A stretch of 52,445 bases of DNA from Verrucomicrobiota bacterium (GTDB taxonomy: Bacteria; Verrucomicrobiota; Verrucomicrobiia; Limisphaerales; UBA9464): contig VHCX01000021.1 in the NCBI GenBank assembly GCA_016871615.1, positions 1 through 52,445 of the forward strand, in the 5' to 3' direction. Below are positions 1-52,445 of this stretch, one piece after another. A program made the translations under genes and the position numbers. How positions within the stretch are numbered: the first letter of the stretch is position 1; each line of letters opens with the position of its first letter. The notes beneath the pieces were generated by a model. The model was not told the origin of the DNA. It did not search any database and was given only the letters and a program-made list of their open reading frames with translations.

Positions 1-156
1 GGCGCTTCCCCGGCCGGTCCCCCGGTCCCGCTGGTGTCCCAGGGCAAAACCGCAGAATCCCGAAGCAAGGAATGGACAGGCGGCCCGGGGTGTCGGTAAA
101 TCCCCTCGTCCCACGTCCCACTTGGCAGTCCACAGAACGAACACACGTACCCCCCT

Positions 157-1737
157 ATGAGCAACGGAAACAACGAGGGCATCGCCCCCAATGCAAAACG
201 GCTGCTGTTTGCAGGCTTCATGGCGATCCTGGCCGCCGGCATCGGCTTCGGAATCCGCGGTGGCATCCTCGCCAACTGGGCGGCCGATTTCGGGTTCACC
301 GCCGCCCAGCTCGGTGAGATCGGCGGCGCCGGGTTCACGGGCTTCTGCTTCGGCATCATCATCGGCGGTGTCGTCGTCGACAAGATCGGCTACGGCAAGC
401 TGGTGGTGGCGGCCTTCCTCTTCCATGTGCTCTCGGCCTTCGTGACCTTCGCGGCGACGAAGGGTCAGGCGCAGACGGCGGCCTACACCTACCTGTATTG
501 GGGCACCTTCATCTTCGCCCTGGCCAACGGCACCCTCGAGGCGGTGGCCAATCCGCTGGTCGCCACGCTGTTCCCGAAGGACCGCACCCATTATCTGAAC
601 ATCCTGCACGCCAGCTGGCCTGCTGGCTTGGTGTTGGGTGGTCTGGTCGGCTGGTTCCTCGGCGAGGGACCCGATGCCATGAGCTGGAAGATCCAGCTGG
701 CCCTGTTCCTCGTCCCGACGGTCCTCTACGGGGTCCTGTTCATGGGCCAGAGCTTCCCGAAGTCCGAAGCCTCGGCCAAGGGCCTGAGCATCGGCGAGAT
801 GCTCAAGGATGTCGGCGTGCTGGGCGCTGCCGTCGCCTGCTACCTGCTGGTGCTGTTCTTCCAGAACGCCCTCCAGCTTTCGCCGGCGGTGTCCTATGTC
901 GCCGGTGCGGTGATCCTCGGGGGCGTCGCCGTGATGACCGGGTTCTCCATCGGGGCCTGGCTGCTCTTCGTGCTCTTCGTCACCCACGCCCTGGTCGGTG
1001 CGGTCGAGTTGGGCACCGACGGGTGGATCCAGAACATCACCGGCAACATCCTCACCCCCAAGGAAGGCAAGATCCTCTTCGTCTACACCTCGATGTTCAT
1101 GTTCGCCCTGCGCTTCTGTGCCCATTTCATCGAGAAGAACCTCAAGATTTCGCCGGTCGGCCTGCTCTTCATCTGCGCGGCGCTCGCCTTCGTCGGGCTC
1201 AACCTCGTCAGCGGCATCACCACCTTCGCCGGGGCCATCCTCGCGCTGTCGGTCTACGCCTTCGGCAAGACCTTCTTCTGGCCGACGATGCTCGCCGTGG
1301 TCAGCGACCGGTTCCCGCGCACCGGTGCCATTGCGATCTCCATCATGGGCGGCATCGGCATGATGTCGGCCGGTCTGCTTGGGTCGGCCGGCCTCGGCTA
1401 CGCTAAGGATCGCTTCGCCGGCGAGGCGCTGCAGAAGAAGGACGCGGCGATCTACGCCGTCTACAAGGCCGAGAAGCCCAGCACCTTCCTGTTCCTCGCC
1501 CCGGCCAACGGTCTGGATGGCACCAAGCTGTCCCTGGCCCAGACCTCCACGAACAAGACCGCCGAACAGAAGGTCGTGGTCGAGGCGAGCATCGAGGGTG
1601 ACCGACAGACCCTCAAGGCCGACGCCTTCATCCCGGCCACCATGGCGGCGATCTACCTGCTGCTCTTCCTCTACTTCAAGGCGATCGGCGGCTACCGGCC
1701 GGTGACCATCGCCGAGGGCGGGGCCGCCAAGGCCTGA
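157..1737 (+). CDS. MFS transporter (probable solute/sugar permease)
   Basis: A 526-residue polytopic inner-membrane protein of the major facilitator superfamily; the substrate cannot be told from sequence. The first hydrophobic segments (about residues 14-60) run into a [12 protein letters not shown] loop, which resembles the MFS loop-2/3 motif G-x-x-x-D-[RK]. About twelve hydrophobic segments follow. A long polar insertion (about residues 425-500) separates the last two membrane segments; this makes it larger than the 400-450 residues usual for MFS. The ATG at 157 was chosen because the membrane domain starts right after it. It appears monocistronic, with a strong hairpin just downstream. 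Confidence 0.85.
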
Positions 1738-1743
1738 GGTCCC

Positions 1744-1767
1744 CACGGCGACACGGCGACACGGCGA
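1744..1767. repeat. Three tandem 8-bp repeats (CACGGCGA)
   Basis: CACGGCGA occurs three times head to tail directly after the MFS stop codon and runs into the terminator stem. It is a simple-sequence tract that could vary in copy number by slippage. No function is evident. Confidence 0.7.
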
Positions 1768-1806
1768 CGCGGGCGGTTCCCGGAGACGGGGCCGCCCGCG
1801 TTTCGT
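1768..1806 (+). terminator. Intrinsic terminator of the MFS gene
   Basis: CGCGGGCGG (1768-1776) pairs perfectly with CCGCCCGCG (1792-1800), with a 15-nt loop, followed by TTTCGTT. It lies 31 bp past the stop of the transporter. The U-tract is short, so termination strength is uncertain. Confidence 0.65.
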
Positions 1807-2007
1807 TGAAGGTCCCGGCCTGAGACCGCAAGTGCCGGATCCTCGGGCCTGCTCCCGCCCGGAGCCCGCCTTCGACCCCGGCGCGCCCAGGCGCCGTGCG
1901 CCAGAACTGACGGTTACCCGTTGGTGCCCTCACTCAGGTCCCCCAGAGGTCCCCCAGCCTCCATTCCCCGGGTTGCATCCCGCCCCCGCTCCATCGATCC
2001 TCTCCCC

Positions 2008-2505
2008 ATGTCGCTTCAGGTGAACTTGCGCCTCCTCGAGAAGGGGATCCTCCACCTCGACGGGGACATCCCCGCCTCCGAATTGGCCCCCGAGTTCCAT
2101 GATGAGCTCATGCGGTTGGTCCACCCGGTGGAGTACGACCTGGAGGTCGAGCGGCAGCCCGACGGCCTGCTGGTGACCGGCACCCTCCGCACGCATGTGG
2201 ATTGCGAATGCGCCCGGTGCCTGAAGCCGTTCGTCCTGCCGATCCGGGTGGACGACCTGTCCCGGTTGGCCTTGCTCGAGGCGGTTGACGGCGGGGACGC
2301 CGACGAGGTCCTGCCGGTCGACGGGGATTTTGCGGACTTGACCCCCGTGGTCCGGGAGGACATTTTGCTCGCCCTGCCAACGAATCCGTTGTGCAGTCCT
2401 AACTGCCGTGGGCTCGCGCCGAAGGGCGTGGCCCGCGGATCTCAAGTGAGGGAGCAGGCTGGGCCAAACACGGCGTGGAGTGCCCTCGACAAGCTGAAAC
2501 TGTAA
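2008..2505 (+). CDS. YceD/DUF177 family protein
   Basis: 165 residues. The family (YceD, DUF177) is almost always encoded immediately upstream of rpmF, as here (11-bp gap), and has been linked to 23S rRNA accumulation/ribosome assembly. Seen in the sequence: a central C-x-C-x-x-C (CECARC, about residue 70), an acidic stretch (DGGDADEVLPVDGDFADL) and a late NPLCSPNC pair, all typical of the family. A longer reading frame is open upstream, but the ATG at 2008 gives the normal MSLQVNLRLLEKG-type start. Likely co-transcribed with rpmF. Confidence 0.85.
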   Translation: MSLQVNLRLLEKGILHLDGDIPASELAPEFHDELMRLVHPVEYDLEVERQPDGLLVTGTLRTHVDCECARCLKPFVLPIRVDDLSRLALLEAVDGGDADEVLPVDGDFADLTPVVREDILLALPTNPLCSPNCRGLAPKGVARGSQVREQAGPNTAWSALDKLKL

Positions 2506-2516
2506 CCGAACCGAAC

Positions 2517-2705
2517 ATGGGCGTCCCCAAACGCAAACCGTCGCGCAGCCGCCAACGCATGCGCCGAGCCTACAACAGTGTCCTCACCCTGCCGAAGCTG
2601 GCCTCCTGCACCCAGTGCGGCGCTCCGTCGCTGCCCCACCGGGTCTGCCCCGAGTGTGGTTTCTACAACGGCCGCCAGGTGATCACCGTCGGCGCCGCCG
2701 CCTGA
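2517..2705 (+). CDS. rpmF: 50S ribosomal protein L32
   Basis: 62 residues, normal length for L32. The N-terminus MGVPKRKPSRSRQRMRR is the family signature. Two CxxC-type pairs (CTQCG and CPECG) form the zinc ribbon, so this is the zinc-binding (C+) version. The ATG at 2517 is preferred over an in-frame ATG at 2475, which would lie inside yceD and add non-family residues. It sits in the conserved yceD-rpmF-plsX-fabH order and is followed by a strong hairpin. Confidence 0.96.
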   Translation: MGVPKRKPSRSRQRMRRAYNSVLTLPKLASCTQCGAPSLPHRVCPECGFYNGRQVITVGAAA

Positions 2706-2714
2706 GCTTTCCCC

Positions 2715-2756
2715 ACGCGCCGTGTCCGTTCCCCGACGGACCGGCGCGTTTTGCTT
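2715..2756 (+). terminator. Terminator-like hairpin between rpmF and plsX
   Basis: ACGCGCCG (2715-2722) pairs with CGGCGCGT (2742-2749), and GTCCGT (2724-2729) with ACGGAC (2736-2741). This gives a 14-bp stem with one bulged T and a 6-nt loop. TTTGCTT follows and runs directly into the plsX ATG at 2757. It has the form of an intrinsic terminator or attenuator, but it also occupies the position where a plsX ribosome-binding site would be expected. Confidence 0.65.
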
Positions 2757-3812
2757 ATGCGCCTGGCAGTGGACGTCATGGGCGGCGACCACGGTCCGGA
2801 GGAACTCCTCCAGGGCGTGAAGCTGGGGTTGGCGGCCGAGCCGTCGATCTCCTGCCTGCACGTGGTCGGTCCCCCGGATGAACTGGGTGCCCTGCTTGGG
2901 CGGATCGGTTGCACCGACCCCCGGGTCCGGATCCATCCGGCGTCCGAGGTGCTGACCATGGACGACAAGCCCGTCCAGGGCCTCCGGCGCAAGAAGGACA
3001 GCTCGATCCTCCGGGCGGTCGAACTGGTGCGCGACGGGCTGGCCGACGCGGTCATCTCCTCGGGCAACACCGGGGGCATCGTGGCGGCGGCGACGATCCG
3101 CCTTCGGACGCTCGAGGGCATCGAGCGTCCCACCATCGCCTGCATCATGCCCTCCAAGTCGGGGGCCTGGGTGCTGGTCGACGGCGGGGCCAACCCGGAG
3201 TGCACGCCGGAGAACCTGCTCCAGTTCGGGGTGATGGGATCGGTCTATTCCCGGGCCATGCTGGGCCGGCAGCACCCCCGCGTGGGCGTGCTGAGCAATG
3301 GCAGCGAGGAGTCCAAGGGCACCGACCTGACCCGGGCGGCCGTCGCGCTCATCCGCGTCTCCGGCCTCCACGCCACGGGCTACTGCGAGGGGTATGACCT
3401 GTTCATGGACGGGGTCGATGTGTGCGTCTGCGACGGTTTCGTCGGCAACATCGTGCTCAAGTCGGCCGAGAGCCTCGGCAAGGCCGTCGGCGCCATGCTC
3501 CGCGAGGAGCTCAATGCCAACCCGTGGCGACAGCTCGGCGCGGCCATCGCCCGCGGGGGCTTGCGGAGGATCCGGTCCCGGATGAACCCGGAGGACTACG
3601 GCGGGGCGCCACTCCTGGGCGTCTGCGGGTGCGTGCTCAAGATCCACGGCGGGGCCAAGCGTTCCAATGTCCGCCACGCCATGGGCCAGGCCGTCCGCTA
3701 CGTGGCGGCGGATCTCAACCGTGCGCTGGTGGATGCCATCGCGTCGGCCACCTCGGCCGTGTCCGCCGCCGCCCATGCCGCCGCCCCCGCCCAGCCCCCA
3801 GGATCCCCTTGA
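2757..3812 (+). CDS. plsX: Phosphate acyltransferase PlsX
   Basis: 351 residues. PlsX converts acyl-ACP to acyl-phosphate for phospholipid synthesis and is a peripheral membrane enzyme. The N-terminus MRLAVDVMGGDHGPEE and the internal DAVISSGNTGG segment are diagnostic, and a conserved CDGFVGNIVLKS block is seen near residue 230. The extreme C-terminus is an Ala/Pro-rich tail absent from many homologues. The ATG at 2757 was preferred to a TTG two codons upstream. The stop overlaps the fabH start (TTGA), which suggests translational coupling. Confidence 0.96.
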   Translation: MRLAVDVMGGDHGPEELLQGVKLGLAAEPSISCLHVVGPPDELGALLGRIGCTDPRVRIHPASEVLTMDDKPVQGLRRKKDSSILRAVELVRDGLADAVISSGNTGGIVAAATIRLRTLEGIERPTIACIMPSKSGAWVLVDGGANPECTPENLLQFGVMGSVYSRAMLGRQHPRVGVLSNGSEESKGTDLTRAAVALIRVSGLHATGYCEGYDLFMDGVDVCVCDGFVGNIVLKSAESLGKAVGAMLREELNANPWRQLGAAIARGGLRRIRSRMNPEDYGGAPLLGVCGCVLKIHGGAKRSNVRHAMGQAVRYVAADLNRALVDAIASATSAVSAAAHAAAPAQPPGSP

Positions 3813-4819
3813 ACCACCCCCGAACCCAACGCGCGCCGCTCCGCTCCGCCTCCATCGCAGGACTCGGGTCCTACGTGCCGGCGCGGGTGATGACCAACGC
3901 CGACTTGGAGCGCATGGTGGAGACCTCCGACGAGTGGATCACCACCCGCACGGGCATCCGGGAACGGCGCATCGCCGGGCCGGCCGAGGCGACCTCCGAC
4001 CTCGCCCTCGAGGCGGCCCGCCGGGCGATGGCCGATGCCGGGGTCGCTCCGGAGGACATCGACCTCATCATCGTCGCCACCATCACGCCGGACATGCCGT
4101 TCCCGAGCACCGCCTGCCTCGTGCAGCAGAAGCTGGGCGCGCACCGGGCGGCCGCCTTCGACCTCGAAGCCGCCTGCAGCGGGTTCGTCTACGCCCTGGA
4201 CATCGGTGCGAGGTTCGTCGAGTCCGGGGCCCATGACACGGTGCTGATCATCGGCGCCGAGAAGATGAGCTCGGTGGTCGACTGGACCGACCGCAACACC
4301 TGCGTGCTCTTCGGCGACGGTGCCGGGGCGGCCGTGCTGCGGCATCGGCCCGGCGCGAGGGGCCTGCTCACGGCCACGCTGGGATCCGATGGGTCGAGGG
4401 CCGGCCTGCTGGAGCTGCCCGGCGGGGGCAGCGCCTGCCCGGCGACGGCCGAATCGGTCGCCGGTCGCCGGCATTTCCTGCGCATGGACGGCAAGGAGAC
4501 CTTCAAGAACGCGGTCCAGGCGATGGTGTCCGCCTCCAACGAGGTGCTGCAGCGCTGCGGGGTGTCCATCGGCGAGGTCCGCTGCGTGATTCCGCACCAG
4601 GCCAACCTGCGCATCCTCAGCGCGGTGGGCGAGCGCCTGGGCGCGACCGACGAGCAGGTCTTCGTCAACGTCGACCGCTACGGCAACACCAGTGCGGCCA
4701 GCGTGGGCATCGCCCTCGACGAGGCGGTCCGCGGAGGACGCATCCGGCGGGGCGATCTGGTCCTGCTGGTCGTCTTCGGGGCGGGCCTCACCTGGGGCGC
4801 GGCCCTGGTCGAGTGGTGA
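3809..4819 (+). CDS. fabH: 3-oxoacyl-ACP synthase III (beta-ketoacyl-ACP synthase III)
   Basis: 336 residues. FabH condenses acetyl-CoA with malonyl-ACP to start fatty-acid synthesis. The Cys-His-Asn triad is visible: C123 in LEAACSGF, H263 in IPHQANLR and N293 in YGNTSAAS. The C-terminal GAGLTWGAAL motif is also typical. No ATG fits; the TTG at 3809 overlaps the plsX stop as TTGA and gives a normal-length protein starting MNHPRTQRAPLRS before the SIAGLGSYVP core. It forms a lipid-synthesis unit with plsX. Confidence 0.95.
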   Translation: MNHPRTQRAPLRSASIAGLGSYVPARVMTNADLERMVETSDEWITTRTGIRERRIAGPAEATSDLALEAARRAMADAGVAPEDIDLIIVATITPDMPFPSTACLVQQKLGAHRAAAFDLEAACSGFVYALDIGARFVESGAHDTVLIIGAEKMSSVVDWTDRNTCVLFGDGAGAAVLRHRPGARGLLTATLGSDGSRAGLLELPGGGSACPATAESVAGRRHFLRMDGKETFKNAVQAMVSASNEVLQRCGVSIGEVRCVIPHQANLRILSAVGERLGATDEQVFVNVDRYGNTSAASVGIALDEAVRGGRIRRGDLVLLVVFGAGLTWGAALVEW

Positions 4820-4851
4820 ACCAGGGCCTCCGCCGGGGCGGCCCGATCCCA

Positions 4852-5841
4852 TCAGACCGATCGCATCCGCTGCGTCCGGTTGGCCTCCTCGAGGCGTCGG
4901 CGAAGGGATTCCCTCCGGACCGGATCGGGCTCGAGGCGGTCGAGGTCCCAGGTGTCGGCGAAGACCCGTCCGCGATCCAGGCCCAGGCCGTGTGCGAGGG
5001 CGGCCTCGAGGGTCTCCGGTCGTGGCGGCGCGAACTGCCCGCGTGCCGCCAGCCACTCCAGCGCGCCATTGCCTGCCCGGGTCGGGATCAGCGACACGGT
5101 CTGTGCGCCGCAGTCGAAGGCGAAGTCGATGGACCGGCAGGCCCACTCCAGCGCCTCCGCCTCGTCGAGGAAGGGCGGGCGCACCAGCACGAACACCCTC
5201 AGGTCCATCCCGTGGTTTCGGGTCCATTCCGCCGCCCTTCGGAATCCGCCGAGATCGACGCCCTTGTTCAGGCGCTCCAGCACCCCGGGATGGGCCGTCT
5301 CGAGGCCCAGGGCCAGCTCGAGGGTGGTGCCGGCTCCCAGCGCCTCCCGGAACGGCAGCACGGTCGTGTCGCGGACGAGCCCGGGGTGACACTCGACGAC
5401 GAGGCGCCCGAAGTCCCGTGCCTGCCGGGCGATTCCGGGCAGGTCCTCGCGGGGGATCGCGCGGTGGTCGAAGAACGATCCGGCATTGTAGAGCTTGAGC
5501 CACCGCGGCGGCTCCGACGCTCGCAACCGGTCCTCCTCGCGGGCGATGCGGACCTGCGCCGGCACGGCTCCCAAAGGCACGGTCTCTTCGAGGGTGTGTC
5601 GCCACAGGTCGCACATCAGGCACCGCCATGGACACTCCCGGTTGGTGAGGAACACCGTGAGGATCCGGGCCTGGCCGCCCAACGGATCGGGTTCCGTCTC
5701 CCGCAGCCAGTGCGACGGACGCCACGGGTCGAGCCCGACGGTCCGGTCGATGCCCGTGCGGCGGGCGAGGATCCAGGCGTCGCGTCCGGCCCGGGTATCA
5801 GGGTAGGGGTCGGTTTCCGATGGCGCCGGCTCAGGGTTCAA
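4852..5841 (-). CDS. Radical SAM protein, Elp3/RaSEA-like
   Basis: About 329 residues from a TTG start at 5841; the frame is open further upstream, so the start is uncertain. C70, C74 and C77 form the CxxxCxxC of radical SAM enzymes (ECPWRCLMCDLW), which binds a 4Fe-4S cluster and S-adenosylmethionine. A later LGLETAHPGVLERLNKG block is typical of the Elp3/NifB/MiaB superfamily. The context FLTNRECPWRC resembles the subfamily that includes archaeosine synthase RaSEA and its uncharacterised bacterial relatives. The substrate is unknown. It is divergent from gspE across about 115 bp and convergent with fabH. Confidence 0.75.
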   Translation of the reverse strand: MNPEPAPSETDPYPDTRAGRDAWILARRTGIDRTVGLDPWRPSHWLRETEPDPLGGQARILTVFLTNRECPWRCLMCDLWRHTLEETVPLGAVPAQVRIAREEDRLRASEPPRWLKLYNAGSFFDHRAIPREDLPGIARQARDFGRLVVECHPGLVRDTTVLPFREALGAGTTLELALGLETAHPGVLERLNKGVDLGGFRRAAEWTRNHGMDLRVFVLVRPPFLDEAEALEWACRSIDFAFDCGAQTVSLIPTRAGNGALEWLAARGQFAPPRPETLEAALAHGLGLDRGRVFADTWDLDRLEPDPVRRESLRRRLEEANRTQRMRSV

Positions 5842-5957
5842 TCGGCGGGCATCAAAGCCGGCCGAGGCCCCCGGAGGAAGGGCTTTCCGGTCCGGGCGGC
5901 CCGGAAGTTCGGCCGCAACTTTTCCGTCCGGTCGCTGTTGCAGGAGGGTCGTTTCGC

Positions 5958-7703
5958 ATGTCGTACACGCCGCTGAAATCCGTCCTCCACCAGGCGGGGC
6001 TCCTGACGCCCGCCCAGTTCGACCAGTGGTCGGAGGCCTGGCGGCGTTCGGTCGAGGGGGGCGGCACCGAGCCCCGGCTGGCATTCTTCGCCCGTGAATC
6101 CGGGCTCACCGAAGAGGCCTTCCTCCAGAGACTGGCCTCCGCCCTGTCCCTCGAGCACGTCGACCTTCCCAAGCTCAGCATCGCCGCCGAGGTGCGCAAG
6201 CGCATCAGCACCAAGGTCGCCTTCCAGTTCTCGATCATCCCCTTCACCGACGAGGGCGGCCTGTTGGCCGTCGCCGTGGCCGACCCGTTCGACGCGGCGA
6301 TGCTGGCCAGCGTGCAGTTCGACGTCGTCGGACCGGTCCGCTACGCCCTGGCTCCCAGGGCCGAGATCGAGAAGGCCCTCAAGAAGTACTACGGCGTCGG
6401 TGCCGAGACCCTCGACGAGATGGCCGAGGAGGACGACGCCATCGAGCTTGAGATCGACGGCGGGCGCGAGATCACCGGCGACGACCAGGACGCCAGCGTC
6501 ATCAAGTTCGTCAACCAGGTCATCTGGGAGGCCTTCAAGGACCGCGCCACTGACATCCATTTCGAGCCCTCCGAGGACGAGCTGCGCATCCGCTACCGCA
6601 TCGACGGCATCCTGCACCAGACGCCCCTGCCGCCGCAGATCAAGCGCTACCAGGCGGCGTTGATCTCGCGCATCAAGGTGATGGCCGGCATGAACATCGC
6701 CGAGAAGCGCCTGCCGCAGGACGGCCGCATCAACGTGCGCATCAAGGGCGAGGAGATCGACATCCGCGTGTCGACCGTGCCCACGGTGTGGGGCGAGTCG
6801 GTGTCGCTGCGCCTGCTGCTGCGCGGCAAGATCTTCTTCAGCCTCGAGAAGCTGGGCTTCGCGCCGCACGAGGACGCGTTGATCCGCGAGCTCATCGTCA
6901 AGCCGCACGGCATCATCTTGGTGACCGGGCCCACCGGTTCGGGCAAGTCCACATCCCTCTACGCGTTCCTCTCGACCATCAATTCGGTCACCAAGCGCAT
7001 CATCACCATCGAGGAACCGGTCGAGTACGAGCTCAAGGGCATCAACCAGATCCCCGTGCGTTCCGACATCGGCCTGACCTTCGCCATGGGCCTGCGGCAC
7101 ATCCTCCGGCAAGACCCGAACGTGGTCATGGTCGGCGAGATCCGCGATACCGAGACGGCCGAGATCGCCATCCGGGCCTCGCTGACGGGTCACCTGGTCT
7201 TCAGCACCCTGCACACCAACGACGCGGCCAGCGCCTTCACCCGCCTGATCGACATGGGCATCGAGCCGTTCCTGGTCGCCTCGTCGGTCGAGGCCATCAT
7301 GGCCCAGCGCCTGGTGCGCACCATCTGCCCGAGCTGCTCCAGGCCCCAGAAGATCGACCGCGACTACCTCATCAAGGCCGGGTTTCCCGAGGACGAGATC
7401 GATTCCACGGTCTTCCGCAAGGGTGTCGGCTGCGAGGCCTGCCGCCAGTTGGGCTATCAGGGCCGCACGGGCATCCACGAGTTGCTGGTGGTCACCGAGG
7501 CCATCCGTCCGCTGGTGATGAACCGGGCCTCGGCGGCCACCCTCGGTGAGGTGGCCCGACGGCAGGGCATGCGCACCCTGCGGCAAGACGGCTGGGTGAA
7601 GGTCAAGGCGGGCGTCACCACCGTGGAGGAGGTCCTGCGCGTGACGCAGACCGAGGAGCACGTCAAGAGCCTCGCCGGCGACTCCGGAGGGCTGGGCGGA
7701 TGA
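5958..7703 (+). CDS. gspE: Type II secretion / type IV pilus assembly ATPase (GspE/PilB family)
   Basis: 581 residues. A cytoplasmic hexameric ATPase that powers pseudopilus or pilus assembly. It has an N-terminal MshEN-type domain (about residues 1-150) and Walker A GPTGSGKST (starting about residue 324). An Asp box (EEPVEY), Walker B region (VMVGEIRDTETAEIA) and His box (STLHTNDA) follow. A tetracysteine zinc motif CPSC...CEAC (about 457-495) is present, as in GspE/PilB but not PilT. The ATG at 5958 follows a good AGGAGGG ribosome site. Its stop overlaps the next start (ATGA). First gene of a four-gene secretion operon. Confidence 0.94.
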   Translation: MSYTPLKSVLHQAGLLTPAQFDQWSEAWRRSVEGGGTEPRLAFFARESGLTEEAFLQRLASALSLEHVDLPKLSIAAEVRKRISTKVAFQFSIIPFTDEGGLLAVAVADPFDAAMLASVQFDVVGPVRYALAPRAEIEKALKKYYGVGAETLDEMAEEDDAIELEIDGGREITGDDQDASVIKFVNQVIWEAFKDRATDIHFEPSEDELRIRYRIDGILHQTPLPPQIKRYQAALISRIKVMAGMNIAEKRLPQDGRINVRIKGEEIDIRVSTVPTVWGESVSLRLLLRGKIFFSLEKLGFAPHEDALIRELIVKPHGIILVTGPTGSGKSTSLYAFLSTINSVTKRIITIEEPVEYELKGINQIPVRSDIGLTFAMGLRHILRQDPNVVMVGEIRDTETAEIAIRASLTGHLVFSTLHTNDAASAFTRLIDMGIEPFLVASSVEAIMAQRLVRTICPSCSRPQKIDRDYLIKAGFPEDEIDSTVFRKGVGCEACRQLGYQGRTGIHELLVVTEAIRPLVMNRASAATLGEVARRQGMRTLRQDGWVKVKAGVTTVEEVLRVTQTEEHVKSLAGDSGGLGG

Positions 7704-9172
7704 GCATGGCCCCCACCACACCGCACGCCTGCAACGTGCTGTCGGTCGACGGGGACACCCGGCGGCTGCACCACTTTTCCGTCGGCAAGTCGGGCGTCAC
7801 CCCCGCCGGCGGTTTAGAGGCCGGAACCGGCAAGCCGTTGCCGGCCAACCTCGTGGCGCGCGACTGGCGCCTGCTGGTGCGCTCCCGGCTCGACGTCGCC
7901 TGGATGCCCCCCGAGGCGGTGTTTCTCCGGGCCGTGCCGTTGCCGGCCTGCGCTCCGGAGGAGCTGGCCGGCATGATCGAGTTCCAGCTCGAGAAGCTCT
8001 CGCCGATGCCCCCGGCCCAGGTCGTCTGGACGGTCGAGAGCGTGCCTCACCCCGGCACGTCCTCCGCGAACCCGTCTTCCGCAAACCCGTCCTCCCAACA
8101 TACGGCCGTCGTGACGATCGTCGCACGCAGTGTCGTGGAGGCCTTTGTCGACTCGCTCGAACAGGGGGGCTATCAGGCCGACCGCATCGAGTTGCCGGGG
8201 TTGCGTCGGCTGCTGGTGCGACCGGTCTCCGGCGACAGCCTGCGGGTGGTGCTGGAAGGGCCGGCCGACGGCCGCGTCGCCCTCATCGGGTGGTGGGTGT
8301 CGGGCGTCCTCCGGGAAGTCTCCCGGATCCGGCTGCCCGCCGAGGGGGCGGCCGACCACCTGACGGCCCATCTGCACGGGACGGCCTGGGCCGCCGAGAT
8401 GGACGGCTGGCTGTCGGGCATTCCCGCAGTGACCCTGGTGGTCGAGGGTGCGGCCTCCGGCGCCGCGTCCGGACCCGCCGTAGGGTCCGCGGCATCTCCA
8501 GGGCTGGACGCGCGGACCGTCGCCCTCCGGGAGGCCCTCCGCGACTGGTCGAACCGGACCGTCGAGGTCGAGACGTCCGCCCCCGAGCCGGAGTTGGCCC
8601 GCCTGACGGCCGAGCACGCCTTGCGGCCGGTGACCGCCTCGCTCATCCCCGATGAGGTCCGCCAGCGCCAGCGGCGTCTGTATGTCGATTCGCTCTGGGT
8701 GAAGGGCCTGACCGCGCTGGCCATGACCTATCTGGCCGGGGTGCTCGTCTACCTGGCGGTGCTCACCTTCCGACAGTCGTCGGTCGACACCCTGCGCGAC
8801 GAGACCCGGGCGATGGCCCTGCAGTACACCAACACCCTCCAGATCAAGGCCCGCGTGAAGGTGCTGCAGGAGCAGTTCGCCCTGCGTTTCGCCGCCCTCG
8901 ACTGCTGGAACGCCGTGGTCGAGAAGCTGCCCGAGGCGCTCACCCTGGTTCAGTTCGATTTCAAGAACGGCCGCACCCTGGTCATCAACGGCAACGCCTC
9001 CGAGGCCGACCGGGGCGAGGTCACGCGCTTCAACGACCTGTTGCGGGCCGCAACCCTCGAGGGCAAGCCGCTCTTCTCCGAGGTCAAACCCGCGACCATG
9101 TCGCCGCGCGGCACCCTCCTGTCCTGGACCTTCGAGGCCGAGCTGCGGCGTGAGGAAGGAGCCGTGCCATGA
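7700..9172 (+). CDS. PilM-PilN fusion-like secretion protein (GspL-like)
   Basis: 490 residues, overlapping gspE by 4 bp. The N-terminal half (about residues 1-300) resembles the actin-like PilM/cytoplasmic GspL fold, including a PPEAVFLRAVPLP...FQLEKLSPMPPAQV block typical of HofM/PilM families. A single membrane segment (about residues 333-353, LTALAMTYLAGVLVYLAVL) follows, then a periplasmic coiled-coil/ferredoxin-like PilN domain. One polypeptide therefore seems to supply both platform functions and would link the ATPase to the inner-membrane ring. The assignment rests on layout and operon position more than on sequence signature. Confidence 0.75.
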   Translation: MSMAPTTPHACNVLSVDGDTRRLHHFSVGKSGVTPAGGLEAGTGKPLPANLVARDWRLLVRSRLDVAWMPPEAVFLRAVPLPACAPEELAGMIEFQLEKLSPMPPAQVVWTVESVPHPGTSSANPSSANPSSQHTAVVTIVARSVVEAFVDSLEQGGYQADRIELPGLRRLLVRPVSGDSLRVVLEGPADGRVALIGWWVSGVLREVSRIRLPAEGAADHLTAHLHGTAWAAEMDGWLSGIPAVTLVVEGAASGAASGPAVGSAASPGLDARTVALREALRDWSNRTVEVETSAPEPELARLTAEHALRPVTASLIPDEVRQRQRRLYVDSLWVKGLTALAMTYLAGVLVYLAVLTFRQSSVDTLRDETRAMALQYTNTLQIKARVKVLQEQFALRFAALDCWNAVVEKLPEALTLVQFDFKNGRTLVINGNASEADRGEVTRFNDLLRAATLEGKPLFSEVKPATMSPRGTLLSWTFEAELRREEGAVP

Positions 9173-9942
9173 CCGGCTGGTTCGATCGCCTGAATCTCGC
9201 ACCGACCGAGCGGCGCATGGCCATCGTGGGCCTTTGCATCGTGGGGCTCCTGCTCAACCACGTCCTCATCTGGCCCTACTTCGCCGAGTGGGATGTCACG
9301 TCCCGGGAGCGCACCAAGCTCGAGGGCCAGAAGCAAATCTACTTCAAGGAGGTCTCCCGGAAGGCCTCCTACGAGAAGCTGCTCAAGGAACTCGAAGGGG
9401 CCGGCGGGCAGGTGCTGCCCGAGGAGCAGGCCAACCGTGTGCAGCAGGGCATCACCTCCGCCGCCGCCACCAATGGCGTCAACCTCGGACGCGTGTCCCC
9501 GCAGGTGGCCTCCCTGCGCATGAGCGCCGTCAAGGACACCAACTTCTTCGATGAGCAGATCGTCATTGTCGACCTCACGGCCAAGGAGGAGAGCTTCGTG
9601 AACTTCCTCTACGCCCTCGGCTCCAGCGACTCGATGATCCGGGTCCGCGACATGGCCCGGCTCCGGGTCGACGGCACGGGCCAGAGCCTGGGTGCCTCGG
9701 TCACCTTCGTCGCCAGCTTCCAGAAGAAGCCGAAGGTACCGCCGTCGGGCGGTCCCGGCGCCACGAAGCCGCCTCCGGCCTCGCCGGTGTCCGCGGGAAA
9801 CCGCGCCGCCAAGCCGGGCATGGCCAAGCCGGCGGCAGCCGGGCAGGGGTCCGGCGCGGCCAAGCCTTCGGCAACGTCCTCTTCCAACAACGCGGCGGCC
9901 TCGTCGCGCGTCCTCGGAACCAACGCGCCAACCCAGAAGTAA
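9169..9942 (+). CDS. PilO/GspM-like inner-membrane secretion protein
   Basis: 257 residues, ATGA overlap with the preceding gene. There is a short cytoplasmic N-terminus and one membrane segment (about residues 18-38). A coiled coil (about 40-85) and an alpha/beta domain ending near residue 190 follow. The last 65 residues are a low-complexity Pro/Ala/Lys/Ser tail. This is the architecture of PilO/GspM, which dimerises with PilN/GspL. There is no catalytic motif. Inferred from architecture and from lying between the PilM/N fusion and the secretin. Confidence 0.7.
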   Translation: MTGWFDRLNLAPTERRMAIVGLCIVGLLLNHVLIWPYFAEWDVTSRERTKLEGQKQIYFKEVSRKASYEKLLKELEGAGGQVLPEEQANRVQQGITSAAATNGVNLGRVSPQVASLRMSAVKDTNFFDEQIVIVDLTAKEESFVNFLYALGSSDSMIRVRDMARLRVDGTGQSLGASVTFVASFQKKPKVPPSGGPGATKPPPASPVSAGNRAAKPGMAKPAAAGQGSGAAKPSATSSSNNAAASSRVLGTNAPTQK

Positions 9943-9948
9943 CCGATC

Positions 9949-12489
9949 GTGAACACGCGCCCCATCCCCCTCGCGGTCGCCGCGGCCCTCGTCGCCGGCA
10001 GGCTCCTTGGTCAGGCCCCGGTCCCAGCGGCTCCCGCGACCCAACCGGTGGCCGGCCTCACGGCTCCCACCCTCCTGCCTGCCGCCAACGGCCAGGGAAC
10101 CGCCTCCGCGGCCTATCCCGCCCAGGTCCAGGCGGCGCAGACTGCGCCCCCGGCCTTCCCGGCGTTCCCCGAGGTTCCCGTCCGGACACGCCGTTTGGCG
10201 ACCAACGCCGCCGCCGCCAACCCGGGCACCGGCGGCGCCTCGTCCGCCGCCGCGCCGGCGGCGACCGTCTCGACCAATGCCCCGTCGGCGTTGCCGAGGG
10301 CGTTTCCGCGCCCATCGGCCCGGCCGGCAGCCCCGCCCGCTCCCCCTGCACCCGGGGCGACCGCCGGGGCGAAGCCTGCCGCAGCCGCAGGGGGCGCGGC
10401 GGGCGGTGCGGCCAAGGCGGGTCAACCCTCCGAGGAGGACCAGGCCATCAACGATGCGACGCTCAAGGCCCTGCGGGAGCGGGGCGGCACCAACCAACCG
10501 AGCGATTCCATCGTCTTCAAGGACCAGGATCTGAACGTCTTCCTCGACCAGGTGTATGGGCCGCTGGTCCGCCGGACCGTGCTTCGGGCCCAGGGTCTGC
10601 CGCAGGTGCGCATCAGCATCGACACCCAGACCACGCTGACCGAGAGCGAGGAGGTCCAGATGTGGGACACGGTGCTCGCGCTCAATGGCATCACGATGAT
10701 CCCGCAGGGGGAGAAATTCGTGACGGCCGTGCCCGTCGCGCAGGCGTTGCAGGAGGGTGCCCGGTTCTCGAACATGCCCTCCGACCAGTATGCCGAGGCC
10801 AGCCAGTTCGTCACCCACGTCGTCACCCTCAAGCATGTGGCCATCGAGGAGGCCGTCCCGACGATCACGCCCTTCGCCAAGAACGCCAACGGCATCGTGG
10901 CCCTGGCAAGCACCAAGACCCTCGTGCTGCGCGACTACGCCATCAACGTGAAGCGCATGCTGGAGATCCTCGCCAAGATCGACATCGAGGTGGAGGAGGA
11001 CTTCCAGCTCGAGGTGATTCCCATCAAGTACGGCAAGGTCGACGAGATCTACGCGACGCTGACCAGCGTCATCGGCGGCGGTGGCGTCAGCGGCACCCCG
11101 GGCGGTGGCGTCGGTGGGGTGGGCGGCATGGGCGGGATGGGAGGCATGGGTGTCGGTGGCATGACTGGCCGGCGCGGCGGCGTGGGTGGGATGGGAGGCA
11201 TGGGGACCGGCTTCAACAACCAGTTCGGCGGGGCGGGACAGTTCGGTGGCGGGATGAACCAGTTCGGCGGCGGTGGCCGTTTCGGCGGTGGATCCCGCCT
11301 TGGGGCCCAACAGTTCCAGGGAGGGGCCGCCCAGGCCGGCGGAGCTGCCGTCAACACCGGGACCTTCCAGAACCGCTTCAACGCGATGGGCCGGGGCGGG
11401 GCGGGTCCAGGGTCCGGGTATGGGGGGCTCTCCGACCTGCTGCAGACCGTCAGCATCACGGCCGACACGCGATCCAATTCGCTGATCGTCTATGGCAACA
11501 AGAAGGACATCGCCAAGCTGCGCGAGGTGCTGGTCAAGGTCGACACGCTCCTCCCGCAGGTCCTCGTCGAGGCGATCATCATGGAGGTCAACCTCAGTTC
11601 CGGCTGGAACTACGGCGTCAGCGCGGCCCAACGTCCGGCGCAGTTCGGCGACAATGCCAACAACCGTGGCGGCGGGGTGGTGAACAATCCCTCGGGCGCG
11701 CCGCTGGGGACGGGCTCCGATTTCCTCCGGCAGCTGGGACGTTCCACCGGCGGGGCGGTCGGCACCAACGTGGTCAGCGGCATCCCGGCGACCTCGGGTT
11801 CCGGCCTCTCCTACTTCGCCCAGATCGGCCAGAACTGGGACATCGCCTTGAGCGCCATCGCGGCCGACAGCCGGGTCAACGTCATCCAGCGACCGAGGGT
11901 CATCACCTCGCATGCCACTCCGGGCAGCTTCTTTGTCGGCTCCGAGGTGCCCTTCGTCTCGGGCTCGTTCTTCGGCGGAGGAACCTTCGGCAACAGCCAG
12001 TCGATCACCCGCCAGCAGGTGGGTGTCGGCCTCAACGTCACCCCCTTCATCACCCCGGACAACCTGGTGGTCATGCAGATCGACCAGACGGTCGACAACC
12101 TCGGGGCGAACCTGGATCTCGGCAACGGCCTCAGCGCCCCGCAGACCCAGACCCGGTCGGCCAGCTCATTCGTCACGGTGCGCGACAAGGATGCGGTGCT
12201 GCTGGGCGGCTACATCACCACCAGCACCGACAAGCAGAAGTCGGGGGTGCCCCTTCTCAAGGACATCCCATATCTCGGGGCCGCCTTCTCGAAGCGCAGC
12301 CAGAACAATTCCCGGACGGAGCTCATGATCCTCATCCGTCCCAGCATCCTTGCCACCCCGGCCGACGCCGGCGAGGTGGCCGATCAGGAGCGCCAGCGGT
12401 TGCCGGGCGTGCGGGTTGCCGAGAAGGAGTTCGAGAACAACGAGAAGTCCGAGGCCCGCAAAGCCAAGCGCCAGCTCAAGGAAAAGTAA
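9949..12489 (+). CDS. gspD: Type II secretion system secretin GspD
   Basis: 846 residues from a GTG start. It is predicted to form the outer-membrane channel of the secretion machine. A signal-peptide-like N-terminus ends near AGRLLGQA, followed by a long Ala/Pro-rich linker (to about residue 160) and N-domains. A strongly Gly/Met-rich insertion (GGMGGMGGM, about residues 375-490) lies between them and the secretin core. The core is typical: VLVEAIIMEVN, a VNVIQRPRVITSHATPG block and the final VPLLKDIPYLGAAFS...ELMILIRPSIL motif. The gene begins 6 bp after the PilO/GspM-like gene. No gspF, gspG or other pseudopilin gene is in the operon. Confidence 0.93.
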   Translation: MNTRPIPLAVAAALVAGRLLGQAPVPAAPATQPVAGLTAPTLLPAANGQGTASAAYPAQVQAAQTAPPAFPAFPEVPVRTRRLATNAAAANPGTGGASSAAAPAATVSTNAPSALPRAFPRPSARPAAPPAPPAPGATAGAKPAAAAGGAAGGAAKAGQPSEEDQAINDATLKALRERGGTNQPSDSIVFKDQDLNVFLDQVYGPLVRRTVLRAQGLPQVRISIDTQTTLTESEEVQMWDTVLALNGITMIPQGEKFVTAVPVAQALQEGARFSNMPSDQYAEASQFVTHVVTLKHVAIEEAVPTITPFAKNANGIVALASTKTLVLRDYAINVKRMLEILAKIDIEVEEDFQLEVIPIKYGKVDEIYATLTSVIGGGGVSGTPGGGVGGVGGMGGMGGMGVGGMTGRRGGVGGMGGMGTGFNNQFGGAGQFGGGMNQFGGGGRFGGGSRLGAQQFQGGAAQAGGAAVNTGTFQNRFNAMGRGGAGPGSGYGGLSDLLQTVSITADTRSNSLIVYGNKKDIAKLREVLVKVDTLLPQVLVEAIIMEVNLSSGWNYGVSAAQRPAQFGDNANNRGGGVVNNPSGAPLGTGSDFLRQLGRSTGGAVGTNVVSGIPATSGSGLSYFAQIGQNWDIALSAIAADSRVNVIQRPRVITSHATPGSFFVGSEVPFVSGSFFGGGTFGNSQSITRQQVGVGLNVTPFITPDNLVVMQIDQTVDNLGANLDLGNGLSAPQTQTRSASSFVTVRDKDAVLLGGYITTSTDKQKSGVPLLKDIPYLGAAFSKRSQNNSRTELMILIRPSILATPADAGEVADQERQRLPGVRVAEKEFENNEKSEARKAKRQLKEK

Positions 12490-12497
12490 TCCAGCCT

Positions 12498-12569
12498 CCC
12501 GCAGGCCGGCGGCTGCGGGTCCACCGTGGGCCCTTTTTCTGGAGCCACTCGAAGCCTTCGGGTGGCTCC
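12498..12569 (+). terminator. Two hairpins after the secretion operon
   Basis: CCCGCAG (12498-12504) pairs with CTGCGGG (12513-12519) with an 8-nt loop. A TTTTT tract follows at about 12534. A second perfect 8-bp stem, GGAGCCAC (12541-12548)/GTGGCTCC (12562-12569), lies just after. Together they probably end gspE-gspD transcription. Confidence 0.6.
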
Positions 12570-12905
12570 CAAGGCTTTCCCGAGGTCTTTTTGGGGCGGC
12601 ACTTCCGCGCGCGCGCAAGGTTCGGCTACCGTCCACTTCCAGCGGCTTCCGACTCGATGGTCATCGACCCGACCGGATTCGGCGTGTGAAGGGCCCCGCC
12701 GTGGTGGTTCGATAACGATATCTATTGAGTCTCGCACAATAGAGTGACTCGTCCAGGACTTGCGGGTGGGGGAAACGGTTGTCACCGTAACACGCGAGCC
12801 TCAATAATTGCGGAGGTCGACAGCGCCGGGTCCTCCGCAACGCGCCGGCAATCCAGCTCCTCGCCCATTCGATCCTCCGACGCGTGTCCAAGGCCCACTA
12901 CAAAC
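12570..12905. other. Intergenic stretch with no recognised gene
   Basis: No reading frame here resembles a known family and no RNA gene was recognised. It separates the secretion operon terminators from the first repeat cluster. Confidence 0.5.
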
Positions 12906-13244
12906 GAGCCTGTCCCTCGAAGCCAAAGAGCTAAAAGCCAAAGAAAACTTCAAGAACGAGCCTGTCCCCTTACCGCCAGAGGGGGTAGGGGAAGGGGATC
13001 CAACGAGCCTGTCCCTCCACCGTCTGGGTTTTCCCGCCATCGGCGTTTTTTGGTCTTGGAACCGTGGAGGAGCCTTCGTCGGCCTGGGATCTCTGTGGCT
13101 CACCTTGGCTCATGGCCTGTCCCTGAACTCTCCGAAAAGCGGAGCATGCGAGCCTGTCCCCAAAGCACCGTTCCCCAACCACCCCTGGAGCATTTCTCAG
13201 GATCGGTCGGACCGCATTGGCAGTTGCCGGTTGGGGACAGGCTC
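12906..13244. repeat. GGGGACAGGCT repeat cluster A (six copies)
   Basis: Copies of the core AGCCTGTCCC (reverse complement GGGACAGGCT) start at 12906 (GAGCCTGTCCC), 12958, 13005, 13114 (variant GGCCTGTCCC) and 13150. One copy in the opposite orientation lies at 13233-13244 (GGGGACAGGCTC), 16 bp before the next gene. Spacing is irregular (36-109 bp), so this is neither CRISPR nor a simple tandem array. The same core recurs in most gaps from 12.9 to 27.1 kb. Confidence 0.85.
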
Positions 13245-13260
13245 CTCAGATTTCCCTGAG

Positions 13261-14283
13261 GTGAATCCCATCCTCCCTCCGACAGATGCTGCCACCCTCG
13301 ATCGCCGCGGTTTTCTGGGACTCGCCAGCTCGATCCTGACGGCCGGGGCCGCTTTTGCAGCCGGTGCTGGCGCCGTGGGCGCTGTGGGACCGATGCGGCT
13401 CCAAGCCGCCTCCCCGGTGCCTTTGGAGCCCCGAATCCGCCTGGCCATCTCCTCTTATTCCTACTGGCACTTCCGGGATCCCAAGGTGTCCATCCATGAG
13501 GTCATCGAGCGGGCGGCCGCCCTCGGTGCCGAGGGGGTGGACATCCTTCATCGACAAATGGATCTGCCGGAAAAGGAGCCTTTGACCCCGCGCCACTTGG
13601 CGTATCTGGCCGACCTGAAGCGACATGCATTTCGCCATGGCATCGCCTTGGTCTGCCTGTCCATCCATCAGGATTTCGTCGATCCAGATGCCGCGGTGCG
13701 GGATCGACAGGTCGCCCACACGCTCAAGTGCGTCGAGATCGCCTCCGCGCTCGGGATCCCGTGTGTCCGGATCAACTCCGGTCGGTGGAACACCATCGGG
13801 TCCTTCGATGATCTCATGAAAGCCCGAGGTGAGGAACCGGTGCTCCCCGGGTTCACGGAGGACCAAGGATTCCAGTGGTGCATTGAGTGCCTCCAGCAAT
13901 GCCTTCTGAGGGCTGCGGCGGCCGGAGTCACCCTGGCCGTCGAGAACCACTGGGGGTTGACACGGACGGTCGAGGGCATGCTCAGGATCGCATCGGCCAT
14001 CGATTCCCCGTATTTCGGGCTTTTGATGGACACGGGAAATTTCCTCGAGAATCCCTACGATCGCCTCCGGCGGATAGCACCCCGGACGGTGATGGTCCAA
14101 GCCAAGGACTACCCTGGGGGTGGTGAATGGTACACGCTGGATCTCGATTACCGACGGATTGCGCAGATCCTGCGGGAGAATGGGTTCCAAGGTTGGGTTT
14201 CCCTTGAGATGGAAGGCAAGGAACCTGCCGAGACGGCGGTTCCGAAGAGTTTCAAGAAACTCCGCAAGGCCTTTGCACCCTGA
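13261..14283 (+). CDS. Tat-exported sugar phosphate isomerase/epimerase-like TIM-barrel protein
   Basis: 340 residues from a GTG start at 13261; an upstream open frame runs through the repeat cluster and is not coding-like. The N-terminus carries a twin-arginine signal (DRRGFLGLASS followed by an Ala-rich hydrophobic stretch). The rest is a xylose-isomerase-like TIM barrel (AP_endonuc_2 family). Conserved metal-site segments include a VENHWG block, a LLMDTGNF block and the final VSLEMEGKEP. Such proteins are common and multi-copy in PVC bacteria, where they are suspected of acting on carbohydrates outside the cytoplasm. The substrate is unknown. Confidence 0.8.
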   Translation: MNPILPPTDAATLDRRGFLGLASSILTAGAAFAAGAGAVGAVGPMRLQAASPVPLEPRIRLAISSYSYWHFRDPKVSIHEVIERAAALGAEGVDILHRQMDLPEKEPLTPRHLAYLADLKRHAFRHGIALVCLSIHQDFVDPDAAVRDRQVAHTLKCVEIASALGIPCVRINSGRWNTIGSFDDLMKARGEEPVLPGFTEDQGFQWCIECLQQCLLRAAAAGVTLAVENHWGLTRTVEGMLRIASAIDSPYFGLLMDTGNFLENPYDRLRRIAPRTVMVQAKDYPGGGEWYTLDLDYRRIAQILRENGFQGWVSLEMEGKEPAETAVPKSFKKLRKAFAP

Positions 14284-14634
14284 CGTCCTCGTCAGGGTGT
14301 TTTTCAGGAGAGCCGTGGGTCGTCTTGGGTTGGGCTCGCGTCCCTTTTCCGGGGCCTCCTTGCATTTGCCGATCCCGTGTCAGGAGCCTGTCCCCATGCG
14401 GGCCGGGAGCCTGTGCCCGTGCCTGATCTGGTGCCTCGCCTCCCGACGCGAACCTCTGCCCCCTTCGCATCGATGGCTCGCGGTCTGACAGCCAGCAGCC
14501 AAAACGCCGCCGAACCGACGAATGGCGAGCCTGTCCCCATGTCGTTGCCGCCGATCGGCAGCGGCAGGCGGCCAACTCCATTTTTTGAGGAGGCGCGGCT
14601 TCCATGAAGCTCGGGCCTGAGCGAGGGTTCCGGA
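14284..14634. repeat. Repeat cluster B in the gap before lpxI
   Basis: This 350-bp gap has no convincing gene. It holds GAGCCTGTCCCC at 14384-14395 (followed by ATG), a variant GAGCCTGTGCCC at 14407-14418, and GAGCCTGTCCCC at 14527-14538 (again followed by ATG). All are in the same orientation, and the two exact copies share the extended form GAGCCTGTCCCCATG. A GAGGAGG stretch at about 14587 lies too far upstream of the lpxI GTG to be its ribosome site. Confidence 0.75.
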
Positions 14635-15447
14635 GTGATCGGTTTGATTGCCGGAAGCAAGTCCCTGCCGTTTCTGTTTGCCCGTGAGGCCCGGCGAAGG
14701 GGGCAGTCGGTCGTCGCGGTTGGTTTCGAGGGTGAAACCGATCCGGCGCTCGCGTCCGAGGTGGACGCCCTAGAATGGGTTCGAGTTGGACAGTTGTCCC
14801 GGATGATCCGGGCGCTGACTTCCCGGGGTGTTCGAACCTGCGTTATGCTGGGCCAGATCGCACCGAGGAACCTTTTCGACATCAGGCCGGATCTCCGCGC
14901 CATGGACCTGCTGCTGAGGCTCAAGCACAAGAATGCCCACACGGTGTTCGGCGCCGTCGGGGACGAGTTGGCCAAGGACGGCATTGAGCTGGTCCCCGCC
15001 GTGCCTTGGCTGAGCCCTTGGATGCCCGGGGCGGGTTACCGCTCAGGAGCCGAACTGCCCGAGAGGTATCTTCCGGATATCCGGTATGCCTATGCGATCG
15101 CCAAGGAAACCGCCCGGCTCGAGATTGGTCAGACGGTGGTGGTCAAGGAGGGGACCACCCTCGCGGTGGAGGCATTCGAAGGAACCGATGCGTGCCTTGA
15201 GCGCGGCGGTCAACTCGCTGGCCGTTCGGGAGGGGGTGTCGCCGTCAAGTTGGCCAAGGCCGGGCATGATCTCAGATTCGACATCCCATGCCTTGGACCC
15301 CGCACCGTCCAGACCTGCGCGCGGAGTGGAATCCGGGTTTTGGGCTTCGAGGCCGGGATGACGCTGCTCATCGAGCTTGATGCCTTGGAGACCCTCGCTC
15401 GATCGTTGTCGGTTTCGCTGATATCGGTGGACGAAACCAACCTGTGA
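14635..15447 (+). CDS. lpxI: UDP-2,3-diacylglucosamine diphosphatase LpxI
   Basis: 270 residues, the normal length for LpxI (DUF1009). It hydrolyses UDP-2,3-diacylglucosamine to lipid X in lipid A synthesis and replaces LpxH. Family signatures are visible: the N-terminal GLIAGSKSLPFLFAREARRRG, the MLGQIAPRNLFDIRPD block, the VVVKEGTTLAVEAFEGTDA block and the C-terminal KLAKAGHDLRFDIPCLGPRT. The start is GTG at 14635. It implies an LPS-type outer membrane. It stands alone between repeat cluster B and the convergent broken beta-solenoid gene. Confidence 0.93.
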   Translation: MIGLIAGSKSLPFLFAREARRRGQSVVAVGFEGETDPALASEVDALEWVRVGQLSRMIRALTSRGVRTCVMLGQIAPRNLFDIRPDLRAMDLLLRLKHKNAHTVFGAVGDELAKDGIELVPAVPWLSPWMPGAGYRSGAELPERYLPDIRYAYAIAKETARLEIGQTVVVKEGTTLAVEAFEGTDACLERGGQLAGRSGGGVAVKLAKAGHDLRFDIPCLGPRTVQTCARSGIRVLGFEAGMTLLIELDALETLARSLSVSLISVDETNL

Positions 15448-15478
15448 GTTGTCGGGGGGCCCGGTCGAGCGACCCAGG

Positions 15479-16201
15479 CTAGCGCCTCAACCCCGTCGGT
15501 GCCGGCTTTGCCCGGGAGGCCAGGTCGAAGTTGCTTTCGATGGTTTTCATCGCGAAACGGCCGAGGACATCGTCGAGCAGGTCGATCGAGGCATCCTGCC
15601 CTTCGATGTTGATCTCGTACCCCTCGGGTCGCGCCGAACGGTAGACGCTCATGGTCTCGCTGCCGAGGGTGAAGGAAAACCAGTGGCGTATGCTTTCGAT
15701 AAGGGCGAACCCCCGGATCTGGACGTCTCCGAAGATTCGTGCTTCGCCGGTGATCTTGGCATTTCCGTACACCTTGGCACTCCCATACACCATGGCGTCT
15801 CCGAAGACCTTGGCGGACCCGAAGACCTGGGCCGTACCACCGACCTGCGCCGTCCCGCACACCTGGGCGGTACCGTGGATGAATCCGCTGCCGAAGACCC
15901 GCGCGTCCTCGTAAACCCGAGACTGCCCGGCGATCTGTGCATCACCAAAAACCCGGCACATGCCGTAGGCTCTGCCATCGGCGTAGACCAGCGCATTTCC
16001 GGAGACGTGTGCGTCCTCGTAAACCTAAGCGTCTCCGTAAACACGGGCGTTCCCGTAGATACGGCAATTCCCGAAGACGAGGGCGTCGCCGCTGACCTTG
16101 GCGTCGTCTGAAACCTGGGCTCCTTCGAAGACGTTGGGCAAGGGGCTTTGCGCGGATGACGATTTTCTCGGTGACCCTATGGACTTGTTGAGCCTCCGCA
16201 T
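15479..16201 (-). pseudogene. Beta-solenoid hexapeptide-repeat protein interrupted by an amber codon
   Basis: Read on the minus strand, a hexapeptide-repeat protein of the pattern V-[YF]-G-[DSN]-A-x (YdcK-like left-handed beta-helix) begins near NVFEGAQVSDDAKVSGDA (about 16135). It continues to RVYGDA, then meets an in-frame TAG at 16027-16025. The same frame continues with VYEDAHVSGNALVYADG and about 190 further residues, with the repeat register kept across the stop. The stop falls where the repeat has R, K, Q or H, so a single CAG or AAG to TAG change explains it. The last 70 residues are a non-repeat C-terminal domain (ETMSVYRSARPEGYEINIEG). The 5' end is unclear: the family's usual N-terminal domain is absent and repeat cluster C lies immediately upstream. 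The start given (ATG at 16201) is a guess. Translation from the ATG at 15961 could still make a 160-residue fragment. Confidence 0.7.
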
Positions 16202-16221
16202 CCGGCAGGATCCGGCAAGCA

Positions 16222-16830
16222 TCGGTCGGAGGGGATCGAACCTTTGTCCCTCATGGTCCCTCGGTTGGGTGCTGTCGTGGCCCGGCGGCCAATCGACGCT
16301 CCATCCAGGTCGGGGACTCCGCAGGGCCGCTCTCCGACCTGACCACCTGAGCCCGGACCCTGAAACCGGTGGGCAGACCCGGTCTCTGGACCCAAGGGAC
16401 AAGAGGGACAAGAGAGGGACAAGGGACAGGCTTCGTGATTTGCGAACAAGGGACAGGCTCTGCCTCTTGGGTTTTGGCAAGGAGAGGGAGGTGGGCGAAG
16501 CCTCGAAACCCGTTGAGACGGGCGCTCGTTCAACGACAAATGTTCTCCCCGGCGAAAATGATCCTCGTCGCAAAGACGCGGCCCAGGTTCCTGCGTCTCA
16601 AGGTCATGGGGACAGGCTAGAGGTCATGGGGACAGGCTAGGAACTTCGCGAAGGTCAGGGCACCAGGGATTGACGGTTTCAATGGCCGAATTGGGCGCCC
16701 ACTCTCGGAGGCTTCGATGCACTCGGAGGGATCGACGCCATGATGTCCAAGCCCAGGTGTCGATCTGGGGATTCCAGCCTGGTCCTCGCCACCGATGGAC
16801 AGGTGTCCCGGAATCCGTCCACCTTCAGGT
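16222..16830. repeat. Repeat cluster C, including a perfect 20-bp tandem duplication
   Basis: A 600-bp gap without a gene. A degenerate GGGACAAGA tract (about 16395-16422) leads into GGGACAGGCTT (16423-16433) and then GGGACAGGCTC (16450-16460). At 16601-16640 the unit AGGTCATGGGGACAGGCTAG occurs twice, exactly head to tail. All copies here have the GGGACAGGCT orientation. Nothing recognisable was seen from 16641 to 16830 apart from purD's 3' end. Confidence 0.85.
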
Positions 16831-18147
16831 TCACCGGATGCCTTCGGCGGGTCCAGGAATTCCCAATCCCTTGGACCCAATGTCGCGCCGGAATTGCATG
16901 CCTTCGAAGCAGATCCGTTCGCAGGCGGCGTAGGCTTCCCTCCTGGCTTCGAGCAGATCCTTCGCCCAGGCCGTCACTCCCAGCACCCGTCCGCCGGCTG
17001 TCATCACCTCGTTCATCTTCCGGGTGGTGCCCGCGTGGAATACCTGCAGGTTCTCCCGGTCCGCCAGATCGTCCAATCCGTGGATCGGAAGCCCTTTGGG
17101 GCCGGAACCAGGATAACCGGCTCCGGCGATCACCACGCAGACGCTGGTCCATGGCGACCAGCGCAACGGTGTCCTTTCGAGGGTTCCGTCGATGCTGGCA
17201 CTCAATAGTTCGACGAGGTCGTTTTCAAGTCGGGTCAGGTACACCTGCGTTTCCGGATCGCCAAAACGGGCGTTGAATTCGAGGACCTTGGGACCTGATT
17301 CGGTCAGCATGACCCCCGGGTAGAGGATGCCGCGGAAGTCGATCCCCTCAGCCTCGCAGCCCGCCAGCCAAGGATCGAGGATAGATCGGCCGATCCTCTC
17401 GAGTTCCGAGCCGCCGATGAAGGGCGCCGGTGAGTAGGCACCCATGCCTCCGGTGTTCAGCCCAAGGTCGTTGTCGAAGATCCTCTTGTGGTCCTGGGCC
17501 GTCGGGAAGAGTAGGGCCGTCCGGCCGTCGCACAAGGCATGGAGGGAGATCTCCATCCCCTCGAGCAGTTCCTGGATCACGATGCGCGAACCGGCCTCGC
17601 CGAACGCGCCGCCGACGAGGATCTCCTCGATCGCCTGATGCGCCTCCGGGACCGAGTGGGTCAACAGGACTCCCTTTCCAAGGGCCAGACCGTCGGCCTT
17701 GACCGCACATCGGCCACCCAGGTCGCTGGCGAAGCTGCGCGCTTGGGACGCGTCGCCGAAGACCCCCGAACGCGCGCTGGGGATGCCGTGCCGCATCATG
17801 AAATGCTGCGAAAAGGCCTTGGAAGCCTCGAACCGCGCCGCGTTGCGGTTGGGACCCCAGATCCGCAGTCCCGATGCCTGGAACAGATCGACGATTCCCA
17901 GCGCGAGCGGATTGTCGGGACCAACGACCGTGAGATCGATCCGGTGACGCATCGCATGGTCGCGAAGCGCCTCGAGCGAATCGGCCGGGATGGGCAGGTT
18001 GGTCGCCGGGTTCCCGGAACGCAGGTGAACGGCGCAGGTCCCGGCATTCCCCGGGGCGCACGCCAATTCCACGACATGGGGTGAAGCGGCAAGCTTCCAG
18101 ACCAGCGCGTGCTCTCTCCCACCCGACCCGACGACCAGAACCTTCAT
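16831..18147 (-). CDS. purD: Phosphoribosylamine--glycine ligase
   Basis: 438 residues, a normal length. The ATP-grasp enzyme of purine synthesis that joins glycine to 5-phosphoribosylamine. The start [19 protein letters not shown] is the family signature. [11 protein letters not shown] (ATP-grasp) and the [16 protein letters not shown] block follow, then [13 protein letters not shown] and [13 protein letters not shown] (metal site). It is transcribed alone; the RAYT gene lies upstream on the same strand, 144 bp away. Confidence 0.96.
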
Positions 18148-18291
18148 TGGCGCGGCCAGTCAAACAGCCGATGGGCTCATGAGGAAGCCGATTTGGAGGG
18201 TCCTTCCGGATCCTGAAGACGCCCGTAGGCGGAGGCGGATCCGCGAAGGCGCGAGCTTGCCGACGATTCGATCTGGAGTGTCCGGGGATCC

Positions 18292-19386
18292 TCAGGTTCG
18301 GCAGGCCCGCAGACTGAAGCAAACCTCACCTTCCCGGCCTCGGCCCGGTGGCGACTCTCCGATTCCGCCGGAGGGCCTCTGGGGGGTGTTGGAACCCTCC
18401 CGGGGCCTCGACCCGGGGCGTTCGAGTCGATGGAAGGGTTGCCGCAATCCGAGCCGACGGGCCGTGGATTCGACGAAGTCCCGCGTTCCGATCACGGCTC
18501 CGTTGCTGAAGATCGAGATTCGATGCATCAACTGTGCAACCCTGCCATGGGGGACGGAATCGGGTCGCCCCGCGGTTCGGATCGATGTCCCCGTGGGAGC
18601 AAGGATGGCGTTGGAGTCCGGGGTCGGCGCAAGGGATTGGACGACCTTTTTCCCCGCGAGCCCCAGGCGCCCATGGGCATCCTCGAGGAAGGCCTTCCGG
18701 TAGCGTCCGAAGGCCTGTCTGGCCTCCGATATCGTGCCCTCCAGGAGGGCCATCATCGCACGGTAGCCTGCGAGGGCGTCGACGTTTCCGTTCACCGCCC
18801 CGCCACAGCCGCTCCAACGGTAGGCCGCCGGGTGGGAAACCAGGCCGGCGCGGACCGGATTCAGGTCGATGTAGGCGGCGACGGTTGAAAGGGCGCGTCC
18901 CCCGGGCCCGATGAGCACGCTCTTGAAGCGCTCCTCCCAGAGCGTGCCGTGTCTTCCCTGCCGCAGGTTGTGCCACTGGCTGAAGCGTTGCTTGAGTTCC
19001 TTGAGGAACTGGCTGATGTCCCCCATCCGCCTCCAGAGGCGCTGTCGCAGCGCCTCGCGCTCCACCGGACCGGCACGGGAGAGAAGCTCGCCGATCACGC
19101 GGGTGCGCTCCGGCGAATGGATGGCCGCGATGCGTTCGATCAACTCGTCATCGTCCGGCGGATCATCCGGGCGCTTGGGAACCTCCACCAGCAGGTGGAA
19201 ATGGTTGCCCATGACGCAGTGGGTGAGGATTCGCACGCCGCAGAATCTGGCGTATCCCCGGAGGAGCCGGCAGAAATGCTCCTTTTCGGTGTCACCTAAC
19301 ACCAGTCGCCGGTCGACCACCCGTGAGATGCAGTGGTAGAGGCCGTTGCTGGCCTCCGGAGAGGCCTTGATTCGTCGGGTTCGCAT
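18292..19386 (-). mobile_element. REP-associated tyrosine transposase (RAYT, Y1_Tnp/IS200-like)
   Basis: 364 residues. The N-terminal Y1 transposase domain is intact. SNGLYHCISRVVDRRLVLG and GVRILTHCVMGNHFHLLV supply the HUH motif (H62-x-H64) for metal binding. The AAYIDLNPVRAGLV segment places the candidate nucleophile tyrosine at Y172, with an R/W-rich RHGTLWEERFKSVL block just before. The C-terminal 130 residues are unlike IS200 TnpA and end in a basic, low-complexity tail. No IS-type terminal repeats or partner tnpB are present, as expected for domesticated RAYTs. Its own upstream region carries an inverted pair of the repeat core found across the surrounding 15 kb. RAYTs are thought to mobilise short palindromic repeats; that role here is inference. 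Confidence 0.85.
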
Positions 19387-19448
19387 GATGGAATGGACAC
19401 AGCTCCATCAAAGGATTCGTCGAGCGACGCCGGATTCTCCCCGAAAAA

Positions 19449-19489
19449 CAGCCTGTCCCCTCCGTTTTTTTTGGCGCGGGGACAGGCTG
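19449..19489. repeat. Perfect inverted repeat of the GGGGACAGGCT core beside the RAYT gene
   Basis: CAGCCTGTCCCC (19449-19460) and GGGGACAGGCTG (19478-19489) form a perfect 12-bp inverted repeat around a 17-nt loop that contains a T8 run. It lies 62 bp upstream of the RAYT start and 18 bp upstream of the divergent TIM-barrel gene. It is the only tight inverted pair of the element in the window. It could be the RAYT's cognate hairpin substrate, or a terminator or attenuator. Confidence 0.85.
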
Positions 19490-19507
19490 CTTGGCTATCG
19501 TGGGCCG

Positions 19508-20380
19508 ATGAGATTCACCCGCCGCTCCGCCCTGACGGCTGCCGCTTCGGTGGCGGCGGCCTCGCTATCCGTCCGCCTGGGTGCCGCCGACGGGGCGGCC
19601 GGTTCCAAGGGCCGGATCCGTCATTCGGTGTGCAAGTGGTGCTATCCGAAGGTGTCGGTGGAGGAGTTGGCGGTCGCCGGCAAGGCGATGGGACTGCAGT
19701 CGATCGAGCTGCTGGGCCCGGGTGATTGGGACACCGTCAGGAGGCACGGGCTGACCTGCGCGATCACAAGCAACCCGGTGAAGAATGGCCTCGGCGGAAT
19801 CACCAAGGGCTTCAACCGTCTGGAGCACCATGACACGCTCGTTTCGGCCTACGAGGAGTGGATCCCCCTTGCCGCCAAGGCCGGCCTGAGAAATGTCATC
19901 TGCTTCTCGGGAAATCGGGCGGGGATGGACGATGCGCTCGGTCTCCAGAACTGCGCCGTGGGCCTCAAGCGCCTGATGGGTCTCTGCGAGAGGCACGACG
20001 TCACGCTGGTCATGGAGTTGCTCAACTCGAGGGTCGATCACGCGGACTACATGTGCGACAAGTCGGCTTGGGGCGTGGCCCTGTGCCGGGAGGTGGGATC
20101 CGGTTCCTTCAAGCTGCTCTATGACATCTACCATATGCAGATCATGGAGGGCGATGTCATCGCGACGATCCGCAGGCATCATGGGTTCTTCGCCCACTAC
20201 CACACGGGAGGCGTTCCCGGCCGGCATGAGATCGACGAAACCCAGGAGTTGAATTATCCGGCGATCCTGCGGGCGATCGCCGACATCAGGTATCAGGGCT
20301 TCGTCGCCCAGGAGTTCATCCCGGCGCGCCCGGATGCCTTGGGTTCCCTCCGGCAGGCCGTGCGTCTGTGCGATGTCTGA
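19508..20380 (+). CDS. Tat-exported hydroxypyruvate isomerase-like TIM-barrel protein
   Basis: 290 residues. The N-terminus MRFTRRSALTAAASVAAASLS is a twin-arginine signal. The mature part is an AP_endonuc_2/xylose-isomerase-like barrel closest in pattern to hydroxypyruvate isomerase (Hyi). It has KWCYPKVSVEELA at the start, a MELLNSRVDHADYMCD block, LLYDIYHMQIMEGD (metal-binding Asp/His) and a final FVAQEFIPA. Exported Hyi-like proteins are frequent in PVC bacteria and their substrates are unknown. The ATG at 19508 was chosen because it gives the Tat signal; a longer open frame upstream crosses the inverted repeat. Confidence 0.82.
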   Translation: MRFTRRSALTAAASVAAASLSVRLGAADGAAGSKGRIRHSVCKWCYPKVSVEELAVAGKAMGLQSIELLGPGDWDTVRRHGLTCAITSNPVKNGLGGITKGFNRLEHHDTLVSAYEEWIPLAAKAGLRNVICFSGNRAGMDDALGLQNCAVGLKRLMGLCERHDVTLVMELLNSRVDHADYMCDKSAWGVALCREVGSGSFKLLYDIYHMQIMEGDVIATIRRHHGFFAHYHTGGVPGRHEIDETQELNYPAILRAIADIRYQGFVAQEFIPARPDALGSLRQAVRLCDV

Positions 20381-20488
20381 CGCGGCGCGCCCCCGGGGAT
20401 CCGCAGGCCGAACCTGGGGGATGCACTCCGTCAGGCCACCGTCGATCCGGCGATCCGGCGAGGGGCGATGGAGGGAACAAAGGCAGGG

Positions 20489-21793
20489 TCAGAGCAGGTG
20501 CCCCATCCGGTCGCGTTTGGTCTTGAGGTAGCCCTCGTTTTCGGGATTGGGGGCAACTCGGATCGGCAATTGTTCGATGATCTCCAGGCCGTGCCCCTGA
20601 AGACCCACCACCTTCTTTGGGTTGTTGGTCAGCAGGCGGATCCGTTTCACCCCAAGGTCCGAGAGCATCTGTGCCCCGAACCCGTAATCCCTCAGATCCA
20701 TCGGAAATCCCAGTTGAAGGTTGGCATCCACCGTGTCGAGACCCTGCTCCTGGAGCTTGTAGGCGCGGATCTTTGCGCCGAGCCCGATGCCTCGCCCTTC
20801 CTGCCTCATGTAGAGGATGACGCCGCGACCTTCCTGCTGGATGCGTTCCATCGCCGCGTGCAATTGAGGGCCACAGTCGCATCTCCGCGAGCCGAAGACA
20901 TCGCCTGTGAGGCATTCACTGTGGACCCGCACCATCACCCCTTTGCGCCCCGAGACATCCCCCTTGACCAACGCCAGGTGCTCGGCCCCGTCGACTTTCG
21001 ACGCGTAGAGATGCAGCATGAAGTCACCATAGTCGGTGGGCATCCGGATCGACTCGATGCGTTCGACGAGCCTCTCGGAGGCCCTCCGGAACTCGATCAG
21101 CGAGGCGATGGAGCAGATCTTCAACCGGTGCTTCCGGGCGAATGTGATCAACTGCGGCAGACGGGCCATAGAGCCGTCGTCGTTCATGATCTCGCAGATC
21201 ACCCCGGCCGGTTTCAGTCCGGCCAGGGTCGCCAGATCGACGGCCGCCTCCGTATGTCCCGCCCGACGAAGCACCCCGCCCGCCTTCGACCTGAGGGGGA
21301 AGACGTGTCCGGGTTGGATCAGGTCGGCCGGCGTGGCCGTCGGGTCGACCATCACGCGGATCGTCCGAGAGCGGTCCGCGGCGCTGATGCCCGTGCTGAC
21401 GCCCTTGGCGGCATCGACGCTGACCTGGAAATCGGTCTTATAGGCGTCCCGGTTCCTGGCCACCATCTGCTCGATTCCCAGTTGCTTGAGCCGGTCCTCG
21501 ACGGTCGGCACGCAGATCAATCCCCGGCCGTGTTTGGCCATGAAGTTGATCGCCTGCGGGGTCACCTTCTCGGCGGCCATCACCAGGTCGCCCTCGTTTT
21601 CGCGGTCCTCGTCGTCGACCACGACCACCATCCGCCCCCGTCGGATGTCTCCGAGAACCGCCGGGATGGGGTGGAAGGGAACTGCCCTCTTCACCGGGAT
21701 CGCGGTGACGGGGACTCTGGCCGGAGAGGTCCGAAGGGCTCGTCTCGTCGGCGGGGAAACCTTGGATGGCACGGCGAAAGCGGGATGGATCAC
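20489..21793 (-). CDS. ribBA: Bifunctional 3,4-dihydroxy-2-butanone 4-phosphate synthase / GTP cyclohydrolase II
   Basis: 434 residues from a GTG at 21793 that overlaps the sufT stop as GTGA. The N-terminal RibB domain shows [20 protein letters not shown] and the [12 protein letters not shown] block. The C-terminal RibA domain shows [21 protein letters not shown] (zinc cysteines) and [11 protein letters not shown]. It supplies both entry precursors of riboflavin. An N-terminal extension of about 45 residues precedes the conserved core, so a start further inside is possible. No FMN riboswitch was seen upstream. Confidence 0.94.
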
Positions 21794-22332
21794 TCGAGGC
21801 CGAGAAGCCGACGTCCCTCGGCCGTGATCATGCTCTGGTGCCAGGGTGGGTCCCAGACGATCTCCACCGAAGCGTCCTCGACCCCGGGCAGCGTGAGGAT
21901 CTTCTGCTGGGCGTCTCCGGCGATGGTTGCGCCCATGCCGCATCCCGGGGCGGTCAGGGTCATCTTCACGAAGATCTTCTTGGTTCCTGCGGGGAGCGGT
22001 TCGATCCCCAGATCGTACACCAGGCCGAGGTCGACGATGTTGACAGGGATCTCGGGATCGTAGCAGGTGCGCAGCGTGTCCCAGACGGCTTTTTCATCGA
22101 TATCGCCCGGGGTGGAGGTCCCGGTGACCGGGGCGGCCGGGGTGATTCCGAGGGCGTCGGCGTCCTTTGAGGCCACCCGGAACAGGCCGCCCATGGCGTG
22201 AACGGTGTAGGATCCGCCCAGGGTTTGGGTGATGTCCACCTCGGTTCCGGCCGGGAGAGTGACGGTGTTGCCCGCGGGGATCTGGACCGCATCGCAGTCT
22301 CGGGAAAGCACAACGGTGCTGACGGCATTCAT
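21790..22332 (-). CDS. sufT: Putative Fe-S assembly protein SufT (DUF59/MIP18 family)
   Basis: 180 residues. It matches the fused SufT form: an N-terminal region with [20 protein letters not shown], then a DUF59 domain. The DUF59 domain carries [18 protein letters not shown], the conserved cysteine in [11 protein letters not shown] and [14 protein letters not shown]59 proteins help mature iron-sulfur proteins. No suf genes are adjacent; it is coupled instead to ribBA by a GTGA overlap, so the two are likely one transcript. Confidence 0.88.
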
Positions 22333-23536
22333 GGCGGGTCGAAACTAGCGCGGAGTCTGCGAAAGAGAAGTCAAAGGTCGTTCCGGCGCGCCATGGTCTG
22401 GCGCGGCGGCGAGGGAACGACCGAGGACTGGGTAACCCTCGGAGTTGGGGACAGGCTCGTTTTGGCCGTGGTCTGGACATCTGGTTCAGCCGTCGGTCGA
22501 GGGTGCCCCCTCGGGGCGATCCTGGGGCGCGTGCTTCCGGGACATGGAATGGAGCCAGCCAAGAGAGCCAAGAGGGACAGGCTCCGCACCCCACGGATAC
22601 CCGCACCGAAGTCCGCAGACCGATGTCCGGCACAATTGTCCGGGCAGGAATCCGAGGAATCCGGGGACAGGCTCGAGGCACGGGTTCGGGGCTCGAGAAG
22701 GAGGTAGCCCGATGATCCGGGCCCGCATTCGAGGGACAGGCTCCCTCTGTCAGCATCGTTCCGAAACCCGCAGAAAGTTGCCGGACTGAACTCTACGCTT
22801 TTTCCGTGTCCATGAGGACGTTTTCTTCCGGAATCAGCGCCAGCGTTTCTTCCTTCTTCAAACTGGGGCCAAGAGCCTTCCAAGCCCGGCAGGCCTACTC
22901 AAGATCCGCGTCGACAATCAAAAAGCCGATACCGCATCGATGATCCGTCGAGTTTCTGGGAAAGTTGGATTTCAAACCGGCAGGTTTCGTTGGTTTTCAA
23001 ACCGTCGCTGACATCCCTGGGCAGGGCCTCGATGGGCATTCCTAGGGGAGACTTCCCGGGGATAGGCCAAGAGATCCACGCTTGGGGACAGGCTCCGAGA
23101 CCGCCTCCGAGACCGCCGGAATCCCGGGTTGGCCTGGACGCCTGGTCTGGGAGGTGGCAGGTGGTGGCGGTGACGGACGCGGTGGCCGTGGGAAGTGTTT
23201 TGACGGCGGAGGGGCGCCTGGTGGAGCTCAACTTCCAATGCGAAAGTCTTTGACAGTTCGGCCCGTTCGTCCGATCAACCTCGGCAGCCGCGGGCGATCG
23301 CGGCGCTCATCCAGAGTGGCGGAGGGAACGGCCCAGTGAAGCCACGGCAACCGGTGAAGCCTCCGTGCTTCGCGTCCAGGTGCCAAATCCGGTCGAGGTC
23401 GTAGGACTTCGGCAAAGATGAGAAGAGTCGACTCCTCCAGAGCTTCACCCTTCTCGTTTCGCGAGGAGGGTTCCATTTCGGGCCACCTCGCCAGCCGGAT
23501 GCGCGCCGGGACCACGCCTCGGGAAGCTTATCGATT
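22333..23536. repeat. 1.2-kb gap with repeat cluster D and possible gene debris
   Basis: Five copies of the core, all in the GGGACAGGCTC orientation, start at 22447, 22574, 22663, 22733 and 23084. A decayed version (GGGGATAGGCC) lies near 23060. No intact gene is recognisable. The reading frame ending at 23253 on the plus strand (TDAVAVGSVLTAEGRLVELNFQ) has GC-rich third positions and could be the remnant of a coding 3' end, but no family was recognised. Nothing was identified between 23254 and the thrC start. Confidence 0.7.
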
Positions 23537-24802
23537 ATGAGTCAGAGCAACGGATACATGAAGGCACTCAAGTGCCGGGAGTGCGGCCGGGAGTATCCTT
23601 TGGGCGCCACCCACGTCTGCGAGTTCGACTTCGGCCCGCTCGAGGTGGCCTACGATTACGAGCGCATCCGGCAGGGCCTGACGCGCGAGAAGATCTGCTC
23701 CCGCCCCCAGACCATGTGGCGGTACCGCGAACTGCTCCCGATCGCCGGGGAGCCGACCGTTGGCGCCAAGGTGGGTTACACTCCGCTGGTGAAGGCCGAC
23801 CGGTTGGCTACCCGGCTAGGGATCCGCGAGCTGTGGGTCAAGAACGACGCGGTGAATTATCCCACGCTTTCCTTCAAGGACCGCGTCGTGAGCGTCGCGT
23901 TGAGCCGGTCGGTGGAGCTGGGATTCAAGACGGTCGCCTGTGCCTCGACGGGCAACCTGGCCAATTCGGTCGCGGCCAATGCGGCGGCCTCCGGCCTGCA
24001 CTGCTACGTGTTCATCCCGTCGGACCTCGAGCAGGGAAAGGTCGTCAATTCGCTGGTCTACGGGGCCAATGTGGTCGGCATCCGGGGCCACTACGACGAG
24101 GTCAACCGCTTGTGCGCCGAGATCGCCGGCAAGTACGGGTGGGCCTTCGTCAACGTCAACATGCGGCCCTACTACGCCGAGGGCTCCAAAAGCATGGGGT
24201 TCGAGATCCAGGAACAGCTCGGCTGGAGGATCCCCGAGCATACGGTGGTCTGCATGGCCTCGGGCTCGCTGTTGACCAAGATCCACAAGAGCTATCAGGA
24301 GTTCTCCAAGCTGGGACTGGTCCCGAACCGGTCCTGGAAGATCCATGGCGCCCAGGCCACCGGCTGCTCTCCGATCACCACGGCCCAGAAAGCCGGTCTC
24401 GATTTCTTCAAGCCGGTGAAACCCAACACCATCGCCAAGTCCCTCGCCATCGGGACCCCGGCCGACGGGTTCTACGCCCTCAAGGTGATGAAGGAGACCG
24501 GTGGCCATGGCGAGGATGTCAGCGACGACGAAATCCGCGAGGGCATCCGCCTGCTCGCCGAGACCGAGGGCATCTTCGCGGAGACGGCCGGCGGGGTCAC
24601 CGTGGGGGTCGCCAAGAAGCTCATCGCCCAGGGGAGGATCCCGGCCGACTCCAGCGCGGTCCTGTGCATCACCGGCAATGGGCTCAAGACGCTCGAGGCC
24701 ATGCTGGGCCACTGCGGGGAAGCCCGGGTCATCAAGCCCAGCCTCCGGGAGTTCGAGACCCTGCTGGATTCCGACCGGGCGGATCTGGTTGCCCCCCGTT
24801 GA
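23537..24802 (+). CDS. thrC: Threonine synthase
   Basis: 421 residues. The PLP enzyme that converts O-phosphohomoserine to threonine. An N-terminal zinc-ribbon-like region (C13-x-x-C16...C28) is typical of the archaeal/actinobacterial-type ThrC. The PLP lysine is K114 in PTLSFKDR. ACASTGNLANSVAANAA is the phosphate-binding loop, and a later CITGNGLKT block binds the PLP ring. It starts MSQSNGYMKALKCREC at 23537. It appears monocistronic after a long repeat-bearing gap. Confidence 0.94.
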   Translation: MSQSNGYMKALKCRECGREYPLGATHVCEFDFGPLEVAYDYERIRQGLTREKICSRPQTMWRYRELLPIAGEPTVGAKVGYTPLVKADRLATRLGIRELWVKNDAVNYPTLSFKDRVVSVALSRSVELGFKTVACASTGNLANSVAANAAASGLHCYVFIPSDLEQGKVVNSLVYGANVVGIRGHYDEVNRLCAEIAGKYGWAFVNVNMRPYYAEGSKSMGFEIQEQLGWRIPEHTVVCMASGSLLTKIHKSYQEFSKLGLVPNRSWKIHGAQATGCSPITTAQKAGLDFFKPVKPNTIAKSLAIGTPADGFYALKVMKETGGHGEDVSDDEIREGIRLLAETEGIFAETAGGVTVGVAKKLIAQGRIPADSSAVLCITGNGLKTLEAMLGHCGEARVIKPSLREFETLLDSDRADLVAPR

Positions 24803-24892
24803 AGTTAGGCGGGGGCGGGCGCCTCTGGGGTGGCACGGTGAATCCAGATCCGGAGCGGCGATCCGATCAGGTCCGCCGATCCATCACCTCCC

Positions 24893-25483
24893 CTACATGT
24901 CCCCAAGGTACAGATGCCGGTTGCGCCAGAGATAGGTTGCGCCGCTGTAGAGGGTCAGGGTCACCGCGAGCCATTGCGTGGCCTGCTCGAGGGTCCCGAT
25001 CCAGGGTCTGCCCAGGAGGGCGAAGGAGACCACGAGGTGCCCGGCATCGCCCCACTCGGGGAGGCTCATGGCCAGCAGCGTCACAAGAATGGTCGTGATC
25101 TGGGAGATGGTCTTGTGCTTGCCCAACCGTTCGGCGGCCAGCACAACCTGCTTCGAGGCCGCCAGCAACCGGAGCCCGGTGATCGCCAGCTCCCGGCCCA
25201 CGATGACGGCGACCATCCAGGCCTCGATCCGGTGCAGTTCGATGAAGGCGATGAAGGCCGAGCAGGTGAGGATCTTGTCGGCCAGCGGATCCATGAGTGC
25301 GCCGAAGTCGGTGATCAGTTTCCGTTCGCGGGCGATCTTCCCGTCGAGGTAGTCGGTGAGGCTCGCCAGACCGAAGAGCACCAAGGCGCAGGACCGGTTT
25401 CCCGGGAACTGGGCGAAGACCGCCACCCAGAACAGGCCCGTGAGGGCGAATCGGGAGACGGTCAATCGGTTCGGGAGGTTCAT
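24893..25483 (-). CDS. pgsA: CDP-diacylglycerol--glycerol-3-phosphate 3-phosphatidyltransferase
   Basis: 196 residues, several membrane segments. It makes phosphatidylglycerophosphate in the inner membrane. The CDP-alcohol phosphotransferase signature D-x2-D-G-x2-A-R-x8-G-x3-D-x3-D is complete, running from DYLDG to MDPLAD. MNLPNRLTVSRFAL is the usual N-terminus. It lies 41 bp downstream of hisC on the same strand, so the two may share a transcript. Confidence 0.94.
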   Translation of the reverse strand: MNLPNRLTVSRFALTGLFWVAVFAQFPGNRSCALVLFGLASLTDYLDGKIARERKLITDFGALMDPLADKILTCSAFIAFIELHRIEAWMVAVIVGRELAITGLRLLAASKQVVLAAERLGKHKTISQITTILVTLLAMSLPEWGDAGHLVVSFALLGRPWIGTLEQATQWLAVTLTLYSGATYLWRNRHLYLGDM

Positions 25484-25524
25484 GAGCCCTTCCTGGGTCG
25501 GCGGGTGGGAGTGAGGGACGGCCT

Positions 25525-26676
25525 TCAGGGCCGCTGGGTCGACCTGGGGAGATTACGGACCGTCTCCAGGAGGGTGTCCACCTCCTCCTCGGACCCGATG
25601 GTGATCCGCAGGAACGCCTCGAGGCCGGGCGAGGCGAACCATCGCACGAGGATCTTCCGCTGCCGAAGGGCCTCCAGCCACTGGCGGGCCGGCGGTCCCG
25701 GGGGACGTACGAGGAGGAAATTCGTCTGGGACGGCAGGACCTGCCAGCCCAGCCCGGCCAGTTCCCGGCCGAGCCTGGCCCGGGAGGCGATGATGCGCCG
25801 GAAATTCCTCCGGTAATGGGGCAGGTCCCCCAAGGTGGCCAAGGCCGCCACCTGTCCGAGTCCATTGACGTTGTAGCTGTCCCGGATCCGGTGCAGGGCG
25901 GCGATCAGTTCGGCATGACCCACCCAGTAACCGACCCTCTGGAAGCACAGGGAATAGGCCTTGGAAAAGGTGCGCGAGACGAGGACATGGGGATGTTTCA
26001 GGCAAAGTTCGAGGGCGTTTTCCTCGGCGAAGTCCACGTAGGCCTCATCCAACACGACCACGCCCTTCATGGCGGCGCAGAGCGCATCCAGTTCCCGGGA
26101 GGGGTATCCGCGCCCGCTCGGTGCGTTCGGGGTGGTCACGAAGGTCAGGGCCGCGCGGAAGTCCCACAGACCCCCGGACTGAAGGTTCGCGACCGACGGC
26201 AGGCCGAAGTCCGGCAACAGGGGCACCGGGTGGGTGATGGCCCCGTGGGTCTCGGAAAGGACCGGATACAGCGAGTAGCTGGGAGACAGGTACTGCACCC
26301 GGTTCCGGGAGGCCGTGTCGTTTGGAGTCATCCCGGGGGCGGACGGTTCCACGAAGGCCCGGACCCCCAGGGCCAGCAATTCATCCGAACCATTGCCGAC
26401 GATGATCTGATCCGGAGAACAGCCGTGAAGGCGGGCCAGTCGCTCCCGGAGGGGTTGGGCTGTCGGATCGGGATAGAGGCGCAGTCGCCCGTCCACGGCC
26501 GAAGCCACCGCCGACAACACCTTTGGGGAAGGTGGGTAGGGGTTCTCGTTGGTGTTGAGTTTGATCAGGCCCTTCACCATGGGTTGCTCCCCCGGAACGT
26601 AGGCGTGCAACCGCCGGACCAGGGGGCGGACCAGATGGACAGGGGACCCGTTTCGCGGGGAGGAGGCTTTCGGCAC
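25525..26676 (-). CDS. hisC: Histidinol-phosphate aminotransferase
   Basis: 383 residues from a GTG at 26676. PLP-dependent class II aminotransferase of histidine synthesis. The GTG was preferred over the ATG at 26580 because the residues between them include VRPLVRRLHAYVPGEQP, the conserved N-terminal motif of HisC. Further signatures are LNTNENPYPPSP, GNGSDELL, the TTPNAPSGRGYP block, VLDEAYVDFA and the PLP lysine in RTFSKAYSL. One partial repeat-like stretch (GGGTCCCCTGTCC) lies within the first codons. No other his genes are nearby. Confidence 0.9.
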   Translation of the reverse strand: MPKASSPRNGSPVHLVRPLVRRLHAYVPGEQPMVKGLIKLNTNENPYPPSPKVLSAVASAVDGRLRLYPDPTAQPLRERLARLHGCSPDQIIVGNGSDELLALGVRAFVEPSAPGMTPNDTASRNRVQYLSPSYSLYPVLSETHGAITHPVPLLPDFGLPSVANLQSGGLWDFRAALTFVTTPNAPSGRGYPSRELDALCAAMKGVVVLDEAYVDFAEENALELCLKHPHVLVSRTFSKAYSLCFQRVGYWVGHAELIAALHRIRDSYNVNGLGQVAALATLGDLPHYRRNFRRIIASRARLGRELAGLGWQVLPSQTNFLLVRPPGPPARQWLEALRQRKILVRWFASPGLEAFLRITIGSEEEVDTLLETVRNLPRSTQRP

Positions 26677-27230
26677 GGCGTGGGCGGTGGGTCGGTGGTC
26701 AATTGAGGACAGGCCGGGTGGGTCGGGAGTGTCCCGGGCCGGATGTCCTGTCCAAGGGGTCCGCCCGGCCGGGGACAGGCTCTTAGCATTCGGTTCGTCC
26801 CGACCAAAGGACAAACTTGCGATCCCTGCGGCCTGGTGGACGGCAAGAATTGCCTGCCGGGATGGAATCCACCGTCCGGCGGGTCGAACCGACGGGACCC
26901 GTTGATGGGGACAGGCTGTGCGGTGAGCTGGATGGCGGGTTGTTGGGGGCCTCGAGGGGACAGGCTGTGTTCTTGGGGTGGGGGCGTGGGGACAGGCTGT
27001 TTGCGGGGCCTTGGGGGGCCGGGTTGGAAGATCCCCTGGATGAACTGGGAGTCGCGCGAAAGGGCAGGGAACGACCGTTGGCGACACGGGACCGTGGGCG
27101 AAGCGAAGGGACAGGCTTCAACGATTGGGCTCCAACGATTGGGGGGGGCGCCAACCACGAGACGCGGCGCTTGCCTCGCCGGGGGGTGGACGTAGCTTTA
27201 CGCGACCTGCTCCGGCGGGTCCGTTCATCC
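26677..27230. repeat. Repeat cluster E and a 14-bp tandem, upstream of gcvP
   Basis: Copies of GGGGACAGGCT start at 26771, 26907, 26956 and 26988, and GGGACAGGCTT at 27108-27118. All share one orientation, and three of them continue as GGGGACAGGCTGTG. A weaker copy (GAGGACAGGCC) lies near 26706. From 27114 the unit GGCTTCAACGATTG is repeated head to tail as GGCTCCAACGATTG (27128-27141, one mismatch), starting inside the last core. A frame continuous with gcvP is open through this gap but has no protein-like character. No glycine riboswitch was recognised. Confidence 0.82.
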
Positions 27231-30101
<2,871 letters not shown>

Positions 30102-30468
30102 AAACGGGGGTTGGCCCCAACGGGAGGGGGGCGACAGAAGGTCTCCGGGGTCCGCCACCGGGACCCCTTTGGGGAGCTTCCGTGCTGTCCGCAACGAGTC
30201 GTTGGGGGCTGAACCCCGGGCTGAACCCGGGGCTGACCGGGACACATCGGTGGACCGATGCATGGCCGTACCCCCAAGTGGGCCCGAATTGGGGCAACGA
30301 ACTTGGGCAATGATTTCGGGGACCGTTTTCGGGGAACGAACGTACGTACCTGCAGCCCAGACCGGTGAACTCCTGCCCTGGAAAGCGGGCGTTTGGTTGT
30401 GGTTGAGCCGTATGGATCCGCTGGGGGAGCGGTGCGTTGGCCGGGGGGCCGGGGGATGTGCTGGGAAA
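30102..30468. other. Intergenic gap with GGGCTGAACCC direct repeats
   Basis: No gene recognised. From about 30204 to 30239 the unit GGGCTGAACCC occurs twice, followed by a third partial GGGGCTGACC, in near-tandem order. This is a different sequence from the GGGGACAGGCT family, which is absent here. The remaining bases up to the tRNA show nothing identifiable. Confidence 0.5.
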
Positions 30469-30543
30469 TGGTGCGCGATACAGGGTTCGAACCTGTGACC
30501 CCTACCGTGTCAAGGTAATGCTCTACCACTGAGCTAACCGCGC
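30469..30543 (-). tRNA. tRNA-Val (anticodon GAC)
   Basis: Read on the minus strand the gene starts GCGCGGTTAGCTCAGTGGTA and folds as a complete cloverleaf. The acceptor GCGCGGT pairs with ATCGCGC (one G-T pair). The D stem is GCTC/GAGC. The anticodon stem TTACC/GGTAG... encloses the loop TTGACAC, with GAC at positions 34-36. The T stem is ACAGG/CCTGT with loop TTCGAAC. The discriminator A and the CCA end are encoded. Confidence 0.95.
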
Positions 30544-30562
30544 AACCGCTCGGAGCGGCGAG

Positions 30563-30590
30563 AAGCTAGGTTCCATGGCGGAACCTGCAA
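30563..30590 (-). promoter_or_regulatory. Candidate promoter of the tRNA-Val gene
   Basis: On the minus strand TTGCAG (30590-30585) and TAGCTT (30568-30563) are separated by 16 nt and lie about 20 bp upstream of the tRNA 5' end. This is close to sigma-70 spacing. The spacer holds a 7-bp inverted repeat, AGGTTCC/GGAACCT, with a 5-nt centre. The -10 match is weak. Confidence 0.35.
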
Positions 30591-30796
30591 GGTTTTTGTT
30601 GGTCCATTCCCGGGCCGACCGATCGCGCTGCGGATGCGTGAGGGCTCCCAGAGTTGAGGCTCTGCGGGACCTCGGGGCGGGGGGAGGCGGTCGTTCCGGG
30701 ACCTCCCGGAGGATTGGTCCCCGGCGTGGGGGGACTGCGACGTCACGTCGCGGGATTTGCATGGCGGCCTTCGGGGGGAGGCGTAGCCTTCGGCCC

Positions 30797-31504
30797 ATGT
30801 TGGCGGCGTTGTCCGGATTGGTTGCGGGGCTTCTCCATGTGCTGGCCGGGCCGGACCATCTGGCGGCGGTGGCCCCGCTCGCGGTGAAGAGCCATCGCCG
30901 CGCCTGGTTCGCCGGGGTGCGCTGGGGAATCGGCCACTCGGCCGGCGTCGTGGCGATCGGCATCCTGGCCATCCTGTTCCGCTCCGCGATCCCGGTGGCG
31001 GGGGTCTCGTCGATGAGCGAGCGCCTGGTTGGCGTGCTGTTGATCGCCATGGGGTTCTGGATGGTGCGGCAGGCCCTGCGCGTGGAGGTCCACGCGCACG
31101 AGCACCTGCACGACGGCAGCCGCCATGGGCATGTCCACTTCCACGGTCCGGGTCATTCGCACGTGGTGGGGGGTGCCGGTGACGAGGTCGACCCGCACGG
31201 GGCCGGTCACGGTCATGGGCATGCGGCCCTCGGGATCGGCGTGCTGCATGGGTTGGCGGGGAGTTCCCATTTCCTGGGCGTCCTTCCCTCGCTGGGCTTC
31301 ACGCGTCTGGCCGATTCCATCGCCTATCTCCTGGCCTTCGGCGTGGGCACCGTGCTGGCCATGGCCGGCTTCTCGGCCTTGCTCGGGCGTCTGGCGGAGC
31401 GCTGGGCGGGACGGGCCCGTCGCGGTTACCGCGGCCTGTTGTGGGCCTGCTCGGCGGTGGCGTTCGGCGTCGGCGGATGGTGGTTGATTGCCGGTGGGGC
31501 CTGA
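30797..31504 (+). CDS. NicO/UreH-type nickel-cobalt permease-like membrane protein
   Basis: 235 residues with about six membrane segments. The signature HVLAGPDHLAAVAPLA in the first segment and a second HGLAGSSHFLGVLPSLG block match the NicO/UreH family of metal permeases. Between them lies a His-rich cytoplasmic or periplasmic loop (HAHEHLHDGSRHGHVHFHGPGHSH...HGHGH) likely to bind divalent metal. The ATG at 30797 was chosen because the hydrophobic core begins at once; ATG at 30761 is in frame and possible. It overlaps gluQ by one base (TGATG). No urease or hydrogenase genes are nearby, so the metal is unknown. Confidence 0.78.
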   Translation: MLAALSGLVAGLLHVLAGPDHLAAVAPLAVKSHRRAWFAGVRWGIGHSAGVVAIGILAILFRSAIPVAGVSSMSERLVGVLLIAMGFWMVRQALRVEVHAHEHLHDGSRHGHVHFHGPGHSHVVGGAGDEVDPHGAGHGHGHAALGIGVLHGLAGSSHFLGVLPSLGFTRLADSIAYLLAFGVGTVLAMAGFSALLGRLAERWAGRARRGYRGLLWACSAVAFGVGGWWLIAGGA

Positions 31505-32367
31505 TGGCCGGGAGGAGATCGCCCATGGCCTCTGGAGGTCCGCCAGTCTACCGCGGGAGGATCGCCCCGTCCCCGACGGGTCACCTGCACCTCGGGCATG
31601 CCCGCACCTTCTGGATCGCCCATGGCCGGGCCGAGTCCCACGGGGGGGTGTTGGTGCTGCGCAACGAGGACCTCGACGGCGACCGGGTCCGCCGGGAGTT
31701 CGTCGAGGCCTTCTTCGAGGACCTGCGCTGGTTTGGCATCCGCTGGCAGGAGGGGCCGGACTGCGGCGGACCCCATGGCCCCTACTCGCAATCGGAGCGT
31801 AGGGCGGTCCACCAGGAGGCCTTCGAGCGGTTGCGGGCGGCCGGTCAGGTCTACCCGTGTGTCTGTTCGCGCAAGGACATCCAGGCGGCGGTCCGGGCGC
31901 CCCATGCCGCCGACGACGAGCCTCTCTACCCCGGCACCTGCCGCTGCCGTCCGGTTGACGCGGTTTTGGCAGGCCGGCCGGTGTCGTGGCGCTTCCGGGT
32001 GCCCGACGGGGAGGTCCTCACGTGGAACGACGGCGGGCAGGGCTCGCAGGCCAGGATCGCGGGACGGGACTTCGGCGACTTCGTGGTCGTGCGGCCGGAT
32101 GGGGTTCCCAGCTACCAGCTGGCCTGTGTGGTCGACGACCATGCCATGGGCATCACCGAGGTGGTGCGGGGAGCCGACCTGCTCGTGAGCACGGCCCGCC
32201 AGATCCTGCTTTACCGGGCCCTGGGTTGGGCTCCCCCGGCGTTCTTCCACTGCCCGCTCCTGTCCGATGCGCAGGGGGTGCGCCTGTCCAAGCGGCATGC
32301 GGCCCTGAGCCTGCGGACGTTGCGGGACACGGGAGCCCATCCGTCGGAGCTGCGGGCGGCCTGGTGA
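31504..32367 (+). CDS. gluQ: Glutamyl-Q tRNA(Asp) synthetase
   Basis: 287 residues, a truncated GluRS-like enzyme without the anticodon-binding domain. It attaches glutamate to queuosine in tRNA-Asp. It shows RIAPSPTGHLHLGHART (HIGH motif), RNEDLDGDR, the zinc ligands CVC...YPGTCRC and the KMSKS equivalent VRLSKRH. The length and missing C-terminus fit GluQRS rather than GltX. The start overlaps the preceding stop as TGATG, so translation is probably coupled to the metal permease gene. Confidence 0.93.
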   Translation: MAGRRSPMASGGPPVYRGRIAPSPTGHLHLGHARTFWIAHGRAESHGGVLVLRNEDLDGDRVRREFVEAFFEDLRWFGIRWQEGPDCGGPHGPYSQSERRAVHQEAFERLRAAGQVYPCVCSRKDIQAAVRAPHAADDEPLYPGTCRCRPVDAVLAGRPVSWRFRVPDGEVLTWNDGGQGSQARIAGRDFGDFVVVRPDGVPSYQLACVVDDHAMGITEVVRGADLLVSTARQILLYRALGWAPPAFFHCPLLSDAQGVRLSKRHAALSLRTLRDTGAHPSELRAAW

Positions 32368-32455
32368 GTCCGGCCGGTGAGTCCTGCCGCACACGGGAGT
32401 GGGGCGGACAGGCTGGGGAGGGTTCGGGTGCGACCGGTTTGCCCCTGGTTTCGGC

Positions 32456-35400
32456 TCACGGTTTGCCCAGCCGGAAGAACCGCAGGTTCTCGGTCGGTTG
32501 TGGCAGGGCCACGTTCTGGCCGGCCTCCGCGCGGATCGTCTCGTCGGATGGCAGCCACGGCGTCACGAGCGACTTGCTTTCCTGCAGCTCGAACCCGACG
32601 GCCGTGACCGGCCAGCTCAGCCGGATCTCCCCGGCCACGCCCCCGACGTCGAGTCTCGGCGCGGCGGCCGAGGACGGCCTCAGCAGCCCGGACAACTGCA
32701 GCGCGAAGCGCAGGTCGGAGCTGTCGGCGGCGAACTGGTGCACTTCCACCGCGAGCACGTTCGTGCCCGGGCGGAGCCACTTGGGATCGACCGAGGCCTC
32801 GTACACCGTGGTTTCGTCGCTGCCGCCGACGCTTGAGTTGGCCCGGGTGGCCGACGTGAGCGTCCCGGTCGGCAGGTTGCTGCGGAAGATCTCGGTGCCG
32901 TTGAGGTACACGGCCGCGCCGTCGTCCCGGATCAGCCCGAGGTTCACCGAGAGGAACCGGGTGGGGTCGTCCACCGAGAAACCGTGGCGGAACCAGGTCG
33001 TCATGTGCTTGGCGGAGGCGGAAGGTCCGAAGCGCACGGTCGTGACGATGTTGTCGTCCCCGTAACCGAGCGGGGCCGCACCCCGGATCCAGGCGCTGTC
33101 ATTGAACCCCGCCGATCTCCAGAGGGTTCCGGCCAGGTCGCCGGTGTCGTAGTAGCGCCATTGCGCTCCCAGGGGCACCAGGGCGACCTGGGCGAGGTCT
33201 CCCGGTTGGGAGGCCTCCAGGTTCGCTCCTTCGACCGATCCGCTGATCGTCAGGGGATTCGAGAACCCGGACGGACTGAAGATGTAGCCTTCGCCGATGG
33301 CCTTGAGGGTGTAGGTGCCGCGGGAAAGCCCGGCCAGGGTGTAGGATCCGTCGCTGACCGTGTAGGTCTGCTGGGTGTTGGACACCTCGACCCGGATCCC
33401 GGGCACGGGTTTGCCGCCCTCGAGGACTCGGCCCGAGATGCGGAATGTCGTGGGGTTGCCGATGCGCACCAGGACTGCGGTCGATCCCTCGCCACCCTTC
33501 ATGTCGCTGACGGTGCACCGCACCGAGTACTCACGGGCCGTGCTCCAGGAGCGGCTGACCCGGTCGGTGTTGGCGGCCACGATGCTGTTGTCCCCGAAGT
33601 CCCAGGAGTAGGCCAGGGCGTCCCCGTCGGGATCCGAGGCCGTCGCCGTGAAGGTGACCGGGGCTCCGCTGAAGGTCGAGGTGGCGCTGGCGGACAGGGT
33701 GACCGTTGGTGGCTGGTTGTTGGTGAAACGGCCGAGGTTCACCTGGAGGTCGAGCGACTCGGGCACGGTGCCGCCCTTGGCCAGCGGGGTGATGTGGATG
33801 CCGGCCGCGCGGTCGGAGAAGGTGCGTCCGATGAGCAGTGCCGAGTCGTTCTTGCCGTCGGGCGACCCGGGCGTGACGTCCAGCAGGAGCGACGGCTGGT
33901 TTTCCGAGCGGGCCCATCGCAGCCCGACCCCGTCCATGAGGGCCGGGCGGTCGTTGAACCGCTGGCGGAACTCGAGCCAGTAGTTGGTCCGCGTGTTCCG
34001 CGCGATCCTCACGGCCCGGGTCGTGGCGGCGTTGGTCGCATCGTGGGCGAAGAGCCGGTAGGTGCCCGAGGCGGTCACGATGCGGACCTGGCTGGTGGGC
34101 AGCCAGTCGAGGAAGTTCTTGTAGCGGGCGTTGAAATGGCGGCGGCCGGCCGTGGCGTTGCCCATCGTGTCGAAGCTGTCCCCATACTCCACATTGCTTC
34201 CGGGGCCGATGATGCTCTGGCCTCCGGTGTCCCAGGAGTTGGCGTGGGCGAGGCCGAAGTTGTGGCCCAGTTCGTGCGAGGCGGTCCCGCCGGCCGCGTC
34301 GAAGGAGGCCCGGATCCAGGAACCGGGGGTGCCTACGTAGGCCAGACCCGCCCAGTTGAACCCCGGGACGGCCCCGACGCAGATGAGGTCGAAGTCGAAG
34401 GACGCCGTGTTGAATCCGGCCGCACGGGCCGCGTTCCGGGCATCGGTCCGCAGCACCGACGGGTCGGAGGCGCCATAGACGGCGGCGGTCTTGGGCATCC
34501 GGAGGGTTGCCGTCATGGCACTGCCCCCGCCCAGCGGACGGAACGTCGTCCTGCCGAAACTTTGCTCGAGGTAGAACGAGGCGATGCCGTTGAGCATGTT
34601 CGTCCCGGCCGCATCGCCGAGGGGCGCTCCGGCGAGGTCGCTGAAATCGCAGCGGATCATCAGCAGGCGCTTGAGGCCCTCGGTGTAGGCCGACTTCGGG
34701 CGGAACACGCCGTCGGCATCGGTGCCGTTGCCTTGGTCGAGGGCCGCCAGGAGGAGCCGCCCGTTGTAGTTCTCGGTGTGCGCCGCGCTGCACAGCCACG
34801 CCGGGTGCCCCCCGGCATCGACCGGCACCTCCTCGGCGAAGGCGGTGACCGGTTCATTCGACACCGCGCAGAGCGCGTCCTTGGCCGGGATCGCGGCGCG
34901 CGCGGCCTCGTCCGGGTCCAGGATTCGCACGGCGTTGGGGTCGAGCGCGAAGAGGTTCCCGAGGGCGATGCCATGCAGCGGGATGCCGCTCAGGGTCGGG
35001 CGGAGGAGCGCCGGTCCGTAGGTGTGGGCCCGCCAGGCGCGGTCCCCGATGGACACCGTCCGGTACACCGGCTCGAACGGTCCGGTGTGACCTGGGGAAG
35101 GGATGGCGGCCAGCACCCCGAAATCGCCGCGGCCGTCCACCGGTTCCTCCAGGTGGGCGATCATCGATGCCGGCAACGCCTCGCGAAGGCCTCCCGGCAG
35201 CGCCAGTTCGAGGGCCCGTCGGGGGTCGGACGGGATGAGTTCCTCGAGTTCCCGTCGCCGCTGGCGGGCCAGTTCGAGGCCCTCGGCCTCCAGGCCCCGT
35301 CGGGCGTCGGGGGATGATTCGGCGAGATAGCGTCGGGTCCAACCGGCGAACCGGGCAAAGGCCGGCTCCGGCACCGAGTCCGACCACCGGCTGGCCCGGG

Positions 35401-35671
35401 AGGCCGGCACTTGGGGCGACGTGGGTCGCGGCGGCGGCAACTGCCGGGCAGCGGTGGCGCCGGTCGTCGACGTCGGACCCGGCGTCCGATGGGCGGTGAG
35501 GGGTGCCGCCGATCGTTGCGCCGATCCCGGGCGGGTTGAGGCATCCGTCCGCCGGGCCGGCGAGTCCGAACCGGCAGGGGGCCTCGGGGGTGAGCCCGGC
35601 CGAAAGGCTCCGAGCCAGCTTCCTCCGATGGCGATGGCAACCAGCAACGGGCCGATGACGCGTCGGTTCAT
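32456..35671 (-). CDS. Secreted multidomain metzincin-type zinc metalloprotease with PKD domain
   Basis: 1071 residues. An N-terminal hydrophobic anchor or signal (VIGPLLVAIAIGGSWLGAF) precedes a Pro/Ser/Thr/Arg-rich linker. The catalytic site is H466-E-L-G-H-N-F-G-L-A-H476, an HExxHxxGxxH metzincin motif. DTMGNATAG about 25 residues later may be the Met-turn. The C-terminal half holds a PKD domain (PPTVTLSASATSTFSGAPV...YSWDFGDNS), a carboxypeptidase-regulatory/CNA-like repeat (ISGRVLEGGKPVPGIRVEV...GSYTLAGLSRGTYTLKA) and a galactose-binding-like domain. The last residues FELQESKSL...ENLRFFRLGKP resemble C-terminal modules common in Verrucomicrobia surface proteins. The family could be M6-like or gametolysin-like; the peptidase family is not certain. 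The ATG at 35671 gives the signal. Confidence 0.8.
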   Translation of the reverse strand: MNRRVIGPLLVAIAIGGSWLGAFRPGSPPRPPAGSDSPARRTDASTRPGSAQRSAAPLTAHRTPGPTSTTGATAARQLPPPRPTSPQVPASRASRWSDSVPEPAFARFAGWTRRYLAESSPDARRGLEAEGLELARQRRRELEELIPSDPRRALELALPGGLREALPASMIAHLEEPVDGRGDFGVLAAIPSPGHTGPFEPVYRTVSIGDRAWRAHTYGPALLRPTLSGIPLHGIALGNLFALDPNAVRILDPDEAARAAIPAKDALCAVSNEPVTAFAEEVPVDAGGHPAWLCSAAHTENYNGRLLLAALDQGNGTDADGVFRPKSAYTEGLKRLLMIRCDFSDLAGAPLGDAAGTNMLNGIASFYLEQSFGRTTFRPLGGGSAMTATLRMPKTAAVYGASDPSVLRTDARNAARAAGFNTASFDFDLICVGAVPGFNWAGLAYVGTPGSWIRASFDAAGGTASHELGHNFGLAHANSWDTGGQSIIGPGSNVEYGDSFDTMGNATAGRRHFNARYKNFLDWLPTSQVRIVTASGTYRLFAHDATNAATTRAVRIARNTRTNYWLEFRQRFNDRPALMDGVGLRWARSENQPSLLLDVTPGSPDGKNDSALLIGRTFSDRAAGIHITPLAKGGTVPESLDLQVNLGRFTNNQPPTVTLSASATSTFSGAPVTFTATASDPDGDALAYSWDFGDNSIVAANTDRVSRSWSTAREYSVRCTVSDMKGGEGSTAVLVRIGNPTTFRISGRVLEGGKPVPGIRVEVSNTQQTYTVSDGSYTLAGLSRGTYTLKAIGEGYIFSPSGFSNPLTISGSVEGANLEASQPGDLAQVALVPLGAQWRYYDTGDLAGTLWRSAGFNDSAWIRGAAPLGYGDDNIVTTVRFGPSASAKHMTTWFRHGFSVDDPTRFLSVNLGLIRDDGAAVYLNGTEIFRSNLPTGTLTSATRANSSVGGSDETTVYEASVDPKWLRPGTNVLAVEVHQFAADSSDLRFALQLSGLLRPSSAAAPRLDVGGVAGEIRLSWPVTAVGFELQESKSLVTPWLPSDETIRAEAGQNVALPQPTENLRFFRLGKP

Positions 35672-35729
35672 GGTGGAACGGATTATGCAACCTCCGTGCC
35701 ACAACTCCCACCCCAATCCCATTCCCCAA

Positions 35730-35765
35730 GGGACAGGCCCATCCAAAGGGACAGGCTCATCCAAA
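35730..35765. repeat. 18-bp tandem duplication containing the GGGACAGGC core
   Basis: GGGACAGGCCCATCCAAA (35730-35747) is followed at once by GGGACAGGCTCATCCAAA (35748-35765), differing at one base. This is the outermost occurrence of the element, just upstream of the metalloprotease start. A variant core (GGACAGGCTG) also occurs past the 3' end of that gene near 32406. Confidence 0.75.
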
Positions 35766-35839
35766 GGGGCGGTGGATCAGGGAGGAGCAAAAAGTCGACT
35801 GAAAGAATGGGCGTTTGGATGGAATCGGGTTGGGTTGCT

Positions 35840-35933
35840 GGAACTCTGGCAAAAACGGCCGAAAAATGGGGAGCAATAAAACTACATCAATGCAGTTGAC
35901 ATACATGAGATTTAGTTTCAGCCTCATCCCGGC
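35840..35933 (+). promoter_or_regulatory. AT-rich leader/probable promoter of the DUF2292-sulfate-binding operon
   Basis: This is one of the few AT-rich stretches in the window. It contains CAATAAAACTACATCAATG and a TTGACA-like element near 35897, about 35 bp upstream of the DUF2292 ATG. No well-spaced -10 box is clear and no riboswitch fold was recognised. A regulator binding site is likely but not identified. Confidence 0.35.
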
Positions 35934-36176
35934 ATGAGCACGCAAGCCAGCGCCGGGGGTCCGGAACGGGACGGTTCCCGCGATCCCCAGGTGGACCGGA
36001 TCGCCGTCGATGATCCGTCGGAGTGGATCGACACCCTCAACCCTTGGATCGCTTCCCTTCGCTTCGGGGTGATCCAGTTGGTGGTGCACGAGGGCCGGGT
36101 CGTGCAGATGGAGCGGACCGAGAAGGTTCGCCTGTCGGGTGCGGCCGGGAACAAGGGAACGAAGGGGGACGCATGA
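35934..36176 (+). CDS. DUF2292 (YezD-like) small protein
   Basis: 80 residues. The conserved family core is [33 protein letters not shown] in the second half. DUF2292 proteins are small, of unknown function, and are often next to sulfate or sulfonate uptake genes, as here. The N-terminal 30 residues are acidic and variable. The stop overlaps the start of the sulfate-binding protein gene (ATGA), so translation is probably coupled. A role in sensing or handling sulfur is inferred from context alone. Confidence 0.8.
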
Positions 36177-37240
36177 GCTTGGCGCGATGCATGAACCTGG
36201 CGCGATGGTTCCAGGCCGTCGCCGGGTCGGCGCTCATCCTATGGGGTTCGTGGTTCGGGGCGGCCGGCGCCCAGGCCAAGGATGTCCAGTTGCTGAATGT
36301 CAGCTACGACCCGACCCGCGAATTCTACGCCGAGTACAACGAGTGGTTTGGCCAGTACTGGAAGGCCAAGACCGGCGACGGCGTGAAGGTCACCCAGTCG
36401 CACGGCGGCTCCGGCAAACAGGCGCGCTCGGTCATCGACGGGTTGCGGGCCGACGTGGTCACGCTGGCCCTGTCGTACGACATCGATGCCATCGCCAAGA
36501 AGCCGACCCTGGTGTCGCCCGACTGGCAGAAGCGCCTGCCCGAGAACAGCAGCCCCTACACGAGCCTGATCGTGTTCCTGGTCCGAAAGGGCAACCCCAA
36601 GGCCATCCGCGACTGGTCCGACCTCGTCCGCCCCGGCGTGGGCGTGATCACGGCCAATCCCAAGACTGGCGGCGGGGCGCGTTGGAACTTCCTGGCCGCC
36701 TACGGGTATGCCCTGAAGCAGGCCGGGGGCGACGAGGCCAAGGCGGTGGAGTTCGTCCGCCGGCTCTATGCCAACGTGCCGGTGCTCGATTCCGGGGCCC
36801 GTGGCTCCACGGTCACCTTCATCGAGCGGGGCGTGGGCGACGTGCTCATCACCTGGGAGAACGAGGCGCTGCTGGCCCAGCGTGAGTCGACCTCGGCCGG
36901 ACTCGAGCGCGTGGTGCCCTCGGTGAGCATCCTGGCCGAACCCCCGGTCAGCTGGGTCGACGGGGGCGTCCAGCGCAAGGGCACCGCCGAGGTGGCCCAG
37001 GCGTACCTGCAGCAACTCTACAGCGAGGCGGCCCAGCGGCTGGCGGCCAAGCACTTCTACCGGCCTCGCAATGCCGCCGTCGCCGCCGAATTCGCCGCGC
37101 AGTTCCCCAAGGTGGACCTCTTCACCATCGATGAGGTCTTCGGCGGCTGGGCCAAGGCCCAGAAGCGCCACTTTGCCGAGGGGGGCACCTTCGATGTCAT
37201 CACCCGCAAGGACGGAACCGCCGCCAGCGCCACCCCATGA
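36173..37240 (+). CDS. Sulfate ABC transporter periplasmic binding protein (Sbp/CysP)
   Basis: 355 residues. A signal peptide ends at about AGAQA-KDVQ. The mature protein shows the sulfate-binding family signatures [49 protein letters not shown] and [18 protein letters not shown]. The C-terminal TFDVITRK block is also typical. Length is normal. It overlaps DUF2292 upstream and an M14-like peptidase gene downstream by ATGA. The permease and ATPase genes (cysT, cysW, cysA) that normally follow are absent here. Confidence 0.93.
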
Positions 37241-38148
37241 ATGTCGCCACCTCCATCCCGCCGGCCGAGAGGGCCGTCGCTTCCGAATACCTGCCCGTCT
37301 TCGCGGCCGCTGACCGACGGGGCGTCCCACCGATCCCGACCGGGGCCCCGGCCGTCGCCCCGGCCCGCCGCACGGTCCGCTCGATTGCCAAGGTGCTCGA
37401 GCCGTTGGAGCGGTGGGCCCGCGACTCGCGCCGGCTGGTCGGGATTTCCCATGCTCCCGTCCAGATCGGCGGAGAAGGGTATTCCCTGCCCAGATACCTC
37501 TACGTCGGCCGCAAGGGCGGGGGAGACCTGCAGCGCATCGGGATCTTTGCGACCCTGCATGGCGACGAGCCCGAGGGGGTCCTCGCGCTGGGCAGGTTCC
37601 TCCAGACGCTGGAAGACCATCCCGAGATCGCCGAAGGCTACGCGGTGTTCCTCTATCCGCTGTGCAACCCCACGGGGTATCAGGACGGCACACGACACAA
37701 CCGCGCCGGCGTGGACCTGAACCGCGAGTTCTGGAAGCAGTCGCCCCACCCCGAGGTGCGCTTCCTGGAGTCCGAGATCTGGATGCAGGCCTTCGACGGG
37801 ATCATCACCCTGCACAGCGACGACACGAGCCAGGGACTGTACGGCTTCGTGAAGGGCAGCGTGCTCTCCGAGCACTTGCTCCAACCGGCGCTGCTCGAGG
37901 CGGGTCGGTACCTGCCGCGCAACCATGGGGCGGTGATCGACGGGTTCGATGCCCGCTCCGGCATCATCCACAACGGGTACCCCGGCATGCTGCAATCCAT
38001 CCCGGGCATGTCGCGCCCGCCCTTCGAGATCACGCTCGAGACCCCCCAGCGCGCCCCGCTGCACCGGCAGGTCGACGCCCTGGTGGCCGCCCTGCAGACC
38101 ATCCTGGTCGAGTACCGCTACCTCCAGGCCATCGCCCAGAACATCTGA
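37237..38148 (+). CDS. M14-family zinc carboxypeptidase / succinylglutamate desuccinylase-like protein
   Basis: 303 residues, ATGA overlap with the sulfate-binding gene. Metal ligands are visible as H108 and E111 in TLHGDEPEG and H193 in TLHSDD. An [12 protein letters not shown] segment supplies the conserved Asn-Arg substrate-binding pair, and FEITLETP holds the likely catalytic Glu. No signal peptide is evident, so a cytoplasmic enzyme is likely. The substrate could be a peptide, a cell-wall fragment or an N-acyl amino acid. Its coupling to sulfate-binding and DUF2292 genes is unusual. Confidence 0.8.
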
Positions 38149-38244
38149 GTTCCGATTCTTGGCCGACCCCTTCCCGGGGAGGCCCCGCCCCACCCCGAGA
38201 CCCACCGGACCCCCGGAGGCATTGCCCATGAAATCCAACCGTCC

Positions 38245-39018
38245 ATGTCTCCTGCAGTCCTTCGTCCATCGACCGCACCCCGTTCCGGAGGAGCGGCCTT
38301 CACCCTGATCGAACTCCTGGTGGTGATCGCCATCATCGCGATCCTTGCCGGGATGCTCCTGCCCGCCCTGTCCCGGGCCAAATCCACCGCCAAGCGCGTG
38401 CAGTGCCTGAGCAATGTCCGGCAGATCGGCAGCGGCTACCTGCTCTATCTCCAGGACAATCAGGATCGCTATCCCAACCATGTCACGGAGCGCACGGCGC
38501 CTTCCGGGACTCCCGACACCTTCGAGGCGCGGGCTCCCTATTCGTATCGGCAGGTGCTCATTCCCTTCCTCGGCGGGGCCACAAATGTGTTCCGCTGCCC
38601 CAACGGTCCAAAATGGGAGCCGCCGAAGCCCGGGGCCTGGTTCACCACCGACTACGGCAACAACCACAACGAGGCCAATCTGGACAACGCGTCCCAACAG
38701 GCATGGTTCCTCGCCCATCCGGACTTCGGGTTCAACGAGACGACCCCGCCGTCGTCGTTTCGACAGCCGGCCCAATTCATCGTGCTGGGGGATGCCGGGC
38801 GGGCCAACGGCTCGCCGTCCCGTGGAGGAATGTATCCTCAACCGTGGGCTTTCGATGATGTCGCCTCCGCCCAGCAGCAGGCGCAGATGCTCGGACGCCA
38901 TCCCGGTCAGTTGGCCAACATCACCTACGCCGATGGCCATGCCGAGGCCGTGAAGACCAACCGGACGTGGCGATCTTACGCCGACAACGACTGGCAGCGA
39001 CAGGGAGGCACTCCCTGA
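38245..39018 (+). CDS. Prepilin-type N-terminal cleavage/methylation domain protein (H-X9-DG type)
   Basis: 257 residues. The class III signal sequence is [20 protein letters not shown], with cleavage expected before F and a glutamate at position +5. The globular domain holds cysteine-bearing [11 protein letters not shown] and FRCPNGP segments, and the C-terminus has [13 protein letters not shown], the H-x9-DG-type motif. These proteins are present in dozens per genome in Verrucomicrobia and Planctomycetes and are assumed to be pseudopilins exported or assembled by a GspE-type machine. Monocistronic. Confidence 0.88.
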
Positions 39019-39087
39019 CCGATGTGGGACACGAGCCGAGGGCTCCACCGATGTCCTCGACACCACGGCGGTTCCCGAGACCGTCGG

Positions 39088-39909
39088 TCACATGCCCCGG
39101 AAGAGACCGCTGTGGTTGCGGCTGACCTCCAGCACCTCGGGGCAGTCGCGCAGTCGGATCCGCGGGCGGCCGTCGCCGTCGCGGATGACCTTCGCGATGG
39201 CGCGGAGATTCACCACGGTGCTGCGGTGGATCTGCCAGAACACCTCGCTGTCGAGTTCCTCCACAAGCTCCTTGATGGGCTTGCGGATCAGGGCCTCCTG
39301 CGTGGCGGTCCGTACCCGGGTGTACTTCTCGTCGGCCATGAAGAAGAGGACGTCCTCCACCGGGATGAGCTGCAGCCCGTTGCCCGCGGTGGCCTGGATC
39401 CAGCGCAGGCGCGGCCGGGTCGGCAGGCTGAGTTCGCCGGCCAGGCGCTGGAGGAGCCCCTGCAGGGCCGGGGTGTGGATGGCCAACGGTGGCGACGCAG
39501 GCGGGGCAGCCTGGTTTGCCTCGTCCGGGTGGCCGGCTGGACCAACGACGGAAGGATCGACTGCCGCAGCCGTTTCACGGCCGGACTCCGACGCGGTGCG
39601 CCGCTGGTGGATCCGCTCGCGGACACGGTCCACGGTGCGGGCCAGGCGCTCGCGCTCGGCGGGCTTGAGCAGGTAGTCCACGGCGCCCTGCTCGAAGGCG
39701 TCGATGGCGTACTGGTCGTGGGCGGTGACGAAGACGACCTCGCACCCGGGCCAATCGGCATGGGCAATCCCCGCCTCCGCATAGGTCGGCAGCTGAGCGA
39801 TTTCCCGCGCCGCCTCGATGCCGGTGAGGCCGGGCATGAAGATCCTCGAGGCCCGATCGCCCGACAAAGCGGTTGCGACCAACGGACGGTTTCGCGGGAT
39901 GAACGGCAT
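39088..39909 (-). CDS. LytTR-family DNA-binding regulator with truncated receiver domain
   Basis: 273 residues. The C-terminal LytTR domain is complete (LIPVEDVLFFMADEKYTRVRT ... FWQIHRSTVVNLRAI ... VSRNHSGLFRGM). The receiver part keeps only its second half: MPGLTGIEAAREI, VVFVTAHDQYAIDAFEQGAVDYLLKP with the conserved Thr and Lys. The first roughly 50 residues of a receiver are missing. The phosphoacceptor Asp expected three residues before MPG is Arg (ASRIFMPG). The frame upstream is open to the stop of the beta-lactamase-like gene but has no receiver-like sequence and no earlier start codon. No histidine kinase is adjacent. It is either a phosphorylation-independent regulator or a decaying gene. 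Confidence 0.8.
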   Translation of the reverse strand: MPFIPRNRPLVATALSGDRASRIFMPGLTGIEAAREIAQLPTYAEAGIAHADWPGCEVVFVTAHDQYAIDAFEQGAVDYLLKPAERERLARTVDRVRERIHQRRTASESGRETAAAVDPSVVGPAGHPDEANQAAPPASPPLAIHTPALQGLLQRLAGELSLPTRPRLRWIQATAGNGLQLIPVEDVLFFMADEKYTRVRTATQEALIRKPIKELVEELDSEVFWQIHRSTVVNLRAIAKVIRDGDGRPRIRLRDCPEVLEVSRNHSGLFRGM

Positions 39910-40035
39910 CCCGGACGGATGAACCCCGGGCGGTGCGCCGTCGGAGATGCGGTCCCGCCCCCGGGCGAGGTGGGCCTGCTCTGGGGGGGAGTCGGCCGAC
40001 TCAACCGAGGGGGAGGGACCTGTCCGCTCAGGCTC

Positions 40036-41595
40036 TCAGGGGGTTTTCCTGGCCTGTAGCGTCAGCTTGATCTCCTGGATCCGGGGCGTGGCCTCGGGCG
40101 TCAGGGTCAGGAACACCTCCAGGCTCTGCCGCTCGCCGATCAGGCGGAAGCGCCCGCGGAGGCGGTTCTCGGGCACCAGCGGCTCGCGGTCGCGGATTGG
40201 TCCCATCTGCTCGAGCAGGGCGCGGGTCTCGCGGCGCCAGGTTTCCAGGCTGTGGTCCAGGAACACATTGGGGGCCAGGGCCGCATGCAGGGCCTCGGGC
40301 CTCCAGTCGCCGGTCAGCAGGGTGGCCAGTTCCTCGGCGCGGCGGAAGAGCGTGGGATGGCCTTCGGCCGGCCGGGCCGGAATCCTCGCCTCGTTGACCA
40401 GCAGCTCCATCGCCTTGTGGTTGGCCGCGCTCATCGGTGCGTAGGTGCGGTTGGCGAAGGCGATGAGGGCGATGCCGTGGTCGGGCAGGAAACGGAACTC
40501 GCTGCCGAAGCCGGGCAGGCCGCCGGCATGGCGCACCCAGAGGACGCCGCGCTGGTCCTGGTTCCAGCTCAATCCGGCGCTGTAGCCCGCCACGCGGGCC
40601 ACCGGCCTGCCTGCCGCATCCTGAAGGTCCTGCAGCACCGAGATCACCTCCCACGGCCGGTGCATCTCGCGCCGCGTCGAGCGCCGCAGCGGACCCGTGT
40701 CGGCCTCCTCCCTGGGCGGCCAGGCGTCGAGGTGGAAGGCCGCGTACCGGGCGAAATCCTCGAGGGTGGTGATCAGCCCGCCCATGGCACCCCAGCTGCC
40801 GTCGCCCAGCATCGGCTCCGCCTTCCAGCGCTCGTCTTCCCAGCGGTATCCGAGTGCCAGCCGGTCGGCGGGGACCTTGTCCCAGGCATACGTCGAGTTC
40901 GTCATGCCCAGGGGCTGGAGGATCCGGCGCGTGATGTAGGCCTGGTACGGTTCGCGCGCCACGCGGGTGATCACCCGGCCCAGCACGGCGTAGCCGAGGT
41001 TGCTGTACTCCCAGCGGGTGCCCGTCGGCGAGGCGGGCGTCAGGCCGCGGGCCACCAGCGCGTCGAGCTGGGCGTCGGTCTCGGCCAGCTTGCGGTCGCC
41101 CCAGGGGTCATCCTGCGGGAAGCCTGCCGACATGCGCAGCAGGTGCCGCAGGGTGGGGGGAGGGGAGTCCGTCGTGGCCGGCCGGGCCTTGCGGAACTCC
41201 GGCAGGTGCTTCGACACGGGATCCTCGAGCGACAGGCGGCCCTCGTCCCGCAACCGCAGGATGGCCGCCGCCGTGAGGCTCTTGCTCATCGAGGCGATGC
41301 GGAATCGCGTGTCCGGCGTGACCGCCCGGACGGGCTCGACGCCCGCCAGGCCTGAGGCCCGCACATGCACGAGGCGTCCATCGACCACGAGGCCCCAGAC
41401 ATGACCCGGGATGTGGTTGGAGACCGCGTGCTCCGCGTACAGCGCGTCGAGCCTCGGCAGCAGGTCCTTGAGTCGCTGGAGGCGGGCCGAGGTGCCCCAG
41501 GCCGGATCCGGGGTCTGGGCCCGGGTGGGCGTGAGGGTGAGGGTGAGTGCGCCGAACCAACCCAGCCAGCCGATGAGGAGCCCCCCGCGTGTCAT
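40036..41595 (-). CDS. Serine beta-lactamase-fold hydrolase (class C/PBP4*-like)
   Basis: 519 residues. A signal peptide (about residues 1-26, ending PTRAQ) suggests export. The active-site S102-x-x-K105 is in RIASMSKSLTAAAIL and the Y197-S-N199 motif in WEYSNLGYAVLG. An HAGG segment (VRHAGGLPGFGSEF) replaces the KTG box, as in esterase/D-aminopeptidase-type members. It has a C-terminal beta-rich extension of about 130 residues. It is probably an esterase or peptidase acting on the cell envelope; antibiotic resistance is not implied. The ATG at 41595 was chosen over longer frames because it gives the signal peptide. It is divergent from the PSD1 gene. Confidence 0.86.
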   Translation of the reverse strand: MTRGGLLIGWLGWFGALTLTLTPTRAQTPDPAWGTSARLQRLKDLLPRLDALYAEHAVSNHIPGHVWGLVVDGRLVHVRASGLAGVEPVRAVTPDTRFRIASMSKSLTAAAILRLRDEGRLSLEDPVSKHLPEFRKARPATTDSPPPTLRHLLRMSAGFPQDDPWGDRKLAETDAQLDALVARGLTPASPTGTRWEYSNLGYAVLGRVITRVAREPYQAYITRRILQPLGMTNSTYAWDKVPADRLALGYRWEDERWKAEPMLGDGSWGAMGGLITTLEDFARYAAFHLDAWPPREEADTGPLRRSTRREMHRPWEVISVLQDLQDAAGRPVARVAGYSAGLSWNQDQRGVLWVRHAGGLPGFGSEFRFLPDHGIALIAFANRTYAPMSAANHKAMELLVNEARIPARPAEGHPTLFRRAEELATLLTGDWRPEALHAALAPNVFLDHSLETWRRETRALLEQMGPIRDREPLVPENRLRGRFRLIGERQSLEVFLTLTPEATPRIQEIKLTLQARKTP

Positions 41596-41723
41596 GTGGG
41601 GGAGGATGCCCCTCCGGTCGCGCCCCGGGCCAATCGATTCTCCGCGCGGCCTGAATACGCCGGGATCGAACTCCGTTTTGACTTTGGGCCCCGGCCGGCA
41701 AGGGTAGGCTCGAAACCGTTCGC

Positions 41724-44700
41724 ATGATGCGTCTCCATCCAGGGTGGGTTGTCGGGCTTCGGGCGTGGCTGCGTGGCGTCGCTTCGGGTCTTCGGGCGTC
41801 CACGGCGGCACTGGCCATGGTCCTGTCCGCTGTCCACCTGGCCTCGTCCGCCCATGCCGCCGACGGGGCCGCAGGGATCGAGGGGGCCGGCTCGGTCGAC
41901 TTCTTCGAGAACCGCATCCGGCCCGTGCTGGCCGAGCGCTGCGACGAGTGCCACGGGGCCCGGGCCGACGCGATGAAGGGCGGGCTGCGGCTCGACTCCC
42001 GGGCCGGATGGGCCAAGGGCGGCGCCTCGGGCTCGCCGGCGATCGTGCCGGGCCAGCCCGGGCAGAGCCTGCTCATCCAGGTCGTGAAGGGGCTCTCGAC
42101 CGACGTGAAGGCGATGCCGCCCAAAGGGGGGGCATTGACCCCGGGCCAGATCGCCGACCTCGAGGCGTGGATCCTCGCCGGCGCGAACGATCCCCGCGGG
42201 TCCGCGCCCGGGGCCCCGGCGGCCTCGAAGGCGTCGCCCGCCGAACTGGCCGCGCGGCATTGGGCCTTCCAGCCGGTCCGTCCGACGGCCACGCCGCCCG
42301 TCCGGAAGGCCTCGTGGGTCCGCACCGGCATGGACGCCTTCATCCTGGCCGCCCTCGAGGCCAAGGGCCTGTCCCCCACCCCGGAGGCCGACCGCCGGAC
42401 GCTGCTCCGGCGGGTCACCCACGACCTGACCGGGCTGCCGCCCACGCCCGAGGAGATGGACGCCTTCCTCAAGGACCGGTCGCCCGGGGCCTACGACCGG
42501 GTGGTGGATCGGCTGCTCGCCTCGGGCGCCTATGGTGAGCGCTGGGGCCGGCACTGGCTCGACGTGGCGCGCTATGCCGACAGCAAGGGCTACGTCTTCG
42601 AGGAGGAGCGTCGCTACCCCTACAGCCACACTTACCGGGACTGGGTGGTGGAGGCCTTCAACCGGGACCTGCCCTACGACCGGTTCCTGGTCGAACAGCT
42701 CGCCGGCGACCAGGTGGCCACCGAGACCGACCGCAAGCCGCTGGCCGCGATGGGCTTCCTGACCCTCGGGCGCCGGTTCCTCAACAACCAGGCGGACATC
42801 ATCGACGACCGGATCGACGTCGTGACGCGCGGCCTCATGGGCCTGACCGTGCAGTGCGCACGCTGCCACGACCACAAGTTCGACCCGATCCCGACGGCCG
42901 ACTACTACTCGCTCTACGGCCTCTTCTCCAACAGCCACGAGCCCGACCCCAAGCCGCTGGTGGGGGAGAACCCCGACCGCCAGCAGGCCGCCGACTACGA
43001 CCGGGAGCTGGCCCGCCGGCGCAAGGAACTGGAGGACTACCGTGCCGAGCAGACGGCCGTGGTGCTCCAGAGGCTGCGCACCCGCGTGGGCGACTACCTG
43101 CTCGCGGCCCATGAGGGCGCGGGCCTCGACGGTGGGGCGCAGGAGGGTCTGGCCCGGCAGCGCAGCCTGGATCCCGGGCTGGTCTCGGCCTGGAGGACGC
43201 GCCTCGAGGCGCTCAAGAAGGCCCCGCATCCGGTCTTCGCGCCGTGGTTCGCCTGGGCGGCCCTGGGGACCAACAAATTCCCCGGCCGGGCCCCGGCGAT
43301 CGCCGCCGAGGTGGCCGCGGGCCGTTGGCAGGGACAGGCCCTCAACGCCCGGCTGGTCGAGGGCCTCAAGGGGGCATCGCCCACCAACCTCGCCGAGGTG
43401 GCCATCCGGTACGGCCGTCTGCTGAGCGAGGTGGACGCCGAGTGGAAGACGGCGGTGGCCGCGGCGAAGACCGACGGCAACCCCGGGCCGACGGCCCTGC
43501 CCGACGCCGCGGCCGAGGAACTGCGCCAGGTGCTCCACGCCGCCGACGGTCCGATCCAGGGGGCGCTGGCCGGCATCGACCGCTTCTTCGACACGCCGGT
43601 GGCCCAGAAGAGCCGGGCGCTGCGCCGCAAGGTCGACGAACTGGACGCCACGCACCCGGGCGCACCACTGCGGGCCATGGCCCTCCTCGACAACGCCACG
43701 ATCACCGAGCCCGTGATCTTCAAGCGGGGCAACCCGGGCAACCATGGACCGAAGGTGCCCCGCCAGCAGTTGGGCATCGTCGCCGGTCCCGATCGCAAGC
43801 CCTTCAGCCAAGGCAGTGGCCGCCTCGAGTTCGCCCGGTCGGTGGCCTCGCCCGACAATCCCCTGACGGCCCGCGTCATGGTCAACCGCGTCTGGATGCA
43901 GCATTTCGGCACGCCGCTGGTCAAGACCCCCAGCGATTTCGGCGTGCGCACCGAGCCCCCGAGCCACCCGGCCCTGCTCGACCACCTGGCCAGCCAGTGG
44001 ATCCGGCAGGGCTGGTCGATGAAGGCCCTCCACCGGGAGATGCTCCTGTCGGCGACCTACCGGATGGCCAGCGATCCCGAGGCGGCCGGACTGTCGCGCA
44101 AGGCGCTGGCCCGGGCGACGGCGGCCGATCCGGCCAACACGCTCTTCTGGCGCATGAACCGCAAGCGCACCGACTTCGAGGCCATGCGCGACGGCCTCCT
44201 GAGCGTCTGCGGGAACCTCGATCCCAAGGTGGGCGGGCTCGCCGTCGCCATCCACGACACCGACCAGCCCGCCCCGAGGCGGACGCTCTACGGCTTCATC
44301 GACCGCCAGAACCTCCCCGGCATCCTGCGGTCCTTCGACTTCGCCAGCCCGGACACCTCGTCGGCGGGCCGCTTCCAGACCACCGTGCCCCAGCAGGCCC
44401 TCTTCTGGCTCAACAGCGCCTTCGTGGCCGAGCAGGCCCGGGCCCTGCTCCGGCGACCGGACGTGGCCTCGCTGCCCGGGGACGACCGGGTGAAGCGCCT
44501 GTACGCGCTGGTCTTCCAGCGCGCCCCGACGCGCCGGGAACTGGCGGCCGCCCGCGGGTTCTTGCCGCAGGCTCACCCGCCAGCGAAGACCGCCGGGATT
44601 TCCACCGCCGGGGCCGCAGCCGCGCCGGGCGTCGACGCTCCGGCCCCCGCCCCGACGGAGGGCGATGCCGGCAGGCGCAGGGGCAAATCCGCATCGAAGG

Positions 44701-44789
44701 CCCCGCCGAAGCCGCCCGAACCCCTCGGCCCATGGGAGCAGTACGCCCAGGTGCTGCTGGCGGCCAACGAGTTCAGCTTCATCGACTGA
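41724..44789 (+). CDS. PSCyt1-PSCyt2-PSD1 (DUF1549/DUF1553) planctomycete-type cytochrome protein
   Basis: 1021 residues. A signal peptide ends near SSAHA (45). PSCyt1 carries the haem motif C73-D-E-C76-H77 within VDFFENRIRPVLAERCDECHG. DUF1549 (PSCyt2) follows with DAFILAALEAKGL and the WGRHWLDVARYADSKGY block, and a second CxxCH, ARCHDHKFDPI. DUF1553 (PSD1) covers the C-terminal third (VNRVWMQHFGTPLVKTPSDFG ... MNRKRTDFEAMRDGLLSV ... RQNLPGILRSFDFASPD). These giant exported proteins are expanded in PVC bacteria and are usually paired with a downstream DUF1501 sulfatase-like gene; that partner is missing here. An inserted Pro/Ala/Lys linker lies near the C-terminus. Confidence 0.9.
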   Translation: MMRLHPGWVVGLRAWLRGVASGLRASTAALAMVLSAVHLASSAHAADGAAGIEGAGSVDFFENRIRPVLAERCDECHGARADAMKGGLRLDSRAGWAKGGASGSPAIVPGQPGQSLLIQVVKGLSTDVKAMPPKGGALTPGQIADLEAWILAGANDPRGSAPGAPAASKASPAELAARHWAFQPVRPTATPPVRKASWVRTGMDAFILAALEAKGLSPTPEADRRTLLRRVTHDLTGLPPTPEEMDAFLKDRSPGAYDRVVDRLLASGAYGERWGRHWLDVARYADSKGYVFEEERRYPYSHTYRDWVVEAFNRDLPYDRFLVEQLAGDQVATETDRKPLAAMGFLTLGRRFLNNQADIIDDRIDVVTRGLMGLTVQCARCHDHKFDPIPTADYYSLYGLFSNSHEPDPKPLVGENPDRQQAADYDRELARRRKELEDYRAEQTAVVLQRLRTRVGDYLLAAHEGAGLDGGAQEGLARQRSLDPGLVSAWRTRLEALKKAPHPVFAPWFAWAALGTNKFPGRAPAIAAEVAAGRWQGQALNARLVEGLKGASPTNLAEVAIRYGRLLSEVDAEWKTAVAAAKTDGNPGPTALPDAAAEELRQVLHAADGPIQGALAGIDRFFDTPVAQKSRALRRKVDELDATHPGAPLRAMALLDNATITEPVIFKRGNPGNHGPKVPRQQLGIVAGPDRKPFSQGSGRLEFARSVASPDNPLTARVMVNRVWMQHFGTPLVKTPSDFGVRTEPPSHPALLDHLASQWIRQGWSMKALHREMLLSATYRMASDPEAAGLSRKALARATAADPANTLFWRMNRKRTDFEAMRDGLLSVCGNLDPKVGGLAVAIHDTDQPAPRRTLYGFIDRQNLPGILRSFDFASPDTSSAGRFQTTVPQQALFWLNSAFVAEQARALLRRPDVASLPGDDRVKRLYALVFQRAPTRRELAAARGFLPQAHPPAKTAGISTAGAAAAPGVDAPAPAPTEGDAGRRRGKSASKAPPKPPEPLGPWEQYAQVLLAANEFSFID

Positions 44790-44814
44790 GCCTCTTGCCC
44801 CAGCGACCTCTCGC

Positions 44815-45339
44815 GTGAATGCCGAAGCCGCCATCCCGGAGATACCCCTGCCGCACCGGCACCGCGTGCGGGCGGCCGAGGGATGGCTGATGCTCGGCGA
44901 CGCCGTCGAGGCGCTGGCCGAGCTCGACCGGCTGCCCGACGGGTTCCGCCAGCGACGGGAGGTCTTGAGCCTCCACTGGGCCGCCTGCACGGCCTTGAAA
45001 CGCTGGGACGAGGCCTGGTCGGTCGCCAATGCCCAGTGGACGCTCCATCCCGAGGTGGTCGAAAGCTGGGTCCACCGGTCCTACGCCGCCCGGCGGCACA
45101 GCGGCGGCTCGGTGGCCAAGGCCTTTGGGCTGCTGGAGCCGGCTCTCGAGTCGTTCCCGGGCGAGCCAATCCTGCACTACAACCTCGCCTGCTACCTCGC
45201 CCAGATGGGGCGGCTCGAGGAGGCCTGGCTGAGGTTCCGCGGCGCGCTCGAGGTGGGCGACGCCATCGAGTTCCGAACTATGGGCCTGGCCGACGAGGAC
45301 CTCCGGCCCATCTGGCCGCGCATCGCGACCATGAGCTGA
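44815..45339 (+). CDS. Tetratricopeptide-repeat protein
   Basis: 174 residues from a GTG at 44815, 25 bp after the PSD1 gene. It is built of helix-turn-helix TPR units: RAAEGWLMLGDAVEALAELDRLP, LHWAACTALKRWDEAWSVANAQ, WVHRSYAARRHSGG and LHYNLACYLAQMGRLEEAWLRFRGAL. No signal peptide is evident. A protein-protein interaction role is likely, and the partner is unknown. The short gap suggests co-transcription with the PSD1 gene. Confidence 0.8.
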   Translation: MNAEAAIPEIPLPHRHRVRAAEGWLMLGDAVEALAELDRLPDGFRQRREVLSLHWAACTALKRWDEAWSVANAQWTLHPEVVESWVHRSYAARRHSGGSVAKAFGLLEPALESFPGEPILHYNLACYLAQMGRLEEAWLRFRGALEVGDAIEFRTMGLADEDLRPIWPRIATMS

Positions 45340-45410
45340 CGGCCGCCCCGTTCACGGACGGGTCCACGGCCTGGTTGGCCACGGCGGTTTTTCGGGCCAC
45401 CCTCGGGCGC

Positions 45411-46682
45411 GTGACGATCGAGATCCTCAACACCGGCTCGGAGCTCCTGCTGGGTCGCATCCTCAACACCCACCAGCAATGGCTGTGTGCGCGGCTGACC
45501 CAGGCGGGGTACCCGGTGACCCGCCAGGTGCTGGTGTCGGACCGGAGCGACGACATCCAGCAGGCGGTGCGCGAGGCGCTGGGCCGCGCCGACCTGGTGA
45601 TCACCACCGGCGGCCTCGGGCCCACCTGCGACGACATCACCCGGGAGCGCATCGCCGAGCTGCTGGACCGCCCGCTGGAGTTCGACGCGTCGGTGAGCCA
45701 GTCCGTCCAGGCCTTCTTCCGCTCGCGCGGCCGACCGGTGCCGCCGCGCACCCGGGTGGAGGCGATGGTGCCGAAGGGGGCGGTGGTGCTGCCCAATGGT
45801 CACGGCACCGCGCCCGGCCTGCGTCTGGGGGTCGCCCCGAATCCGTTCCGCCCCGGGGGCGGTCCGTCGTGGCTGGTGATGCTGCCCGGCCCGCCCCGGG
45901 AGCTGCGGCCGATGTTCGACGACCAGGTGCTCCCGTGGATCGCCAGCGAGTTCCCGCTGGAGGGCGGCTTCGCCTGCCGCACGCTCAAGACCTCCGGGAT
46001 CGGCGAGTCCAACATGGAGGAGCTGATCTCCGGGCCGCTGCGCCACCTCACCGATCGGGGGATGGACCTGGGGTTCTGTGCCCGGGTGGGCGAGGTCGAT
46101 GTGCGGTTCGTCGCCCGGGGCGCCGACGCGTCGTCGGTGGTCGCCGAGGCCGAGTCCATCACGCGACGGCTGGCCGGGGACGCGGTCTTCGGCGAGCAGG
46201 ACGAGGTGCTCGAGGGGGTCCTGGTGCGCGAGCTGACCCGCCGGCGGCAGACCCTTGCGCTGGCGGAGAGCTGCACGGGTGGCCACATCGCCCACCGCCT
46301 CACCAACGTACCCGGGGCCTCGGCGGTTTTCCTGGCCGGCTACGTGACCTATGCCAACACCGCCAAGGTGCGCACGCTGGGGGTGCGGGAGGAAACCCTT
46401 CGGGAGTCCGGGGCGGTCAGCGAGGCCGTGGCGCGTCAGATGGCCGAGGGGGCCCGGGCGGTGTCCGGGGCCGACTGGGCGCTGTCGGTGACAGGCATCG
46501 CCGGCCCCTCGGGCGGCACCCCGGACAAGCCCGTCGGCACGGTCTGGATGGCCCTGGCCGGGCCTGCGGGCACCGAGGCCGTCCAACGGCTGAACCGCTT
46601 CGACCGCGAGACCTTCAAGTTCACGACCGGTCAGCAGGCCATGCACCTGCTATTCCAGCATCTGAACCGCGCCGAATCCTGA
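45411..46682 (+). CDS. cinA: CinA family protein (competence/damage-inducible; nicotinamide-nucleotide amidase)
   Basis: 423 residues from a GTG at 45411, full length for two-domain CinA. The N-terminal MoCF-like (COG1058) domain shows EILNTGSELLLGRILNTHQQWL and TTGGLGPTCDDITRE. The C-terminal amidase domain shows LALAESCTGGHIAHRLTNVPGAS and VTGIAGPSGGTPDKPVGTVW, with the catalytic serine in ESCTGG. It deamidates nicotinamide mononucleotide in NAD salvage and may act on ADP-ribose. No recA or pgsA is adjacent (pgsA is 20 kb away). Confidence 0.93.
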   Translation: MTIEILNTGSELLLGRILNTHQQWLCARLTQAGYPVTRQVLVSDRSDDIQQAVREALGRADLVITTGGLGPTCDDITRERIAELLDRPLEFDASVSQSVQAFFRSRGRPVPPRTRVEAMVPKGAVVLPNGHGTAPGLRLGVAPNPFRPGGGPSWLVMLPGPPRELRPMFDDQVLPWIASEFPLEGGFACRTLKTSGIGESNMEELISGPLRHLTDRGMDLGFCARVGEVDVRFVARGADASSVVAEAESITRRLAGDAVFGEQDEVLEGVLVRELTRRRQTLALAESCTGGHIAHRLTNVPGASAVFLAGYVTYANTAKVRTLGVREETLRESGAVSEAVARQMAEGARAVSGADWALSVTGIAGPSGGTPDKPVGTVWMALAGPAGTEAVQRLNRFDRETFKFTTGQQAMHLLFQHLNRAES

Positions 46683-46701
46683 AACAGGGGTCCCGACTGG
46701 T

Positions 46702-46731
46702 CCCGGGTTCTGCCAAGGCCCGGGTTCTGCC
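46702..46731. repeat. Short direct repeat CCCGGGTTCTGCC
   Basis: The 13-mer occurs at 46702-46714 and 46719-46731, separated by AAGG, in the gap between cinA and the epimerase gene. No function is evident. Confidence 0.6.
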
Positions 46732-46840
46732 GCATCCGGCAACGGTGCCCCCGGCGGACCGACTGTGCCCACCTTCCCATCAAGGCCCGTGGGCGCGTCC
46801 AAGACGAGCCCGGCCGGCGGCTGCTTGCATTTGCATCGGC

Positions 46841-47836
46841 ATGTCCGTTTTCCAGCGCATCGAGGTGGTCGATTCCCACACCGGCGGCGAACCGACCCGG
46901 GTCGTGATCTCCGGAGGCCCTGATCTCGGCGGGGGCCCGCTGGCCGACCGGGCACGCCGCCTGCGGGACCATTGGGATTCCTTCCGCTCGGCCGTGGTGA
47001 ACGAACCGCGAGGCTCCGACGTGCTCGTCGGCGCCGTGCTGGTCCCGCCGCACGCGCCGGGGTGCGACCTCGGGGTGATCTTCTTCAACAACGTGGGCGC
47101 CTTGGGCATGTGTGGGCACGGCACCATCGGGCTGATGGCCACGCTGGCCCACCTCGGGCGGGCCCGGCCCGGCACCCACCGGATCGACACGCCCGTCGGC
47201 CCCGTGTCGGCGACGCTCCATGCCGACGGTCAGGTGTCCGTGGCCAACGTGGCCTCCTACCGGCTCCGGGCCTCGGTCGTGGTGCCGGTGCCCGGGATCG
47301 GGGAAGTCGTCGGGGACGTGGCCTGGGGTGGGAACTGGTTCTTCCTGGTCCGCTCGCCGGCCTGGGAACTGACCCTGGCGAACGTCGAGAGCCTGACCGA
47401 CGCCTCGTGGAGGATCCGTCAGGCGGTCAACGCGCAGGGGTTCCCGGAGGTCGATCATGTCGAGCTGTTCGGTCCGCCGGGTCGCGGGGGGCACTCGCGC
47501 AACTTCGTGCTCTGTCCCGGCAAGGCCTACGACCGCTCGCCCTGCGGCACCGGCACCAGCGCCAAGCTGGCCTGCCTGGCCGCCGACGGGAAGCTGGTCG
47601 AGGGACAGGAGTGGATCCAGGAAGGCATCCTCGGCACCTCCTTCCGGGCCGGGTTCCGATGGGAGGATCGCGCCTTGGGCCGCATCCTGCCGGTGATCAC
47701 CGGCAGCGCCCATGTCACGGCCGAGGCCACCCTGCTGCTGGCCCCCGATGATCCGTTCCGCTGGGGGATCCGGCCGGGCGCAGGCGGCGAGGGTCCACCC
47801 CGGGAAATCGCGCCGGCGACGGTGAAAACTGGTTGA
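46841..47836 (+). CDS. Proline racemase-family 4-hydroxyproline 2-epimerase-like protein
   Basis: 331 residues. The family uses two cysteines for proton exchange at an amino-acid alpha carbon; both are present, C91 in GALGMCGHGTIG and C235 in DRSPCGTGTSAK. This argues for a racemase/epimerase rather than the dehydratase branch, where the second Cys is Thr. The N-terminus VVDSHTGGEPTRVV is typical. 4-hydroxyproline epimerase is likelier than proline racemase on family-size grounds, but substrates cannot be separated by eye. No hydroxyproline-degradation genes are adjacent. Confidence 0.87.
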   Translation: MSVFQRIEVVDSHTGGEPTRVVISGGPDLGGGPLADRARRLRDHWDSFRSAVVNEPRGSDVLVGAVLVPPHAPGCDLGVIFFNNVGALGMCGHGTIGLMATLAHLGRARPGTHRIDTPVGPVSATLHADGQVSVANVASYRLRASVVVPVPGIGEVVGDVAWGGNWFFLVRSPAWELTLANVESLTDASWRIRQAVNAQGFPEVDHVELFGPPGRGGHSRNFVLCPGKAYDRSPCGTGTSAKLACLAADGKLVEGQEWIQEGILGTSFRAGFRWEDRALGRILPVITGSAHVTAEATLLLAPDDPFRWGIRPGAGGEGPPREIAPATVKTG

Positions 47837-47873
47837 AGCCGGCGGCGGCAGGTCGAACGATCTGTCCTCGCGT

Positions 47874-48788
47874 ATGTCGAAACCAGCGCTCGGGCGCGGC
47901 TTGGCCAGTCTGCTGCAGGAGGAAACCGGACGGGGTGCCGTGAAGGCACCTGGTCTGGTCGTGGCGAAGACGCCTCCGGCCGACGGGTCCGATCCGGTGG
48001 GCATCGCCGAAACGGCGGTTCCGGCCGTGCCTGCCCAGGGGTCGGCGCCCCCGATGGTCCTCGAACCGTCCGAGGTTCTGGCCGCCACGGCTTCGGCCCC
48101 GGCCCCGGCCCAGGGTAGGGCGGGGGAGGCGGGTTCTGAGGCGGTTCCCTCCGACCCCGGAGTTGGCGCGCAGATGCCCGGGAGTGCCGGGATCGCCGGG
48201 AGTGCCGGGATCGCGGAGCCTCTGGCTCGACTCGTGTCGGAGGAGACCACCGTCGAGTCCATCGCGCCGTCGCCCGCGCCTTCGGCGGCAACACCTTCCC
48301 CGGCGACGTCCCCGCTCGCGACGCCCGGGTCGGATCGTGGGGTGCGACCGGCCGCGGGAGCTCCCCCGGCGGGGCAACCGGCGCCCATCGCGGCGGTGGG
48401 ATCCGGGGCCGCTCAACCGATTCCAGCCTTGGCGTCGGCCTCGGCGCCCGCGCCTGCGCCAGCGTCTGCGCCAGCGCCGGCGTCTGCGTCTGCGTCGTTG
48501 CCGGGCTGGACGGTGCCGGCGCTGGTCGCCGGCGACCTGGTGGTGGTCTTGAGCGCCATCCTCTGGGCCCAGTGGGGTCAGGGCTGGGCGCGCTGGCCGT
48601 GGATTGCGGCCCTGTTTGCCGCCGGATGCTCCCAGGCGCTGGTGGCCCTGTTCCTGACCCGCCCCGGTGGCGCTTCGGCGGCGCGTCCCTTCGCTCCCCG
48701 GTCTCCGTTGGCACCCGGACCCGCCCCGGGCATCCGTGTGCGCTTCGTCGAGGGGCAAATTCCGGGACGTCGCGGAGATCGTCGCTGA
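47874..48788 (+). CDS. Membrane protein with ParB-like N-terminal peptide and Ala/Pro-rich linker
   Basis: 304 residues, unlike any complete family I recognise. The N-terminus MSKPALGRGLASLLQEE closely resembles the N-terminal ParA-activating peptide of chromosome-partitioning ParB proteins (consensus LGRGLxALL). None of ParB's CTPase/nuclease-like, helix-turn-helix or dimerisation domains follows. About 190 residues of Ala/Pro/Ser-rich, low-complexity linker come next, with short GSAGIA repeats. Two hydrophobic segments (about residues 213-232 and 241-262) and a basic tail (RPGGASAARPFAPRS... RRGDRR) end the protein. The N-terminal peptide would be cytoplasmic if both segments span the membrane. 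Coding character is supported by GC-rich third positions. Confidence 0.65.
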   Translation: MSKPALGRGLASLLQEETGRGAVKAPGLVVAKTPPADGSDPVGIAETAVPAVPAQGSAPPMVLEPSEVLAATASAPAPAQGRAGEAGSEAVPSDPGVGAQMPGSAGIAGSAGIAEPLARLVSEETTVESIAPSPAPSAATPSPATSPLATPGSDRGVRPAAGAPPAGQPAPIAAVGSGAAQPIPALASASAPAPAPASAPAPASASASLPGWTVPALVAGDLVVVLSAILWAQWGQGWARWPWIAALFAAGCSQALVALFLTRPGGASAARPFAPRSPLAPGPAPGIRVRFVEGQIPGRRGDRR

Positions 48789-48844
48789 AGCGGAACTGCC
48801 GGGACTGCCGGACCCGTCGACCCGTGGTCAGGCCTCGGGCCGGG

Positions 48845-49615
48845 CTAATTCATCGTGTTGGTGCGCCACTGCGGCGTGATCGCCCAGAGGTTGATCGGCG
48901 AGAGCGACCTCCGGTAGCGCAGGTAGCGGGTGGACCCGTCGGCGAAGGAGAAGTTCGACCCGCCGTTGGCCGAGCCGCCACGGTCCGACCGCACCGTGCT
49001 GTTGTGCACCGCATGGTTGAGCACCTCGTTGTCGTTGCCCAGGTTGCCCTCCATGAGGTCCATGAAGAAGTGCCCGATGGGGTAGAGCTTCTCGCCATAC
49101 AGAATGGTCTCGGAGGGTTCGGTGATCACGCTCTCGGAGATGGTGCGGCCCATGATGGACCCCATGTTGAAGGCCTCGCCCGCGCTGGTCATCTGCCGCT
49201 CGAGCGCGTCGTTCCAACCGTTGATGATGTAGGTGCGCGGTGCCGAGTCGGCCACGAGGTTGGTCCGGGTCTCGGCCGTGGCCGGCTTGTTCTTGCCTGC
49301 CGATCCCACGTCGCTGGGGCAGACGAGGATCTGAGCCGCCCGGAAGGTCGGCCAGAGACGCTCGCACCACCGGGGTCCCACGTTCCGTTCGGGGTACAGG
49401 CCTTGGTTCTCGCCCGTGTAGAGCGCGGTCGCGATGCCGAGTTGGCGCAGGTTGTTCACGCAGGAGATCTTCTTGGCGCTCTCCTTGGCCCGGGCCAGGG
49501 CCGGCAGGAGCATGCCCGCCAGGATGGCGATGATGGCGATGACCACCAGCAGTTCGATGAGGGTGAAGGCGGCTCGGGCGCCGGTCGGGCGCGCCATGGG
49601 GCGGTCGGGAATCAT
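48845..49615 (-). CDS. Prepilin-type N-terminal cleavage/methylation domain protein
   Basis: 256 residues from the ATG at 49615 (an ATG at 49597 also works). The class III signal is [20 protein letters not shown]; the processed protein would start at F. The pattern [27 protein letters not shown], a VCPSD cysteine and the C-terminal [11 protein letters not shown] match the H-X9-DG/DUF1559-like pseudopilins. The first 50 residues are nearly identical in design to the protein at 38.2 kb, while the globular parts differ. It probably uses the gspE-gspD machine at 6-12 kb or another. Confidence 0.87.
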
Positions 49616-49814
49616 GGGCAACGGGTCGGGCAGATGGATTGGGGGATCGAAGCACGACCGGGTGGCATGGGTCGACCCGGTGTCGGTGATTTTACGGAAT
49701 TGGCAAATTCCCGGAGTTGGCGGTTTTTTTTGAGGGGCGGGCACGTCGGGATCGCCGCCGGTGCCCGGAGATTCCGTCGAATGCCCCCCGGGGTGGAAAA
49801 CGTCTCCTCCCTCC

Positions 49815-50252
49815 ATGGATCGCAAGACTTGGGGAATCCTTCTGCTCGTGGCGGCCGGCGTGGCGGTCCCGATGTACCGGCTCACCGACTGGTTCAGCCG
49901 CAAGGCTATTCAAGTGAGCGTGTCCTTCCGCCCGCTGCGGCAGGCCGATCCCGGCGCCGCGCTGCCGGTCGTCGTGGGCCTCGATCAGGACTATGAGCTG
50001 AGTTCCCTGGTGGTCTCGGAGGTCCCGCCCGAGAAGACCAACGCCACGGGCCGGGTGGTCTGGCGTCTCGAGAAGCAGGGCCGGGGCGCTCCGACACGGG
50101 GCTTCCTGTATGGCCAGCCGCCCGAAGGCCTGCAGCCGGCGGCCAAGGCACCGGCCGAGCCGCTCAAGGCCGGGTCGTCCTACGTCGTCGAGGTCGCCGC
50201 CGGCAACGTCCGCGGCTCGACCGTCTTCCAGGCCCGTGGTCCGGAGGAGTGA
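49815..50252 (+). CDS. Small membrane-anchored protein of unknown function
   Basis: 145 residues from the ATG at 49815. One N-terminal membrane segment (about residues 6-20, [15 protein letters not shown]) is followed by a periplasmic, beta-rich domain of about 110 residues ([10 protein letters not shown] ... [21 protein letters not shown] ... VVWRLEKQG ... [18 protein letters not shown]). No motif was recognised. It is divergent from the pilin-like gene and lies 176 bp upstream of the SPFH gene on the same strand. Confidence 0.6.
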
Positions 50253-50274
50253 GCCCACCCACCCTGGCCCACCC

Positions 50275-50307
50275 ACGTGGGACCAACGTGGGACCAACGT
50301 GGGACCC
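50275..50307. repeat. Three tandem 11-bp repeats (ACGTGGGACCA)
   Basis: ACGTGGGACCA occurs at 50275-50285 and 50286-50296, then ACGTGGGACCC at 50297-50307, in exact tandem. It lies between the small membrane-protein gene and the SPFH gene. It is unrelated to the GGGGACAGGCT family. It may be a binding-site array in the SPFH leader. Confidence 0.8.
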
Positions 50308-50428
50308 ACGCGGTAAGCCCGTTGACGCCCTTGGAAACAGGGGTGGCAGATTCCGGTTCCTTGGCTGCGACTCTCTGGCGCAACACCGCGCGACCGTCGC
50401 CGGCCACCGACCTGAAAGGACCACGACC

Positions 50429-51487
50429 ATGGGCATCATCGACTACCTCAAGACGCAGTTCCTGGAGATCATCCAGTGGGAGGACGACTCGCGCGACACG
50501 CTGAGCTGGCGCTTCCCCGACCAGGATCAGGAGATCAAGAATGGCGCGCAGTTGCTCGTCCGCGAGTCGCAGAAGGCCCAGTTCGTGTACCTCGGCCAGT
50601 ACGCCGACACCTTCGGTCCAGGCAAGCACACCCTCAAGACCGAGAACATCCCGGTGCTCAGCACGCTGCTGGGGTGGAAGTACAACTTCGAGTCGCCCTT
50701 CAAGTGCGACGTCTACTTCGTCAACACCCGGCTCTTCACGGGCAACAGGTGGGGCACAAGCAACCCCATCATGCTGCGCGATCCGGACTTCGGCATCGTG
50801 CGGGTGAGGGCCTTCGGCACCTACGACTTCCGCATCGTGGACGTGCCGGTGTTCCTCAAGGACGTGGCCGGCACCGACCATCATTTCCGCATCGACGAGT
50901 TCCAGGACACCATGCGCTCGCGCTTCGTGAGCGCCTTCAGCGACGCATTGGCGAGCTCCAAGGTGCCGGTGCTCGACCTCGCGGCCCGGTACTCGGAGCT
51001 TGGCGAGGCGCTGCTGCCCATCCTCAACCCCATCCTCACGGCCAAGTACGGCATCGAGCTGGGCAGCTTCATCGTCGAGAACGTCAGCGTGCCGCCGGAG
51101 GTCGAGGGGGCCATCGACACGCGCTCGAGCATGGCGGCGATCGGCAACCTCAACGACTACGTGAAGCTGAAGCTGGCCGAGTCACTCACCCAGCCGGGCG
51201 GTGGTGGTGGTGGCATCGCCGGCCTGGCGGCCCAGTTCGCCCTGGGCACGCAGATCGCCCGCGACCTGGGTGCGGGCGTTCCCCCGGTGATCGGGGCGGC
51301 CGGGGCGTCCCCGTCGGCGCCCCCGGTCCTCCCGGAGCTGCTGTCGCCGGCCGATGTCGCGAGGGCGCTCGCGGTCTCCGAGACCGACGTGCTGGCCGCC
51401 CTGGCCGACGGGTCGCTCAAGGGCAAGAAGATCGGCTCGGCGTGGCGCATCCCCCGCGCCGCGCTCGACGAGTTCCTCCAGCATTGA
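50429..51487 (+). CDS. SPFH-domain (YdjI/virion-core-like) protein fused to an excisionase-type HTH
   Basis: 352 residues. The N-terminal part (1-230) is an SPFH/band-7 domain of the YdjI type: [25 protein letters not shown], a [24 protein letters not shown] block and [44 protein letters not shown] follows. A Gly-rich flexible stretch (about 250-300) leads to a C-terminal domain at 304-352. [38 protein letters not shown] has the form of a MerR/excisionase helix-turn-helix (HTH_17). Relatives usually end in a zinc ribbon, SHOCT or GYF-type domain. The start is ATG at 50429; no transmembrane segment is evident. Confidence 0.82.
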
Positions 51488-51666
51488 GCCCCGGCTGCCC
51501 GGGTCCGACCCCGTCGGGCAACGGCGGCTCGCGTTCCGGGGGGAAGGCCGGGGACCGGGGTCCACGGGCCGCGGGTACGCACGGTCCTGAAGTCCAGGGT
51601 CCGGGTGACGGTCCAGTTCCATCGTTTCCCCGGAGCCGGCCTTGGCCTAGGCTCGACAGCCAGATC

Positions 51667-52445
51667 ATGGACGCACCGATCCGAGTTCGCTTCGCGCCGT
51701 CGCCCACGGGGTACCTGCACATCGGCGGGGCCCGCACGGCGCTCTTCAACTGGCTCTTCGCCCGTCATCACGGCGGCACCTTCCTCCTGCGCATCGAGGA
51801 CACCGACACCCAGCGCAACAGCCAGGAGGCCATCGACGTGATCCTGCGCGGCCTGTCGTGGCTCGGGCTGGACTGGGACGAGGGGCCGACCTCGGGCGAT
51901 CCCGACGCCCCGAGCCGGGGCGACCGCGGGCCGTATTTCCAGAGCCGGCGCGGGGCGATCTACGCCCGCCGCATCCAGGAGTTGCGCGACCAGGGCCTGG
52001 CCTACGACCACGACGGAGCCGTCTTCTTCCGCATGTCCCGCGAAGCCGTCACCATCCCCGACCTCATCATCGGCGACGTGCATCGCCCGCTCACCGACCG
52101 TGAGGAGGCCGACCCCGACTGGGTGCTGGTGCGCAGCGACGGCACGCCGGTGTTCCACCTGGTCAACGTGGTGGATGATCTGGAAATGGGCATCACCCAC
52201 GTGATCCGGGGTGAGGATCATCTGGCCAACACGGCCAAGCACCTGGCGTTGTTCCGGGCCTTCGGGGCCGAGCCGCCGAAGTACGCGCACATCCCGCTCA
52301 TCCTGAACCCCGACGGCTCCAAGATGTCCAAGCGCGACCGGGGCGCACACGTGACGAACTACCAGGACGACGGCTTCACGCCCGAGGCGGTGCTGAACTA
52401 CCTGACCTTGCTCGGGTGGTCGCCCGCCGACGGGAAGGAGTTCCT
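51667..52445 (+). CDS. gltX: Glutamate--tRNA ligase (GltX), 3' end beyond the window
   Basis: 259 residues visible, starting at the ATG at 51667; the gene continues past the window. HIGH-type motif HIGG in [29 protein letters not shown] and the KMSKS motif in [11 protein letters not shown] are present. Between the [17 protein letters not shown] block and the [20 protein letters not shown] block, the usual insert with a CxC...C zinc site and a RYDGRCR-type segment is absent. It is replaced by a short [19 protein letters not shown] stretch. Such compact versions are known in Verrucomicrobia as I recall. It is the second GluRS-family gene here, besides gluQ. Confidence 0.93.

Follow-up and report, generated by a model that had tools for sequence, protein, structure and literature searches.

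A putative membrane-anchored protein with a ParB-type ParA-binding peptide, and its family in one order of Verrucomicrobiota

Chromosomal ParB/Spo0J proteins combine an N-terminal LG(R/K)GLxxLL motif with a CTPase fold, a helix-turn-helix (HTH) domain and a dimerisation domain. The polar membrane proteins HubP and TipN, both large and multi-domain, are also said to influence ParA. The N-terminal ParA-binding motif of ParB is given as LG(R/K)GL in PMC12704722. In Myxococcus ParB, as described in PMC12462528, each substitution of L11, L15, L18 and I19 strongly impairs ParA interaction or recruitment, while R13 is implicated in activation and is predicted to lie beside Y81, E82, D110 and E117 of ParA; Lys takes the place of R13 in roughly half of the chromosomal ParBs.

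The placement of a ParA peptide on another scaffold is a known principle. Borrelia ParZ, which carries a ParB-like peptide, is described as a centromere-binding protein that took ParA control over from ParB (PMC9712426). Myxococcus PadC, which has the ParB fold, a ParB-type CTPase domain and a motif that binds ParA, also binds bactofilins and as a second ParA-binding protein beside ParB ties ParA to a fixed subcellular structure, according to the accounts in PMC5703909 and PMC12704722, where ParA binding was measured on N-terminally truncated PadC. PomX, TlpT and McdB, known or suggested ParA/MinD activators, carry short basic peptides at the N-termini of unrelated scaffolds; according to PMC7993993, a ParA/MinD activator can arise when an N-terminal stretch rich in positive charge is grafted on a domain that interacts with proteins, DNA or membranes. 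In the same source the N-terminal part of PomX is Ala/Pro-rich and its C-terminal domain forms filaments.

Here we analysed a 52,445-nucleotide stretch of DNA from a Verrucomicrobiota bacterium (contig VHCX01000021.1), hereafter the window, in which one gene probably encodes a membrane-anchored ParA-binding protein that would activate or tether ParA; from its sequence and that of its relatives we put the probability of this reading at roughly 0.6. The coordinates, strand and translation of the open reading frame at 47874-48788 were all confirmed, and its parts, with two RNA genes or elements elsewhere in the window, are as follows.

47874-48788, forward strand: whole open reading frame, 304 amino acids, ATG start, stop included; 17 homologues align from the same start
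47874-47924, forward strand: putative ParB-type ParA-binding peptide MSKPALGRGLASLLQEE (homologue alignments, codon comparison, mapping on Myxococcus ParB)
47925-48509, forward strand: disordered Ala/Pro/Ser linker, residues 18-212 (195 residues; AlphaFold2 pLDDT blocks of 41-58, motif scan)
48510-48575, forward strand: membrane helix 1, residues 213-234, with invariant Asp221 (alignments, AlphaFold2)
48591-48659, forward strand: membrane helix 2, residues 240-262, with invariant Gly251 (alignments, AlphaFold2)
48726-48785, forward strand: conserved basic C-terminal tail PGIRVRFVEGQIPGRRGDRR (P285, R288, V289 and F291 invariant in 18 of 18 sequences)
23304-23424, forward strand: SAM riboswitch
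30469-30543, reverse strand: tRNA-Val

The match to the ParB tip can be read within the same genome. A complete ParB (ParB_N, HTH_ParB and ParB_C by Pfam) is encoded in the window genome; it begins MSRPALGRGLGALM, and its N-terminal motif recurs nearly letter for letter in the window protein. Residues L6, R8, L10, L13 and L14 correspond to L11, R13, L15, L18 and I19 of Myxococcus ParB with identical L-G-R-G-L-x-x-L-L spacing, so that a fitting hydrophobic or basic residue stands at every position tested in that protein. ParB N-termini were read in 13 family-bearing genomes, and the 12 genomes other than the window's share the motif. The likeness to ParB claimed in a preliminary description of this DNA thus extends beyond the organism's own ParB, and the LG(R/K)GL motif as it is given in PMC12704722 is present in the window protein.

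The rest of the protein is unlike ParB. Pfam returned zero domains for the window protein at E values up to 0.1, with no ParB CTPase fold (PF02195), HTH or C-terminal dimerisation domain, all of which were matched in the organism's own ParB. In Pfam and NCBIfam scans of 16 family members, ParB, CTPase and DNA-binding domains were likewise absent, including the ParB-like CTPase domain of the PadC type, and none of the 11 families listed was a ParB domain; the scattered weak matches (best E values 0.0068 and 0.0011) fell nearly all in one member. The domain searches thus agree with the preliminary description, which had seen no DNA-binding or CTPase domain, and by their result the window protein is not a ParB, since the CTPase fold, the HTH and the dimer domain were not found. 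A ParB fragment or pseudogene was also considered and rejected, as ParB genes coexist with the family and residue 12 separates the two groups.

At that position, the 12 tabulated ParBs (one of the 13, from G010, was left out since it begins like that of the window genome) all have Ala besides LGRGL, whereas Ala is found in 0 of 20 tabulated family members. The tips of ParB and of the family are therefore not fully equivalent. No co-variation of R and K with ParB was seen; the family member carries K in two of the genomes, and ParB carries R in both. A consistent difference at residue 12 is what would be expected if affinity for ParA were tuned, and the peptide evidence would serve equally well a protein that binds Soj-type ParA mainly to rival ParB or to hold it at the membrane, as a decoy or brake, instead of moving or anchoring cargo. 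We consider such a role unlikely, given that the Myxococcus peptide, as PMC12462528 describes it, needs the ParA dimer and activates it, and does not hold monomers.

We compared the peptide among homologues at increasing distance. When the window protein is aligned with 17 homologues, drawn from its genus and a single sister genus, all 18 sequences share MSKPALGRGL and L13 without change, and D221, G251, P285, R288, V289 and F291 as well. The codons of residues 3-10 differ synonymously among these relatives while the residues stay fixed, and by this codon comparison the peptide is under purifying selection. A set of 16 sequences that reaches other families, with identities to the first row down to 24%, retains M1, L6, G7, L10 and L13, together with the helix-1 Asp and the helix-2 Gly, among its invariant residues, and on these alignments the peptide is the best-conserved part of the protein. 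In a diverse set of 20 sequences, the three Leu and the first Gly are found in all 20 and the second Gly in 18, the basic residue is R in 18 and K in 2, and the last position is L in 16 and M in 4. The peptide lies at the start, or a few residues from it, in homologues from other families of the order.

By itself the motif carries little weight, since the bare 9-codon DNA pattern occurred 1-6 times per genome (real copies included) in 19 genomes, about as often as the reversed control (0-5). These counts are what a chance resemblance or a spurious reading frame in GC-rich DNA would give, but such an origin is at odds with family-wide conservation at the protein start combined with synonymous codon change. 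With the homologue alignments, the synonymous codons and the order-wide profile search taken together, we rejected a chance motif and regard its probability as negligible.

AlphaFold2, run on the window protein with a 7-sequence alignment, predicted a short helix at residues 11-16 and disorder up to about residue 212, both at low confidence, followed by a two-helix hairpin (213-234 and 240-262) with a pLDDT of about 80, compared with 53.7 overall. The same hairpin was predicted for the homologue L215, with the helix of the first motif limited to residues 11-13 and the second motif (see below) without a helix. The layout proposed earlier, of a disordered linker, two membrane segments and a basic tail, is borne out by these models and the alignments. 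The long Ala/Pro linker is real in the window protein but confined to its close relatives, and the tail PGIRVRFVEGQIPGRRGDRR as such is missing in homologues outside the window's family in the 16-sequence alignment. With two predicted helices, both ends of the protein would lie on one side of the membrane, presumably with the N-terminus in the cytoplasm; a positive-inside comparison of the charges flanking the hairpin gave no clear orientation signal.

The low-confidence helix at residues 11-16 (11-13 in L215) also fits a peptide that serves otherwise, either as an amphipathic membrane helix or as a ligand of a non-ParA partner that reads the tip of ParB, and Noc is described as a ParB relative with membrane-binding activity. 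This is an improbable use in our judgement, as the hairpin already provides an anchor that makes an extra membrane helix unnecessary, and conservation of the exact ParB motif, including the first Gly, appears to go beyond the needs of amphipathicity.

Homologues that combine the peptide with the membrane segments, a check proposed in the preliminary description, were found both in the genus and in other families. Among 59 related genomes searched, 19 contained matches, including 18 of the genus's 19 genomes (the window's counted). When 293 genomes sampled from the order were searched with a profile, 238 gave a match at E values up to 0.001; with at most 11 candidates scored per genome, the genomes assigned a family member number at least 80 and represent 24 families and 41 of 118 sampled genera. 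The match runs from model position 1-4 to position 120 or beyond (model of 169), that is from peptide to hairpin, in 75 of the 80, while five are partial, with split matches in G000 (the window genome), G003 and G010 and matches truncated by contig ends in G017 and G137. Sequences were read in 26 of the 80 genomes and in 8 genus genomes outside the sample; the other 54 were assigned by profile match alone. The remaining 158 of the 238 genomes gave N-terminal-only or hairpin-only matches among the matches listed, and in 213 of the 293 no family member was recognised by a search of limited detection, in keeping with a patchy distribution.

Beyond the order, among the matches listed for 387 genomes drawn from the phylum, peptide and hairpin occurred together in the window's own genome only. 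The others were either N-terminal only, in frames of about 300-585 amino acids that we took as ParB by position, or hairpin only, one of which (L132) was read. A frame of 88 amino acids in G571 with both parts was rejected because it lies out of frame inside another gene. A scan of named genomes for the peptide pattern matched 304 stretches, 13 of which were read and confirmed as relatives (L227 over residues 1-28 only). All 13 are labelled as metagenome assemblies (MAG), under the names Verrucomicrobia or Verrucomicrobiales, Pedosphaera sp., Verrucomicrobia subdivision 3 and, in four cases, Akkermansia muciniphila; we take the last four titles to be mislabelled. By these searches the window protein belongs to a real family, which has no name in Pfam or NCBIfam.

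Outside the window's close relatives the homologues are 114-211 amino acids long where the length is known and consist of the peptide, a short linker in which a further motif, G[VLM]xxL[LIVM] (the second motif), occurs, the hairpin and a short tail; two of the homologues read have an extra C-terminal domain. The second motif was found in 17 of 19 sequences, the exceptions being the window protein and one close relative, against 0.18 expected from shuffled linkers, a contrast that is somewhat flattering since the pattern was picked after viewing the sequences. It looks like a degenerate extra copy of GLxxLL.

Similar two-helix hairpins were observed at the start of two GrpE-like proteins (L200:1198-2055 in G130 and L201:869-1807 in G063; Pfam GrpE E values of 4.8e-12 and 1.4e-7). 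To our knowledge, a membrane-bound GrpE relative seems unusual. A hairpin of the same type lies near the start of an apparently coiled-coil protein of 513 amino acids from another family of the class (L132:1456-2994), for which no Pfam match above the cut-off was obtained. Comparisons of four other family members with three such hairpin proteins gave z values of 2.7 to 20.5 in 12 pairwise comparisons, two of them below the best shuffle, while for the window protein the three comparisons gave z values of 0.4 to 2.4, all below the best shuffle. The hairpin thus seems to be a shared Verrucomicrobial module, judging from these alignment scores, with a kinship that for the window's version is not visible pairwise; its presence in GrpE-like and apparently coiled-coil proteins makes it look like a generic anchor. 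Conservation of the membrane part without the peptide had earlier been named as evidence against a ParA-related role, and the hairpin does occur without the peptide, but in these other kinds of protein.

As to the partner, the window genome encodes a Soj-type ParA (G000:C30). When it was mapped onto 8RAY, six of ten pocket positions were identical (Y81, D110, V116, E117, L150 and L155) and two conservative (L152I and L192V), with E82R and L187Q different. Of 22 genomes with a family member that were searched, 21 have a Soj-type ParA (profile search, 10 of 11; sequence search, 13 of 14; three genomes being in both), and those from the sequence search were 60-73% identical outside the genus; in G010 the gene is split between two frames. 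Profile and sequence searches did not find a Soj-type ParA in G021 (94% complete; L042, L094), where ParB and a family member are present, which may reflect an assembly gap. A partner of the ParA/MinD type had been suggested at the outset: the likely target is a ParA, with this Soj-type ParA as the candidate and most of its pocket kept, and not a MinD, since MinE binds MinD at a different site according to PMC12462528.

A second ParA-like ATPase (G000:C105, L111:1246-2106) was observed in the window genome at a distance of about 2 kb from parB; it lacks the hydrophobic loop near Walker B that marks the Soj type. Its position, together with the case of G021, would suit a family member that positions cargo with another ParA-like ATPase such as this one instead of Soj. 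This is very unlikely, however: the protein aligns Thr and Gln with the Myxococcus pocket positions L152 and L155 (Thermus Soj itself has Pro at 152), whereas the Soj-type ParA keeps the loop, and further ParA matches above 100 bits were found in just 3 of 11 family-bearing genomes (G000, G004 and G130, of which that of G000 was read).

The family gene is not encoded with parA, and only in 5 of the 16 genus genomes (G001, G005, G007, G010 and G015) does it lie 7-14 kb from parB on the same strand. No conserved operon partner was seen among the neighbourhoods viewed: the neighbours include CinA and proline racemase in the window, and elsewhere methionyl-tRNA formyltransferase, an SNF2 helicase, IMP dehydrogenase and Maf. 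A scan for promoters and terminators gave nothing useful. In one subclade of the genus (L013, L014, L015 and L016) the homologue is located near an ScpB-like frame with a glycine-transporter/TRIC-like frame in between (by Pfam in L016 only). Downstream in the window, a small frame at 49827-50252 has an apparent single N-terminal membrane segment and no Pfam match, and a similar frame adjoins the homologues in L005 and L019. An 11-bp unit of the ACCAACGTGGG type is repeated in tandem, in three nearly identical copies (50271-50313), upstream of a gene (50408-51487) for an SPFH/Band 7 protein that carries an HTH_17 at its C-terminus.

For a membrane-anchored partner of Soj-type ParA, we infer the following mechanism. 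The first 14 residues, a near copy of the N-terminal peptide of ParB, would contact ParA, and the membrane-held peptide would stimulate ATP hydrolysis by ParA at the membrane, so that a fixed membrane site could capture nucleoid-bound ParA-ATP and then release ParA. The outcome may be a ParA distribution shaped in competition with ParB, or a ParA-coated nucleoid tethered to the envelope, and the protein may thereby contribute to positioning the origin, tethering the nucleoid or coupling with division.

Among the described systems, ParZ, known here by its description in PMC9712426, shares the ParB-like N-terminal ParA peptide and differs in its centromere binding and in having replaced ParB in the control of ParA, whereas in the window genome the peptide is still present on ParB, and the additional protein that carries it has a predicted membrane anchor. 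The role of PadC as a second ParA-binding protein would be paralleled here, putatively; PadC has its CTPase domain and binds bactofilins (PMC5703909, PMC12704722), while in this family no such domain is found and a membrane hairpin is predicted. The peptides of PomX, TlpT and McdB, the latter two known by description, are characterised in PMC7993993 as enriched in positive charge and not as LG(R/K)GL. An integral-membrane protein with a ParB-type peptide was not found in the titles and abstract openings of the open-access papers that our searches listed, and none of the papers on ParA/ParB and Verrucomicrobia found there by title and abstract opening has chromosome segregation in Verrucomicrobia as its topic. 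The earlier statement that no described family has this layout holds for Pfam and NCBIfam, where the family is unnamed, but not for the principle, which is known from ParZ, PadC and PomX.

The odds are about even, in our estimate, that the family represents a new class of ParA regulators, an order-wide Verrucomicrobial group of integral-membrane proteins in which a ParB tip, often with a second degenerate copy, is set on a two-helix anchor and makes the membrane a ParA-activating surface beside ParB-parS. If true, it would provide a minimal natural peptide-plus-anchor module, in which mutation of R8, L10 or L13 is predicted to cost the anchor its ParA. ParA would then be read out at two places, at parS and at the envelope, which would change models of gradient-driven origin positioning, and one group of Verrucomicrobia would have a second, membrane-fixed handle on the machinery that moves its chromosome.
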